Source: Flavobacteriaceae bacterium (lineage in GTDB: Bacteria; Bacteroidota; Bacteroidia; Flavobacteriales; Flavobacteriaceae). Taken from it: a stretch of 64,000 nucleotides of DNA. Of this stretch, positions 1 through 64,000 are shown in pieces. Below the pieces are notes generated by a model. It had not been told where the DNA came from. It worked only from the letters and a program-made list of their open reading frames with translations, and ran no database searches. The stretch covers positions 42,618 through 106,617 of the forward strand of contig JABDNT010000018.1 in the NCBI GenBank assembly GCA_013043685.1, in the 5' to 3' direction. The position numbers and the translations under genes were made by a program. Each line of letters begins with the position of its first letter. Position 1 is the first letter of the stretch.

Positions 1-823
1 TAAGGTTAAATGCAATTTTATAGTCAACATTCTCTTCCACATTCAGGTTGGTATTGAGAAAGTTGAGATTGATATTTTGCCGGGTAAGATCATCGAGGTT
101 TTGGGTAAGATTCACGGAGTCGTTCATATCTATCCCTAAAGCGACTTTAAACATCTGGAGCGCGATGTCAAGAGTTCGAGAAGCCCTGTTCAATTGGGTG
201 TCGATTTGTAATAATGTGATTTCCAACTGTTCCACATCTTCCTCTTCCGCCAGGCCATTTTCATATACTTTCCTGGTTTCGAATAAATTTCGCTCCACAG
301 TGGTTTTGTCTTTCTGAAAGATAGCAACCAATTCTTCCGAGAGCAGCACACTGCCGTAGGCGTTGATCACTCCTTTACGTATTTCTAGTAGTGTCTTTTC
401 ATCGGCATTTTCGGAATAATCCAAAAAGGCTTTTGCGGCTTGCAAACCAACCAGGTAGCTTCCGTCGAAAATTAATTGTTCAAGTGTCGCAGTTGCCGAG
501 GCAACTTGTGGAACACCAAAAACAACAGGAACGAATGTTCCCGGATCCCCACCTGTAAATTCCCCGGGTATCAGAGTAACAGGCTGTTTAAGGCTGTTCT
601 GGTAGTTAATGTTCGCATTAAGCTGCGGAAGCCCGGTGGCTGTGGTTTCCCATTTTAACTTAATTGCTTTGGCAATATCTCTCCTCGAATTGATGGCCGT
701 ATAATTGCTATCCAGTGCAAAACTGATCGCCTCTTCCAGTGAAAACTGATATGCCTTCGAACCTTGTCCGTTGGATGCACCAACACCCATTATCAGGAAT
801 AGAATAACTAAGTAATTACGCAT
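1..823 (-). CDS. TolC family outer membrane efflux protein (partial, runs off left edge)
   Basis: Reverse-strand reading from ATG at 821-823 gives MRNYLVILFLIMGVGASNGQGSKAYQFSLEEAISFALDSNYTAINSRRDIAKAIK..., a signal peptide plus TolC-like helical repeat. Open to the window edge, so missing from the ORF track. Overlaps the upstream TetR gene by 8 bp. Confidence 0.85.
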   Translation of the reverse strand, partial: MRNYLVILFLIMGVGASNGQGSKAYQFSLEEAISFALDSNYTAINSRRDIAKAIKLKWETTATGLPQLNANINYQNSLKQPVTLIPGEFTGGDPGTFVPVVFGVPQVASATATLEQLIFDGSYLVGLQAAKAFLDYSENADEKTLLEIRKGVINAYGSVLLSEELVAIFQKDKTTVERNLFETRKVYENGLAEEEDVEQLEITLLQIDTQLNRASRTLDIALQMFKVALGIDMNDSVNLTQNLDDLTRQNINLNFLNTNLNVEENVDYKIAFNL

Positions 824-1427
824 TGTGCATAGTTGTTTTGATGAATTTATTTAGTGTTTTTAACCCTTCTTTGGTCACAATTCCACGCAGGTGGTATTCC
901 AGGTAATCTTCGAATAGCCGCACCTTGGGAAATTTCTGAACAGGGAAAAGTGCTTCATCCTTGATGCCATTTACACCGATAAAGTAGATCCGTGAAACGA
1001 AATCAATGTCCAGGTTCTCACGGTATAATCCCATCGCAACACCACGTTTCAGGTTACCAAGTGTGCACTCGCTCATCTTCTGGTAGTGCTTTGCTTTTAG
1101 GGCTTCATGAATTTCCGGGTAAAACTTCTGCAATTGGTATTGAGGGGATGTGCGTTCATTTTTAAGATGCATCATTACCAATTTTTTAATTTCATACAAC
1201 TCCTCGATTGGATTCTTCTGGAGGTCACAAATATGATCGATTCCGCAGGAGATTGTCGAGAACAAACTCATTGTTACCTCGTGAACCAATTCTGTTTTGT
1301 TCTTAAAATGGGCATAGATCGTCTTTTTTGAAATGGCCAGTTCATTCGCGATATCATCCATAGTCACGCTCTTAAACCCCAGAGTGATGAACATTTCGGC
1401 CGCTTTGTGTGTAATCTTGTCTTTCAT
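816..1427 (-). CDS. TetR/AcrR family transcriptional regulator
   Basis: N-terminal HTH MKDKITHKAAEMFITLGFKSVTMDDIANELAISKKTIYAHFKNK. Internal Met (1427) preferred over the ORF-track start at 1499 because the TetR fold begins there. Confidence 0.9.
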   Translation of the reverse strand: MKDKITHKAAEMFITLGFKSVTMDDIANELAISKKTIYAHFKNKTELVHEVTMSLFSTISCGIDHICDLQKNPIEELYEIKKLVMMHLKNERTSPQYQLQKFYPEIHEALKAKHYQKMSECTLGNLKRGVAMGLYRENLDIDFVSRIYFIGVNGIKDEALFPVQKFPKVRLFEDYLEYHLRGIVTKEGLKTLNKFIKTTMHNA

Positions 1428-1591
1428 ATGAAGCGCAAAAATAAGAAAGGAAACTTTTAATACGCTAAAAGTTTCCAAAGTTTTACAATTTTTTAACATA
1501 CTTGTTATGTAGGGTAATTAGAACGGGTTTTATCATTTCTTTGACAGGAAGTATGATTACAAACAGTATTTTAGCATGAAAATTTGCCTGA

Positions 1592-2566
1592 ATGGAATTA
1601 TTGAAACAGTACAATCGGTCTCTTGAGGAGCATCTTGAAAACGCAGTTGCTGTACGTGAGCCCGAACAGCTCTACGATCCGATAAAGTACATATTAACCT
1701 TGGGAGGGAAACGTCTTCGTCCTGTTCTTACCCTGCTTAGTTGTGATTTCTTTGGTGAGGATTATCTAAAGGCAATGAATGCGGCCCTGGCCGTCGAATT
1801 GTTTCATAATTTTTCGTTGATTCACGATGATATCATGGATAATGCGCCTTTAAGGCGAGGTAAAGAAACGGTCCATGAAAAATGGGATCTGAACACAGGC
1901 ATCCTTTCCGGAGATGCGATGCTCATACTTGCGTATCGATTCTTCGAGGGGTATGAACCTATGCTATTCCGGGAATTGGCGAAGTTATTCAGTAAAACTG
2001 CGATAGAAGTTTGCGAAGGGCAGCAGTATGATGTGGATTTTGAACGTCGGGATGATGTAACCATAGAGGAGTATATAAAAATGATCGATTATAAGACTGC
2101 AGTGCTCATTGGCGCAGCCATGAAGATGGGTGCGATCGTTGCAGGTGCAACCGAAAGTTGTAAAGACAGTATATACGAATTTGGGCGAAACCTGGGTATC
2201 GCTTTTCAATTGCAAGACGATTATCTCGATGCTTTCGGTAATCCTGACACCTTTGGAAAACAGGTAGGCGGTGATATCATCGCAAATAAAAAGACCTTTC
2301 TCTACCTCACGGCGCTGGAGCGTTCTGAATCTTCCGAAGCAGCCGAATTAAAACATTTGTTCAGTATTAGTCCGAAAGACCCTTCAGAAAAGGTAAATAT
2401 AGTAAAACGGATTTTCGAAAATTCGGGAGCTGTTGATGCGACGGAAAAAGAAATAGCCTCCTATACGGATAAGGCTAATACTGTTCTTGACCAAATTCAG
2501 ATATCCGAAGAAAGAAAAGAAAATCTTCGCGAATTCGGAACCTGGTTAATGCGCAGGAAAGTTTAG
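1592..2566 (+). CDS. Polyprenyl synthetase family protein
   Basis: Asp-rich motifs LIHDDIMD and LQDDYLD plus GGKRLRP typical of trans-isoprenyl diphosphate synthases. Confidence 0.93.
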   Translation: MELLKQYNRSLEEHLENAVAVREPEQLYDPIKYILTLGGKRLRPVLTLLSCDFFGEDYLKAMNAALAVELFHNFSLIHDDIMDNAPLRRGKETVHEKWDLNTGILSGDAMLILAYRFFEGYEPMLFRELAKLFSKTAIEVCEGQQYDVDFERRDDVTIEEYIKMIDYKTAVLIGAAMKMGAIVAGATESCKDSIYEFGRNLGIAFQLQDDYLDAFGNPDTFGKQVGGDIIANKKTFLYLTALERSESSEAAELKHLFSISPKDPSEKVNIVKRIFENSGAVDATEKEIASYTDKANTVLDQIQISEERKENLREFGTWLMRRKV

Positions 2567-3099
2567 AAATACACCCGAAAAAATGGCATCCAGGCATTCG
2601 CATAAATACTATCCTCCTCATCGTACAGCACATCGTAACGTATTCCTACTGTCACATTATTAGTACGAAATCCAGCGCCTAAAAATAATGCGGGATACCA
2701 GTAATTCTCATCCTCCAGACCAAGACGCGAATCGTAAGATCTGTTCACATTGAGTTCCTCAAATTCGGCAGATAATTGAATTTCAGGTATAACATTATAC
2801 AAGGACAAAATACTTCCTCCAACGATGGTGGAGGAGTAGGTGTTTTTCTGATTGTTGTACGTTCCGTTCAGTCCGAGCCCCAGTGCGAATCGATCGTCGA
2901 ACTGGTATATTGCACTTGGTGCTAGTGTGCCACTAAAGAAGCCATCTCCGAAACTGAGGCCTATGCCACCTCCGAATCGTACATTTCTCCAGAATTGGGA
3001 AGGTGGTTTTGCTTCCTGGGCAACAGCGACAAAAGAGCTGCACATGAGAACTGTTAGAAACAGAAATATTGGCATTTTAATATAGAATTTCATTGCCAA
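2563..3099 (-). CDS. Outer-membrane beta-barrel-like hypothetical protein
   Basis: Signal peptide, then Gly/aromatic alternating strands (FGGGIGLSFGDGFFSGTLAPSAIYQF...) ending in an aromatic residue (FFRVYF). Confidence 0.65.
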   Translation of the reverse strand: MAMKFYIKMPIFLFLTVLMCSSFVAVAQEAKPPSQFWRNVRFGGGIGLSFGDGFFSGTLAPSAIYQFDDRFALGLGLNGTYNNQKNTYSSTIVGGSILSLYNVIPEIQLSAEFEELNVNRSYDSRLGLEDENYWYPALFLGAGFRTNNVTVGIRYDVLYDEEDSIYANAWMPFFRVYF

Positions 3100-3161
3100 A
3101 GCTTTAATTGTTTCAATATATAAATATATAATTTAAAAAGTCTTAGTTCTTGGATTTGTTG

Positions 3162-3169
3162 TATTTTTG
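3162..3169 (+). promoter_or_regulatory. Bacteroidota -7 box (TATTTTTG) upstream of sucA
   Basis: TAnnTTTG match about 39 bp upstream of ATG at 3208. Confidence 0.5.
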
Positions 3170-3207
3170 CATTGTTCGTCAAACCAATAGCCTCGATTTT
3201 CTCTATA

Positions 3208-5964
3208 ATGGATCGATATTCTTTTCTAAACGCGGTACACCCTTCTTTCATCGCAGAACTATACGATAAATATTTACAATTCCCGGATACCGTTGAACCC
3301 AGTTGGCGGGCGTTCTTTCAGGGATTTGATTTCGGAATTGAGAATGGATCGCTTGAAGCCCTGGGTATAGAAAGCCCTGTGGGTGAAATACCCGACCATT
3401 TGCACAAGGAATTTCAGGTAATCCGGTTAATAGACGGATACAGAACCCGCGGGCACCTATTTACCCGAACCAATCCGGTACGGGAACGTCGTAAATACAG
3501 ACCAAAACTGGATATAGAGAATTTCGGACTTTCACAAGACGATCTTCAAACTAAGTTTCAAGCGGGAGAAGTCATAGGAATTGGGGAGGCAACACTCGAA
3601 GAGATCATCGTTCATCTCATGCGTATCTACTGTGATAGCATCGGGATTGAATATATGTATATTCGCAAGCCTGAGGAAATTGAATGGATTCAGAAAAGAC
3701 TGAATATCAACGATAATCAGCCCAATTTCACAAAAGAACACAAATTACATATACTTAGAAAACTTAACGAAGCTGTTTCTTTCGAGCACTTCCTTCATAC
3801 CAAGTATGTGGGTCAGAAACGATTTTCGCTGGAGGGCGGCGAAAGTCTAATCCCCGCATTGGACACCCTTATTGAAAATGCGGCGGAAAAGGGAGTGGAG
3901 GAATTTGTAATGGGGATGGCCCACCGTGGTCGATTGAGTACACTTACCAATATTTTTGGTAAGAGTGCAAAAGATATTTTCAGTGAATTCGACGGCAAGG
4001 ATTACGAACAGGATGTTTTCGACGGTGACGTGAAATATCACCTGGGATGGACATCTCACCGTGAAACTGATTCTGGTAAAAAGATCAATTTGAATATTGC
4101 CCCTAATCCGTCTCACCTGGAAACAGTAGGAGCTGTCGTTCAGGGAATTGCAAGGGCAAAGCAAGATCGACACCATAAGGATAATATTAGCAAAGTACTT
4201 CCTATCGTAGTCCACGGCGATGCAGCAATTGCAGGTCAGGGCCTGGTTTATGAAGTGGTTCAAATGGCGAAACTCGATGCCTATAAGACGGGTGGGACCA
4301 TTCATATCGTAGTAAATAATCAGGTTGGGTTTACCACCAATTATCTCGACGGCCGTTCTTCCACGTATTGCACGGATGTAGGTAAGGTTACCTTATCACC
4401 TGTTATGCACGTGAATGCAGATGATGCTGAAGCAGTAGTGCATGCCATGTTATTTGCGCTTGATTTCCGTATGGAGTTTGGCCGGGATGTATTTATCGAC
4501 CTGTTGGGATATAGAAAATATGGCCATAATGAAGGCGATGAACCTCGCTTTACCCAGCCGAAGTTGTATAAAGCCATTGCAAAACAAAAGAACCCAAGGG
4601 ATATTTATGCCGAAAAACTGATGCAGCAGGGTGTCATTGAGGAGGGTTTTACCAAACAACTTGAGCAGGAATACAAAGACAAACTCGAAGAGAAATTGGT
4701 CGATTCACGTAAAGAAGAAAAAACCGAGATCACTGCTATAATGAAGGACGAATGGGATGGATTCCATTATGCAAAGGAGGAAAGTCTGGTAAAGACATTC
4801 GACACCTCGATGGATATTGATAAGCTATCCGAAGTAGCTGAAGTGATCACCAAACTCCCTGAGGACAGAAAATTCCTTAGGAAGATTTCCCGCCTTATTG
4901 AATCAAGACACAGGATGTATTTCGAGGATAACAAACTTGATTGGGCCATGGGCGAACTTTTAGCCTATGGAACCTTGCTTAAAGAAGGCTATGATGTGCG
5001 TATGACCGGCCAGGATGTTGAAAGAGGTACTTTTTCACACAGACATGCTGTGGTAAAGGTTGAAGAGAGTGAAGAAGAAATTGTGCTGCTCAATGATTTG
5101 AAAGGCGATCAAGGAAACTTCTATATATACAACTCGCTGCTTTCTGAATATGGGGTAGTGGGATTTGATTATGGGTATGCCATGGCCAGCCCAAAAACAC
5201 TTACCATCTGGGAAGCTCAGTTTGGTGACTTCAGTAATGGTGCCCAGATCATGATCGATCAATACATATCGGCTTCAGAAGATAAATGGAAACTGCAAAA
5301 CGGATTGGTGATGCTATTGCCGCATGGATATGAAGGACAGGGCGCGGAGCATTCTTCGGCCCGAATGGAGCGATATCTTCAATTATGTGCGACAGATAAT
5401 ATGTTTGTAGCCGACTGCACAACACCGGCTAATTTTTATCATCTGCTGCGCAGGCAAATGATAGTCGATTTCAGGAAACCACTTATCGTTTTTACACCAA
5501 AAAGTTTACTGCGTCATCCGAAAGTCGTCTCAACAAAAGAAGATCTGGCGAACGGAAGTTTTCAGATGTTGATAGACGATCCCGATGCAGAGGCGGCTAA
5601 GGTGAAGACCCTGGTTTTTCTTACAGGCAAGTTCTATTATGACCTCCTGGAAAAGAAAGAAGAACTGGGAAGGGATGATATCGCACTGGTGCGGATAGAG
5701 CAATTATTTCCGCTGCCAAAAGATGAAATTAGGTCAACCATTAAGAAATACAAAAATGCCACCGATATTGTTTGGGCTCAGGAAGAACCGAAGAATATGG
5801 GGGCGTATTCACATATGCTGATGCATTTTGAGCCATCAAGGGAATGGCGGGTGTGTAGCAGAAAGATGTATGCCGCTCCGGCATCAGGTAGTTCTGTGCG
5901 CAGTATGCAGCGTCATCAGCGTATCATTGACAGTGTTTTTGATCCAACTAGTAATAACCAATAA
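3208..5964 (+). CDS. sucA: 2-oxoglutarate dehydrogenase E1 component
   Basis: MDRYSFLNAVHPSFIAELYDKYLQFPDTVEPSWRAFFQGF, MGMAHRGRLSTLTNIF, VVNNQVGFTT; followed by the E2 gene. Confidence 0.97.
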   Translation: MDRYSFLNAVHPSFIAELYDKYLQFPDTVEPSWRAFFQGFDFGIENGSLEALGIESPVGEIPDHLHKEFQVIRLIDGYRTRGHLFTRTNPVRERRKYRPKLDIENFGLSQDDLQTKFQAGEVIGIGEATLEEIIVHLMRIYCDSIGIEYMYIRKPEEIEWIQKRLNINDNQPNFTKEHKLHILRKLNEAVSFEHFLHTKYVGQKRFSLEGGESLIPALDTLIENAAEKGVEEFVMGMAHRGRLSTLTNIFGKSAKDIFSEFDGKDYEQDVFDGDVKYHLGWTSHRETDSGKKINLNIAPNPSHLETVGAVVQGIARAKQDRHHKDNISKVLPIVVHGDAAIAGQGLVYEVVQMAKLDAYKTGGTIHIVVNNQVGFTTNYLDGRSSTYCTDVGKVTLSPVMHVNADDAEAVVHAMLFALDFRMEFGRDVFIDLLGYRKYGHNEGDEPRFTQPKLYKAIAKQKNPRDIYAEKLMQQGVIEEGFTKQLEQEYKDKLEEKLVDSRKEEKTEITAIMKDEWDGFHYAKEESLVKTFDTSMDIDKLSEVAEVITKLPEDRKFLRKISRLIESRHRMYFEDNKLDWAMGELLAYGTLLKEGYDVRMTGQDVERGTFSHRHAVVKVEESEEEIVLLNDLKGDQGNFYIYNSLLSEYGVVGFDYGYAMASPKTLTIWEAQFGDFSNGAQIMIDQYISASEDKWKLQNGLVMLLPHGYEGQGAEHSSARMERYLQLCATDNMFVADCTTPANFYHLLRRQMIVDFRKPLIVFTPKSLLRHPKVVSTKEDLANGSFQMLIDDPDAEAAKVKTLVFLTGKFYYDLLEKKEELGRDDIALVRIEQLFPLPKDEIRSTIKKYKNATDIVWAQEEPKNMGAYSHMLMHFEPSREWRVCSRKMYAAPASGSSVRSMQRHQRIIDSVFDPTSNNQ

Positions 5965-5989
5965 TTCTGAAAAGGAAAATTAGAATCGT

Positions 5990-7210
5990 ATGCCATTAGA
6001 AATGAAAGTCCCTTCACCGGGAGAGTCCATAACCGAAGTCGAAATCGCCGAATGGTTGGTAGAGGACGGTGATTATGTGGAAAAAGATCAGGCAATTGCT
6101 GAAGTTGATAGTGATAAAGCGACTTTAGAACTGCCGGCTGAAGCTAGCGGAATCATTACTCTCAAAGCGGAAGAAGGGGATGCTGTGGCCGTAGGTGAGG
6201 TGGTATGTTTAATAGATACCGACGCTCCAAAACCTGTAGGTAATGATGCTCCTGCCAAGGAGACCAAGGATCTCGAGGTGGAAGTAAAGGAAGAACCTAA
6301 GGAATCCAAAGAAGCCGATAAGGCGAAAACCTATGCTACGGGAACACCTTCGCCTGCTGCTAAAAAAATATTAGACGAAAAAGGAATTGACGCAGCTTCG
6401 GTAACAGGAACAGGAAGAGACGGACGCATCACGAAGGAAGACGCGGCCAAGGCTGTTCCTTCGATGGGAAGCCCGGGTCCTGGGGAACGCGAATCCAAGC
6501 GAAAAAAACTTTCCCTGTTAAGGAGAAAAGTGGCAGAACGCCTGGTTGCTGCTAAAAATGAAACAGCAATGCTCACTACTTTCAACGAAGTGGATATGGG
6601 CCCGATTTTCGAATTGAGAAAAGAGTATAAGGAAACATTTAAAGAAAAACACGGAGTGAGCCTTGGGTTTATGTCGTTTTTTACATTGGCGGTCGTTCGT
6701 GCTCTTGAATTGTACCCCGATGTTAATTCCATGATCGATGGCGATTATAAGATTACCTATGATTATAAGGACATTTCTATCGCGGTTTCCGGCCCGAAAG
6801 GGTTAATGGTTCCAGTAATTAGAAATGCCGAGGATCTGTCATTCAGAGGTGTTGAAGCTGAAGTAAAGCGCCTGGCACTTAGGGCGAGGGATGGTGAAAT
6901 TACGGTAGATGAAATGACGGGAGGAACCTTTACAATTTCCAACGGGGGAGTTTTTGGAAGCATGTTATCGACTCCTATTATTAATCCTCCGCAATCAGGT
7001 ATTCTCGGGATGCACAATATCGTGGAACGACCCGTAGTAAAAAATGGAGAAATAGTAATTGCACCAGTGATGTATGTAGCCCTTAGTTACGATCACCGTA
7101 TTATCGACGGAAGAGAGTCTGTAGGATTCCTTGTCGCTGTGAAGGAAGCGCTTGAAAATCCAGTGGAATTGCTCATGAATAACGATGTAAAAAAAGCTCT
7201 GGAGTTATAA
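5990..7210 (+). CDS. sucB: Dihydrolipoyllysine-residue succinyltransferase (2-oxoglutarate dehydrogenase E2)
   Basis: Lipoyl motif VDSDKATLELPAEASG, E3-binding motif, catalytic motif YDHRIIDGRESVGFL. Confidence 0.97.
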   Translation: MPLEMKVPSPGESITEVEIAEWLVEDGDYVEKDQAIAEVDSDKATLELPAEASGIITLKAEEGDAVAVGEVVCLIDTDAPKPVGNDAPAKETKDLEVEVKEEPKESKEADKAKTYATGTPSPAAKKILDEKGIDAASVTGTGRDGRITKEDAAKAVPSMGSPGPGERESKRKKLSLLRRKVAERLVAAKNETAMLTTFNEVDMGPIFELRKEYKETFKEKHGVSLGFMSFFTLAVVRALELYPDVNSMIDGDYKITYDYKDISIAVSGPKGLMVPVIRNAEDLSFRGVEAEVKRLALRARDGEITVDEMTGGTFTISNGGVFGSMLSTPIINPPQSGILGMHNIVERPVVKNGEIVIAPVMYVALSYDHRIIDGRESVGFLVAVKEALENPVELLMNNDVKKALEL

Positions 7211-7229
7211 GCTTATTCATATTATTAAA

Positions 7230-7262
7230 CCAATAAAGCCCGGCAATGCCGGGCTTTATTGG
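7230..7262. terminator. Bidirectional intrinsic terminator
   Basis: ccaataaagcccggca-a-tgccgggctttattgg, 16-bp arms around one central base, downstream of sucB. Confidence 0.8.
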
Positions 7263-7286
7263 TTAGTTAGTTAAATCTTAACGGAC

Positions 7287-7412
7287 TTATTTATATGAAG
7301 CAAAATAATTCAATAGATTTAATAAAACGATAAGAATAATGACAATAGCTAAAACAATGTACACTACTTTTTTTACGATCGGTTTACGTTGGCTATCTTC
7401 ATTTGAAACCAT
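7287..7412 (-). CDS. Small single-TM hypothetical protein
   Basis: MVSNEDSQRKPIVKKVVYIVLAIVIILIVLLNLLNYFASYK: short basic head and one TM helix; internal Met chosen as start. Confidence 0.45.
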   Translation of the reverse strand: MVSNEDSQRKPIVKKVVYIVLAIVIILIVLLNLLNYFASYK

Positions 7413-7495
7413 AAGATCTTTCACTATGTAAAAGTGGGAAAGTTTTCTATAATTTGAAATACGTGTTAACACGTAATTAATTAGACATCACTGTG

Positions 7496-8128
7496 TTATT
7501 GTAGCTTGTCGTGATGTTCCTTAGCCCAGGAAAGCAGGCTGTTCGTCTTGGGTTCCAGCTTTAATTTGTTTATGATATTTGACCGATGTTTTTCGACGGT
7601 TCGGTATGAAATAAAGAGTAAGGATGCAATCTCCTTATTTGTCTTATCCCTGGCTATTAATTTGAGAATTTTCTTTTCAGATGGAGTTAGAACATTCAGC
7701 GCTTTATCTTCGGCGCTATTGGAATTTAGCATGTCCTTTATCTTCTGGCTGAAGTAAGGTTCCCCTTCGGAAACCATTTCTATGCAATTCTCTATCTCTT
7801 CGATAGCAAATTCCTTTAAGATATACCCAAAAATGTTTAACTCCTGGGCTTTATTGTAGAGCTCTTTCTCTTTATGGATGGTAATGAGAACGATCTTGGT
7901 ATCTATCCCATTCGTTTTGCATTTCTTGGCTATTTCAAGTCCGGACATGAATGGCATCTGAATGTCGAGAATAGCGATATCGGGCTTTAACTTGGTGATC
8001 AGGTTGTAAGCCTCCCTTCCATTTGATCCGCAACCAATAATATTGTATCCTTTTTCTATAAGGAAATCGTTAAGACCTTTAAGAAGTAATGGATGGTCAT
8101 CGGCGGTTATGATAGATCTGTTCTTCAC
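7496..8128 (-). CDS. LuxR-family (NarL-type) response regulator
   Basis: Receiver ITADDHPLLLKGL...DIAILDIQMPFMSG plus C-terminal HTH LTPSEKKILKLIARDKTNKEIASLLFISYRTVEKHRSNIINKL. 4-bp overlap with the upstream kinase gene. Confidence 0.95.
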   Translation of the reverse strand: MKNRSIITADDHPLLLKGLNDFLIEKGYNIIGCGSNGREAYNLITKLKPDIAILDIQMPFMSGLEIAKKCKTNGIDTKIVLITIHKEKELYNKAQELNIFGYILKEFAIEEIENCIEMVSEGEPYFSQKIKDMLNSNSAEDKALNVLTPSEKKILKLIARDKTNKEIASLLFISYRTVEKHRSNIINKLKLEPKTNSLLSWAKEHHDKLQ

Positions 8129-10146
8129 GTAATTGGGAATTGAAATTGGAGGGTAGTTCCGTTATTGAATCTCGATTCTACCTTCATTTGACCGTCTAAG
8201 AAACGTGTGCGCTCCATAAGTGTTTTCAGTCCTAAAGACTTCACATTCTGCAGTTTTTCGGAGAAGTCGAATCCCACACCATTATCTTTAATCGATATCA
8301 CGACAAAGTTAGCCATTTTTTTGACGGAAATCTTACTCGCTTCCGCTTTTGCATGTTTCAGGACATTACTTAAACTTTCCTGGACGATTCTGTAAATATT
8401 TACCTCGGCCTCCTCGTTGAACAGGTTATCTATATTATCGATTTCAGAAGATATAAATAAGGTGGTATTTTCATCAATTTGCGTGACGGTATGTTCCAGT
8501 GCCTTGGTGATTCCTAATTCCTGCAGTTGGAAAGGATGCAGATCTCTTGATATTGAACGTACTTCCTCTATGGTCTCATCGATCATATTCTTGGTTTCAT
8601 CGTCCCGGGAAGTCAGCATTTTATTCTTTATAACCAACAATCTCTGGCCCAGGCCATCGTGAAGGTCTTTAGAAATCCTCATACGTTCTTCCTCCTGCGA
8701 AACGATCAGTTCCTGACTAAATTTTTCCTGAAGCACCTGTCTATTTTTGAAATAAAGCTGATTCCTGTATAATAGAATTACACCAAAGAGTAATAAAAGG
8801 GCAACACCACCAAAGATCATTAGCTTCTTAAAGGTCTGATTATCTTTTTCAAGGAGTTGAATATTGGCACTCTGTTCTACCAATTCTTTTTCATTCTTTT
8901 CTGTCTCATATAGTGTTTGGTAGTACGCCAGTGAATTTGCTACTCCTTTGTTGTATATATAATCCTTTAATTCCGAATAAGCCAATTCATGCTCTAATGC
9001 CTTTTTAAAAGCCCCTTGAGCATTGTATATGTCTGATAGAAGCTTGTGGGATGAAAGTATATTTTCCTCGTATTTTAATGTTTCTGCCTTGATAAGTTTT
9101 TGTTTGGCATATTCGAGGGCGGTCTCATATTCTCCTCTGGAAAAATGGTATTTAGCGTTTGCGCCTAAATATTGAGATGAGGTTATTAAATCGTCCTGGG
9201 AATTCTCGTGAAATTTATTGATCAGTTCCAGATATTCCTCCGCTGCTGGTATTTGTCCGCTTTCACAATAGTAATCTACTAATTCGGCGTATATATACAT
9301 CTCATTGGAGATCTCCATATTATTCTCCCGTGAGTTATCAATGGCGTCTTTTGCCTTAAACAGGTATTCAAGGTATTTTATCTTGTTACCGATCTTTTCA
9401 TAGTCAAGAGCCTGGTTATAATATTCGGTAGGAAGGTGGTGAGTTAGGCCCAGCGACTCAATTTTCTTTATGTTCTTTTCCCGCTCGATCATGGCCTTTT
9501 CGTGAAAGCCATTCATACTGAACATAGTCGTTATTCCCTGCTGCGCATAGAACATATATTCGTAATCGCCAAGGGCCTCAAAATAATTATAAGCTTTTCT
9601 ATAGCTTTCTCCTGCCGGAACGAATTTTCCCATATTGGAATATGCTTGTCCGCTAAAAAGATAAGCATCGGCGACATACAGAGAGTCTTTTTCAGTAAAG
9701 TTTGCAATGGCCATTTTATAATCTTCCACTGCGTCGGTTAGATTAAGTTTGTAATTGGACCCTCCTCTTTTCAGGTATAATCCTCCTAACAAATAACTAT
9801 CTTGAATCTTGTACTTTCTGGCAAGGATTCCGTCAATTATAGTAAGAGCCTCCCTGGGCTCATTTTTTACCGAGCTTAAACTATAGTGCACGTTGATCAT
9901 CTTCCTTGCTGCAGCTTCTATGCTATCCATTTCTTTGGCAACTTCAATGTATTTCAGGCTATACGAAATAAAGGCATCCAGGTCGGTTTTCCCTGCCTTG
10001 CTAATCACCGAATCCAAGGCAATGAGTTTTTCATACCTGTCGGTGGTGGTTTCAGAAAGATTTATATAATAATCTATATCCTGCGACCACGATCTTGAGG
10101 TGAGCAGAAATATAAATATGAATAAGAATTTAGGCAACGCCTTCAT
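8125..10146 (-). CDS. TPR-containing sensor histidine kinase (HisKA_3 family)
   Basis: Signal peptide, TPR-like repeats, one TM segment, ERMRISKDLHDGLGQRLLVIKN and HATPase NIYRIVQESLSNVLKHAKA / DNGVGFDF. Confidence 0.93.
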   Translation of the reverse strand: MKALPKFLFIFIFLLTSRSWSQDIDYYINLSETTTDRYEKLIALDSVISKAGKTDLDAFISYSLKYIEVAKEMDSIEAAARKMINVHYSLSSVKNEPREALTIIDGILARKYKIQDSYLLGGLYLKRGGSNYKLNLTDAVEDYKMAIANFTEKDSLYVADAYLFSGQAYSNMGKFVPAGESYRKAYNYFEALGDYEYMFYAQQGITTMFSMNGFHEKAMIEREKNIKKIESLGLTHHLPTEYYNQALDYEKIGNKIKYLEYLFKAKDAIDNSRENNMEISNEMYIYAELVDYYCESGQIPAAEEYLELINKFHENSQDDLITSSQYLGANAKYHFSRGEYETALEYAKQKLIKAETLKYEENILSSHKLLSDIYNAQGAFKKALEHELAYSELKDYIYNKGVANSLAYYQTLYETEKNEKELVEQSANIQLLEKDNQTFKKLMIFGGVALLLLFGVILLYRNQLYFKNRQVLQEKFSQELIVSQEEERMRISKDLHDGLGQRLLVIKNKMLTSRDDETKNMIDETIEEVRSISRDLHPFQLQELGITKALEHTVTQIDENTTLFISSEIDNIDNLFNEEAEVNIYRIVQESLSNVLKHAKAEASKISVKKMANFVVISIKDNGVGFDFSEKLQNVKSLGLKTLMERTRFLDGQMKVESRFNNGTTLQFQFPIT

Positions 10147-10196
10147 ATATAAGTATCTTGGGGGACTTTAATCTAACAAATATAAAGCATTAAATT

Positions 10197-10634
10197 CTAT
10201 TTTAAATAAAGAACATTCCTACCATAATCAATTACAGCCTTACTTTCTTTGAGAAAATCTGCACCTAAGATTCCCTGAACCGGATCTTCCCGGACCTGGG
10301 ATAATGCTTCATTCACATGGCCAAGATCGAAAATAACAAAGGACATGCTGTTTTTAACCTTTTTACCTATAGAGAAGATATTGTTCTTGGCGATATGGGT
10401 GTCCATGTTAATGGCGCCAGCTCCTGCTGCCTTTATTTCGCTTTCTTCAGTATGCATAATGAATCGGCCAACACTTGAAAAACCAATGCAACTGCTTGAT
10501 GCGCCAGTGTCTAGAATGAAATGCCCGTCTTCGCCATTCACTTTTACCTCAACTTTGTAATGCCCTGTTTTTAGCTTTCTTAGCGGAATTCTGAAAAATC
10601 CTTTCGATTCCAGAAGTTTTCTTAGTGTAGTCAC
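10197..10634 (-). CDS. Retropepsin-like aspartic protease
   Basis: HFILDTGASSSCIG (D-T/S-G motif) and GILGADFLKESKAVIDY. Confidence 0.85.
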   Translation of the reverse strand: MTTLRKLLESKGFFRIPLRKLKTGHYKVEVKVNGEDGHFILDTGASSSCIGFSSVGRFIMHTEESEIKAAGAGAINMDTHIAKNNIFSIGKKVKNSMSFVIFDLGHVNEALSQVREDPVQGILGADFLKESKAVIDYGRNVLYLK

Positions 10635-10641
10635 CCGTTTT

Positions 10642-10676
10642 TTTGGTAAAGATAGCTAACAAATTAGTTAGCTTTG
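10642..10676 (+). promoter_or_regulatory. Candidate tatD promoter (TTTG N23 TAGCTTTG)
   Basis: TTTG at 10642-10645, TAGCTTTG at 10669-10676; overlaps inverted repeat AGCTAAC-N6-GTTAGCT (10654-10673). Confidence 0.5.
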
Positions 10677-10681
10677 TACGC

Positions 10682-11449
10682 ATGCTAACAGATACTCATA
10701 CTCACTTGTATAGTGAAGCTTTCGATGAAGACAGGAAAGCGATGATGGAAAGGGCAGCTGAAGCTGGTGTAAGCCGCTTCTTTATACCGGCCATTGATTC
10801 CACCTATACGGAAGCTATGTATGATCTCGAAAGACAGTTTCCGGACAAGGTTTTTTTAATGATGGGATTGCATCCAACTTCTGTGAAGGAAGAAAGCTAC
10901 CTGCTGGAATTGGCTAAAGTGGAAGCTGCCTTTGAGAAAAGGAGTTTCTATGCGGTAGGAGAGATTGGAATTGATCTGTATTGGGATACCTCTACTCTTG
11001 AAATTCAGAAAGAAGCGTTCCGAAGGCAAATTAAACTGGCTAAGAAATATCAATTACCTATAGTGATACATTGCCGGGAATCATTTGATGAGATATTTGA
11101 GGTTTTGGAAACTGAAAGGGATGAGAAACTCTTTGGAATTTTTCACTGCTTTACCGGGACGAAAGTGCAGGCAGAGAGGGCTATTGGTTTTAATATGAAG
11201 CTTGGAATAGGTGGGGTGGTGACTTTTAAAAACGGGAAGATCGATCGGTTTCTTCGTGAAATTGATCTGAAGCACATTGTTTTGGAAACGGATTCCCCTT
11301 ATCTTTCTCCCGTGCCTTTCAGAGGAAAAAGGAACGAAAGTTCTTATTTAAAACTTATAACCCAGAAAGTTGCAGAGATATACGAAATGCCAGTAGCGGA
11401 AATAGCGAACATAACAACAGAGAATTCAAAAGAAGTATTTGGAGTTTAA
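10682..11449 (+). CDS. tatD: TatD family metal-dependent hydrolase
   Basis: MLTDTHTHLY, GEIGIDLYWD, VIHCRESFDE, LETDSPYLSP; start revised to 10682. Confidence 0.94.
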   Translation: MLTDTHTHLYSEAFDEDRKAMMERAAEAGVSRFFIPAIDSTYTEAMYDLERQFPDKVFLMMGLHPTSVKEESYLLELAKVEAAFEKRSFYAVGEIGIDLYWDTSTLEIQKEAFRRQIKLAKKYQLPIVIHCRESFDEIFEVLETERDEKLFGIFHCFTGTKVQAERAIGFNMKLGIGGVVTFKNGKIDRFLREIDLKHIVLETDSPYLSPVPFRGKRNESSYLKLITQKVAEIYEMPVAEIANITTENSKEVFGV

Positions 11450-12477
11450 TGAAACAAATCCCAAAAATATTGTTGATATACACAGGTGGAACCATTGGGA
11501 TGATAATGGATTTTAAAACTGGTGCGCTAGAGAATTTTAATTTCAATGAACTGCTAACATACGTGCCGGAATTAAATCTTTTAGATTGTTCTATTTCAAC
11601 CAAAAGTTTTAAAAAACCTATCGATAGCTCTAATATGAATCCCGATTATTGGGTGAGATTGACGACTATTATCGAAAAAAATTACGATACCTACGATGGG
11701 TTTGTAGTGTTACACGGAAGTGATACCATGTCGTATACCGCCTCAGTAATTAGTTTCATGACGGAAAACCTGGCCAAGCCGATAATTTTTACCGGATCTC
11801 AGTTGCCAATCGGGGATCTTCGTACCGATGCCAAAGAGAATTTAATCACATCTATACAACTCGCTGCACTGCAGCATAAAGGAAATCCCAGAATTGCGGA
11901 AGTATGCCTTTATTTTGAGTATAAACTTTACAGGGCGAACAGGACGACGAAAATAAACGCCCAACATTTTCAGGCATTTGCGTCGTTGAATTATCCGCCG
12001 TTGGCCGAAAGTGGTGTTGAATTATCCATCAATGAAGAAGCTTTGCTCATACCCAATCGACGAAAGAAATTCAGGGTGTTTAAAGAGTTAGGAAAAGGGA
12101 TTGTTCTACTCAAGATGTTTCCGGGTATGGATGCTCAAACTTTTCGTCACATTGTTTCGTATGATGAAATTCAGGGATTGATTATAGAAACATATGGTAG
12201 TGGCAATGTGACAACGCAGACCTGGTTTTTATCCGGTTTGAAGAAGTTGATCGGGAGAGGAATTCCCGTTATCAATGTTACACAATGTTCTGGTGGTAGT
12301 GTGAATATGGGCCTATATCATACCAGTGTTGCTCTTAAAAAGTTAGGTGTCATCTCCGGAAAGGATATCACCACCGAAGCAGCTGTCGCCAAGTTGATGT
12401 ATCTGTTAGGCCATGGTATTTCTTCGAAAAGTTTCCGAACGATATTTGAGACTTCCCTTCGGGGTGAAATGAGTTAA
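11449..12477 (+). CDS. ansA: Type I L-asparaginase
   Basis: LLIYTGGTIGMI, VVLHGSDTMSYTAS; ATGA-type overlap with the tatD stop codon. Confidence 0.94.
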   Translation: MKQIPKILLIYTGGTIGMIMDFKTGALENFNFNELLTYVPELNLLDCSISTKSFKKPIDSSNMNPDYWVRLTTIIEKNYDTYDGFVVLHGSDTMSYTASVISFMTENLAKPIIFTGSQLPIGDLRTDAKENLITSIQLAALQHKGNPRIAEVCLYFEYKLYRANRTTKINAQHFQAFASLNYPPLAESGVELSINEEALLIPNRRKKFRVFKELGKGIVLLKMFPGMDAQTFRHIVSYDEIQGLIIETYGSGNVTTQTWFLSGLKKLIGRGIPVINVTQCSGGSVNMGLYHTSVALKKLGVISGKDITTEAAVAKLMYLLGHGISSKSFRTIFETSLRGEMS

Positions 12478-12561
12478 AAATTCCCCTTAAAATATTTTAT
12501 TAGCCGCTAATTTTTTTGTTATTTGGCAACCCTTTTCTATTGTATTACTGGTTAAGGAATT

Positions 12562-12649
12562 AGAGAGGTGGCCGAGTGGTCGAAGGCGCACGCCTGGAAA
12601 GTGTGTATACGCCAAAAGCGTATCGAGGGTTCGAATCCCTTCCTCTCTG
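12562..12649 (+). tRNA. tRNA-Ser (GGA)
   Basis: Acceptor arms AGAGAGG/CCTCTCT, D-arm GCCGAGTGGTCGAAGGC, anticodon loop CTGGAAA (GGA), long variable arm, T-arm GGTTCGAATCC. Confidence 0.96.
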
Positions 12650-12725
12650 CGAATGAAGTTACGAGAGAGAAAATTTGTCGAAGCTTGCTTCAGCAAATTT
12701 TCGAGCGAGTAACTTAAAGATTCGC
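12649..12725. repeat. Long imperfect hairpin directly after tRNA-Ser
   Basis: gcgaatgaagttac...aaaatttg / caaatttt...gtaacttaaagattcgc with inner gaagc-tt-gcttc; no T-tract follows. Confidence 0.65.
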
Positions 12726-13089
12726 AGCATCTATGTTCATTGCCAGAATTGGTTTTTGGGACTAATTTACCCATTCAGATAGAGCAAGTGAGTATGTCGG
12801 AATTGCAATACGAAAATTTCCAATGGATACTACAATTTCGGTGATTCGATTTCAGCGAAGATTAGGGTCGTTCCTTTGATGTTGGCACTTATTTATAATG
12901 CGATTAACTAATTTTAAAACAATCGGTAAACATTGATTTCAGGCATTCCATCGGTATTTAATCCGAAGAAATTGTTATTTCATCAAAGAATTGGCAGAAT
13001 GCCTAGCACAATCATAGAATTATTGCACATTAACTAATTATTTTTATATCTTTAACCTTTAACTAAAAACAAACTTTAAGTCGATAGCA

Positions 13090-13896
13090 ATGAAAAAATT
13101 ATTTTCTATTATGGCGATTGCCGCACTATTTTTTGCGGGAACATTCAACGCAAACGCAACAGCTGTTCAAACGATGCCCACGAACGTTCAAACGTTGGTA
13201 ACTTCAGCTACAGTTACAATTATACAGGATGATGAGGCAGCAGCCTCTACCGAAGAATCTCAGGGATGGCATCAGGCCCTAAAGCAAAGATTTATCGAAG
13301 GAGGACCAGGATTTATGGGAATCGTATTGTTGTGTTTAATTCTTGGTCTGGCGATTGCTATCGAGAGAATTATCTTTTTAAACCTTTCAACTACGAATAC
13401 AAATAAATTAGCCCAGAGTGTTGAAGATGCTTTGAATAGTGGTGGAGTTGAAGCTGCAAAAGAAGTTTGCAGAAACACAAAAGGCCCCGTTGCTTCTATT
13501 TATTACCAGGGTCTTGACCGTGCGGATGAAAGCATTGAAGCTGCTGAGAAAGCAGTAATTGGTTATGGAGGGGTTCAAATGGGACAACTTGAGAGAAATG
13601 TATCATGGATCTCGCTATTTATTGCTCTTGCACCTATGCTTGGTTTCATGGGAACAGTAATAGGTATGATCTTGGCATTTGATAAAATTGAAGCAGCCGG
13701 AGATATGAACCCATCACTTGTAGCAGGGGGTATTAAAGTGGCACTTCTAACCACAGTATTTGGTTTGATCGTTGCGATTATCCTTCAGATTTTCTACAAC
13801 TATATTATCGCTAAGATCGATAGTATTGTTAACAGTATGGAAGACGCTTCCATCACGTTAATTGATATGTTGGTAGACTACAAAAACAAGAAGTAA
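13090..13896 (+). CDS. exbB: MotA/TolQ/ExbB proton channel family protein
   Basis: Signal-like N-terminus, then LLCLILGLAIAIERIIFL and LAPMLGFMGTVIGMILAFDKI. Confidence 0.93.
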   Translation: MKKLFSIMAIAALFFAGTFNANATAVQTMPTNVQTLVTSATVTIIQDDEAAASTEESQGWHQALKQRFIEGGPGFMGIVLLCLILGLAIAIERIIFLNLSTTNTNKLAQSVEDALNSGGVEAAKEVCRNTKGPVASIYYQGLDRADESIEAAEKAVIGYGGVQMGQLERNVSWISLFIALAPMLGFMGTVIGMILAFDKIEAAGDMNPSLVAGGIKVALLTTVFGLIVAIILQIFYNYIIAKIDSIVNSMEDASITLIDMLVDYKNKK

Positions 13897-13917
13897 TTAA
13901 TCCAAAACCAAAACAGA

Positions 13918-14322
13918 ATGGGTTTACATAAAATATTAAGAATAGTTGCGCTTCTGCTTGCAGTTGCCGGTATAGTGGCCCTGGTCATGGTATTGGTCAA
14001 TGATACAGGATTGGATGCTCAGCTTTATATAGCATATATCACTTTAGCACTAACAGTGTTTATTGTTTTGGTATATGTGTTGAAGGAAACTTTCTCCGGA
14101 AATTTGAAAAAGACGCTGATGTCAATCGGAGCTTTTATTGCAGTCGTGATCGTTGCATACATCATGGCCGATGGAGTTGAAACCGAAATGAGAGATGGCG
14201 AAATACTTTCAGAAAGCGGATCTCACTGGGTGGGAACCGGCCTGAATACATTTTACATCCTTGCTGTCATTGCGATAGGATCGATGATATATAGCGGAAT
14301 TAAAAAAGCAACAGCTAGATAA
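13918..14322 (+). CDS. Integral membrane protein of the exb cluster (hypothetical)
   Basis: Four predicted TM segments; tightly placed between exbB and exbD (1-bp overlap with the next gene). Confidence 0.75.
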   Translation: MGLHKILRIVALLLAVAGIVALVMVLVNDTGLDAQLYIAYITLALTVFIVLVYVLKETFSGNLKKTLMSIGAFIAVVIVAYIMADGVETEMRDGEILSESGSHWVGTGLNTFYILAVIAIGSMIYSGIKKATAR

Positions 14323-14942
14323 TGAGAAGAGCAACACCAGAGGTGAATGCAGGGTCTATGGCAGATATCGCCTTCCTATTACTTATCTTTTTCCTGGTAA
14401 CTACTACCATAGAAAAGGATAAAGGAATTGCGCGTCAATTACCACCTATTGAACCTCCAACGGAAGCTCCACCACTGATCAAGGAAAAAAACCTGTTCAT
14501 AGTAAATGTGAATAAGGATGACCAACTACTAGTGGAAGATAATCTTATGGAGCTAAAAGATCTACGACAGGCTGCTATCGCATTCCTGGATAATGGAGGG
14601 GCACCTTCCGGAAGTCCGGAATACTGCAATTACTGTAAAGGAGCCAGAAGCCCATCCTCATCCGATAATCCGGATAAGGCTGTGATCTCTGTGCAAAACG
14701 ACAGGTTAACTTCGTACAAGATGTATATAGCGGTTCAGAATGAACTGGTAGCCGCTTATAACTTCCTGAGAGACCGTGAGTCTGAACGATTATACGGATG
14801 GAAATTTACAGAATTGAATAAAGCCATAAATGAAGGCAGTTTCAAAGGAAACGAAGATGCTGCTAAAGAAAAGCTCGAAGCTATTCAGAAATTATTTCCA
14901 TTGAAGCTTTCAGAAGCAGAGCCAAAAACAAAGGGACAATAA
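14322..14942 (+). CDS. exbD: ExbD/TolR family biopolymer transport protein
   Basis: MRRATPEVNAGSMADIAFLLLIFFLVTTTIEKDKGI, the conserved ExbD TM/Asp segment. Confidence 0.92.
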   Translation: MRRATPEVNAGSMADIAFLLLIFFLVTTTIEKDKGIARQLPPIEPPTEAPPLIKEKNLFIVNVNKDDQLLVEDNLMELKDLRQAAIAFLDNGGAPSGSPEYCNYCKGARSPSSSDNPDKAVISVQNDRLTSYKMYIAVQNELVAAYNFLRDRESERLYGWKFTELNKAINEGSFKGNEDAAKEKLEAIQKLFPLKLSEAEPKTKGQ

Positions 14943-14954
14943 ACGAATTAGAGT

Positions 14955-15428
14955 ATGTCAAAATTTAAAAAGAAAAAAGGCGGTGAATTGCCGCATATTT
15001 CAACAGCATCTTTACCGGATATTGTGTTTATGCTCTTGTTCTTTTTTATGGTGGTAACCGTACTTAGAGATACCAATCTTTTGGTACAGAACCAACTTCC
15101 TAAAGCAGACCAGGTTGAAAAACTTAAAAAAGATAGAGCAGTATATATTTATGCTGGAAAACCAAGTTCGCGTTATCAGGAAGTATTTGGTACCGAAGGT
15201 AGGATACAGATCGGCGACAAGTATACCAGCATTGAAAATATTGGTTTAGCACTGGAGGAAGCAAGACGTAAATTATTACCGGAACTGCAGGATAAGGTGT
15301 ATGTTGCTTTGAAAGTAGACGGTGAGACAAATACCGGTTTGGTAAGTGATATAAAACAGGTTTTAAGAGAAAGAAATCTTCTTAAGATCATTTATATTAC
15401 CACACCCGGAACCGAATTAAGTAATTAA
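14955..15428 (+). CDS. exbD: ExbD/TolR family biopolymer transport protein (second copy)
   Basis: ISTASLPDIVFMLLFFFMVVTVLRDT, ExbD TM/Asp segment. Confidence 0.92.
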   Translation: MSKFKKKKGGELPHISTASLPDIVFMLLFFFMVVTVLRDTNLLVQNQLPKADQVEKLKKDRAVYIYAGKPSSRYQEVFGTEGRIQIGDKYTSIENIGLALEEARRKLLPELQDKVYVALKVDGETNTGLVSDIKQVLRERNLLKIIYITTPGTELSN

Positions 15429-15446
15429 CTCATTACTATCGATTAT

Positions 15447-15482
15447 AAAAAACGCCCCGGCAATAAAGCCGGGGCGTTTTTG
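15447..15482. terminator. Intrinsic terminator
   Basis: aaaaaacgccccgg-caataaag-ccggggcgttttt. Confidence 0.85.
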
Positions 15483-15517
15483 TTTTATATATTTTGAAAT
15501 ACCTTTATCTTTAACCA

Positions 15518-16219
15518 ATGCGCTTCTCAAAAAGAATTTTCTCGTTGATAATTATTTGCCTCCTCGGCTGTGTTGGATTAGCGCAGGATAGCATTCCAAA
15601 ACCTTACGATCAAAATTACAGAGAAGACCAATTCTATATAGGTATAACTTACAATGTTATTACAGATGTTCCAACCGATGTCGCTACCCGGGGATTGTCC
15701 GGGGGACTACATTTCGGATTCTTACGAGACATTCCTTTAAATGAAAGGCGAAATGTGGCTATAGCGATAGGAGCCGGAATGTCTATAGATCGTTACGGTC
15801 AGACACTTTTTATTGGAGAGGCAGAGGATAACGAATCTATCTTCAGAATTCTGAACAGCGAAATCGATTATACCACAAATTATTTTTCTACCTACACCTT
15901 AGAGGCCCCGGTAGAATTTCGCTGGCGGACATCAACCGAAAGTTCCTATAAGTTCTGGAGGATTTATACCGGCTTCAGGATTGGATATTCATATTATTAT
16001 AAATCGGTATTCAAACAAACCAATAATAATATTAATCAAACAGATATACCTGAGTTCGAAAAGCTTCGCCTTGGGGCCAGTTTAAGTTTTGGTTATAATA
16101 CATTCAACTTCTATGTGTATTACAGTATCAACCCGTTTTTCAAAGATGCGATTACTGTAGAAAACCAGACAGTCGATTTTAAAACGGTAAAGGTTGGATT
16201 AATGTTCTATATACTATAG
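15518..16219 (+). CDS. PorT family outer-membrane beta-barrel protein
   Basis: Signal peptide, beta-barrel pattern, position after exbB/exbD as in many flavobacterial genomes. Confidence 0.75.
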   Translation: MRFSKRIFSLIIICLLGCVGLAQDSIPKPYDQNYREDQFYIGITYNVITDVPTDVATRGLSGGLHFGFLRDIPLNERRNVAIAIGAGMSIDRYGQTLFIGEAEDNESIFRILNSEIDYTTNYFSTYTLEAPVEFRWRTSTESSYKFWRIYTGFRIGYSYYYKSVFKQTNNNINQTDIPEFEKLRLGASLSFGYNTFNFYVYYSINPFFKDAITVENQTVDFKTVKVGLMFYIL

Positions 16220-16822
16220 CCAGAAATTCAACAGAATAAGTTGGGGTATAACCCCGATAAATAATCCCAAAACTAATTCAACAGGTGTATGCGAATTCGT
16301 ATGAAGGCGGGAGGAAGCTACCCAACCGTTGGCTATAAACATAATAATTATCCAGATCAATAGATTTACCTTGAAATGTACACTTAGCGCAATTAGGAAC
16401 ATGGTAACTCCGGCAATCCCCATCTGATGAAGGCTAATCTTCTGTTTAAAAAACACTAACAGTAAGGCTGTGATCGCAGAAAACAATATTGCGACAAAGA
16501 AATAATATAATTCCGGGCTGTCGTAAGGATCAAATACCATCTTAATCACGAGCAGCAGCAGCAAACACTGAAGCATCAATGGAACCTTTCTTTCTTTAAC
16601 ATCATCCAGCTGTATGCTCGATACAACATGTAAATTTTTCAAAAGGAAATAAGTGACCAGTGGGATCAAAAACGTAATGATGCAGACAGCCATTAACTTC
16701 GCAAAAAGGAGATCTCTTTCCACGTAGCGAGGTGTAATAATGAAATAGAAGAAGGTTCCGAGAAGAGGCATCAATAACGGATGGAATATATATGCACCTA
16801 TTCGGAGGAAGATGTTCATCAA
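16214..16822 (-). CDS. Multi-TM membrane protein, PAP2-like C-terminus
   Basis: Several TM helices; C-terminal GWVASSRLHTNSHTPVELVLGLFIGVIPQ. Confidence 0.65.
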   Translation of the reverse strand: MMNIFLRIGAYIFHPLLMPLLGTFFYFIITPRYVERDLLFAKLMAVCIITFLIPLVTYFLLKNLHVVSSIQLDDVKERKVPLMLQCLLLLLVIKMVFDPYDSPELYYFFVAILFSAITALLLVFFKQKISLHQMGIAGVTMFLIALSVHFKVNLLIWIIIMFIANGWVASSRLHTNSHTPVELVLGLFIGVIPQLILLNFWL

Positions 16823-18282
16823 ATTTCTTTTCTTAATCGAGCCACTGGAAGATCCAGTTGTTCGCGGTATTTCGCGACAGTGCGTCTTGCGATAGGATAA
16901 CCTTTTTCCTTGAGGATCTTTGCGAGTTTGTCATCTGTAAGGGGTTTGCGCTTATCCTCTTCTGAAATTGTGATCTCAAGTATCTTTTTAATTTCCCGCG
17001 TGCTTACATCTTCGCCTTGAATATTCTTCATGGACTCGCTAAAAAACTCCTTTATAAGCTTCGTGCCATAAGGTGTATCCACATACTTGCTATTGGCTAC
17101 CCGGGATACGGTAGAAACATCCATATCGATCTTGTCCGCAATATCTTTCAATATCATCGGTTTAAGTTTGCGTTCATCACCGGTTAGGAAGTATTCCTTT
17201 TGGTGATGCATAATCGCATTCATTGTGACATAGAGGGTTTGCTGCCTCTGTTTAATGGCATCGATGAACCATTTTGCAGCGTCCAGTTTTTGTTTAATAA
17301 AAAGTACCGCATCCTTTTGCGATTTCGACTTATCCTTAGATTCCTTATAGCCCTTTAACATGTTAGTGTATTCTCTGGAAACATGTAGTTCCGGAGCATT
17401 ACGGCCATTTAAGGTAAGTTCCAGCTCCCCGTCGACAATTTTAATGGTAAAATCGGGCACTACATGTTCTACCATTCGGGTATTTCCGGAATAGGTTCCT
17501 CCCGGTTTGGGATTAAGTCCCTCGATCTCATGAATGGCGTTCCGAAGTTGCTCTTCTGTGATATCGAACTTATGTAACAGCTTTTTGTAATGTTTTTTTG
17601 AAAAATGGTCGAATGTATCCTCAATGATCCTGGTGGCAAGATCTACTTCTACTGAACTTTCTTTTCGCTTGAGTTGAATGAGTAAACATTCTTGTAAATC
17701 TCTAGCAGCTACGCCCGCCGGATCCAAATCCTGGACGATGTTAAGGACTTCTTCAATTTTCTCTTCTGTAGTATAAATATTTTGCGTAAACGCCAGATCG
17801 TCAACTATATCGCTGATCTCCCTGCGGATATATCCACTCTCGTCAACACTGCCCACAAGGAACTTCGCAATTTCCTCAGCTTCCTCATCAAGGCGATACG
17901 TGTTAAGCTGTTGTAATAAGTACTGATTAAATGATGTTCCTGATGCGTAAGGTGTTTGTTTGTCCTCATCATCGGGAGAATAATTACTTGCTGAAAGTTT
18001 ATAACTTGGAGTTTCATCGTCACTGAGATAGTCATCTACGTTGATATCTGTTTCAATTACCTCCGTTCCGTCATCATAGGTATCATCGTAACTATCGTCA
18101 TCAAAAGTGTCTTGTAAGTTATCGTCTTCGTCTTTTCCTCCTTCTAACGCAGGATTTTCTTCCATTTCCTGAGAGATACGCTGCTCAAATGCCAGTGTGG
18201 GCAACTGTATAAGCTTCATTAGCTGAATCTGTTGAGGAGACAGCTTTTGTGATAATTTGAAGTTTAACTGTTGCTTTAGCAT
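16819..18282 (-). CDS. rpoN: RNA polymerase sigma-54 factor
   Basis: MLKQQLNFKLSQKLSPQQIQLMKLIQLPTLAFEQRI plus C-terminal RpoN-box region ARRTVAKYREQLDLPVARLRKEI. Confidence 0.97.
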   Translation of the reverse strand: MLKQQLNFKLSQKLSPQQIQLMKLIQLPTLAFEQRISQEMEENPALEGGKDEDDNLQDTFDDDSYDDTYDDGTEVIETDINVDDYLSDDETPSYKLSASNYSPDDEDKQTPYASGTSFNQYLLQQLNTYRLDEEAEEIAKFLVGSVDESGYIRREISDIVDDLAFTQNIYTTEEKIEEVLNIVQDLDPAGVAARDLQECLLIQLKRKESSVEVDLATRIIEDTFDHFSKKHYKKLLHKFDITEEQLRNAIHEIEGLNPKPGGTYSGNTRMVEHVVPDFTIKIVDGELELTLNGRNAPELHVSREYTNMLKGYKESKDKSKSQKDAVLFIKQKLDAAKWFIDAIKQRQQTLYVTMNAIMHHQKEYFLTGDERKLKPMILKDIADKIDMDVSTVSRVANSKYVDTPYGTKLIKEFFSESMKNIQGEDVSTREIKKILEITISEEDKRKPLTDDKLAKILKEKGYPIARRTVAKYREQLDLPVARLRKEI

Positions 18283-18310
18283 ATGTTCAATATAGTGATA
18301 TATAAATTTA

Positions 18311-18350
18311 AAAAAAACGGTCTACTTAATATAGGAAGTCGGCCGTTTTT
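18311..18350 (-). terminator. Intrinsic terminator of asnS
   Basis: AAAAACGGtctACTT...AAGTcGGCCGTTTTT stem, T-rich on the minus strand. Confidence 0.6.
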
Positions 18351-18424
18351 AATAGAAGCTTAATAATTTCCTCAAAGGTATCGTCTGAAGAACCGTTTCA
18401 CACCATGGAATCCATTCAATGCAA

Positions 18425-19867
18425 CTAAAATTCAGCATTTCCAGGCGTCCTTGGATAAGGAATCACATCTCTTATATTCCCCATACCCGTCACAAACTGG
18501 ACCAGGCGCTCGAATCCAAGCCCAAATCCACTGTGAACGCAAGTTCCGAATTTCCTGAGGTCAAGGTACCAGTACAACTCTTCTTCCGAAATGTCCATCG
18601 CCTTCATCTTTTCCAGTAGTACATCATATCGTTCCTCACGTTGAGATCCTCCAACGATCTCTCCAATACCTGGAAAGAGAACATCCATAGCTCTTACTGT
18701 CTTACCATCATCATTTAACCTCATATAAAAGGCCTTGATCGTGGCAGGATAATCGAACAGAATCACCGGACATTTAAAATGTTTTTCAACCAGGTATCGT
18801 TCGTGCTCACTTTGCAGGTCCGCACCCCATTCATCGATAAGGAATTTGAATTTCTTCTTTTTGTTCGGCTTACTCCGTTTTAATATTTCTATGGCTTCTG
18901 TATAGGTGACACGTTTAAAATTGTTGTCAATTATAAAACGCAACTTATCACGCAATGTCATCTCACTCCTTTCCGCCTGGGGTTTGGTTTTTTCTTCCTG
19001 AAGCAACCGATTCTCGAGGAATTCAAGGTCATCGGAACAGTTTTCAAGGGTGTATTTCACCACATATTTTATAAAATCTTCCGCCAGGTCCATATTAGCA
19101 TCAAGATCATAGAAGGCCATTTCAGGTTCGATCATCCAGAATTCGGCAAGGTGACGGGATGTGTTACTATTTTCTGCTCTGAAGGTGGGACCGAAGGTAT
19201 ACACTTTTCCAAGGCCCATTGCATAGGTTTCAGCTTCCAATTGTCCGCTTACGGTAAGATTGGTCTCTTTTTCGAAGAAATCCTGCTTATAATCTACCTC
19301 ACCATGTTCGTTTAACGGCGGGTTTTTAGGATCCAGGGCAGATACTCTGAACATTTCCCCCGCTCCTTCAGCATCGCTGCCGGTGATTATTGGGGAATGA
19401 AAATAGTGAAAGTTATTTTTCTGAAAATAATCATGCACGGCAAAAGCCAGTTTAGAACGTGTACGCATAATGGCACCGAAAGTGTTGGTGCGTATTCGCA
19501 GATGCGCCTGCTCTCTGAGAGTTTCAAGAGTGTGACGTTTCGGACTTAGAATTGTAAGTTTAACTTCTTCCGGGTCTGCCTCACCAAGAACCTCGATCTT
19601 CGAAACCTGGATCTCCACAACTTGTCCCTGCCCCTGGCTTTCCACCAGGGTGCCGCTTAACGAAATAGCCGCACCTACGGTGACTTTCCGAAGCAGTTCT
19701 TCCTCGAAATTTTCGAAATCCACCACACATTGTAGATTCTTTATAGTCGAGCCATCATTCAGGGCGATAAAACGATTGCTTCTGAAGGATCTAACCCAAC
19801 CTTTAACTGTGATCTCAACCTGAGAAGGTTCACTTTGCAATATCTTACTGATTTCCGATTGCTGCAT
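18425..19867 (-). CDS. asnS: Asparaginyl-tRNA synthetase
   Basis: OB-fold GWVRSFRSNRFIALNDGS, class II motifs FGPTFRAENSNTSRHLAEFWMIEPE and GFGLGFERLVQF. Confidence 0.97.
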   Translation of the reverse strand: MQQSEISKILQSEPSQVEITVKGWVRSFRSNRFIALNDGSTIKNLQCVVDFENFEEELLRKVTVGAAISLSGTLVESQGQGQVVEIQVSKIEVLGEADPEEVKLTILSPKRHTLETLREQAHLRIRTNTFGAIMRTRSKLAFAVHDYFQKNNFHYFHSPIITGSDAEGAGEMFRVSALDPKNPPLNEHGEVDYKQDFFEKETNLTVSGQLEAETYAMGLGKVYTFGPTFRAENSNTSRHLAEFWMIEPEMAFYDLDANMDLAEDFIKYVVKYTLENCSDDLEFLENRLLQEEKTKPQAERSEMTLRDKLRFIIDNNFKRVTYTEAIEILKRSKPNKKKKFKFLIDEWGADLQSEHERYLVEKHFKCPVILFDYPATIKAFYMRLNDDGKTVRAMDVLFPGIGEIVGGSQREERYDVLLEKMKAMDISEEELYWYLDLRKFGTCVHSGFGLGFERLVQFVTGMGNIRDVIPYPRTPGNAEF

Positions 19868-19921
19868 GTGTTTAGTTTTGAAGGCGTAAAGATACTTTTT
19901 AGTTGGAAACTGAACAACAAA

Positions 19922-22321
19922 TCAGTCGTCGTCTTCCATATCATCATCATTGTCCGGAATGATCTTCAACGCAGGTTTTCTTAAGGTTTCTTTGTTGGCG
20001 ATACTGCGCTCCAATGAAAGTAAAAGGGAGGGTAATAAAAGTAGATTCGCCAACATAGCACACAAGAGTGTTGCCGATACAAGTGCGCCTAAAGCCACGG
20101 TCCCGCCAAAACTTGATATTGTGAACACCGAGAAACCAAAGAACAACACGATGGAAGTATAGAACATACTTACCCCGGTCTCTCTCAAGGCGGCATAAAC
20201 CGATTTTTTGATCTTCCAGTCACTGGCAATTAATTCCTGTCTGTATTTCGCCAGGAAGTGAATGGTGTCATCCACCGATATTCCGAATGCAATACTGAAT
20301 ACCAGGATTGTTGAAGGTTTAATGGGAACTCCTAAAAATCCCATAAGCCCGGCGGTGATAAGCAGGGGAAGTAAGTTCGGGATGAGTGAAATAAGTATCA
20401 TCCGGAAACTCCGGAACATCCATGCCATAAATAAAGCAATTAGGAATACAGCCAGGGATAAGGAGATGATAAGATTTCGGACCAGGTACTTGGTTCCTTT
20501 CTGAAAAACCAAGGCTTTTCCAGTAAGTGACACATCGTAACGCTCTTCCGGAAAAATCTTCGTGATCTCATCTTTCAGGTCTTCCTCGATACGATCGAAA
20601 CGTTCTGTTTCGGTGTCTTTCATAAACGTAGTAATTCTGGCGAACTGACCGGTGGAATCCACATATGAAGACAACAAATTTGCACTATCCGCGCTGCTTT
20701 TTGCATACGATAATATAAACGTGCGCTCCTGGCTATTTGGAAGCTGATAATATTCCGGGTTGTTATTGTAATAAGCCTGTTTGGAATATTTCACCAATTC
20801 GGCCACAGATATAGGTTTGGAGAATTCGGGAACATCCATAATGTAATCCTGCAGCTCATCGATGCGTTTCAACGTGGCAAGTTTCATCACCCCTTTCTTT
20901 CGCTTCGTATCCACGAGAATTTCAAGTGGCATTATCCCTTCATATTCGCTTTCATAGAATTTAATATCACTGTAAAACTCCTTGGTCTTGGGCATATCCT
21001 CTATTAGACTGCCAGAAATATGAATATTGTATATACCAATGATACTGGCACACAACAGGGCGATGGCTGAAACATAAATGGCGATCCTGTGTTCTTTCAC
21101 CATACGTTCCATCCAGTCTACGAATTTCGCGATCCACTGTTTGTTGAGATGTTTCAGGTGTTTGTATTTAGGCACAGCCATGTAACTGTAAACAATAGGG
21201 ATAATAAACAGACTCAGCAGGAATATCGCTATAATGTTGATGGAAGCTACCGCACCAAACTCTTTTAATAATTGACTGTTGGTAAGGGTAAAAGTGGCAA
21301 ATCCTGAAGCGGTAGTGACATTGGTCATCAAAGTGGCATTCCCTACTTTGCTAATTACCCGCTGAAGGGACTTCGCCTGATTACCATGGTTCTTTATCTC
21401 CTGTTGGTATTTGTTGATAAGAAAGATACAGTTCGGGATCCCTATCACAATTATGAGTGGTGGTATAAGTGCTGTAAGCACCGTGATCTCGTAATGTAGC
21501 AGTCCCAGGATGCCGAATGCCCACATAACCCCAATGATCACTGTAACCATAGAAATAAAGGTGGCTCTGAATGATCGGAAGAAAAAGAAAAATATGAGGG
21601 AGGTGACCAACAAAGCTGCTCCGATAAACATCCCTATTTCATCAATGATGTTTTGAGAATTCAATGTTCTTATATAAGGCATACCTGAAGTGTACACCTT
21701 CATTCCGCTTTCTGTTTCAAATTGCTCAATACGGGGTATAAGCACCTGGTCTATAAAATCTTTTCGAACGGAAGTATTAACAATATCTTTGTTCAGATAA
21801 ATGGCTGTTCGTACAGAGGTCTTGTCGGGATTATAGATCAGGCCTTCATAAAATGGAAGTTTGTTGAATAATTCGTATTTGTACCGCGATAGGTTTTCTT
21901 CTGAAAAAACAGTATCCTGTATGAATGGTACGAGCTCAAAACCTACAGAATCTTTTCTTTTCTGAAGTTTTTGGAGATCACCAACCGCTAAGGTCAGGTC
22001 AACTTCCGAAGCTTTTCTAAGGTCATTCGAAAGCAGGTTCCACGCTTTGAAATTATTGGGAGTGAACAGGGCAGTGTCTTTTACGCCGATCACTATTAAA
22101 TTTCCCTCTTCCCCAAATTCGGCAAGAAATTTATTGTATTCAATATTTACCTCGTGATCGTCCGGAAGCAAATTCGCCTCCGTATAGGTAAATCGCATAT
22201 GCTTCCACTGAGACGCCAGAAGGACGGTAATGATGGCAATGGCGACAAGGATCAGGGTGCGATTTCGCAATATAAATCTTGCTACGGCACTCCAAAATCC
22301 TATACTGAATAATTTGTCCAA
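19922..22321 (-). CDS. MMPL/RND family transporter
   Basis: About 12 TM segments, two SSD-like halves (FSIAFGISVDDTIHFLAKYRQEL). Confidence 0.9.
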   Translation of the reverse strand: MDKLFSIGFWSAVARFILRNRTLILVAIAIITVLLASQWKHMRFTYTEANLLPDDHEVNIEYNKFLAEFGEEGNLIVIGVKDTALFTPNNFKAWNLLSNDLRKASEVDLTLAVGDLQKLQKRKDSVGFELVPFIQDTVFSEENLSRYKYELFNKLPFYEGLIYNPDKTSVRTAIYLNKDIVNTSVRKDFIDQVLIPRIEQFETESGMKVYTSGMPYIRTLNSQNIIDEIGMFIGAALLVTSLIFFFFFRSFRATFISMVTVIIGVMWAFGILGLLHYEITVLTALIPPLIIVIGIPNCIFLINKYQQEIKNHGNQAKSLQRVISKVGNATLMTNVTTASGFATFTLTNSQLLKEFGAVASINIIAIFLLSLFIIPIVYSYMAVPKYKHLKHLNKQWIAKFVDWMERMVKEHRIAIYVSAIALLCASIIGIYNIHISGSLIEDMPKTKEFYSDIKFYESEYEGIMPLEILVDTKRKKGVMKLATLKRIDELQDYIMDVPEFSKPISVAELVKYSKQAYYNNNPEYYQLPNSQERTFILSYAKSSADSANLLSSYVDSTGQFARITTFMKDTETERFDRIEEDLKDEITKIFPEERYDVSLTGKALVFQKGTKYLVRNLIISLSLAVFLIALFMAWMFRSFRMILISLIPNLLPLLITAGLMGFLGVPIKPSTILVFSIAFGISVDDTIHFLAKYRQELIASDWKIKKSVYAALRETGVSMFYTSIVLFFGFSVFTISSFGGTVALGALVSATLLCAMLANLLLLPSLLLSLERSIANKETLRKPALKIIPDNDDDMEDDD

Positions 22322-22385
22322 ATCCTGCTTTGTTTACAGTCGGGCAAAGGTATTAAAAACCCTTGTACATACGCTGTTAAGGAGT

Positions 22386-23651
22386 TTATAATTTAAGATA
22401 AAAGGTAAACTTAAAGGAAATATTATCTTCGAAGTCGGGCAGGTTGTAAAAACCATATCTATACGCGAAGCTGAGCCCAAACCCGAAAAGCAATCTGTTT
22501 AGCTCAAGACCCGATTCGGAATAAAACTCCTCCAGCGTCTTAAAGGGAATACCAATGTGCCTTTCCGGATTAGAAAGGTCGCCCACAGCATGTCGCGTAA
22601 TAAAGACCAGTTCCGGTTGAAATGAATCAGAAAAATAAAATCGGCGTAAACTGTGTTTTACCTGGAGCGTTAGCAATTGATCCGAGAAGAACTCACCAAA
22701 ATACATGGTTTCAAAACTACGCCGGCCGGCTACTGAAAACCGCTGGAGTATTTCGTCTTTAGTGGGACTATTGGGATAGGCGTGAAAAAGATGGGTTAGC
22801 GGAACATCTCCGGTCGCATAATTTCCTTCCAATAAGATATTGGTGGAAGACAGGTCTTTTCTCTTAATATAGTAATCTAGCTTCAATCCGAATTTAGTAT
22901 AACTAAAATCACTTCCGCCAAAACCGGGAACACTTTGAGTAACCTGGGCACTGATCTTTGGCAATCCGTCGAAATATTCTACACGGCCGTCATCGATAGT
23001 AATGAAATTTGTCTTCGGACTGATACGCAACGCGGCAGTTACTTCGGAAGTTTCAAACGCACTGTACAGTACATTGTTGTCGAGAAACTGGTAATCCTCT
23101 ATTTGGTCAATTTTTGAATGTCCCACTCTGAATTCACCCCAAACTTTCGGAGAAAATTCATGTTGAATATTGGACATAATGTTTCGATATTTATAGAATT
23201 GGGTAACATTTAATAATCGAGGTTCGAAAACAGAATATACACGGTCGTCCGTTAAGTATTTCATAGTCCCTATTTCGCGTATATCATCGAAATAATAAGT
23301 ATTGATCCAGGTATTGTGTTCTTTATTCACTCGAACACTACCGCCGACACTGAATTTGAAATCCTTGTCCTTAAATCCACGGGCGACGTAACCACCGAGC
23401 TTTACATCTTCAAAAAGCCTTTCATTGGTAATTCCACCGAAACCTATTCGGATTCCCTCATAGTTGTTATATTTTATGAAGTACCTCAGGTCTACATCAA
23501 AGAACCCCAGGGGGTAGAAACCTGTTTTAAACGGGCTCTTTTTTTGTTTAGTTTGAGTGGCTGTGCTGTCTTGTTGCGTCTGAATTGCCGGTTCTTGCGC
23601 ACCTAGAAAATAGGGAAGTAGCACAAAAAATACGAGTGAGGTTAGGCGCAT
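22386..23651 (-). CDS. DUF5686-like outer membrane protein
   Basis: Signal peptide; DVDLRYFIKYNNYEGIRIGFGGITNERLF and C-terminal beta-barrel end FKFTFYLKL. Confidence 0.7.
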   Translation of the reverse strand: MRLTSLVFFVLLPYFLGAQEPAIQTQQDSTATQTKQKKSPFKTGFYPLGFFDVDLRYFIKYNNYEGIRIGFGGITNERLFEDVKLGGYVARGFKDKDFKFSVGGSVRVNKEHNTWINTYYFDDIREIGTMKYLTDDRVYSVFEPRLLNVTQFYKYRNIMSNIQHEFSPKVWGEFRVGHSKIDQIEDYQFLDNNVLYSAFETSEVTAALRISPKTNFITIDDGRVEYFDGLPKISAQVTQSVPGFGGSDFSYTKFGLKLDYYIKRKDLSSTNILLEGNYATGDVPLTHLFHAYPNSPTKDEILQRFSVAGRRSFETMYFGEFFSDQLLTLQVKHSLRRFYFSDSFQPELVFITRHAVGDLSNPERHIGIPFKTLEEFYSESGLELNRLLFGFGLSFAYRYGFYNLPDFEDNISFKFTFYLKL

Positions 23652-23690
23652 GGACTAAGAAACGAAATTCAAGTTGTTAAAGTATAAAGA

Positions 23691-23710
23691 AAGCGGCATA
23701 GTAGCCGCTT
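23691..23710. terminator. Intrinsic terminator
   Basis: aagcggc-atagta-gccgctt between frr and the DUF5686-like gene. Confidence 0.55.
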
Positions 23711-23741
23711 AATTTTATTTTGTTTAACGTTACTCATCTTT

Positions 23742-24296
23742 TTAAACAGTCATGATCTCCTTTTCTTTCACATGGTAGATCTCGTCTATTTTCTTAATAT
23801 GATTATCGGTCATCTCCTGAATATCAATCTCTAAATTCGACTTCATATCTTCTGAAATATCAAGGTCTTTTAACTCATTCATGGCATGTTTACGATCATT
23901 TCGAACCCCAATCTTAGATTCTTCAGCTTCGTGTTTGGCTTGCTTAGCCAATTCAGTTCTTCGTTCCTCGGTGAGAGGAGGAACATTGATGATTACACTT
24001 TCACCATTATTCATTGGATTAAATCCCAAATTGGCGACCATAATTCCTTTTTCGATCTCAGGAATAAGTGATTTCTCCCACGGCTGAATTGAAATGGTCA
24101 TCCCGTCGGGTGTATTTACATTGGCTACCTGGTTCAAGGGCGTGGGAGTTCCATAATAATCCACCATAACCGAAGAAACCATAGAAGGTGAAGCCTTACC
24201 GGCCCTAATATTTACGAATTTCTTCTCAAGGTGCTTGATTGCATTACCCATAACTTCGCGGGTGCTGTCCAACAAAAATTTAATTTCTTCATTCAT
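23742..24296 (-). CDS. frr: Ribosome recycling factor
   Basis: MIKHLEKKFVNIRAGKASPSM-like region, PLNQVANVNTPDGMTISIQPWEKSLIPEIEKGI. Confidence 0.97.
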   Translation of the reverse strand: MNEEIKFLLDSTREVMGNAIKHLEKKFVNIRAGKASPSMVSSVMVDYYGTPTPLNQVANVNTPDGMTISIQPWEKSLIPEIEKGIMVANLGFNPMNNGESVIINVPPLTEERRTELAKQAKHEAEESKIGVRNDRKHAMNELKDLDISEDMKSNLEIDIQEMTDNHIKKIDEIYHVKEKEIMTV

Positions 24297-24338
24297 GATG
24301 TAAAATTTTAAAGATTCTTACCAAGAATCAAACCAAAG

Positions 24339-25046
24339 TTACAAATTTACTTTTGTGCCGATCTTTTCGCCCGAAACAACTTTGTATAAATTTCCCCTTG
24401 TATTCATATCAAAAACAATGATGGGGAGTTCATTTTCCTGACTTAAAGTGAAGGCTGTCGTATCCATCACCTTCAATCCTTTTTGAAGCACATCTTCAAA
24501 ACTAATATCGTCAAATTTCGTGGCGTCGGTATTTTTTTCTGGATCGCTGGAATAGATTCCATCTACCCGGGTTCCTTTGAGGATTACCTCGGCGCCTACT
24601 TCTATAGCTCTTAAGACTGCAGCCGAATCTGTAGTAAAATAAGGATTACCTGTTCCTCCACCAAATATCACCACACGTCCTTTTTCTAGATGTCTTATCG
24701 CTTTTCTGCGGATAAAAGGCTCTGCCACTTCATTAATTTTAATGGCGCTTTGTAAACGGGTAGGAATTCCTTCATCCTCAAGAGCGCTCTGAAGCGCAAG
24801 ACCGTTTATCACAGTTGCCAACATTCCCATATGATCTCCTTGAACCCTGTCCATACCGCGACTGGCCCCTGAGAGTCCCCTAAAAATATTTCCGCCTCCG
24901 ATAACTATTGCGACTTCAACACCATGATCTGTAATCTCTTTAATTTCTTTGGCATATTCCTGAAGTCGATCGGGATCTATACCATATTGCCTGGTTCCCA
25001 TTAAGGCTTCGCCGGAAAGTTTTAGAAGGATTCTTTTATATCTCAT
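24339..25046 (-). CDS. pyrH: UMP kinase
   Basis: [38 protein letters not shown]. Confidence 0.97.
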
Positions 25047-25285
25047 AGTGCTTTTGTTGCTACAAAAATAGCGAAAAATTATGGATGAATTCTGATTAAT
25101 GGAAGAGGTTATATCTTCAAAAATGCGTAGTTCTGCAAGACTACTTATTCGATTAATCTGAAACGCTACTTAATTATTTTTCATAATGAAAGCGTAATTG
25201 ATTCATTAAGAGATTGATGTTTAACATACAATTCCTATTTTTATACTTCATCGGTGCAAATCTGAAGAAATAAAACTAACCACAA

Positions 25286-26665
25286 ATGAAAAAGTTGAAT
25301 TACCTGATTATTTTCTTGATCATCGTATCGTGCCAGCCAAAAGGCCTGGATACAAAATTCATCGCTTCAAAATATTACCAGGGAGTGGTTAAGGTAGTTT
25401 TGTTTGATGAAGTACTGGAAAAGATCGAAAAAGGTAAAGGCTATTTGAGCAGAGGCTCAGGTTTTATTGTAACTGAAGACGGATATCTTTTCACGAATAA
25501 ACATGTGGTCGAGACCAGTGTAAAAGGCTATGTGGATTACGATTATTATGAGAATAAGATTAAAAAATCCACAATCTCGGTGTATTCGGAAGATCTGGTG
25601 AACAGCAATGATCTCATCAAAGTGTACAATGCAGGATATACGGTTCCGGTGATCCAGGTATTTCATGGTAAAGGGGAGAACGATTATAATTTGTATAAAG
25701 CTGAAGTAGTTTCCATTGGTGCAGGAGCCTATGACGGTGCTCTTCTGAAAATTGTAAGTGACATGGAGGGGAATCCTGTAAAGAGGAAGTTCACCACGGT
25801 TCCTCTTGGTAATTCGGATAATGTGAGTCAGGGGGAACAACTTTGCGTATATGGGTATCCCGCCCAGTTCAAAGGATCGGCGGAATTAATGATGAAGGAC
25901 CTCAGTACTATCAGTGTAGGTATAATGAGTGGGAATGATTATGTTTTTAATGAAGATTACGGTTATATCAAGACAGATGCAGAAATACATCCCGGTAATA
26001 GTGGCGGGCCCGTATTTAATGAAGAGAATAAGGCAATTGGTATCGCGACAGCTAAAGGAAAGACTACAGGCATCGGACTTGTGGGAGGGATCAATGGCAT
26101 GTATTATATTTCGGCTATCGATAGTAAGGCACATAGTGAGCTTATCGAGAATGGATTAACCCTTCCGAAAAGATCCTCCTCAATAAATACAATCAACGGG
26201 GAACAGCAGCCGATAAAAACGGTTAAGGAGATTAATGATATCATAGCAGCAAGAACTAAGAAAAAAACTCCTCCTACAACTACATTGTTAGGCGACTACT
26301 ATTCGAAATCGAAGATTTTCTTTTCTCACTTATCACCGGCAAAGAATGACAATTTAATTCCGAATACCACTAAAAGACATACCTCTTTTAATATCGATAA
26401 AAGCGCTGGCGGAAAAATCTGGTTCTATGTAGACAATTACCCTAAAGAACTGAACACCAGCAAGATCACAATACTTATTGATAAAGCTAATAACATGGGG
26501 ATCTACGAGAAGTTTAAGGATTTTTCGGTGACAGTAAATAGTACCCACGACATCAAATATTTCGACGTGGATTTCTACCAGGAGGGTCAATACAGGGTCA
26601 AAGCATACTCAGCCGAACTAAAATATATAAATACGGCATATCTTAAATTGACGTATTTCAAATAG
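25286..26665 (+). CDS. Trypsin-like (S1C) serine protease lipoprotein with extra C-terminal domain
   Basis: Lipobox IIVSC; H in FTNKHVVE, D in YDGALLKI, S in HPGNSGGPVFN; about 130-aa C-terminal beta-rich extension. Confidence 0.88.
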   Translation: MKKLNYLIIFLIIVSCQPKGLDTKFIASKYYQGVVKVVLFDEVLEKIEKGKGYLSRGSGFIVTEDGYLFTNKHVVETSVKGYVDYDYYENKIKKSTISVYSEDLVNSNDLIKVYNAGYTVPVIQVFHGKGENDYNLYKAEVVSIGAGAYDGALLKIVSDMEGNPVKRKFTTVPLGNSDNVSQGEQLCVYGYPAQFKGSAELMMKDLSTISVGIMSGNDYVFNEDYGYIKTDAEIHPGNSGGPVFNEENKAIGIATAKGKTTGIGLVGGINGMYYISAIDSKAHSELIENGLTLPKRSSSINTINGEQQPIKTVKEINDIIAARTKKKTPPTTTLLGDYYSKSKIFFSHLSPAKNDNLIPNTTKRHTSFNIDKSAGGKIWFYVDNYPKELNTSKITILIDKANNMGIYEKFKDFSVTVNSTHDIKYFDVDFYQEGQYRVKAYSAELKYINTAYLKLTYFK

Positions 26666-26673
26666 TAAAAAAA

Positions 26674-26704
26674 ACGGGTTGTTCCAGGTAAAGGAACAAC
26701 CCGC
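26674..26704. terminator. Bidirectional intrinsic terminator
   Basis: cgggttgttcc-aggtaaa-ggaacaacccg preceded by an A-tract; convergent protease/tsf genes. Confidence 0.75.
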
Positions 26705-26726
26705 TTAATATCTTTACGAAATATCT

Positions 26727-27698
26727 CTATGTAAGAGACACTCTTTCGAAAGAAACCACTTCCACGTCTCCGTACGTTTTCACGTATTCAGCTACAGAAA
26801 GCTTTTCATCTTTTATGAAATTCTGATCCAACAGGCACTGTTCCTGATCCAGGGTAGTGTTGTCTGAAATGAATCGCTCCAGTTTTCCAGGTACGATCCT
26901 ATCGAGAATTTGTTCTGGTTTACCCTCAGCTATCAATGCAGCTTTGATATCGGCTTCAGCTTTCGAAAGCACCTCATCCGTTAATTGAGCTCTTGAAATA
27001 TACTGAGGTACATTTTTCAGTGTTTTACCCAGACGGCCCAACTCAATATTGTCTTTTTCAATGACCGCGATTCTGGCCTCAGTTTCAGCAGCGATATAGT
27101 CAGCATCGAAATCTTTGTAAGATAAGGTAGTCGCTCCCATCGATGCAACTTGCATAGCCAGGTCCTTAGCCAACACATCGGCATTCTCAACATTGGCAGA
27201 AAGTCCTACAATAGCAGCAATCTTATTCCCATGGATATATGATCCCAAAAATGGAGCTTCCAGAGTTTTGTATGCACCAATTTCGATTTTTTCACCGATC
27301 ACGCCGGTTTGTTCTGTTAGCTTCTCATCAATGGTCATCCCATCGAAATCTGCTGCCATAAACTCTTCTTTGGATGAAGTTCCTAATGCAATCTCCGCCA
27401 TTTTATGGGCCATGGCCACATAATCGTCGTTTTTAGAAACAAAATCTGTTTCACAATTAAGAGATACAATAGCTCCTTTGGTCTTGCTATCGTTAATTTT
27501 AGCGATAACCGCTCCCTCACTTGAGTCACGATCTGCTCTTTTTTCAGCAATCTTCTGACCTTTTTTTCGAAGGATCTCAATTGCTTTATCGAAATCTCCC
27601 TCGGCCTCTACTAATGCCTTTTTACAGTCCATCATTCCGGCTCCGGTTTTCTTTCTTAATTCACTTACCATTGCGGCGGTAATCTTTACCATTTCCAT
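26727..27698 (-). CDS. tsf: Translation elongation factor Ts
   Basis: ITAAMVSELRKKTGAGMMDCKKALVEAEGDFDKAIEILRKKG, NCETDFVSKND. Confidence 0.97.
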   Translation of the reverse strand: MEMVKITAAMVSELRKKTGAGMMDCKKALVEAEGDFDKAIEILRKKGQKIAEKRADRDSSEGAVIAKINDSKTKGAIVSLNCETDFVSKNDDYVAMAHKMAEIALGTSSKEEFMAADFDGMTIDEKLTEQTGVIGEKIEIGAYKTLEAPFLGSYIHGNKIAAIVGLSANVENADVLAKDLAMQVASMGATTLSYKDFDADYIAAETEARIAVIEKDNIELGRLGKTLKNVPQYISRAQLTDEVLSKAEADIKAALIAEGKPEQILDRIVPGKLERFISDNTTLDQEQCLLDQNFIKDEKLSVAEYVKTYGDVEVVSFERVSLT

Positions 27699-27785
27699 AG
27701 TGTTATTTATTAATGTATTAGAAAAATCGTCTTAAAGTTCAATAACGCACAGAACCAAACGACTTTATGCTTACTAATTTTGTTC

Positions 27786-28634
27786 TTATTCTTCTTCCTT
27801 GGCAGCTTCAGTCTCTACGGCCGCTTTAGTCTTTGTGGCGGCTTTAGTCTCTACGGTAGCTTCAGTCTCTACAGCAGCTTCAGGAGCCGGGGCAGGAGCT
27901 GGAGTTTCGGCTTTAGGGGCTTCACTCTCACTTTCCTTACCGCTCTTTCTCTCTGCAAGACCTTCGATAACCGCTTCTGAAACTCTGGTAACTATCTTCT
28001 CGATAGATTTTGATGCATCATCATTCGATGGGATTACATAATCGATCTCACGCGGATCACTATTCGTATCGACCATAGCGAAAATAGGGATGTTCAGTTT
28101 CTGAGCCTCTTTCACAGCAATGTGCTCACGGGTGGTGTCCACGATAAAAAGCGCTCCGGGTAAACGGCTCATGTCACTGATGGAACCTAAGTTCTTTTCC
28201 AGTTTCGCACGAGTACGGTCTACTGCCAGACGCTCTTTCTTAGAAAGCGTGTTGAAAGTACCATCCTGTTTCATGCGATCGATCATCGCCATTTTCTTTA
28301 CAGCTTTTCTAATAGTGACGAAGTTGGTAAGCATACCACCCGGCCATCTTTCGGTGATGTACGGCATATTTGCTTTTCCAGCCCTGTCAGCCACAATATC
28401 TTTCGCTTGCTTTTTGGTTGCAACGAATAAGATCTTTCTGCCGCTGGCAGCGATCTTCTTCATAGCTTCACTAGCTTCTTCAAGCTTAGCAGCAGTTTTG
28501 TAAAGGTTTAGGATGTGAATCCCGTTGCGCTCCATATAGATGTAGGGAGCCATGTTAGGATTCCATTTTCGGGTAAGGTGTCCAAAGTGTACACCTGCGT
28601 CAAGTAATTCTTTGACTTCTTTGTTGTTTGCCAT
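27786..28634 (-). CDS. rpsB: 30S ribosomal protein S2 with repetitive acidic tail
   Basis: LLDAGVHFGHLTRKWNPNMAPYIYMERNGIHI; tail EAAVETEATVETKAATKTKAAVETEAAKEEE. Confidence 0.97.
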   Translation of the reverse strand: MANNKEVKELLDAGVHFGHLTRKWNPNMAPYIYMERNGIHILNLYKTAAKLEEASEAMKKIAASGRKILFVATKKQAKDIVADRAGKANMPYITERWPGGMLTNFVTIRKAVKKMAMIDRMKQDGTFNTLSKKERLAVDRTRAKLEKNLGSISDMSRLPGALFIVDTTREHIAVKEAQKLNIPIFAMVDTNSDPREIDYVIPSNDDASKSIEKIVTRVSEAVIEGLAERKSGKESESEAPKAETPAPAPAPEAAVETEATVETKAATKTKAAVETEAAKEEE

Positions 28635-28805
28635 TTTGTTTTAGTTTACGTTCCTGTTTAGATAGCAACCTGTTCGACTTTCGACTTAGGTTTAGATGCT
28701 AAACTAACATCCCGCCGGCAGGTGGGATTAACAGCTTAATAATAAAATATGAACTTATAACCGTGTTTGGGCATTCCAATAGAACACCCAAACAGGTTGG
28801 GTATT

Positions 28806-29192
28806 TTAACGTTTAGAGAACTGGAATTTCTTACGAGCTTTCTTCTGCCCAAACTTCTTTCGTTCTACCATTCTCGGGTCCCTGGTTAATAAACCTTCGG
28901 GCTTCAGGATGGATCTGTTCTCTTCATTTAATTCACACATCGCTCTAGACAAAGCCAATCTAACAGCCTCGGCCTGACCTGTGATTCCACCTCCAAACAC
29001 ATTCACATTAATATCGAACGATTTCTCGTTATCCGTTAATGCAAGAGGTTGCTTCACTTTATACTGCAATGTTGCAGTAGTGAAATATTTATCCATTTCG
29101 CGTTTGTTCACTGTGATGTTCCCTTTTCCTTTTGAAAGGTACACGCGTGCAACTGCGGTTTTTCTTCTACCTATTTTGTGAATAGTTTCCAT
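28806..29192 (-). CDS. rpsI: 30S ribosomal protein S9
   Basis: IGRRKTAVARVYLSKGKGNITVN ... KKFGQKKARKKFQFSKR. Confidence 0.97.
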   Translation of the reverse strand: METIHKIGRRKTAVARVYLSKGKGNITVNKREMDKYFTTATLQYKVKQPLALTDNEKSFDINVNVFGGGITGQAEAVRLALSRAMCELNEENRSILKPEGLLTRDPRMVERKKFGQKKARKKFQFSKR

Positions 29193-29194
29193 GC

Positions 29195-29650
29195 TTACTT
29201 GATGTCGTTAAGATTAATAGTTTTGGGTTTTTGCGCTTCCTGATCGTGTTCTGTACCTACATACACTTTCAGGTTTCTGAATAATTGTGCTCCCAGTTTA
29301 TTTTTGGGAAGCATGCCTTTTACGGCTTTTTCAACTACTCGCGCAGGGTTCTTGCTGAACAATTCATTGGCTGTCAGACTACGCTGTCCACCTGGATATC
29401 CTGTGTGTCGGATATACGTTTTTTGTTCCCACTTGTTCCCACTTAGATTAATCTTTTCAGCATTGATAATAATCACATTATCACCACAATCCACATGAGG
29501 TGTGAAATTTGGTTTATGTTTTCCGCGAAGTAATTTAGCGACTTCGCTCGCAAGACGACCCAATGCTTGCCCGTCCGCATCAACCAACACCCACTCCTTA
29601 TTTACAGTGTTCTTGTTGGCAGATACTGTTTTGTAACTCAATGTGTCCAT
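29195..29650 (-). CDS. rplM: 50S ribosomal protein L13
   Basis: [46 protein letters not shown]; start revised from 29665. Confidence 0.96.
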
Positions 29651-29862
29651 TTCGTTTTTTGTCAAATAGTTAATAAAACATTGTTTCCCTTTAAAAAGGG
29701 CTGCAAATGTACCATTAATTATTTGAAATACAAGACGAGGCTACAAAATTTTAGCTGTTTTCAGGGGCTTCAAAAAAAGTTAAAATTATCCTAATTAACA
29801 ATTATATCTGTCACTTTGCGGCTTATATTTTGTCTTTCATTCATCAATCAACAACTAGACCA

Positions 29863-32550
29863 ATGACAATCCAACGCACAATATACCTCCTCCTGGGTAT
29901 AATGTACTTCCAATCGTCTTTTTCACAAGACGAAGTAACATCAGACTCTATTCCACTTAGTTATGAAATGCGCGTGTATACCACCACATCGGTTGCCGGG
30001 ATGGAAGAAATTAACATAGATGGGATGCTGGACGATGCAGCATGGGAAGCTGTAGAATGGACCTCGGATTATGTGGAATTCGAACCTGATAATGCGAGCG
30101 ATCCCACGGAGCAGACGAAAATGAAGATTGTCTATGACGATAAGAATTTATATGTTGCCTTTAAATGTTATCAGAAAGATCCTGCGACCATCGAAAGGCG
30201 CATGGGCAGACGAGACGATTTCCCTGGGGATTGGGTTGAGATAAATATTGATAGTTATGGCGATGATAGAACAGGATTTTCGTTTACTGCATCGGTTTCC
30301 GGTGTAAAAGGAGACGAGTTCATCTCAAATAATGGAAATTTCGACAGCAGTTGGAATCCTATATGGTACCTTGATACTAATATTGATGAAGAAGGGTGGA
30401 CGGCCGAAATGCGAATCCCGTTAAGCCAACTGAGATTCGGGAATGACGATGAGCAGGTATGGGGAATTCAATCCACGCGAAGATACTTCAGAAATGAAGA
30501 AAGGTCATTGTGGCAACCGTTACCACCAAATCCTCCGGGCTGGGTTAGTGAATTTGGAGAATTAAGAGGAATAAAAGGTATAAAACCCCAGAAGCAATTG
30601 GAGATACAACCGTACACCGTTGCTCAGCTTGATACTTACGAACAGGAACCGGGTAATCCATTCAGAGATGGAAGTGATACAAAACTAACTGGTGGGCTGG
30701 ACGCAAAGATTGGAATTACAAATGATCTTACTGTTGACTTGACAATTAATCCTGACTTCGGGCAAGTGGATGCCGACCCCGGTGCTATAGCCCTGGACGG
30801 ATTTGAGATCTTCTTCCAGGAACGCAGGCCTTTCTTCGTTGAAAATAAGAATGTATTCGATTTCCGTGTGGGCGGTGGAGCCGATAATATTTTCTTTTCC
30901 CGTCGAATTGGGCGTACCCCTCAGGGTTCAACCACAGCTGATAGTAACTTAGGAGAATTTGACGATATTCCTGTTAATACAACCATCTTAGGAGCTGCTA
31001 AATTCAGTGGTAAGACTAAGAATGGTTGGGCTATCGGACTTTTAGAGAGCGTGACAGATAGGGAGTATGCGGAGATCAAACTTAATGATGATCCTACAGT
31101 ACTTAACAGCCTTGAAGAGATTGGAGAGCCCAGGGAAGAACTGGTTGAGCCACTTACCAATTATTTGGTAGCAAGGGCTCAAAAGGATTTCAACGACAAC
31201 AATTCCTATGTAGGAGGCATAATTACAGCTACGAACAGGAAATTGGAGGAAAATATGGACTTCCTCAGGGAAAGTGCGTACACCGGTGGATTAGATGCGC
31301 GACACAACTGGAAAGACAGGAAGTATTATGTCACGGGTAAGTTTACTTTTAGTACAGTTAATGGAAGCCCTGAAGTGATAGAAAGTACACAAACCTCCCT
31401 CACGCATTTATTCCAGCGGGTAGATGCCAGTCATGTAAATGTCGATCCTACAAAGACCTCACTTTCAGGTACTGGTGGAAGTTTTGAAATTGGGGGGCGT
31501 AGCGATAACGGAAAGTGGCGATACAATACCGGAGGGAATTTCCGATCACCCGAACTTGAACTCAATGATATAGGATTCCTTCGGCAGGCAGATCAGATTT
31601 CCCAATATGCCAACGTTCGTAGGTTGTGGAATAATCCATCCACCTGGTTTCGACGCGCCAATATTGGATTCAATCAATTTTCACAATACGATTTCGAAGG
31701 TAATTACAACAGGATCCAATACGAGATAAATAGTTATGTGAACTGGAAGAATAACTGGTGGACCGAATTCGGGGCAGCACATAAGCCAAGGATCTATACG
31801 AATACAATTTTACGCGGCGGGCCGCGATGGAGATGGAACCAGGAAAACTTTTTTTTCCTATTCTCTGGGACCGATGGCAGGAAGAAGTTCAGCATGCATG
31901 CCGGTTATGTGCATTCCGATGCAAAACAGGATAATTTCTCTTTCAGGAGATATGTGCTGCGATTCTTCTATCAGCCAATCAACTCCCTGAACCTGCGCCT
32001 GGTAACGGAATTCGAGCGGAATCCGAATAAGACCCAGTACGTAACGGAATCGGCCTTCAACGGGACACCACGCTATATTCTTGGTGAAATTGATAACGAA
32101 TCGTTGAGTACGACGTTACGTGTGAACTATAATATCAATCCCAACCTCACGATTCAGTATTACGGACAGCCCTTTATATTTAAAGCCAAGTTCAGCAACT
32201 TCAATTATGTGAACGATCCGGTTGCTAAAGATCTTAACGACAGGGTCACCTGGTATAATAACGATCAGATATCTTTTTCGAATGATGTGTATTCAGTTGA
32301 TGAAGATGGTGATGCAAAGGTGGATTACGAATTTGGAAATCCCGATTTCGCTTTTGTACAATTCCGGTCTAATCTCGTTTTACGTTGGGAATATATCCCC
32401 GGATCAGAAATCTTCCTTGTATGGTCACAAGGGATTACAGGACTGGGGGATGTAAATAATGACTTCGGGAAAATTATTGATAATCAGTTATTGAGTGAAC
32501 GGCCTCAGAATACCTTCTTAATCAAGGCTACATATCGCTTTGTACTATAA
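29863..32550 (+). CDS. DUF5916-like protein with N-terminal CBM9-like domain
   Basis: IDGMLDDAAWEAVEWTSDYVEFEPDNASDPTEQTKMKIVYDDKNLYVAFKCY, then beta-barrel region ending FLIKATYRFVL. Confidence 0.85.
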   Translation: MTIQRTIYLLLGIMYFQSSFSQDEVTSDSIPLSYEMRVYTTTSVAGMEEINIDGMLDDAAWEAVEWTSDYVEFEPDNASDPTEQTKMKIVYDDKNLYVAFKCYQKDPATIERRMGRRDDFPGDWVEINIDSYGDDRTGFSFTASVSGVKGDEFISNNGNFDSSWNPIWYLDTNIDEEGWTAEMRIPLSQLRFGNDDEQVWGIQSTRRYFRNEERSLWQPLPPNPPGWVSEFGELRGIKGIKPQKQLEIQPYTVAQLDTYEQEPGNPFRDGSDTKLTGGLDAKIGITNDLTVDLTINPDFGQVDADPGAIALDGFEIFFQERRPFFVENKNVFDFRVGGGADNIFFSRRIGRTPQGSTTADSNLGEFDDIPVNTTILGAAKFSGKTKNGWAIGLLESVTDREYAEIKLNDDPTVLNSLEEIGEPREELVEPLTNYLVARAQKDFNDNNSYVGGIITATNRKLEENMDFLRESAYTGGLDARHNWKDRKYYVTGKFTFSTVNGSPEVIESTQTSLTHLFQRVDASHVNVDPTKTSLSGTGGSFEIGGRSDNGKWRYNTGGNFRSPELELNDIGFLRQADQISQYANVRRLWNNPSTWFRRANIGFNQFSQYDFEGNYNRIQYEINSYVNWKNNWWTEFGAAHKPRIYTNTILRGGPRWRWNQENFFFLFSGTDGRKKFSMHAGYVHSDAKQDNFSFRRYVLRFFYQPINSLNLRLVTEFERNPNKTQYVTESAFNGTPRYILGEIDNESLSTTLRVNYNINPNLTIQYYGQPFIFKAKFSNFNYVNDPVAKDLNDRVTWYNNDQISFSNDVYSVDEDGDAKVDYEFGNPDFAFVQFRSNLVLRWEYIPGSEIFLVWSQGITGLGDVNNDFGKIIDNQLLSERPQNTFLIKATYRFVL

Positions 32551-32648
32551 AAACAACCTTGTTGCGAATGCACTTTATCTAAAATAAGTGCATTTCATCG
32601 ATAAAAGAGTGTAGCTGTCGAAAACAGATTTTCAGGCAGTCACTTTCT

Positions 32649-32679
32649 TTTGCAGTCTCTTTCCTACACCCTACATTTG
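32649..32679 (+). promoter_or_regulatory. Bacteroidota sigma-A-type promoter (TTTG-N19-TACATTTG)
   Basis: TTTG 32649-32652, 19-bp gap, TACATTTG 32672-32679, just upstream of the ATG at 32700. Confidence 0.75.
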
Positions 32680-32699
32680 TTTCAGATTGAAGTTTGGAA

Positions 32700-33434
32700 A
32701 TGATGAAGAATACTTTTTTTGCCCTCTTTTTGATCACCTCGTTTAACCTACTTGCCCAGGTTGGTATAGGTAATACGGCCCCCCAGGCCGCACTTGATAT
32801 CCAATCAGGCTCACAAGGTGTTCTACTACCCAGAGTCGCGTTAACTTCAGTAACTGATAATGTTACTGTAGTTAACCCGAATGGTGGTGTTCTTGCCGAA
32901 AGTACGTTGGTGTATAATACCGGCTCTGCTGGTCTGTCAACACCAGGATTTTATTACTGGAATAGCAGTCAATGGATCCAACTTGCAGACGACTCCCCAA
33001 AAGTTTATGTAGGGAAGGCTATTATTACCGGAACAGGAACTTTGGTGATAAGCGGCCTTCCATTTGAACCTTCCAGTGTTTCCATCCAGGCCTATTCGAA
33101 TGTAGACGCATATGTTTTAGATGCAGATAATGGAACCAGCAACAATGACGCTGGAATTGCAAACGCTTTTGGATCTATGAAAGGATATGCGAGAGACAAT
33201 TCAGGAAGTATAGACCAACAGGTGATTTATGGAGGAGGTTCCGGGAATTCTATTAATGATATTTCCCGATTTGCGTCTCCAAGCCACTGTGTAGGTTTGC
33301 GATATGCAGACAAAAACGGAACATCCTTAGGTGTGACAAGCGCGTCATTAACATCCTTTAATTCGGATGGATTTACTCTTAATATTGACTCATACGCTGA
33401 CAGTGTAGTAATACTCTACGAAGCGCATAAATAA
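32700..33434 (+). CDS. Secreted/surface hypothetical protein
   Basis: Signal peptide, N-terminal motif VGIGNTAPQAALDIQSGSQGVLLPR and STPGFYYWNSSQWIQL shared with the protein at 41792-44191. Confidence 0.75.
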   Translation: MMKNTFFALFLITSFNLLAQVGIGNTAPQAALDIQSGSQGVLLPRVALTSVTDNVTVVNPNGGVLAESTLVYNTGSAGLSTPGFYYWNSSQWIQLADDSPKVYVGKAIITGTGTLVISGLPFEPSSVSIQAYSNVDAYVLDADNGTSNNDAGIANAFGSMKGYARDNSGSIDQQVIYGGGSGNSINDISRFASPSHCVGLRYADKNGTSLGVTSASLTSFNSDGFTLNIDSYADSVVILYEAHK

Positions 33435-33480
33435 ATTTGGTTAGTTTTTTTTTATAGTTGAAAATGAATGTTAGGCGAAG

Positions 33481-33505
33481 TGCTCCCGGAAGCGGGAGCA
33501 TTTTG
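33481..33505 (+). terminator. Intrinsic terminator
   Basis: tgctcccg-gaag-cgggagca followed by ttttgttt. Confidence 0.75.
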
Positions 33506-33506
33506 T

Positions 33507-36350
33507 TTAATGCGCTTCCAGCCAGTCGTTTCCTAAACCGATATCAACCACCAAGGGTACAGCTAATTTATATGCCCCCTCCATTTCCGTTTTGATCATG
33601 TCCTGCAATTGCTCAAGTTCGGGTTTATATGCATCGAACACCAGTTCATCATGTACCTGGAGTAACATCTTGCTCTTAAAGTTTCCTTCAGAAAGTTTCT
33701 TATAAATATTGATCATTGCGATCTTGATAATATCTGCTGCACTACCCTGGATAGGCGCATTCACGGCATTTCGCTCGGCAGCACCACGAACCACCGCGTT
33801 GCTACCGTTAATCCCAGTTAGGTATCTTCTCCTTCCCAGAACGGTTTGAACATAGCCGTTTTCACGTGCAAAATGAATCTGGTCATCGATATAATCCCTT
33901 AATTTCGGATAGGTCTTATAGTAGGTTTCAATGAGTTCTTTTGCTTCTGTTCTGGATAGATCGGTCTGGTTGCTCAGTCCGAAAGCAGACACGCCGTATA
34001 TGATCCCAAAATTCACGGTTTTGGCATTTCCTCGCTGTTCCCTCGTCACCTCTTCCAGGGGAATATTGAAGACCTTAGCGGCCGTAGATGCATGAATATC
34101 TTCTCCATTCTTAAACGCCTCAATCATATTTTCTTCCTGGCTCAGCGCCGCAATTATGCGCAATTCTATCTGGGAATAATCAGCAGCCAGGAGGACATGG
34201 TCCTTATCCCTGGGAATAAATGCTTTTCGTACCTGTCGTCCACGTTCTGTCCTAATTGGTATATTCTGAAGATTGGGATTGTTGCTACTCAATCTACCGG
34301 TGGCCGCAACCGTCTGCATATAATCGGTATGAACACGCCCGGTAGAGGGTTCAACTTGTTCAGGCAAAGCATCCACATAGGTGCTTTTTAATTTTGTGAG
34401 TCCTCGATATTCCAGGACATCCCGAATTATTTTATGATCTTTAGCCAAATTGGATAGCACGTCCTCCGCAGTAGAATATTGGCCGGTTTTCGTCTTCTTC
34501 GGTTTGTCAACCAATTTCATTTTATCAAACAAGATATCACCCAATTGTTTAGGTGAACCTATATTGAATTCTTCATCTGCTTCCTTAAAGACCTCTGCTT
34601 CAAGACGTTTAATGTCCTTATCCAACTCAGCCGATAATTTTTTCAGAAAATCTTTATCAAGATTAATTCCTTCCAGCTCCATATCTGCGAGCACTCTGAG
34701 CAGCGGCACTTCAATTTCATCAAATAATTTCTGCGTATTTGCTTCACCCAGCTCTGCGGCAAAATGTTCTTTCAGCTGAAGTGTAATATCGGCATCCTCC
34801 ACGGCGTACTCAGTTTGCTTATCCAGCGGCACTTCCCTCATAGATAACTGGTTCTTTCCTTTCTTACCAATAAGTTCGGTTATGGAAACCGGGGTATAAT
34901 TGAGATAGGCTTCGGCTAAAACGTCCATATTATGCCGCATGTCGGGATTGATGAGGTAATGTGCTAGCATAGTATCGAAAAGTTTTCCCCTAACCTCAAT
35001 ATCGTATTTGGCCAGTACTTTTATATCATATTTCAGGTTTTGTCCGATCTTTTCTATTTGTTCATTTTCGAAGAATGGCCGCAGTGTTTCCGTCAGCTCC
35101 TTCGCCTCTTCAAAATCTTCCGGGAAAGGCAGGTAGAAACCTTTACCGATTTCCCAGCTAAATGCAATACCTACGAGTTCTGCTGTGATTGGATTTAATC
35201 CGGTTGTTTCAGTATCGAAGCAAACACTGGTTTGATTGTTCAAATTCTGAAGGAATAACTTAGTTCCTATTCCGGGTTGAACTGTTTGATAAAAATGTTC
35301 AATATCGTTAATCGTGTTCCTCGAATTGTACTTCTTGGCCCCTTCCGAAGGTTCACCGTCACCTCCGAACAATGAGAACTGGCCACTCCCCGCTGAAGTA
35401 GGAGTGGCTTTTTTCTGTTCTTTAGTAGCTTCTGAAGTATTTCCGGGCTTTTCCGAATTGGTTTGATCGTTTGAAAAGGTCTTAATAAAATTATCGGTCA
35501 GCCTTCTGAATTCAAGATCTTCAAAGATTTTAGTAACTCCTTCGACATCGGGTTCCGACATCTCAAAATCTTCTTCATTAAAATCTACTGGCACGTCCAG
35601 CATGATCGTTGCTAATTTCTTAGAAAGCAGCCCCAGTTCTTTAGCACCCTCGACTTTTTCCTTCATTTTGCCCTTTAACTGGTCTGTATTAGCAAGCAAC
35701 CCTTCCATGGTACCGTACGCTGCTATAAATTTCTTAGCGGTCTTTTCGCCAACACCGGGTAATCCGGGTATATTATCGGAACTGTCGCCCATCATGCCCA
35801 GGAAGTCGATAACCTGGGTGGGGTCTTTTACTTCAAACTTCTCCTGTACTTCGGGAATTCCCCAGGTTTCATAGCCACCGCCGAAAACCGGCCGGTACAT
35901 GAATATATTTTCGGAAACCAACTGAGCAAAGTCCTTATCCGGTGTCACCATAAATGTCTTATACCCTTCTTTTTCGGCTTTTTTGGCCAGGGTGCCAATT
36001 ACATCGTCAGCTTCAAAACCTTCTTTAACCATAATGGGAATATGCATGGCTCTAAGAATTTCTTCAATATAAGGTACGGCTAACCTTATGGCGTCGGGTG
36101 TTTCATCGCGATTTGCCTTGTAATCGGTAAACATTTCGTTACGCGCATCACTACCCCCTTTATCGAAGCATACTGCCAGGTGATCCGGTCTTTCCCGCTT
36201 GATGACATCCAAGAGAGAATTCATAAAACCCATAATCGCCGATGTGTTTTGCCCCTTGGAGTTAATTCTGGGGTTTTTGATAAAGGCGTAGTACCCTCTG
36301 AAGATTAATGCATAAGCGTCAACAAGGAAAAGGCGTTTCTGGTCGGACAT
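33507..36350 (-). CDS. polA: DNA polymerase I
   Basis: 5'-3' exo LFLVDAYALIFRGYYAF, 3'-5' exo CFDTETTGL, polymerase ADYSQIELRIIA and VHDELVFD. Confidence 0.97.
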   Translation of the reverse strand: MSDQKRLFLVDAYALIFRGYYAFIKNPRINSKGQNTSAIMGFMNSLLDVIKRERPDHLAVCFDKGGSDARNEMFTDYKANRDETPDAIRLAVPYIEEILRAMHIPIMVKEGFEADDVIGTLAKKAEKEGYKTFMVTPDKDFAQLVSENIFMYRPVFGGGYETWGIPEVQEKFEVKDPTQVIDFLGMMGDSSDNIPGLPGVGEKTAKKFIAAYGTMEGLLANTDQLKGKMKEKVEGAKELGLLSKKLATIMLDVPVDFNEEDFEMSEPDVEGVTKIFEDLEFRRLTDNFIKTFSNDQTNSEKPGNTSEATKEQKKATPTSAGSGQFSLFGGDGEPSEGAKKYNSRNTINDIEHFYQTVQPGIGTKLFLQNLNNQTSVCFDTETTGLNPITAELVGIAFSWEIGKGFYLPFPEDFEEAKELTETLRPFFENEQIEKIGQNLKYDIKVLAKYDIEVRGKLFDTMLAHYLINPDMRHNMDVLAEAYLNYTPVSITELIGKKGKNQLSMREVPLDKQTEYAVEDADITLQLKEHFAAELGEANTQKLFDEIEVPLLRVLADMELEGINLDKDFLKKLSAELDKDIKRLEAEVFKEADEEFNIGSPKQLGDILFDKMKLVDKPKKTKTGQYSTAEDVLSNLAKDHKIIRDVLEYRGLTKLKSTYVDALPEQVEPSTGRVHTDYMQTVAATGRLSSNNPNLQNIPIRTERGRQVRKAFIPRDKDHVLLAADYSQIELRIIAALSQEENMIEAFKNGEDIHASTAAKVFNIPLEEVTREQRGNAKTVNFGIIYGVSAFGLSNQTDLSRTEAKELIETYYKTYPKLRDYIDDQIHFARENGYVQTVLGRRRYLTGINGSNAVVRGAAERNAVNAPIQGSAADIIKIAMINIYKKLSEGNFKSKMLLQVHDELVFDAYKPELEQLQDMIKTEMEGAYKLAVPLVVDIGLGNDWLEAH

Positions 36351-36453
36351 ATATTGAAGATGTTATTCTTCCAAAAGTAAAAAGAACCCTGAACAAAAAA
36401 CAATTTTCACCATAAAAAGATGATCCGACTTCAGATGCGAACAAGGTAAAATC

Positions 36454-37032
36454 TTACTGGGACGGTGGCCTGTAAGAAGGAGGAACATTTTCAATAGGAG
36501 GAATACTTTTCAAATAGGTAAACATTGCTTTAAGGTCTCCATCCTTCATGCTGCTAAATACAGGCATGGGCGGCATCATTGGCCTGTTTTGGTCCATTCC
36601 TTTGTATTTTCCTTCCCGGAGAGCTTTTTTAAACTGATCTAATGTCCAGTTGCCAATACCTGTATCATCCGGGGTTAGATTACCAGCGAAACTTGTGCCC
36701 CAGGGTCCAACCGCTGCGGTAAGATCAGGATGAAATAGAAGCCATGGACTTGATTCAATCATGTTAGGGTCAATTTTTGGTAATGAGTCGGACGCCGGAT
36801 ATCCCATTAACCAACGATCCATATCGGGTACTGGCCCTTTTTCGGTGAGGCGTTTGGGAGTATGACAATGGGCGCATCCCATATTTTCAATTAAGTATTC
36901 ACCTTTTTCGATGAGTTCTGCTTCGGAAAGGTTGGCAGGATCTGGGGACGCATAAGATTGCTTTTTTTCTGAACAGCTGGTAAGTAATACCATAAAAAGT
37001 AAATAGAAAGAGAAATAAGTTGATGTTTTCAT
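36454..37032 (-). CDS. c-type cytochrome lipoprotein
   Basis: Lipobox LLTSC, single CAHCH heme motif, distal MMPPMPVF Met candidates; start set at MKTSTYFS. Confidence 0.82.
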   Translation of the reverse strand: MKTSTYFSFYLLFMVLLTSCSEKKQSYASPDPANLSEAELIEKGEYLIENMGCAHCHTPKRLTEKGPVPDMDRWLMGYPASDSLPKIDPNMIESSPWLLFHPDLTAAVGPWGTSFAGNLTPDDTGIGNWTLDQFKKALREGKYKGMDQNRPMMPPMPVFSSMKDGDLKAMFTYLKSIPPIENVPPSYRPPSQ

Positions 37033-37196
37033 TGTTGTTAGTTTTTTAGACACATAATGTTATTCTATGAGAACTGTAAGGTCTAAAGTTAGTGAATAAA
37101 ATAAATTAGTGACTCTATGAAAACTTAGATTTTTAGTCAAAAAGAAAACCTTAAGATTGGTTGGTAATTTGTATTTTCGAACCTTAAAACAGGATT

Positions 37197-38126
37197 ATGC
37201 AGCCATTTTCGATCGTCATTCATGGAGGTGCAGGAACACTAATTAAGGGGTTGATGACCCCACAATTGGAAGCAGAATACAGGAAGGCCCTGGATCATGC
37301 CCTGGAAGTGGGATATGGTTTGCTGGCGGATGGTGGAACGGCTTTAGATGCTGTTGAGACGGCTGTCAGGCTTCTGGAAGATAGCCCATTGTTCAACGCG
37401 GGTAAAGGAAGTGTGTTTACCGCGGAAGGCACCCACGAAATGGACGCGGCTATCATGGATGGTTCAAATCTTGAGGCTGGCGCAGTCACTATGGTTACCG
37501 GTATAAAGAATCCGGTGTCTTTATCACGTGATGTGATGGAAAAAAGTAATCATGTGTTCCTGGCAGGAAAAGGTGCTATGCAGTTTGCCAATAGTTTAGG
37601 GTACGAAATCCTTTCACCGGACTACTTTTACGATGAGGTACGCTACAAGCAATGGCAGGGAATAAAGGATAGTGACGATTTTCAATTGGATCACAGTGTG
37701 AAGAAAGATGGAAAGTTCGGAACGGTTGGCGCTGTGGCATGTGATGCTGAAGGGAATGTCGCGGCAGCCACTTCAACAGGTGGAATGACCAATAAAAAGT
37801 GGGGCCGGGTAGGTGACAGTCCGATGATCGGTGCCGGAAACTATGCAAATAATAAAACCTGTGCCGTTAGCTGTACCGGAAGTGGTGAATATTTCATCCG
37901 TGGTGTAGTTGCGTATGATGTATCCTGTCTAATGGAGTTTAAAGGTTTGTCTTTAGAGGAAGCTGCTTCCGAAGTAATTCATAAGAGAATACTGGATATT
38001 GGAGGTGACGGCGGACTGATAGCCGTAGATTCCGATGGCAATATTGCTATGCCATTCAACACAGAAGGTATGTATCGCGCGTTTAAAACTTCAACCGGTA
38101 GTAAGGAAATTGGAATTTACACCTAA
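37197..38126 (+). CDS. iaaA: Isoaspartyl peptidase / beta-aspartyl dipeptidase (Ntn hydrolase)
   Basis: IVIHGGAGTL, nucleophile-Thr region KFGTVGAVACDAEGNVAAATSTGGMTNKKWGRVGDSP. Confidence 0.93.
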   Translation: MQPFSIVIHGGAGTLIKGLMTPQLEAEYRKALDHALEVGYGLLADGGTALDAVETAVRLLEDSPLFNAGKGSVFTAEGTHEMDAAIMDGSNLEAGAVTMVTGIKNPVSLSRDVMEKSNHVFLAGKGAMQFANSLGYEILSPDYFYDEVRYKQWQGIKDSDDFQLDHSVKKDGKFGTVGAVACDAEGNVAAATSTGGMTNKKWGRVGDSPMIGAGNYANNKTCAVSCTGSGEYFIRGVVAYDVSCLMEFKGLSLEEAASEVIHKRILDIGGDGGLIAVDSDGNIAMPFNTEGMYRAFKTSTGSKEIGIYT

Positions 38127-38980
38127 ACAAAAGGTGCTTCTACAGGTAATACCTTCACCTTCTTCTCTTTCAGATTGAATCGGTCGCCATTCGCAAGGAC
38201 ATGTGTCTTGAGATTAACAAGAGACATAGGTGTGCCTTCTTCCAGGATCTCTTCGTTATTGTGTTTCAGTTTCCTGGGATCGAACAGAATTACCATCCCG
38301 GAACCGATCACCTCAAAGGTTTTACACTCTTTTATTACAAGCCCAGTATCTTCAGCCAAACCAACTCCGATCAATTTAGGATACCTGGCAACTGCTTCAG
38401 CTAATCTGCCAAATCTTCCTCGACGAATGAAGTGAGAATCGATGATGAGATTAGGGACAAATCCCATGCCGTCAGTCATTTTAACGGTTCCCTTAAAAAA
38501 AGCTTCCGTACTGCTTCCTCCGGAGATCATTTCTTCAGCCATACACATTGCTCCCGCACTGGTGCCGGCGATTACAAACTTTCCGTTTCGGTACTTATCG
38601 GTTAAGATGTCGTGCATAGTAGTTCTACCGATCACTTTGGTGATCTTGGATTGATTTCCTCCTGAGAACATTACACAATCAGCATTTCTGATGATCTCAA
38701 GGTTTTCGGACGATTCCGATTGCTCTCGTTCACGTATATCGAGAATCCGAAGGTTGTCACAGCCTAATTTGCCAAAAGCGTTTATATAATTTTCACCAAC
38801 CTCTACTGGGTAGTTGGAAGCAGTTGGTATGACAACAATTGAAGCTCGCGTACCACCACTTTCTTTTACTACCCGGGCAAGGATTCCCTCCTCTATATAT
38901 TCAAGTTTATAATGATCTGCCGTTTCTATACCTTTGTCCTCGTTTCCACCGATAGGAATCAAGATGCCTTTTGCCTTCAT
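38123..38980 (-). CDS. cphB: Cyanophycinase
   Basis: S51-type nucleophile motif FVIAGTSAGAMCMAEEM, MFSGGNQSKIT, IDSHFIRRGRFGRL. Confidence 0.93.
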   Translation of the reverse strand: MKAKGILIPIGGNEDKGIETADHYKLEYIEEGILARVVKESGGTRASIVVIPTASNYPVEVGENYINAFGKLGCDNLRILDIREREQSESSENLEIIRNADCVMFSGGNQSKITKVIGRTTMHDILTDKYRNGKFVIAGTSAGAMCMAEEMISGGSSTEAFFKGTVKMTDGMGFVPNLIIDSHFIRRGRFGRLAEAVARYPKLIGVGLAEDTGLVIKECKTFEVIGSGMVILFDPRKLKHNNEEILEEGTPMSLVNLKTHVLANGDRFNLKEKKVKVLPVEAPFV

Positions 38981-39000
38981 ATAAAATGACTTTATTGCCG

Positions 39001-39008
39001 CAAAAATA
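39001..39008 (-). promoter_or_regulatory. -7 box (TATTTTTG on minus strand) for cphB
   Basis: CAAAAATA on + strand, about 20 bp upstream of the cphB ATG. Confidence 0.5.
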
Positions 39009-39076
39009 CGGGTTTTGTTGTAATAAAAATTATATATTTATCATCTTTCGCTAGAAGTAATTAACAGCCAACAGGA

Positions 39077-41713
39077 ATGAAAATAAGAGAAATAAATGCG
39101 ATGCGGGGACCCAATTACTGGTCCGTTAGACGACATAAATTAATAGTAATGGTCCTGGATCTTGAAGAGATGGAGGATCGTCCATCGAATAAGATTGAAG
39201 GGTTCCGTGAACGATTGGAGGAAATGTTTCCAACCATGTATGAGCATCGATGCTCAGTTGGAACACCCGGAGGATTTTTCCAGCGGGTTGATGAAGGAAC
39301 CTGGATGGGGCATATAATTGAACACATCGCCCTGGAAGTTCAAACATTAGCTGGTATGGACACCGGTTTTGGTCGAACCAGGGGTTATGGTGAGAAAGGA
39401 GTTTACAATGTGGTTTTTTCCTATATCGAGGAGAATGTAGGGCGTTATGCCGCAAAGGCATCCGTACGAATATGTGAGGCACTTATCGAAGGGGAAGCAT
39501 ACGATATGGAGCCCGATATTCAGGAGATGCGCGAGTTGCGTGAAGCCTCAAGGTTAGGCCCGAGTACAGGATCCATAGTAGAAGAAGCAGCCAGCAGAGG
39601 AATTCCCTGGTTGCGTTTAAATCAGTATTCCCTTTGTCAGTTAGGATATGGAGCCAATCAGAAGAGAATTCAGGCTACGGTAACTTCAGAAACAAGTAGC
39701 ATAGGGGTGGAACTGGCATGTGATAAGGAGGATACTAAATACTTGCTTGAACGAGCGGAAGTTGAGGTTCCGAAAGGGGATATCATCACCAGGGAAAGAA
39801 GCCTGGAAGATGCTTGCGACTATGTAGGGTACCCATTAGTTATAAAACCAATCGATGGTAACCATGGACGAGGGATTACAGTGGATATTCAGAACTACAA
39901 AGAGGCAGTGGTAGCATTTCATGCAGCCAAAGAAGTGTCCCGCAGGGTAATTGTGGAAAAATTCATAACAGGTGAAGACTATCGCCTGCTGGTTATTAAT
40001 CATGTATTGGTGGCTGCAGCGAAACGAACACCGGCTCACGTTATAGGGGATGGAGAATCTACGGTAAAAGAATTAGTAGATAAGGTGAATGAAGATCCGC
40101 GGCGTGGTTACGGACATGAGAAGGTGCTTACCATGATCACGATCAATGATCTTACAAAGACTATCATTAAGGATGCCGGATACGCTGAGGATTCTGTGCT
40201 GCCGGAAGGTGAGAAACTTATTTTAAAAGATACAGCCAACCTGAGTACCGGTGGCACTGCTGAAGATGTTACAGACATTGTGCATCCCGCCAATGTTGCC
40301 ATGGCAGAACGAATTTCGAAAATTATTGACCTTGACATCTGTGGAATAGATATAATGACAAGTGACATTAGCAAGCCTCTTTCCGAAACCGGGGGAGCTG
40401 TGCTGGAAGTGAACGCAGGACCCGGATTCAGGATGCACCTCGCACCAACGACAGGTTTGCCGCGCAATGTGGCGGCACCAGTGGTGGACAAACTATTCCC
40501 TACTAAAGGCGATACAGGAAGAATTCCTATCGTGGCGATCACAGGTACCAATGGTAAAACGACTACCAGCCGCCTTATCGCCCATATGGCGAAGATGAGT
40601 GGATACAGGGTGGGCTATACGACAAGTGATGGCGTGTATATCCAAAACAGATTATTGATGTCCGGAGATTGTACAGGGCCCGCGAGTACTGAATTTGTCC
40701 TGAAAGATCCAACCGTGAACTTTGCGGTACTGGAGTGTGCACGGGGAGGCCTTTTAAGAGCCGGTCTCGGTTTTAAGAATTGCGATGTGGCGGTAGTCAC
40801 AAATGTAGCATCAGATCACCTGGGTCTGAAAGGAATACATACCGTGGAACAGTTGGCTAAAGTGAAAGGAGTTATTCCCGAAACTGTGTTACCCGATGGA
40901 CACGCCATTTTAAATGCTGACGACGACCTGGTATATGGAATGCGACGGAGTATTAACTCTAATCTCGCACTGTTCTCCCTGGATGAGAATAACCCTCGAA
41001 TTCAGGCTTTGCAAAGAATAGGAGGAATAACCGCGGTATACGAAAACGGTTATATTACTCTTTGCCGTGGAACCTGGAAGATGCGTATCATGAAAGCTGA
41101 AAATGTACCGCTCACTTTCGGTGGGAAGGCGCTTTTTATGATTCAGAATGTGCTGGCTGCAGTAATCGCGGCGAATGTACGGGGAATTAGTATTGAAGAT
41201 ATGAAGGCTGCCCTGGAATCATTTGTTCCCTCTTCCTCTCAGACACCCGGCCGACTCAATTTATTCGAGTTCCAGAATTTCAAGATACTACTGGACTATG
41301 CCCATAACCCTGCAGGCATGCTGGCCTTAAAACAACTAACCGATAATATGGAAGCCTCCAAGAAAGTAGGTATTATAGCGGGTGTTGGGGATCGCAGGGA
41401 TGAAGACACCAACGAAATAGGAAGTATCGCTGCCGAAATGTTCGATGAGATCATTATCCGCCAGGACAAAAGGTTGCGAGGCAGATCGGAGGAAGAACTT
41501 ATTAAATTACTGGATGATGGCATTAAAATGAAAGATCCGAAAAAGAAGACCACTATAATCCCTTCAGAAAAAGAAGCGATCACACATGCGGTGAATAATG
41601 CGGAAAAAGATTCACTTATTATCTGCTGTAGTGATGTGGTTCCCGATGCTTTGGACCTGGTAAAGAAGTTTAAGCACCAGGAAGCAACTGGGGAGAAGAT
41701 ATTTTCTCAGTAA
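39077..41713 (+). CDS. cphA: Cyanophycin synthetase
   Basis: RGPNYWSVRRHKLIVMVLDLE, GFFQRVDEGTWMGHIIEHIALEVQTLAGMDTGFGRTR, ATP-grasp region, Mur-ligase P-loop AITGTNGKTTTSRLIAHM and DYAHNPAG. Confidence 0.96.
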   Translation: MKIREINAMRGPNYWSVRRHKLIVMVLDLEEMEDRPSNKIEGFRERLEEMFPTMYEHRCSVGTPGGFFQRVDEGTWMGHIIEHIALEVQTLAGMDTGFGRTRGYGEKGVYNVVFSYIEENVGRYAAKASVRICEALIEGEAYDMEPDIQEMRELREASRLGPSTGSIVEEAASRGIPWLRLNQYSLCQLGYGANQKRIQATVTSETSSIGVELACDKEDTKYLLERAEVEVPKGDIITRERSLEDACDYVGYPLVIKPIDGNHGRGITVDIQNYKEAVVAFHAAKEVSRRVIVEKFITGEDYRLLVINHVLVAAAKRTPAHVIGDGESTVKELVDKVNEDPRRGYGHEKVLTMITINDLTKTIIKDAGYAEDSVLPEGEKLILKDTANLSTGGTAEDVTDIVHPANVAMAERISKIIDLDICGIDIMTSDISKPLSETGGAVLEVNAGPGFRMHLAPTTGLPRNVAAPVVDKLFPTKGDTGRIPIVAITGTNGKTTTSRLIAHMAKMSGYRVGYTTSDGVYIQNRLLMSGDCTGPASTEFVLKDPTVNFAVLECARGGLLRAGLGFKNCDVAVVTNVASDHLGLKGIHTVEQLAKVKGVIPETVLPDGHAILNADDDLVYGMRRSINSNLALFSLDENNPRIQALQRIGGITAVYENGYITLCRGTWKMRIMKAENVPLTFGGKALFMIQNVLAAVIAANVRGISIEDMKAALESFVPSSSQTPGRLNLFEFQNFKILLDYAHNPAGMLALKQLTDNMEASKKVGIIAGVGDRRDEDTNEIGSIAAEMFDEIIIRQDKRLRGRSEEELIKLLDDGIKMKDPKKKTTIIPSEKEAITHAVNNAEKDSLIICCSDVVPDALDLVKKFKHQEATGEKIFSQ

Positions 41714-41728
41714 TTCTTCATAAAAAAT

Positions 41729-41767
41729 AACCCTCCGTCGCCAAGGCTATGGAGGGTTCCTCAAAAA
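41729..41767 (-). terminator. Minus-strand intrinsic terminator (tgagg-preceded hairpin)
   Basis: AACCCTCC...GGAGGGTT; minus strand continues ATTTTTTATG. Similar element at 47064-47104. Confidence 0.7.
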
Positions 41768-41791
41768 ATAATTGAATTTACTAAATAACAA

Positions 41792-44191
41792 TTATCGTAT
41801 TCGTTCTACCACAAAGGTTGTTTGCTGAATTCCAGAATCAATAGTAAAAGTAGTATCCGTGTAAGCATATACCTCTACATATTGCCCAGCGGTCAAAACT
41901 TGAACGATTTCCACATCTCGGTAGATTACACCTAATGCATGATGGTTTTCAATATGTCTTTTAACAGCTGAACCATTAACGTATATTAGTAGTTCTACAT
42001 ATGCATTTGATACATTATTAGAAAGGCTTTTTACCGAAGCCGAAATCCTGTAAATTCCGTCCTCACTTACTTCAAATCTATCTGTTGTCGTGTTGAAGTT
42101 CGAACCTACAGCAATTGCAGAACTATCAAAGTTCACTTTTGTGTAAGTGAATGATGGGAGGGATTGATTTGCTGACATGGTCATTTTAGCCAAAGCGAAA
42201 TTTGAAACATTGAAATTTACGTTCGACAGATCCACTGTTTGAACTGGCTGGCCATCGTCTTCAATGGAAAGGCCTAAAGTGTCACCCAGAAGCCCAAAGT
42301 TGTCAATGGTCTGATCATCGGTATCTGCTGTCGCGTTTACGAAACTTAGTTGACCTGAGCCATCCGTTGCCACCACCTGCCCGGCAGCACCATCGGCTGC
42401 CGGCAATAGGTAGCGTCCTGTTGCCAGATTTGTTCCAAATGAAGCTCTCCCTACGAAATAACCGGCATAGTCTATCGCATTATCCGCTACTTGAGCATAA
42501 ACTCCATAATCTGTTCCCGACGTTTGAATATTGGAATAATTACCATAGGCACTTCCGGATACCGTGGGACCGATGAACGTTGTTGACGTTCCGAATAAAG
42601 TGGCAGCGCTCACACTTGAAGAGGCTGAATTTAAGGTTCCTGTAGCAGTTGCTGTAGATCCAATACTGTTGAAAAAGTTGTAATTACCAATAGCACCTGT
42701 GATCGACGTACTATTGAATTCGTTTTGTGAACCACGTGCGCTTCCACCAAATCCGGCCCCGAACGAATTATACATAGCTGTTTTAGTTCCGCCATTTCCG
42801 GAGAAAGAGTTTCGAATCGCCTGAATGGAAGTACCGGTACTATTCCCTGAAATACTATTGGAGATAGCATACACATTTGTGGTTCCATTAGCAGTTATTA
42901 GATTATCGAATCCTTTTAGCAGACCGGAAGTTCCAGCACCCATACTTTGACGAATCCCAGTGGTATTATTCGCTGGATCCGATTCCACATAGAATTTCAC
43001 ATTCGCCGGATTCGTAGTAGCACCAATTACTACATTCCCTTGTGTGAACATGTCGTCGTTAATAGCATTAGGAGCGGTGGTGGTACCAACTTCATACCAA
43101 TCGATATCCTCCTGAGCGGGATCGGAAAAGCTCAATTGCCCTGAACCATCCGTGGTGATCATTTGACCTGTGGTACCGTCTGCGGCTGGCATCAAGTAGC
43201 GTCCCGTGGAAGGATCTGTTCCAAGCGAAGTCCGGCCAATGAAATACCCTGCATAGCCCGATGGTTTCTGAACGTCTGAATAAACACCATAATGTTGCCC
43301 ACCCGCGGAGGAATTTATTATTATTTGTTCACCATATTTTGATCCCGAACCCGTTGTATTGATCACCGTTTGAACACCATATCGCTGCCCATTACCTCCG
43401 GACGAAAGGTCATTTTTTAACCCATAAAGTGCACCACTAATGGAGAATGCTCCTGGTGCTACATTTTCCAGTCCCATTGAAATGCTATTACCTGCAGAGA
43501 AATAATTCCTGAAGCCTTTGCGAACACCGTCTGCACTATTGAAGGTATTCTCGATTCCGATCTTTTGCCCGGTACCGGAATTGAGAAAGGAATTTGATAC
43601 AGCACGGATCGTTCCGTCATTACTTCCTGCTAACGAATTGCTAATTCCCGTATAATTACCGGCACCCGTAAGCACCCCTGAATTGCTCATTCCGAAATAC
43701 GTACCGCTTGGAAAGGCGCCATTTACCGAGGTTAAAATATTCGATAAATCCGTGCTCACATCACCCTGCACTAACAAGGGTGAAGTGGTGGACGTTGAGT
43801 TGCCTCCTACCGCCAGATTCCCTAAGTGGTAAATATTATCCGAGATATCATCGGCGGGATTGTTGGTTCCAACTTCATACCAGTCCGAATCGCTAGTTGC
43901 ACCGCCCACTGAAACCCAACTCATCGTTCCCTGGTCCCAGTAGTAGAAGCCTTCGGAGGGAGTTCCGTTACCGGTGACAAAAACGAGCATCCCGTCCTGA
44001 TCTACCCCCGGATCAGAGACGGGAAAGTCGTCAATTCTGGGTATTAATATTCCATCGGTGTTTGAAGGCGTGGCCACATTAGTAGCTGTAATATCTAAAC
44101 TGGATTTAGGATCGGTGTTTCCAATCCCTACTTGCGATTGAGATGTGTGGCCAACAATGCACGCCGCTACTAAAATTATTAATCGTTTCAT
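41792..44191 (-). CDS. Fibre-like surface protein with two repeat modules and C-terminal C1q/TNF-like domain
   Basis: Signal peptide; repeated DWYEVGT...YAGYFxGRxSxGT...TGRYLxPAADGxxGQ..TDGSGQLSF; C-terminal SFTYTKVNFDSSAIAVGSNFNTTTDRFEVSEDGIYRISASV...VEIVQVLTAGQYVEVYAYTDTTFTI. Confidence 0.8.
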   Translation of the reverse strand: MKRLIILVAACIVGHTSQSQVGIGNTDPKSSLDITATNVATPSNTDGILIPRIDDFPVSDPGVDQDGMLVFVTGNGTPSEGFYYWDQGTMSWVSVGGATSDSDWYEVGTNNPADDISDNIYHLGNLAVGGNSTSTTSPLLVQGDVSTDLSNILTSVNGAFPSGTYFGMSNSGVLTGAGNYTGISNSLAGSNDGTIRAVSNSFLNSGTGQKIGIENTFNSADGVRKGFRNYFSAGNSISMGLENVAPGAFSISGALYGLKNDLSSGGNGQRYGVQTVINTTGSGSKYGEQIIINSSAGGQHYGVYSDVQKPSGYAGYFIGRTSLGTDPSTGRYLMPAADGTTGQMITTDGSGQLSFSDPAQEDIDWYEVGTTTAPNAINDDMFTQGNVVIGATTNPANVKFYVESDPANNTTGIRQSMGAGTSGLLKGFDNLITANGTTNVYAISNSISGNSTGTSIQAIRNSFSGNGGTKTAMYNSFGAGFGGSARGSQNEFNSTSITGAIGNYNFFNSIGSTATATGTLNSASSSVSAATLFGTSTTFIGPTVSGSAYGNYSNIQTSGTDYGVYAQVADNAIDYAGYFVGRASFGTNLATGRYLLPAADGAAGQVVATDGSGQLSFVNATADTDDQTIDNFGLLGDTLGLSIEDDGQPVQTVDLSNVNFNVSNFALAKMTMSANQSLPSFTYTKVNFDSSAIAVGSNFNTTTDRFEVSEDGIYRISASVKSLSNNVSNAYVELLIYVNGSAVKRHIENHHALGVIYRDVEIVQVLTAGQYVEVYAYTDTTFTIDSGIQQTTFVVERIR

Positions 44192-44293
44192 AATTCAACT
44201 GTTTTGAGGACACAGCTATAGGTGGTTATGATTCGGGCAAAAAAGGTGAATTCTTCGCGTTAAATTTAAATGCTAACTATGGGGAATAGCGAG

Positions 44294-44329
44294 AATTTTT
44301 AGCGAATGCCCGATAATTTTTAGTGAATC
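44294..44329 (+). promoter_or_regulatory. Putative LytTR-type direct repeat, upstream of the surface-protein gene
   Basis: AATTTTTAGCGAATG (44294-44308) and AATTTTTAGTGAATC (44315-44329), start-to-start 21 bp. Confidence 0.6.
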
Positions 44330-44340
44330 GATTGTTGTGG

Positions 44341-45027
44341 TTAGGACCGAAGCCGTTCCTTTATGTGTTCCTTATTTGCCGAACTCAATGGGATCTCCGT
44401 ACCATTAATGAATAAAGAGTCGATCGTCATCTTAGATATCTTCTTAAGGTTAACGATATAAGACCTGTGTGACTTGGCAAAATGAGAAGGATTTAAACCT
44501 TCTGCCGTGTGTTTAAGCGTTTTCGGGACTAGGTGTTTATGGTCTTTGGTAACCACGAAGCAGTAGTTGTCGAAAGCCTTGAGATACAGGATGTCCTGCT
44601 GATTGAGCTTATAGGTTTCCCCTTCCGATTTAATAATTAAATAATCATCCCCAGCCAGGGACAGGTTGTGCCAGGCGAGTTCGATATTGCTTCTAAGGCC
44701 TGCCTCGGTAAATGGTTTTACTATAAAGCCAAGCGGTTGGGTTTGTTTTACCCTATCTACGGTTTCTGGATCTGTTTGAGAAGTGAGATATAGATAAGGA
44801 ATATTCTTCTTATCGAATTCCATGGCGAGTTCAACTCCATCCCGCTCCCCTTCCAGTTGTATATCCAACAACACCAGGTCTGGTTTTTGTTTTTGAATAG
44901 CGGATAAAGCATCGTCATAATTCTCGGCATCACCAATTACATTGAATCCCTGCTTTTGTAATGCAGTTTCTATAGTGGCTGCGATTAATGGTTCGTCTTC
45001 AACGATAAAAATACTCAATGAATGCAT
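44341..45027 (-). CDS. LytTR-family response regulator
   Basis: Receiver FIVEDEPLIAATIETAL...PDLVLLDIQLEGERDG; LytTR domain LKAFDNYCFVVTKDHKHLVPKTLKHTAEGL..FAKSHRSYIVNLKKI. Confidence 0.95.
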   Translation of the reverse strand: MHSLSIFIVEDEPLIAATIETALQKQGFNVIGDAENYDDALSAIQKQKPDLVLLDIQLEGERDGVELAMEFDKKNIPYLYLTSQTDPETVDRVKQTQPLGFIVKPFTEAGLRSNIELAWHNLSLAGDDYLIIKSEGETYKLNQQDILYLKAFDNYCFVVTKDHKHLVPKTLKHTAEGLNPSHFAKSHRSYIVNLKKISKMTIDSLFINGTEIPLSSANKEHIKERLRS

Positions 45028-45073
45028 CTAATCTTATTATTCCAATCTATTCTAAAAATAGACAAAGCAGTGT

Positions 45074-45110
45074 AATTATTTAGTGAATGCAGAAAATTAT
45101 TTAGTGAAAG
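45074..45110 (+). promoter_or_regulatory. Putative LytTR-type direct repeat, upstream of the LytTR regulator gene
   Basis: AATTATTTAGTGAATG (45074-45089) and AATTATTTAGTGAAAG (45095-45110), start-to-start 21 bp. Confidence 0.6.
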
Positions 45111-45115
45111 CAGGT

Positions 45116-47011
45116 CTATGAAAGTAAATTATACCTGCTCACGTTCAGAGTTGCGACGGTTCCTTTTACCGGGGCATTCTCGAATTGTAAGGTAGCTTTC
45201 AGTTTCTTGGCAAGTGCTTTCATTAGTTTAATTCCGAAGGAACTTTCGAGTACTTCTTCCGGCATCCCTTTACCATTATCACTTACCGTTAAAACGAGTT
45301 CATCACCATCTTTTTGAAAGTCAATATCCAACTGCCGCTCAGAATCAAGCGAGTCAAAAGCATGTTTCAACACATTGGTGATCAGTTCATTCAGGATAAG
45401 GCCAATAGGAGTGATCGATTCGATGTCCAGCATCATCGACTCTACGTTAAGCTTATAATCGACTTTATTACCATCATCCTGATGACTTTCGAAGATCTCT
45501 TTAGTAAGATCATCAAAATATTCCCGGGTATCGATTCCCACCAATTGATCTTTATTATATAATTTCTGATGAATCAGAACCATAGACTTCACCCTGTTCT
45601 GTGCCTCTTTTATGGCCCGCTGGGCTTCGGTATCCTCCATATTCTCCGATTGTAAGTAGAGAAGTGACGAAACGATCTGAAAGCTGTTCTTCACGCGATG
45701 GTGAGTTTCTTTTAAAAGGACATTCTTTTCATCTACGGTAGCTTCCAGTAGCTTTTTCTGCCGGGCTAGTTTTTGATTTTTCTTCCTGTTTTTAACGAAA
45801 AAGAAACTTATTATTCCCAGAATCACAAATACAGAACCTAAGATCCAGTATAATAATTTCTGAGATGCAGCTTGCTGTTCTAGCTTACGATCCTTGGTCT
45901 GCAGATCGTATTTTACCTCGAGCTCAGCTACATTCTTCTTGGTTTTTTCTGAAACCAGCGTATCGCGTAGCTCAGCCTCTAAATTTTTGTATAACAGAGC
46001 ATTCTTATAATCGCTACTTGTCTCATACAGACTCGATAGTTTCCCGTAAAGAGCCATTTTTTGCTGATCACGATCCGTAGTGTCAAGGCTCTTAATAATG
46101 GGAAGAAGTAAATCTATTGCGTCTTCTGTCAAATTCGATTTAAGATAAATATCCGATAAAGAAAGAGAACTATACAGTAAGGCGTTTAATGCGCCCAGAC
46201 TGTCACTAACACGAATCACATCGCGATATCTCAGAATATTAGCTTCTGTAGCTGCGGTATCAAATATATGATTCATCGGTAAATGTGTGAAGGGCGTTTC
46301 GGGTTGCCGTTTTTGGTAATATGCAGCAAGTATCTCGGTGAATTTCGCCTGCTGCGTTATTTCTCCGATACGTTTGAAATAGTCTACGAGAACATAGAGA
46401 TAAAATCCTTTTTCAGGATGGTCATCTACCGTATTCAGGTTATCCCAGGCTTTGAGATAACGTTCTGTTGCGCTGTTATAATCTTCAATCGATTCGTACA
46501 CCATACCTTTGGAATAATTGATACTGGTTATCGCATCCACGAGCTCCAGATCGACTGCCAGCGGTTCTGCCGAATTGAGATGATCCATGGCTTCATCCGG
46601 TCTATTTTGGAAGATATAGGTGTTAGCAAGGTTCACATGAAACCACATTAGATCAAGAGTCTCATTAAGATCTTCACTTAACGCTAAACCGATCGTAAAA
46701 TATTCCATTGCTTTTTCGGGAATGTCCCGGGTTACCAGATACGCACCATATTCACCGCATACAATCATTTTGGCAAAAGAAGAGACGGAATTTTCAAGGA
46801 GATATTCAAATAATGGGATAGCGTCTTCCTTGTCCAGGACTTCAATTTTATTCCGGAGCTGTTTTAATTGGACACGTACGTTCTCCTTATCCAGTTTGGA
46901 AATAGATACGCTAACACTATCGATATATTTTCGGTCGACCGATTGAGCCCGGGAGTTCAGGGCAACAAGTAAAATGCAAAGCAGCAAGATCGATCTAATC
47001 ATAAAGGGCAT
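45116..47011 (-). CDS. TPR-containing sensor histidine kinase (HisKA_2 family)
   Basis: TPR-like region, TM LLYWILGSVFVILGIISFFF, LLKETHHRVKNSFQIVSSLLYLQSE and HATPase LILNELITNVLKHAF. Confidence 0.93.
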   Translation of the reverse strand: MPFMIRSILLLCILLVALNSRAQSVDRKYIDSVSVSISKLDKENVRVQLKQLRNKIEVLDKEDAIPLFEYLLENSVSSFAKMIVCGEYGAYLVTRDIPEKAMEYFTIGLALSEDLNETLDLMWFHVNLANTYIFQNRPDEAMDHLNSAEPLAVDLELVDAITSINYSKGMVYESIEDYNSATERYLKAWDNLNTVDDHPEKGFYLYVLVDYFKRIGEITQQAKFTEILAAYYQKRQPETPFTHLPMNHIFDTAATEANILRYRDVIRVSDSLGALNALLYSSLSLSDIYLKSNLTEDAIDLLLPIIKSLDTTDRDQQKMALYGKLSSLYETSSDYKNALLYKNLEAELRDTLVSEKTKKNVAELEVKYDLQTKDRKLEQQAASQKLLYWILGSVFVILGIISFFFVKNRKKNQKLARQKKLLEATVDEKNVLLKETHHRVKNSFQIVSSLLYLQSENMEDTEAQRAIKEAQNRVKSMVLIHQKLYNKDQLVGIDTREYFDDLTKEIFESHQDDGNKVDYKLNVESMMLDIESITPIGLILNELITNVLKHAFDSLDSERQLDIDFQKDGDELVLTVSDNGKGMPEEVLESSFGIKLMKALAKKLKATLQFENAPVKGTVATLNVSRYNLLS

Positions 47012-47063
47012 TCAAAGTATAGTTCTTAAACTACCTCAAAATACTAAAATATTTCACTGAATA

Positions 47064-47104
47064 AAAAACACTCCGTCACTAATGCAGCGGAGGGGTACCC
47101 TCAA
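47064..47104 (-). terminator. Minus-strand intrinsic terminator (tgagg-preceded hairpin)
   Basis: Minus strand: TTTGAGGGTACCCCTCCGctgcattagtgaCGGAGTGTTTTTTATT. Confidence 0.6.
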
Positions 47105-47200
47105 ACAAATATATTTTCAAGAGATTCATGAAACCTCTATGAATATATATAGAAATGAAGAATGTGTGAATTCGGTTAAGGTGAAATTGAAACCTGGAGA

Positions 47201-47236
47201 AAATAGAAAAGCCACCACAGAAGTGATGGCTTTTCG
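47201..47236. terminator. Intrinsic terminator downstream of the GH92/glycosylasparaginase operon
   Basis: aaaagccaccac-agaa-gtgatggctttt hairpin. Confidence 0.65.
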
Positions 47237-47397
47237 CCCCAAATTTGATCGATTCGCTTAAGCGTATCAACCTACTTATGTAATGCAAAATTATGAAAAA
47301 ATATCGTTTGTTCCCACATTTTTACCGATAATCTGTAAAAAGTGCAAAGGTTTAAGATAATGTTAACTTATTGATTAAAAGATTTTTAAATCTTCGC

Positions 47398-48399
47398 TTA
47401 GGGTTTTTTATTATAGAAATCAGACGGGTTGTTTTCATTTTTATCATTTTGATATTTTGTAACCCAAAAACCTTCATGGATCGAATAAGAACCTGTCTCA
47501 CCGTGCTTATTTACAGCGATATAGCCTACCTGGAAATCCTTAATACTATCGTTTTTCGCAACAATCCGACCAATAGCCTCCTCGCAGGCCTCCTGTGGTG
47601 ATTTCCCCTGGCGCATTAATTCCACTATAAGAAAACTGCCAACCGTTTTTAATACTTCTTCCCCTAATCCCGTCGCGGTCGCGCCACCTACTTCATTATC
47701 AATAAAAAGACCTGAACCAATAATAGGGGAATCTCCTACGCGGCCCGCCATTTTGTACGCTAAACCACTTGTAGTACAACCCCCGGCGATGTCTCCATTA
47801 CTATCAATAGCAAGCATTCCAATAGTATCGTGATTTTCAATATTGATGACCGGTTTGTATTCGGAGGTTTCTTTCCATTTCTCCCAGGCTTTCCGTGAAG
47901 CTTCCGTAAGCAGATCTTCCGGCTCAAATCCCGATTCTAAGGCAAATTGTTCAGCTCCCTTTCCTGCCAGTATCACGTGTGGCGTATCCTCCATAACTTT
48001 TCTCGCTACGGATATAGGATGTTTTATATTCTGAAGATAAACAACTGCACCGTAGTTTCCGTCCCTATTCATAATACAGGCATCCAATGTGACGTTTCCG
48101 TCCCTGTCGGGAAGACCTCCAAGGCCTACCGACTGCCCTTCAGCATTAGCTTCTTCCACCATACACCCTGCTTCAATCGCGTCGAGGGAACTCTTTCCTT
48201 GCTGAAGTACATCCCAGGCTTTTGCCGTGGCATCATGTACATTCCAGGTAGCTACCACCACAGGTAATGTAATTCCTCCTGTCGTAGCCGGGATATTTTC
48301 CGTCACGGTTACTTCTTCCTTGCAACTTAAAGCAGAGGCCCCGGCTACCACTCCGATTCCTGTGAGTGATGCATTCTGAATAAATGTTCTTCTTTTCAT
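47398..48399 (-). CDS. N4-(beta-N-acetylglucosaminyl)-L-asparaginase-like, Tat-type lipoprotein
   Basis: MKRRTFIQNASLTGIGVVAGASALSCKEE; nucleophile region NHDTIGMLAIDSNGDIAGGCTTSGLAYKMAGRVGDSPIIGSGLF. Confidence 0.9.
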   Translation of the reverse strand: MKRRTFIQNASLTGIGVVAGASALSCKEEVTVTENIPATTGGITLPVVVATWNVHDATAKAWDVLQQGKSSLDAIEAGCMVEEANAEGQSVGLGGLPDRDGNVTLDACIMNRDGNYGAVVYLQNIKHPISVARKVMEDTPHVILAGKGAEQFALESGFEPEDLLTEASRKAWEKWKETSEYKPVINIENHDTIGMLAIDSNGDIAGGCTTSGLAYKMAGRVGDSPIIGSGLFIDNEVGGATATGLGEEVLKTVGSFLIVELMRQGKSPQEACEEAIGRIVAKNDSIKDFQVGYIAVNKHGETGSYSIHEGFWVTKYQNDKNENNPSDFYNKKP

Positions 48400-48410
48400 G
48401 ATTGGTCTGA

Positions 48411-51338
48411 TTATTTAATTTCTATTTCGTCCACAAAGATCCAGGCCTTACCATCGAAAGGGTGTCCCAGGTGCCATTCAGGCAGGTCTCCCAGGTTTCT
48501 AGCTACAATCTTGACATAGCGCGCACTATACCCGCCCATTGAGAATTGAACCGTCTGGATCTCTGATTCCTCCGAAGGCAGTTCAGCGTCTATCTCCTGA
48601 GGTGGCAGATTTTTATAGAAGGTCCTGCGATTATCAGACACATAACATTCTACTTGAGTGGGAAAGAAGATCCAACTCCGCTGATCCTGAAGGAAATTTA
48701 CCGATACTGTATCAAATGGTTTTACACTCCCCAGATCTATCACAGCGATAACATCGGTGTCCTGGTATCCTTGCCAGGCCCCTGTTCTAAAATCCTTTGA
48801 ACCGCGAATGCCATCAATTAAAGCATCATTCCCCCCTGCGTTATACTGATTTGCATATTCGTTATCGAGGGTAATGCTGATATTGGGATCTATTTTATAG
48901 AATTGGGTCTCCATCACAGCACTCTGTAATCCATCGGTGATGGCATAGGCTTTTAACAATGTCGCTTCAGAAATCTTAATAGACTCACTGTACGGTTTGA
49001 ATTCACCATCGTTCAGACTGTAGTATATCTCCGCATCCTTGGAAACGTTGTCGAGAGAAATGCTAGTTTGCACCTTAAATGCCACATCGCCTTCCGCGAT
49101 GAATGGAGCAGGCGTAATGAGATATTCGGTGATCTCAGAAGTTGGAGCTGCTGAATCACTATTTCCCCAGTTGGAAGGCGTACTGGTCATTTCAAACTTT
49201 AACACACCACCCGCGAGGATCTCATCATGCCTGAGGTAGGTCCTGTTCAGTGGCTTTCCATTCAATGAAGCTGATTTGATGTATATATTTTGTTCGTTGA
49301 TCATTTCGGCGGCTACCGTGAATTGTTTGCCCGATTCCAGGTTTATGGTAGCTTTGTGGAACAAAGGTGTGCCGATTACATATTCGTTACTGCCAGGAGT
49401 TACCGGATAAAAGCCTAAAGAACTGAATACGTACCAGGCGCTCATTTGGCCACAGTCTTCATTGCCGCTAATACCATCGGGTGCGTTGGTATATAATTCA
49501 GTAAGAATTTGATGTACTTTTTCCTGAGTCATAAAGGGCTTATTCACGTAATTGTACAGGTAAGCCATATGATGACTTGGTTCATTGCCATGTGCATATT
49601 GGCCAATAAGTCCTGTGATATCAGCCTGATCCCTTCCTGAGGTCTCGGTCTCGGCCAAAAACAGATCATTCAGATGCTGTCGGAATTCATCTTTTCCTCC
49701 CATCAATGCTATTTGTCCTTTAACATCCTGAGGTGCATATAGACTGTACTGCCATGCATTGGCTTCCGTATAATTGAAATTAACCTCGAACGGATCGAAA
49801 GGGCCGAACCAGGTATTTCGGAAACGGCCTCTCATAAAATTGGTTTGAGGATCGTAGACATTCTTGTAGTATTGAGCTCTCTTTATGAAATCTTCATAGA
49901 CCCCCGTTTTACCCATCGCCTGTGCCATTTGAGCAATAGTCCAGTCGTCGTACGCATATTCCAGGGTTTTGGAAACCGATTCGCTCTCTTCTTCCACCGG
50001 TATAAAACCAAATTTTCTATACGATGCGAGCCCCAGGTGATCCCTGGTTGCACTGTGTACCATGGCCTCAAGAGCTTTTTCCGCATCGTAGTCTCGGATA
50101 CCCTTCAAGTAAGCATCCGCGATAACGGGAATACCGTGATAACCTATCATACAACCTGTATAATTCGCGGAGAGGTCCCATATCGGGATAATTCCACCCT
50201 CGTCATATTTGGCAAGCATAGTATTGATAAAATCGTTGGTGCGCTCTTGCTCGATGATGGTATAAAGCGGGTGGGCGGCACGAAAGGTATCCCAGAGGGA
50301 AAAGACCGTATAATAATCGAATGCATTGGTTTGATGGATCTTGAGGTCCATACCCCGGTAACGTCCATCCGTGTCCTGGTAGAGGTTAGGAGCCAGCATA
50401 GAATGATATAAAGCCGTATAGAAATTAGTCTTGTGATCCTCATTCGGTGATTCTATCACGATCTTCTCTAATTGAGTTTCCCAAAGTTCCTCTGCTTCAG
50501 CCTTAACCTGCTCGAATGTTTTATCACCAATTTCGGTTTCAAGGTTCATCTTGGCACCCTCTTCATCCACGGCCGAAATTCCTACTTTAACAATTAAAGG
50601 TTCATCGCTGGTATGGTCGAAATGATAAGCTACCATTCTGGTTTGGGGCAAAGAGTGGGTAGAAGCCGTCTCACTGATAATTGGATGGGAAAATTTAATA
50701 TGAAAAAAAAGTCGTTGGTCCTTGGCCCATGCTTCCGAATGACGATGACCAATTATCTCATAATCATTGATCTTTTTTATTTCTGAACTCAGCAGTTTGT
50801 CCCTGTGCTGGAGATCGAGCATCACAATTCTCTTGGAGCCATTCGGGAAGTTGTACCGATGCATTCCGCTCCTTTTTGAAACTGTGAGCTCGACATCTAT
50901 TTCGGTGGAATCCAAATGCACTTTGTAATACCCAGGCGATGCTTCTTCATTATCATGGGAGAAATGGGCGCGATATCCTTTCTTACCCTCAGCTCCATTA
51001 TTGAAAACAACCTCGTTTGTGGGCATTAACAATATGTCGCCGTAATCACTCACACCCGTACCACTCAAGTGAGTGTGTGAAAAACCGTAGATAAAATCGT
51101 CACTGTAATGGTAGCCGCTGCAACCGTCCCATCCTTCCAGGCGGGTGTCCGGACTTAGCTGCATCATCCCAAATGGAAGCGTGGCACCGGGATACGTATG
51201 GCCGTGGCCACCGGTTCCAATAAATGGATTAACATATTCGATCAGGCTTTTTTCTTTCTTGGCAACTGTAATATTTTCGGAATTATTGCAACTAATGCAC
51301 AAAAGAGAAATGAAAAGGATGGTGATTGCGATTCTCAT
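48411..51338 (-). CDS. GH92 family alpha-mannosidase lipoprotein with C-terminal accessory domains
   Basis: Lipobox LLCISC; VNPFIGTGGHGHTYPGATLPFGMMQLSPDTR, FSHTHLSGTGVSDYGD, GNEDCGQMSAWYVFSSLGFYPVTPGS; chitobiase-like and F5/8-type C-terminal regions. Confidence 0.93.
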   Translation of the reverse strand: MRIAITILFISLLCISCNNSENITVAKKEKSLIEYVNPFIGTGGHGHTYPGATLPFGMMQLSPDTRLEGWDGCSGYHYSDDFIYGFSHTHLSGTGVSDYGDILLMPTNEVVFNNGAEGKKGYRAHFSHDNEEASPGYYKVHLDSTEIDVELTVSKRSGMHRYNFPNGSKRIVMLDLQHRDKLLSSEIKKINDYEIIGHRHSEAWAKDQRLFFHIKFSHPIISETASTHSLPQTRMVAYHFDHTSDEPLIVKVGISAVDEEGAKMNLETEIGDKTFEQVKAEAEELWETQLEKIVIESPNEDHKTNFYTALYHSMLAPNLYQDTDGRYRGMDLKIHQTNAFDYYTVFSLWDTFRAAHPLYTIIEQERTNDFINTMLAKYDEGGIIPIWDLSANYTGCMIGYHGIPVIADAYLKGIRDYDAEKALEAMVHSATRDHLGLASYRKFGFIPVEEESESVSKTLEYAYDDWTIAQMAQAMGKTGVYEDFIKRAQYYKNVYDPQTNFMRGRFRNTWFGPFDPFEVNFNYTEANAWQYSLYAPQDVKGQIALMGGKDEFRQHLNDLFLAETETSGRDQADITGLIGQYAHGNEPSHHMAYLYNYVNKPFMTQEKVHQILTELYTNAPDGISGNEDCGQMSAWYVFSSLGFYPVTPGSNEYVIGTPLFHKATINLESGKQFTVAAEMINEQNIYIKSASLNGKPLNRTYLRHDEILAGGVLKFEMTSTPSNWGNSDSAAPTSEITEYLITPAPFIAEGDVAFKVQTSISLDNVSKDAEIYYSLNDGEFKPYSESIKISEATLLKAYAITDGLQSAVMETQFYKIDPNISITLDNEYANQYNAGGNDALIDGIRGSKDFRTGAWQGYQDTDVIAVIDLGSVKPFDTVSVNFLQDQRSWIFFPTQVECYVSDNRRTFYKNLPPQEIDAELPSEESEIQTVQFSMGGYSARYVKIVARNLGDLPEWHLGHPFDGKAWIFVDEIEIK

Positions 51339-51440
51339 TCACTGAATTTGAAGGCAAAAGATACGAATTCACGTTAAAAAAAAGTGAAGGAGAACGCAGT
51401 GTTTTAGAATCGGGATTATCTTTAACCCAAAAGAACCATT

Positions 51441-52673
51441 ATGATAGTGCGATGGATCATTTTTATAGCCATCTATATTGCAATTGATATATACGCGTAC
51501 CAGGCTTTTAGAACCTTTACGAAGAACAACTGGTTTTCGGCAGCATATATTGCAATATCGGTATTATTATTACTTGCCTTTATTTATCAGGTAACCTCCG
51601 GGGATTCTTCCCGGACCATGACCCCATGGCGTATGTATACCTTCGGACTGGTGGTTGCGATTTTCTTTCCCAAACTCATGCTGGTATTGATTATGTTTAC
51701 TGAGGATGTTGTACGTGTGGTTGTTGGTGGGTTCGCGAAATTAGGTGGGATCAACGACACATTTTTTGTGCCTTCGCGAAGAAAGTTTGTAAGTGCCATC
51801 GCTCTTGGGTTGGCTGCAATTCCGTTCAGCTCTTTACTTTATGGTATGTACAGGGGAAAGTATAATTACAAAGTACTCTCTTACACCCTGGAGTTTGACG
51901 ATCTTCCCGATGCGTTTGATGGCTATCGGATCACGCAGATAAGTGATGTGCACAGCGGAAGTTTCGACAACGAAGAAAAGGTGGCCTACGGAATAGACCT
52001 GGTTAATCAGCAAAAAAGTGATCTAATCTTATTCACTGGAGATCTGGTAAACAATATGACGAATGAGATGATTCCCTGGAAGGACTTGTTCTCGAAATTG
52101 AAGGCCGGGGATGGTGTTTTCTCCGTGTTAGGCAATCATGACTATGGAGACTATGTGACCTGGGCATCGGCAGAAGATAAGATTCAGAACCTTGAAGATA
52201 TGAAGATCCTTCAGAAAGAAATGGGTTGGGACCTGTTGCTAAACGAAAACCGAACGATTGAAAGAAATGGTGAACGTATTAAACTGATAGGAGTTGAAAA
52301 CTGGGGTGCTGGAGGTTTTAAGAAAGCAGGAGATCTCAATGCGGCATGTGAAGGTGTTGGTGACGATGAATTCAAGATCCTGATGAGCCATGATCCTTCT
52401 CACTGGCAGCAGCAGGTAAAAGCAGATGCTCGTCATTTCCATCTTACCTTAAGTGGACATACTCATGGTATGCAATTCGGAATTGAAATTCCCGGACTCG
52501 TAAAATGGAGCCCTGTTAAATATCGATACGAGAACTGGGCTGGGATATATGAAGAATTCGGACGCTATATAAATGTGAACCGTGGATTCGGTTTTATTGG
52601 ATATCCGGGACGCGTGGGTATCTGGCCGGAGGTAACCGTCATTGAGCTTAAAAAACGCTCTCATACCGCATAA
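51441..52673 (+). CDS. Metallophosphoesterase (membrane-anchored)
   Basis: N-terminal TM helices; ITQISDVHSG, FTGDLVNN, VLGNHDYGDY, LTLSGHTHGMQFG. Confidence 0.93.
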   Translation: MIVRWIIFIAIYIAIDIYAYQAFRTFTKNNWFSAAYIAISVLLLLAFIYQVTSGDSSRTMTPWRMYTFGLVVAIFFPKLMLVLIMFTEDVVRVVVGGFAKLGGINDTFFVPSRRKFVSAIALGLAAIPFSSLLYGMYRGKYNYKVLSYTLEFDDLPDAFDGYRITQISDVHSGSFDNEEKVAYGIDLVNQQKSDLILFTGDLVNNMTNEMIPWKDLFSKLKAGDGVFSVLGNHDYGDYVTWASAEDKIQNLEDMKILQKEMGWDLLLNENRTIERNGERIKLIGVENWGAGGFKKAGDLNAACEGVGDDEFKILMSHDPSHWQQQVKADARHFHLTLSGHTHGMQFGIEIPGLVKWSPVKYRYENWAGIYEEFGRYINVNRGFGFIGYPGRVGIWPEVTVIELKKRSHTA

Positions 52674-52687
52674 TTCGCGGGAAATGT

Positions 52688-52695
52688 TATATTTG
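52688..52695 (+). promoter_or_regulatory. -7 box TATATTTG upstream of the thioredoxin-like gene
   Basis: TAnnTTTG match 23 bp upstream of ATG 52719. Confidence 0.4.
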
Positions 52696-52718
52696 TATCA
52701 ACTAATACTTCAATAGCC

Positions 52719-53015
52719 ATGTCTAAATTTGGAGAATTAATAGAGACCAACGTCCCCGTTTTACTAGATTTTTACACGGAGTGGGATGAAGCCTGCAAGG
52801 AAATGCATGCTGTCTTACGAGACGTTGCGGCTGCTCTTGGCGACAAAGCTCGAGTTATTAAAATTGACGTAGAGAAAAACTCCGAATTAGCCGAAGCATT
52901 ACGCGTAAAAGGGTTACCTACTCTTATGATCTACAAGAATGGCGAAATGAAATGGCGACAAAGTGGCGAACAGGATGCCAATACGTTAATTGGTTTAGTC
53001 AAAGAATTTGTATAA
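52719..53015 (+). CDS. Thioredoxin-fold protein
   Basis: VPVLLDFYTEWDEACKEMHAVLRDVA...KIDVEKNSELAEALRVKGLPTLMIYKNGEMKWRQSG; usual WCxxC replaced by WDEAC. Confidence 0.9.
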   Translation: MSKFGELIETNVPVLLDFYTEWDEACKEMHAVLRDVAAALGDKARVIKIDVEKNSELAEALRVKGLPTLMIYKNGEMKWRQSGEQDANTLIGLVKEFV

Positions 53016-53046
53016 CAGTACCCCCACTCATTAAAGTAGACAGGAA

Positions 53047-54459
53047 TTGATATTCAGTAGTGAAATTTTTCTGTTTTTATTCCTCCCTATATTTTTAGCA
53101 TTCTATTATCTGTCTCCTAAAAAGGTCAAGACATTTGTATTGCTTATTGCAAGTCTGTTGTTCTACACCTGGGGAGAGGAAGTCCTGGTTGTTGTTATGC
53201 TTACTTCGACCGTGGTCGATTTTTTCAGCGGGATAATAATAGAGCGCGGTTATCGAAAGGTGGGACTCGGACTTTCATTACTTACGAATTTAAGTTTATT
53301 AGGTTTCTTCAAATACTTTAATTTCACTTTTGAGAACTTCAATTCATTTATTTCGGTTTTCGGATACGATCCAATGGTTTTGGAAGGGGTGCCCGAGATC
53401 ATCCTGCCAATAGGAATTAGCTTTTATACCTTCCAGACATTGTCTTACACTATAGATGTTTATCGCGGACAGGTGAAGGCAAACAGAAATTTCATTCAGT
53501 TTGCTTCTTATGTTACGATGTTTCCACAATTAGTTGCTGGTCCAATTGTACGTTACGCCGATATTGCGAGCCAACTGGCTAATAAGGATATATCGGTTAA
53601 GAACTTTACCATAGGCATTGAGCGTTTTATTGTAGGGCTAGCAAAGAAAGTACTGATCGCTAATACATTTGCGACCATTGCTGATGGAATTTTTGCCGAG
53701 AACCTGAACGATTTATCTACTCCTATGGCATGGCTGGGTATTTTGGCCTATACCTTTCAGATCTATTTCGACTTCTCAGGGTATTCTGATATGGCTATCG
53801 GACTCGGTCGCATGCTTGGGTTCGATTTTCTTGAGAACTTTAATTATCCGTATATCGCGAAAAGCATTCGCGAATTCTGGCGGCGATGGCACATTTCATT
53901 ATCTACCTGGTTTCGGGACTATGTGTATATTTCCCTGGGCGGGAACAGGCGAAGTCCGATCCGCACGTATGTGAATTTGTTTATCGTATTTTTCGTTACC
54001 GGCTTGTGGCATGGAGCCAGTTGGAATTTTGTTATCTGGGGCTTGTTCCATGGGGTATTACTTGTCCTTGAGCGATTCGGATTCGACAAAGTCCTCAATA
54101 AATCCTGGAAACCCTTTCAACATTTTTATACACTTTTAGCTGTGATTGTGGGATGGGTTTTGTTCAGGGCTGAAACACTGGGAGATGCGACAACCTATCT
54201 TGCGAAAATGTTCTGGTATACTTCCGGAGATATTACACTGAACAGTTACCTGTCGTTTCTTCATTTTGATGCGCGCACGGTAGTATTCATTATTATGGCA
54301 ACACTGTTTTCAACCCCTGTTTACCGATATATAGATAGATTGGTGCTTAGTCCAAAAATAGTAGGTGTTAGACCATTGTTCTATGCTGTTCTGCTTTTAC
54401 TATCGATAGTTTATGTAGGTTCCGAATCGTATAATCCATTTATATATTTCAGATTTTAA
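53047..54459 (+). CDS. MBOAT family O-acyltransferase (AlgI-like)
   Basis: YYLSPKKVKTFVLLIASLLFYTWGE, VAGPIVRYADI, FWRRWHISLSTWFRDYVYISLGG, VTGLWHGASWNFVIWGLFHG. TTG start. Confidence 0.95.
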   Translation: MIFSSEIFLFLFLPIFLAFYYLSPKKVKTFVLLIASLLFYTWGEEVLVVVMLTSTVVDFFSGIIIERGYRKVGLGLSLLTNLSLLGFFKYFNFTFENFNSFISVFGYDPMVLEGVPEIILPIGISFYTFQTLSYTIDVYRGQVKANRNFIQFASYVTMFPQLVAGPIVRYADIASQLANKDISVKNFTIGIERFIVGLAKKVLIANTFATIADGIFAENLNDLSTPMAWLGILAYTFQIYFDFSGYSDMAIGLGRMLGFDFLENFNYPYIAKSIREFWRRWHISLSTWFRDYVYISLGGNRRSPIRTYVNLFIVFFVTGLWHGASWNFVIWGLFHGVLLVLERFGFDKVLNKSWKPFQHFYTLLAVIVGWVLFRAETLGDATTYLAKMFWYTSGDITLNSYLSFLHFDARTVVFIIMATLFSTPVYRYIDRLVLSPKIVGVRPLFYAVLLLLSIVYVGSESYNPFIYFRF

Positions 54460-55604
54460 TGATGAAAGTAAACCGATACATATCTATTGTCATTTTCGTC
54501 CTTATTCTCTGGCTGCCATTGGGGATGAATTTAATTGGATGGGATGAGGATCCTGATGCCAAACAGGTTGAAGTTCCGAAATTAACGTTCAAGCAAACTG
54601 ATTCGGCCGTTGGTATAAAGGAAATCACTCGTGGTTTGTATAAGGATATTATGATGTATAAGGATGGGATAGATGGCTATTTTCTGGAGACATACCCGTT
54701 AAAAGATATTTCTTTCACCTCATATCGCGATATCCAGCGGGAGGTCTTTGGAGCGGATCCAATTCCGAAGAAGGTGGTAGAAGGAAGAGAAGGATGGATG
54801 TTCCTGGGGAATAGTTATTCTGAAGTGATCACTGAATCGATAGGCCTGGAACTATTTCCCCCGGGTTACCTGAAGCATATTAAAAAAACAGTATCGGACC
54901 GGGAAAAGTGGCTGGCATCTAAGAACGTCGCTTATTATATGGCCATCGCACCGAATAAACATTCTGTATACGGCGAATATCTTCCAATAAAATATCGCGA
55001 TACCATATCAAAGAAAAAACAATTGCTGGAATTGCTTTCGGACGACCACCGGATCATAGATATGGCAAAGGACTTCTCCGAATATAAAAAAGGAGACAAG
55101 CTTTTTTATAAAACGAATACGCATTGGACGGATATTGGAGCTTACTGGGGATATTATAATTTGATGCTGGAAATAAAAAAGGGTTTCCCCGAAGTTCAAA
55201 TATTACCGATAAGTGCGGTAGAAAGGGAAGTGAAAACGACAAATTCTGAAGATCTTACCAGGATGTTACGCATAGAGGTAGGCGAAGAGGTTATTCAGCT
55301 GGTAAATAATAACAAACAAAGTATTGGATTAGAAAAACAACTTCCTGTCCCCGATTACTATAAGTCAAACCCCTCCACTTATGAATACCGTTATAAAAGC
55401 GATGTTAATGATCTGAAAGTTTTAATGCTTGGCGATTCCTTTAGTACGGCACTGAGGCAATTTTTAAGAGAGAGCTTTGGAGAAATTGTAATTTTAAGAA
55501 GTTATACATTATCCGAAAGTATAATAGAGAAAGAAGCTCCGGATATACTTATACACCAATTTGTGGAGCGCGGTGTGGATATGTTACCTGTCACGCGGAA
55601 ATAA
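54459..55604 (+). CDS. AlgX/AlgJ-like SGNH-fold acetyltransferase-associated protein
   Basis: VVEGREGWMFLGNSYSEV, FYKTNTHWTDIGAYWGYYNLM, VLMLGDSFSTALRQFL. Confidence 0.87.
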   Translation: MMKVNRYISIVIFVLILWLPLGMNLIGWDEDPDAKQVEVPKLTFKQTDSAVGIKEITRGLYKDIMMYKDGIDGYFLETYPLKDISFTSYRDIQREVFGADPIPKKVVEGREGWMFLGNSYSEVITESIGLELFPPGYLKHIKKTVSDREKWLASKNVAYYMAIAPNKHSVYGEYLPIKYRDTISKKKQLLELLSDDHRIIDMAKDFSEYKKGDKLFYKTNTHWTDIGAYWGYYNLMLEIKKGFPEVQILPISAVEREVKTTNSEDLTRMLRIEVGEEVIQLVNNNKQSIGLEKQLPVPDYYKSNPSTYEYRYKSDVNDLKVLMLGDSFSTALRQFLRESFGEIVILRSYTLSESIIEKEAPDILIHQFVERGVDMLPVTRK

Positions 55605-56255
55605 GGAATTGTCGATACTTTTCGCCATCCAGCCTTTGTTCCTGATAGAATCTAATAAAATTGGAAGCGCAAAGCGCAGACTCTTCTCAGCTTTTAAACT
55701 ATCGTGAAACACTACAATACTTCCTGACTCTAAATTACCCTTTACATTATCAAGGCATTTCTCTTCTGAAATCTTTTGGTCATAATCATAACTCAACACA
55801 TCCCACATTACTATTTTATAATCCTTTTTAAGGATGCTTGCAGCCTGGGTAGAAGTCAACTTCCCATATGGTGGCCTGAACAATTTAACCATATCCTCAG
55901 AAAATGACTCCTGATTTTGGATGATGTCTTCGGCGATTTCAAAATCATTGATGTATTCAGAAGTTGAGGTTTGCCACCCCTTCAGATGACTATATGAATG
56001 ATTTCCTATAGCATGACCTTCGGAAATTATCTTATCGAAAATCTCGGGATGCTTTTCTACATTTCGCCCGATACAGAAAAATGTGGCTTTTGCATCATAA
56101 GCTGCGAGTGTTTCCAATACCCATGGTGTCACTTCAGGAATCGGGCCGTCATCGAAAGTGAGGAAAACAGAATTTACCTCATTTGGAAATGCCCAGAGTC
56201 GCTTCGGATATAACCGTTGCACAAATCCGGGTGTTTTAACTAACAAGGAATTCAT
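55584..56255 (-). CDS. Polysaccharide deacetylase (NodB homology)
   Basis: VFLTFDDGPIPEVTPWVLETLAAYDAKATFFCIGRNVEKHPEI, GNHSYSHLKGW, LFRPPYGKLT. Confidence 0.95.
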   Translation of the reverse strand: MNSLLVKTPGFVQRLYPKRLWAFPNEVNSVFLTFDDGPIPEVTPWVLETLAAYDAKATFFCIGRNVEKHPEIFDKIISEGHAIGNHSYSHLKGWQTSTSEYINDFEIAEDIIQNQESFSEDMVKLFRPPYGKLTSTQAASILKKDYKIVMWDVLSYDYDQKISEEKCLDNVKGNLESGSIVVFHDSLKAEKSLRFALPILLDSIRNKGWMAKSIDNSLFPRDR

Positions 56256-56264
56256 TCTACTTAA

Positions 56265-59200
56265 TCAAGGTAAATCTGTTTCAGAGGTGTCCTCCGAAAT
56301 GCCGTTGGTTTGAAGCCCGGACGAATCTTCAGTTGCCGGTTTCTTATCAGGATCGATGCCTTCATTTTCAGCGTAGAAATGACGGAATAATTTCAGGTAA
56401 TCATTAAACTCTGTCGCTTCCTGTTTTCCAAATTCCTCGGTATCGTATACAATTGCGATATCAACAATGCTTCGATAGCGCTCCATGTTACTGATGATCT
56501 CATCGGCCAGGCTGTATTGTCGTTTTATCTTCATGCCGCTGTAGAACAGCAGGTTCTCCTGGTATTTCTGCGATACTTCCTCGTAAATTGCCCTGGCCTT
56601 TTCGGGTTTCTCCAGTTCATAATAACCCAGGATGAACGGTTCGAGCAGGGAATAATACTCGAAATACTTCACGGGCATTTTTTCCATCCCCAGGTCGAGC
56701 ACATTCTCTGCTTTTTCTGTCTTCCCTTCGTTGATCAGGGCTTCTGCCAGTCGTGCAAGATTGCTTCGGTAGGAAATTCCGTTTCGTCGAGTTTCGGTAT
56801 CATGGTAAATATCGGGGCTACCACTATTGCCCCAGTCCCATTTCATAACGATATCGTACATCTTGTCTGTATCAATACGCCCCATATCGAATGGATTTCT
56901 TCGATCTATGGGCGTTCTGATCGGCACCAGCTTGTACACGATTCCGTCAAGCTGCAGGTAGTCTTTCATCCACAAATAATCATCATCACCAAAGCTACCA
57001 CCACTGAAATAAATAGGTCGTTCCCAATTATTATTGGCAATAATATCCAGCATCATCATTCTGTTCTTGTATAGAATGTCACCTTTAAGTTCAATATCAA
57101 TATAAGGTACGATAAGGTCTGCATCCTCCTGGGGAACAATGCCATTTCGTAAAACAGTTTCTTTATCCACGGGGACCCTGATGATTTTAGAAGGGAATGA
57201 ATTGGCTATCTGGCCACTTTCCAGGGCGATCGTAGTCGCTTCACTATCGTTCGCTACCCAATTCATCCATCGCTTAATATCCAGCGTGTCCTGGGATGTT
57301 TCCTGGTAGAACAGGAAATCCCGCGAACCGAACTTGTAATCATCATGTGTTAATTGCGATGGGATAGGATCACTGCTCCAGGCCTTTTTCTTCATATCAT
57401 CTATATACCAATCTGTCTGGAACAGGCTTGTATTTACTATTCTCACATCCTGTCTGTAGCCTTCTATATTCTGTGCATACCAAAGAGCGAAAGTGTCGTT
57501 GTCACCAATGGTGAATAGTATGGCATTCTCATCACAGGAATCCAGGTACATTTTACCCATGGATTGCGCCGTGTACCTGTTTGATCGGTCATGATCATCC
57601 CAATTCTGAGTAGCCAGCAGTACCGGCCCGGCAAGGGTGGTGACTGCCAGTATGATGGGCAAAGCCATTTTTGGTTTAAGGTACTCCTTTGCGATCTCGT
57701 ATAAAGCATATACACCAAAACCTATCCAAATAGCAAAGACGTAGAAAGAGCCCACCAGGGCATAATCCCGTTCTCTTGGTTCGAAAGGCCTTTCGTTCAG
57801 ATACACTTTTAAAGCGAGGCCCGTGAAAAGGAAGAAGACCAGCAAGACCCAAAATGTCCTCCGGTCGTTGAAGAAATGAAATACCAGTCCGATAATTCCC
57901 AGCAGTAGCGGCAGGAAATAATACGTGTTTCTGGCCTTATTGTTCTTCATATCCGTAGTAAGGTTATCCTGGCTCCCGATAAATAGCTCGTCTATAAATT
58001 TAATTCCGCTTATCCAGTTGCCGTTCAGGTCGTCCTCATTTCCCTGAACATCATTTTGGCGTCCTGCAAAATTCCAAAGAAAATAGCGCCAGTACATATA
58101 ACCAAACTGGTAAGAGAACATGAACTTCATATTATCTATAAAAGAAGGCTTCTCTATATCGAGGTAGGCACTGAAATTAGTGAGGAATGTATTGTAATCT
58201 TCAGCATCCACGAGACCCTCTTTATATGCTTCTTTAAATTTATTCACCTCTTCTATAAGGCGAGCTTCCCCTCTGTATTGCCGTTTGACGGAAAAGTCGA
58301 GGCCATCGATATAGCTGATATAATTCTCGGTATGCTCTATGCTCCACATACGCGGAAGAAATGCTTTATGAGCATCGTCCGTGTTTTGTCCGGCATTCTC
58401 ATATCTGTTCACTATCACATATTTTCCCGCCTTTTCATCTTTCTCGTATTTGGGTTTATCGTCCTTATAGGGATTATCCGGATCCAGCCCTGCATAGGTT
58501 TCCGTAAACTGTGGGCCATAGAATAAATGGGTTTCAGGGTACTGTTCCCGGTTGTAGTAGGCGAGTAGTTCTCTTGCGTTGTTCGGATTGTTTTCATTGA
58601 TCACGACCCCTGCATTAGCCCGAATGGGAAGCATGAGCCAGCTTGAAAATCCAATGAAAATGAATAGTATACACAGCAGCAGGGTGTTTAAGCGTACAAA
58701 TCCTTTTTTTCTGCTTTGACGAAGTCCGTAATAGAATAAACCAATAAAAAGTAATCCGGCAATAATGGTCCCCGAGTTGAATGGCAATCCGATATCATTA
58801 ACAAAGAACAATTCAGAAGCACTAAAGAACTTTAGGGTCATTGGTAATAGCAACTTGAAGATAAACAGCAAAATAGCCACCATTACGATATTGGCGACAA
58901 TAAAATTCTTAGCCGTGATATTTTTGTAATTCTTAAAATAGTATAAGAATCCAATGGCTGGTATAGTGAGGAGCCCCATAAAGTGAACCCCGAAAGATAA
59001 GCCAATAATAAAGGCTATGAGTACTACCCATCGATCGCCCCGAGGGGTATTCATTTCCCGTTCCCAACGCAGTCCTGCATAGAACAGGATGGACATGATA
59101 CAAGCGGCAGAAGCATATACTTCGGCTTCAACAGCATTAAACCAAAAGCTATCGGTAAACGCAAAGGCCAGTGAACCAACTGCTGCGCTACCAAGGATTG

Positions 59201-59558
59201 CCATGGCGCTGTTCTTATTGATTTCCTGTTGTTTTGACACCACATTAGTGAGAAGGATCGTGAGTGACCAGAACATAAAGAGGATTGTAAATGCACTCAC
59301 AAAGACGGACATCAGGTTGATGGTAAGCGCGATACTACTGGCATCCATAGCAAAAATCGAAAAGAATGCGCCCAGGATCTGATAAAGTGGAGCTCCCGGG
59401 GGGTGTCCCACTTCCAGGTTACTCGCGGTAGTGATATACTCACCGGCATCCCAAAAACTGGCAGTAGGTTCTACGGTGAGCCAATAGGTAAGCAACGCAA
59501 TGGCGAACACGCTCCATCCTAAAATTCTATTCCATTTAACGAAGTTGAAATCGGACAT
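56265..59558 (-). CDS. DUF2723 family large membrane protein (putative glycosyltransferase)
   Basis: YWLTVEPTASFWDAGEYITTASNLEVGHPPGAPLYQILGAFFSIF, multi-TM N-terminal half, soluble C-terminal half. Confidence 0.92.
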   Translation of the reverse strand: MSDFNFVKWNRILGWSVFAIALLTYWLTVEPTASFWDAGEYITTASNLEVGHPPGAPLYQILGAFFSIFAMDASSIALTINLMSVFVSAFTILFMFWSLTILLTNVVSKQQEINKNSAMAILGSAAVGSLAFAFTDSFWFNAVEAEVYASAACIMSILFYAGLRWEREMNTPRGDRWVVLIAFIIGLSFGVHFMGLLTIPAIGFLYYFKNYKNITAKNFIVANIVMVAILLFIFKLLLPMTLKFFSASELFFVNDIGLPFNSGTIIAGLLFIGLFYYGLRQSRKKGFVRLNTLLLCILFIFIGFSSWLMLPIRANAGVVINENNPNNARELLAYYNREQYPETHLFYGPQFTETYAGLDPDNPYKDDKPKYEKDEKAGKYVIVNRYENAGQNTDDAHKAFLPRMWSIEHTENYISYIDGLDFSVKRQYRGEARLIEEVNKFKEAYKEGLVDAEDYNTFLTNFSAYLDIEKPSFIDNMKFMFSYQFGYMYWRYFLWNFAGRQNDVQGNEDDLNGNWISGIKFIDELFIGSQDNLTTDMKNNKARNTYYFLPLLLGIIGLVFHFFNDRRTFWVLLVFFLFTGLALKVYLNERPFEPRERDYALVGSFYVFAIWIGFGVYALYEIAKEYLKPKMALPIILAVTTLAGPVLLATQNWDDHDRSNRYTAQSMGKMYLDSCDENAILFTIGDNDTFALWYAQNIEGYRQDVRIVNTSLFQTDWYIDDMKKKAWSSDPIPSQLTHDDYKFGSRDFLFYQETSQDTLDIKRWMNWVANDSEATTIALESGQIANSFPSKIIRVPVDKETVLRNGIVPQEDADLIVPYIDIELKGDILYKNRMMMLDIIANNNWERPIYFSGGSFGDDDYLWMKDYLQLDGIVYKLVPIRTPIDRRNPFDMGRIDTDKMYDIVMKWDWGNSGSPDIYHDTETRRNGISYRSNLARLAEALINEGKTEKAENVLDLGMEKMPVKYFEYYSLLEPFILGYYELEKPEKARAIYEEVSQKYQENLLFYSGMKIKRQYSLADEIISNMERYRSIVDIAIVYDTEEFGKQEATEFNDYLKLFRHFYAENEGIDPDKKPATEDSSGLQTNGISEDTSETDLP

Positions 59559-59831
59559 ATAAATTACGGGTTATTGGTCGAGGCGAATTTACTAATAATA
59601 TGGCTAAGCAAACTCCTAAAAAAATACTAACGTGCCTATTAGGGGCATTATTTTAAGAAAAAGGGGGGTGGAAATTGGTTCTAGACCTTTGTCACATTTT
59701 AGATAAGGGGTTTTAGTACAGGATTGGCCTGTTACTGCAGTACTTATCTTTAGTGTGCTCTCTGTTATTTTTGCCAATATTTGTTTGTACGAACCAAAGT
59801 TTATATTAAATTTGCGCACTCATTATGGTAT

Positions 59832-59904
59832 TGGCCCATGGTGTAACTGGCAACACGTCTGGTTTTGGTCCAGAAGAGTCTAGGTTCGAGCCCTAGTGGG
59901 CCAA
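59832..59904 (+). tRNA. tRNA-Gln (TTG)
   Basis: Acceptor TGGCCCA/TGGGCCA, anticodon stem TCTGG-TTTTGGT-CCAGA (TTG), T-arm CTAGGTTCGAGCCCTAG. Confidence 0.95.
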
Positions 59905-59907
59905 CAA

Positions 59908-59945
59908 AACAAAACCCCCGGAACAATTGTTCCGGGGGTTTTGTT
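59908..59945. terminator. Intrinsic terminator after tRNA-Gln
   Basis: aacaaaacccccggaacaattgttccgggggttttgtt, a perfect 38-bp palindrome. Confidence 0.85.
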
Positions 59946-60044
59946 CTGGGTTAAAAGTGAGAAGTGAATGGTGAATAGGACATTAAGCTATTGAAATAGT
60001 ACTCTAATCTTAAAGAATCTCCAAAGCTGCCCACTGTGGCGGGT

Positions 60045-60099
60045 GATCCCTTCCTGAAAATTTGGAACTTTATAATCAATAAATTTTCAGGGAGGGGTC
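60045..60099. repeat. Inverted repeat with 19-nt arms in intergenic DNA
   Basis: gatcccttcctgaaaattt / aaattttcagggaggggtc (2 mismatches) around a 17-nt spacer; no T-tract. Confidence 0.6.
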
Positions 60100-60307
60100 G
60101 TTCCGCAGATAACATTGAAGCGTGCACTCCCATTTATTATATTATCCGTATCGATTGTTGCGGGACTTTTCCTTTAGTGTGATTCGTAAGTTGTGAAAGG
60201 TGAAACGGAACATCAACTATCGCAATTCACGATTCAATTCTATAGTTCAGTGTTTATTGTCGTTTCCCTGTTCGAAGGTGTTCTTAAATAATCGTTTCTA
60301 TTATGGA

Positions 60308-60814
60308 TTAACGCTCATGCGCCTGGATAAAAGTCTCAATATCTCTATCAAAATGGTAATAACCAGACTTATCGTCTCCAATGATATTCAGCTTATCCAG
60401 TAAGGTTCGCGCAGTGGCTTCTTCTTCCAACTGCTCCGTTACATACCACTGCATGAAATTATTGGTGTTATAGTCCTTCTCCTGCAGACAGGCACCTATA
60501 ATTGTATTTATCTGCTCGGTCACGAAGACCTCGCTTTCCAGAAATTTCTGAAACAACGCGCCCAGTGAGTCAAAAGAATCCTTGGGTTGCTCAAGTGAAG
60601 GAATAATCACTTTTCCGCCTCGTTCGTTAACGAACTTCACCAATTTCAGCATATGCTCCCGTTCTTCTTCGGATTGGGTATAAAAGAAATTCGCAACCCC
60701 TCCATAGCCTTCCGCATCCGCCCAGGAGGCCATAGCCAAATATTGCATCGAAGCCATTGCTTCGTATTTAATCTGATCGTTAAGTAGATTTTCTATTGAA
60801 GTGTGCATTTTCAA
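60308..60814 (-). CDS. Ferritin
   Basis: LNDQIKYEAMASMQYLAMASWADAEGYGGVANFFYTQSEEEREHMLKLVKFVNERGGKV. Confidence 0.95.
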   Translation of the reverse strand: MKMHTSIENLLNDQIKYEAMASMQYLAMASWADAEGYGGVANFFYTQSEEEREHMLKLVKFVNERGGKVIIPSLEQPKDSFDSLGALFQKFLESEVFVTEQINTIIGACLQEKDYNTNNFMQWYVTEQLEEEATARTLLDKLNIIGDDKSGYYHFDRDIETFIQAHER

Positions 60815-60947
60815 ATAGCTTTAAGCCACCGTATGTGGTGGTGTTATTAATGAACAAAGTTACCAACTAAATCATCTAATTCATTGCTATTTCCAGTAAT
60901 TTTATTTATCGTAGAATAGAAAAACGAAATGTGCTGAATAAAAAATT

Positions 60948-61130
60948 TCACGATGTCCATTTCTTAATGATATCCGTTGGTGTTTCCACCAGAATGGTGC
61001 GATCACCGCGAATGGCAATAGGTTGTTTCAGGATCTCGGGATTGTGCTGTATTATCTTGATCCAGTTTTCATCTGAAAAATCATGATACTCGAAATGAGA
61101 AGAATACGAAAGATGGTCCTGATTAACCAT
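60948..61130 (-). CDS. ArsC/Spx-like C-terminal half protein (small or truncated)
   Basis: MVNQDHLSYSSHFEYHDFSDENWIKIIQHNPEILKQPIAIRGDRTILVETPTDIIKKWTS resembles the ArsC family C-terminus; no thioredoxin-like N-terminal half nearby. Confidence 0.5.
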   Translation of the reverse strand: MVNQDHLSYSSHFEYHDFSDENWIKIIQHNPEILKQPIAIRGDRTILVETPTDIIKKWTS

Positions 61131-61311
61131 ATCTACAATTTGCAAATAAATTATCCGAAAATAGATAAACTTAAATTGAACTTCAATTCTACAGTTCATA
61201 CTTACCGTTCGGTCCGAAATTTAGAGAAATTCTGACTTTAGTCATGGCAGATTCTTTGGTCATTCGTTACATTTGAACGTATACGACTGTGTAATACTAA
61301 TGCCTCAAATC

Positions 61312-62232
61312 ATGAAAATTCTGTTAACCATAATCATCAGTCTTTTCGTTCTGCAGAGTTACGCGCAAGTTCATAAGCTTTCTTCGTTAAAAAAGACCGA
61401 TACCGTTGAAAAAGTGGGAACTCTGGATTCATTACCAGTTTGGGTTCACGTGGATCGCCCGGTTCCTATTAAGAAATATTTCCACTATTTAGATTCTTTA
61501 GTTAGCCGTTACGATTCCCTGGTATCATACCCTGTGACAGAACACCTTTTAGTACATGCCAATCCATGGATCATAGATTCACTTGTCAATACGGATTATT
61601 ACCGGTTGATAGAGCGGGATTCGTTTGTTTATGATCAGAAAGAAATCGTTATTTTAAAAACCGGAGATTCCATTGTAATTCCAGATGTGGAATCCGCAAA
61701 TTCAATCCTGAAGGACTTTAAAAGCACATGGATTGATGTAAATATCCCGGAATACAGGTTGCGGATATTCAGGGATTCGGTGGAAATGTACACCGTCCCG
61801 ATTCGTGTGGGACAAAACCGCAAAAAATTCCTGGCCATGGGAGGCAGGGTAACCGATCTTCGCACTAAAACCGGTATCGGTAAAATAATAAGGCACGAAC
61901 GGGATCCGGATTTTTATAACCCAACCAATGGCAGGCGATTTTATCTCACCAGGCGCGATGACGACAGCGTTACCGTGATGCCGCAGATCCCTTGGATAGA
62001 AACGGAGATCAACGGTGTGAGAAACGGGCAATTGATCCATCCCACGACCAACCCTGAGACCTTAAATAAGCCCTATTCCAACGGTTGTATAGGAACAACC
62101 GAAGGAGACGCCTGGATCATTTATTATTATGCACCGCTCAAAACGGCTATCCATATCCGGTATGAATTATCGGTTTTAGACTATAAGGGTGAGGCCATAG
62201 AACTAAAGGATATTTATGGGTTTAAAGAATAA
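61312..62232 (+). CDS. L,D-transpeptidase (YkuD family)
   Basis: WIDVNIPEYRLRIFRDSVEMYTVPIRVGQ...LIHPTTNPETLNKPYSNGCIGTTEGDAWIIYYY; start at MKILLTIIISLFVLQSYAQ. Confidence 0.93.
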   Translation: MKILLTIIISLFVLQSYAQVHKLSSLKKTDTVEKVGTLDSLPVWVHVDRPVPIKKYFHYLDSLVSRYDSLVSYPVTEHLLVHANPWIIDSLVNTDYYRLIERDSFVYDQKEIVILKTGDSIVIPDVESANSILKDFKSTWIDVNIPEYRLRIFRDSVEMYTVPIRVGQNRKKFLAMGGRVTDLRTKTGIGKIIRHERDPDFYNPTNGRRFYLTRRDDDSVTVMPQIPWIETEINGVRNGQLIHPTTNPETLNKPYSNGCIGTTEGDAWIIYYYAPLKTAIHIRYELSVLDYKGEAIELKDIYGFKE

Positions 62233-62352
62233 CTGCTGGACGCTTCGATATTCTTTATACCTATGCCGATTCATTAGAAATACCATGATGAATATCATAG
62301 TTCGGATTGGCGACAGAAATTACCTTTATTAGTTAAGCATTAAAATAGAGGT

Positions 62353-62739
62353 ATGGACATTTCAAATTTTCTCACGGCTTTTTGGGGATGGTATCTTATC
62401 ATTTTCTTTGTAATACTGAGCTTCAATCCTAAACGGATCAAACAGATTTTCAATGACCTAAAAGATCAGAAATTTACCATTCTGGCTGCCTTTCTGGCAA
62501 TAATAATAGGCCTGCTGAATGTTATCGCCCATAATATTTGGGAATCAGATCACCGGGTGGTCGTAACCATGCTTGGCTGGATATCTCTATTCCTTGGACT
62601 GTCACTATTCATAATCCCGAATATTGTTTCGGGGTGGCTGGATTATATAAATATGAAACTTGTTCAGGTTTTCTATGTAGCACTCTTATTTGTAGGAATC
62701 TATCTCCTGAATGTAGTGTATCAGTTAGTGCCTTACTAG
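62353..62739 (+). CDS. Four-TM hypothetical membrane protein
   Basis: Hydrophobic segments throughout, ATG start, coding-like composition. Confidence 0.65.
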   Translation: MDISNFLTAFWGWYLIIFFVILSFNPKRIKQIFNDLKDQKFTILAAFLAIIIGLLNVIAHNIWESDHRVVVTMLGWISLFLGLSLFIIPNIVSGWLDYINMKLVQVFYVALLFVGIYLLNVVYQLVPY

Positions 62740-62800
62740 TGGGTAATTGAATTTGAAAAAAGTAACAAATTCAAAATGGATTTCCATTACTTGATTTTAG

Positions 62801-63196
62801 TTATGGAATTTGGTTTCGTCGTCCCGATGTTGTTCGGTTACTTCTTCCACGGTTGCTTCGGTAATCCCTGTGATACACATCGATCCGATCTCCAAAATAA
62901 TTGTCTATTCGAATATACCTGGAACGCCTTAGGTTTACCGTATTAAATCGAGGAGGTAAAATATTCACGGTGATCCAAATTCCGTTTTCCAGATAGATGT
63001 AATTACCGAAGGTTAAATCGTAATAGATTAAATAATCGGGGAAATAAACATATCTAACAGTTTCTACCCGATTCGGATAAAACCAGGGAGGTGGTGGAGC
63101 CGACGGTCTTGATGAGAAAATTACAGGACCACAACTGCCTAGGGCAAAGAAAGCTGCAATCACCCATAATTTAAGTTTAGAATAAGTAGCTTTCAT
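62801..63196 (-). CDS. Hypothetical lipoprotein with basic Arg/Ser-rich tail
   Basis: MKATYSKLKLWVIAAFFALGSCGP lipobox; tail YHRDYRSNRGRSNRTTSGRRNQIP. Confidence 0.65.
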   Translation of the reverse strand: MKATYSKLKLWVIAAFFALGSCGPVIFSSRPSAPPPPWFYPNRVETVRYVYFPDYLIYYDLTFGNYIYLENGIWITVNILPPRFNTVNLRRSRYIRIDNYFGDRIDVYHRDYRSNRGRSNRTTSGRRNQIP

Positions 63197-63366
63197 AACT
63201 TTTGTTTTAACCTATAAAGGAAGTAGTTACCGGGTTAATTTGCAATGATTTAGATCACTACTAAAAGTATATTTGGTGACCAAAATCATAAAAAAGACTT
63301 CTTTAACCTAATACTTTTGAAAATAGATTGTGTGTTCATTATCAATTTTAAAACACTGCTGCACAG

Positions 63367-63975
63367 ATGTTAACTTTCAAGAATTACAACATAGCAGATT
63401 GGTTCTCCTTTTACAGGATAGCCGCCGCACCCGTATTACTGCTTCTTGCAATTTTCGATTTACGAGAAATATTTTCCTGGATGTTATTAATTAGTTTCTC
63501 GACCGACGCGATCGACGGGTATCTGGCAAGAACATTAAAAATTAGTAGTCCCCGTGGATCTCAGCTTGATTCAATGGGGGATCAGTTGACTTTAGTTATG
63601 GGGGTGGTGGGTTTGTTCGTTTTCGAACCGGAGTTTATGAACAACAAACTACAACTACTGCTTATAGTCTTTATACCCTATTTCTCACAAATGATTATCG
63701 CTTTTGTTAAATATGGCAAAGCGACAGCTTTTCACACATATTTCGCCAAATTATCCGCAGTAGTTCAAGGTGTATTTATTTTATGGGCCCTGTTTTTTGA
63801 ACCCGTACTATGGCTTTTCTATACAGTACTGACTGTAGGAGTTCTTGAAACCATTGAAGAAATTACCCTTATCTCCATGCATGATAATTGGACCAAAGAT
63901 GTTAAGGGAATCTATTGGGCCCTCAAAAAAAGAAGAAAGGACAAAAAAAAGGACAAAAATCGAGAATCGGAATAG
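63367..63975 (+). CDS. CDP-alcohol phosphatidyltransferase family protein
   Basis: Starts NIADWFSFYRIAAAPVLL; motif STDAIDGYLARTLKISSPRGSQLDSMGDQLT (DGxxAR...GxxxDxxxD). Confidence 0.93.
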   Translation: MLTFKNYNIADWFSFYRIAAAPVLLLLAIFDLREIFSWMLLISFSTDAIDGYLARTLKISSPRGSQLDSMGDQLTLVMGVVGLFVFEPEFMNNKLQLLLIVFIPYFSQMIIAFVKYGKATAFHTYFAKLSAVVQGVFILWALFFEPVLWLFYTVLTVGVLETIEEITLISMHDNWTKDVKGIYWALKKRRKDKKKDKNRESE

Positions 63976-64000
63976 TCATGCGCAGGTATTCGCTTTTTAC

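Follow-up and report, generated by a model that had tools for sequence, protein, structure and literature searches.

The window, a stretch of 64,000 nucleotides from a Flavobacteriaceae bacterium, contains three neighbouring genes that all lie on the minus strand: a sensor histidine kinase (45116..47011), a LytTR response regulator (44341..45027) and a secreted, QVGIG-type surface fibre protein of 799 residues (41792..44191). The kinase has HisKA_2 (E=3.8e-25) and HATPase_c (E=1.4e-11) domains and weak TPR matches, a signal peptide and one membrane segment as read by eye, and a weak match to FimS (34.6 bits, cut-off 600). The regulator joins a receiver (Response_reg, 77.3 bits) to a LytTR DNA-binding domain (66.8 bits, cut-off 22.6), and its D55 and K104 are invariant among 31 orthologues, which we read as a receiver with a phospho-acceptor Asp followed by a C-terminal LytTR domain. 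ComE is the best full-length fold match of the regulator model, and a sequence search of the PDB with the isolated LytTR domain returned a single insignificant match (E=0.12). The genome encodes six LytTR proteins, this regulator included. By sequence, the fibre protein has a weak C1q match (E=0.0067, below the Pfam cut-off); the model of its last 150 residues (41795..42244, minus strand) adopts a C1q/TNF fold (pLDDT 84) that compares with C1QL3, Caprin-2 and the collagen X NC1 domain at TM 0.72-0.75. The C1q-like tip that the initial annotation had assigned to a fibre-like protein is thus confirmed by the predicted fold. The surface proteins of two relatives (L008 and L009) pass the Pfam C1q cut-off, and those of other relatives carry YadA-head or S74 tail-fibre domains.

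The 88-bp gap between the kinase and regulator genes and the 149-bp gap upstream of the surface gene each hold a pair of direct repeats that start 21 bp apart, and the gap lengths, the four positions and the period are as the initial annotation had described them. In the regulator promoter the upstream (45100..45108) and downstream (45079..45087) half-sites, both on the minus strand, read TTCACTAAA in the gene sense (TTTAGTGAA on the plus strand); in the surface-gene promoter the upstream half-site (44319..44327, minus strand) is identical, and the downstream one (44298..44306, minus strand) reads TTCGCTAAA (TTTAGCGAA on the plus strand). Because kinase, regulator and surface gene are all encoded on the minus strand, the element in the gene sense is TTCACTAAA-N12-TTCACTAAA and not TTTAGTGAA, such that the half-site in the direction of transcription is opposite to the strand that had been compared with AgrA. 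The AgrA half-site is ACAGTTAAG-like, and the resemblance to it, having been drawn on the wrong strand, was dropped for a sense-strand comparison in which TTCACTAAA has a CACT core in common with published LytTR half-sites such as ACCACTTAT. Such a pair arose in 0 of 100 shuffles of the window, and a search of the 3.0-Mb assembly, conducted like all our genome-wide work as a pattern search, found these two pairs alone at 0-2 mismatches, that is, no random copies. At 3 mismatches the 30 matches in total were at noise level (21 for the reversed pattern), and these matches were discarded for their closeness to the control. Such a paired site is absent from the genome's five remaining LytTR loci.

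We then drew relatives from GTDB genomes (among them Aureitalea, Altibacter and Ulvibacter) and from a 398-genome sample of the family, in which 21 of 237 genera have an orthologue of the regulator. The repeats are kept along with the regulator: each of the 32 related loci that retain it (orthologue identity 42-79%) has at least one paired site, either within the regulator gap or the gap next to it, or else preceding the kinase or a secreted-protein gene. No paired site was found with two more distant homologues (L012 and L013, 41-42% identity), and at two loci (L157 and L158) the regulator's own gap has no site and the surface genes do. In one genome (G079) five sites surround two regulator copies that lie about 13 kb apart (L146, 62% identical to the query, and L147, 73% identical). 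Counting direct 9-mer repeats in the two gaps without reference to any motif gave a sharp peak at 21 bp (14 and 18 of 35 loci). A half-site matrix identified 73 sites in 691 kb, a count in which a few loci are present twice, with a spacer of 12 bp in 60, 11 bp in 12 and 13 bp in one, and 0 of 73 with a spacer of 10 or 14. Non-redundant orthologue loci (574 kb) contain 59 sites with spacer 11 or 12, compared with 2 in the reversed sequence, 0 in three Markov resamplings and 0 in 347 kb from outside the family.

Many random genomic occurrences of the motif had been named as an observation that would speak against a regulon, and the search of the assembly revealed none. Across the 398 genomes the motif tracks the regulator. 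The exact motif is present in 15 of them, 12 of which have the regulator (12/27 genomes with it versus 3/371 without, p = 2.5e-13, a value that serves as a guide only since related genomes are not independent). The three copies in regulator-free genomes lie inside a gene, in an intergenic region on the other strand and before an unrelated gene, and none of the three has a -7 box at the right distance. Along with the 32 of 32 loci, this co-occurrence supports the LytTR direct-repeat regulon that the initial annotation had suggested, in the corrected orientation.

The sites also stand at a fixed distance from the predicted core promoter. Of 59 sites, 44 have a -7 box (TAnnTTTG, one mismatch allowed) that begins 28 or 29 bp beyond the second half-site; shuffles give a mean of 1.3 and a maximum of 5, and the next-best offset in the unshuffled sequences reaches 8. 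In the window the predicted boxes are TAGATTGG for the regulator promoter (45042..45049, minus strand, predicted start ~45037) and TAAATTTA for the surface-gene promoter (44261..44268, minus strand, predicted start ~44256), each 29 bp 3' of its site. With the flavobacterial -7 box spanning -12 to -5 (PMC6847099, PMC9723704), the repeats fall at about -71 to -42, adjoining the core promoter upstream in fixed phase as is typical of the LytTR family, and just 17 of the 59 sites have a TTG -33 element. Published LytTR systems (PMC6193735) are positively autoregulated and have repeats 12 (rarely 11 or 13) bp apart that lie ~10 bp ahead of -35, a layout with which the geometry here agrees. From this position, which is the usual one for activators, we infer that the sites serve activation. 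Sites of regulator genes, selected by a name filter, have a -7 box (at most one mismatch) in 7 of 15 cases versus 37 of 44 for the other sites, which suggests that the autoregulatory promoter is less canonical.

The predicted regulon of this genome comprises the regulator gene and the surface gene. As sites precede these two genes only and not the kinase gene, the autoregulation that had been proposed for the kinase/regulator pair concerns the regulator, whose gene has a site, and does not extend in this genome to the kinase. In relatives, the genes downstream of sites code for the regulator, in some cases for the kinase, and for large secreted proteins. The latter include QVGIG proteins that end in a C1q or S74 domain, QNGINYKA proteins, and proteins whose C-termini resemble, by eye, type IX secretion signals. 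Some of these genes are unlinked to the regulator, one beside radA (L172) and one at a divergent pair (L173). Three well-kept sites (L162:9513-9541, L163:9006-9035 and L171:6545-6574) have no obvious gene downstream. The site in L162 is followed by a -7 box and then a hairpin terminator within ~100 bp, which would fit either loss of the fibre gene or production of a very short transcript; at the place of the L171 site beside radA, the related genome of L172 encodes a secreted protein of 1197 residues. At three further loci (L166, L168 and L170) small site-controlled proteins of ~72-170 residues downstream of the regulator occupy the place of the fibre gene of other genomes and resemble a free C-terminal secretion domain (SISTSKNITIKTDDN...).

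At the level of sequence, the putative sites are established in polarity, spacing and conservation, as are their occurrence together with the regulator and their constant distance from the -7 box, and we consider it very probable that the sites belong to a dedicated two-component system whose regulator binds the paired half-sites and activates its own gene and the adjacent fibre gene. The membrane sensor kinase, of the HisKA_2 type and containing TPRs, would phosphorylate the LytTR regulator, which would then bind, as a dimer and on one helix face, the two 9-bp TTCACTAAA half-sites 21 bp apart. Bound at about -71 to -42, it would aid RNA polymerase on a promoter in which a -7 box is present and the -33 element is weak or missing. 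Activation of its own gene from the promoter between kinase and regulator would provide positive feedback, and activation of the adjacent gene would lead to synthesis of the secreted C1q-tipped fibre. The same sites could be imagined to mediate repression, keeping fibre synthesis off until a signal releases it, and LytTR regulators are able to repress on repeats of this type, as described for PlnD (PMC2714321). However, the sites lie wholly upstream of the core promoter in constant phase to the -7 box and a TTG -33 element is rare, which together form the usual activator layout and make repression improbable.

With six LytTR proteins in the genome and sites deduced from sequence, another DNA-binding protein, such as one of the other five LytTR proteins, might own the sites and the adjacent regulator be a bystander. 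Yet motif presence tracks the orthologue of this regulator across genomes, the sites adjoin its gene in nearly all loci and the other five LytTR loci lack them; we rejected another LytTR owner on the basis of the co-occurrence and of the site-free loci, and regard ownership by any other protein as very unlikely. Chance, or a recent functionless duplication of an intergenic segment, could in principle account for similar A/T-rich sequence in two gaps 780 bp apart in one genome, but we give this explanation practically no weight: the window shuffles, the genome search with its reversed-pattern control and the Markov and reversed-sequence controls all speak against chance, and relatives keep only the half-sites, the spacer length and the -7 box distance, with divergent flanks and spacer sequences, which speaks against duplication of the gap.

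The leaders of the surface genes have UUUUUUUGYCC in common and often UUAACCUAC too. A search with this pair gave matches in 33 of 40 genomes, nearly all of them in one intergenic element that, on the other strand, predicts an RNA of ~72 nt in which a hairpin (loop GUAGGUUAAG) is joined by a linker, AGAUUUGGGGCAAAAAA, to an intrinsic terminator. Contig C77 of the genome under study has two copies (L198:2388-2460, plus strand, and L198 ~2733-2805), and homologues (L178-L207) are found in 1-3 copies in most Flavobacteriaceae examined; where a locus extends far enough to tell, purF and/or a superoxide dismutase gene lies nearby in most cases. Throughout the family the first ~45 nt of the RNA hardly vary, and the terminator stem covaries (23 double-change cells in 6 pairs versus 6.7 in shuffles). 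The sRNA is not in Rfam 15; a sub-threshold match to STnc40 on the opposite strand (28.6 of 45 bits) was judged to be due to chance. Rfp18 of F. psychrophilum pairs via its third stem-loop (PMC9723704) and was rejected as a counterpart because the sRNA here has two hairpins, though it may correspond to another Rfp RNA. The promoter of the copy at ~2733 contains TTTAACGAA-N12-TGGTCTAAA ending 28 bp before TATATTTG, in the geometry of the LytTR sites. Similar repeats occur in genomes without this regulator, and agreement varies among copies; the repeats are perhaps a site for another LytTR protein.

The mRNA of the fibre gene appears to be bound by this uncatalogued and strongly conserved sRNA, which would use its linker (GGGGCAAAAAA) and its loop (GUAGGUUAAG) to pair with QVGIG-type mRNAs in their leaders or first codons. 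In the surface mRNA the leader element ACCUUUUUUGCCC (44235..44247, minus strand) is complementary to the linker. When 354 gene starts were ranked by predicted duplex energy, 19 of the best 22 were QVGIG genes (30 QVGIG genes in all), versus 0-9 with 25 shuffled sRNAs and 1 with the reversed sRNA; a test on all site-linked genes other than regulators and kinases was modestly significant (p=0.0055). Among 49 gene starts of the window scored from -110 to +45, that of the fibre gene ranks first in duplex energy; when a longer stretch is scored the QVGIG gene at 32700 moves ahead of it, at -33.7. The sequence TTTTTTGCCC occurs 15 times in the whole genome: two are the sRNA genes and exactly three lie at gene starts, all of QVGIG surface proteins. 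The seed TTTTTTGYCC alone is in no genome excess (31 versus 35 in the reversed control), such that only its position at gene starts is informative. The second QVGIG surface gene (start 32700) carries TTTTTTGCCC...TAACCTAC in its signal-peptide codons (window:32715-32751, plus strand). This element, which two genomes of the same genus preserve, is likewise complementary to the sRNA, and in a third QVGIG gene (L218) TTTTTTGCCC occupies the corresponding position.

On the basis of the QVGIG enrichment in the ranking and of TTTTTTGCCC at gene starts, the pairing with surface-gene mRNAs is probably meaningful. We lean, with some reserve, towards a double control of the fibre genes in which the LytTR pair sets transcription and the sRNA base-pairs with QVGIG-type mRNAs, its own promoters possibly carrying LytTR-like repeats that serve another regulator. 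Compared with the regulator, its sites and the fibre gene, the sRNA is the less expected layer and, if double control is true, it would amount to a family-wide RNA control of the cell surface. To our knowledge few sRNA-mRNA pairs have been worked out in the phylum, and the analysis draws attention to a conserved sRNA whose predicted targets are surface proteins.

Among known systems, FimS/FimR of Porphyromonas gingivalis (PMC1974823) is likewise a Bacteroidota two-component system with a surface structure, the fimbriae, as its target, and the kinase here matches FimS weakly; this comparison is by kinase only, and the match is far below the FimS cut-off. In the literature searched we found neither a repeat site of this kind described for FimS/FimR nor a defined DNA target of any flavobacterial LytTR regulator. 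The LRS systems HdrRM and BrsRM (PMC6193735) resemble the present one in repeat spacing (12 bp, a minority 11 or 13), in positive autoregulation, here predicted, and in half-sites such as ACCACTTAT that have the CACT core in the same orientation, most agreeing with TTCACTAAA at 4-6 of 9 positions. They differ in that their LytTR regulator is partnered by a membrane inhibitor and no kinase, whereas the present regulator contains a receiver domain and is paired with a HisKA_2 histidine kinase, which sets the system apart from the LRS. The ComE/AgrA class (pneumococcal ComDE and staphylococcal Agr), which also supplied the best full-length fold match, shares the receiver and LytTR domains, two 9-bp direct repeats with a spacer of ~12 bp just upstream of the promoter, and autoregulation, again predicted here. 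It is distinguished by its peptide-sensing Agr/Com kinases, against a kinase here that, judged on its TPR, HisKA_2 and HATPase_c domains, is not of that type, and by a half-site that here is TTCACTAAA and not ACAGTTAAG-like, with a Bacteroidetes -7 promoter and a C1q-tipped fibre as target. Sequence comparison strongly supports a regulon built on LytTR direct repeats whose half-site is new. The predicted regulon is small, takes in large secreted proteins of an adhesin-like kind across about 20 genera, and comes with a testable site defined by its sequence, polarity, spacing and distance to the -7 box.
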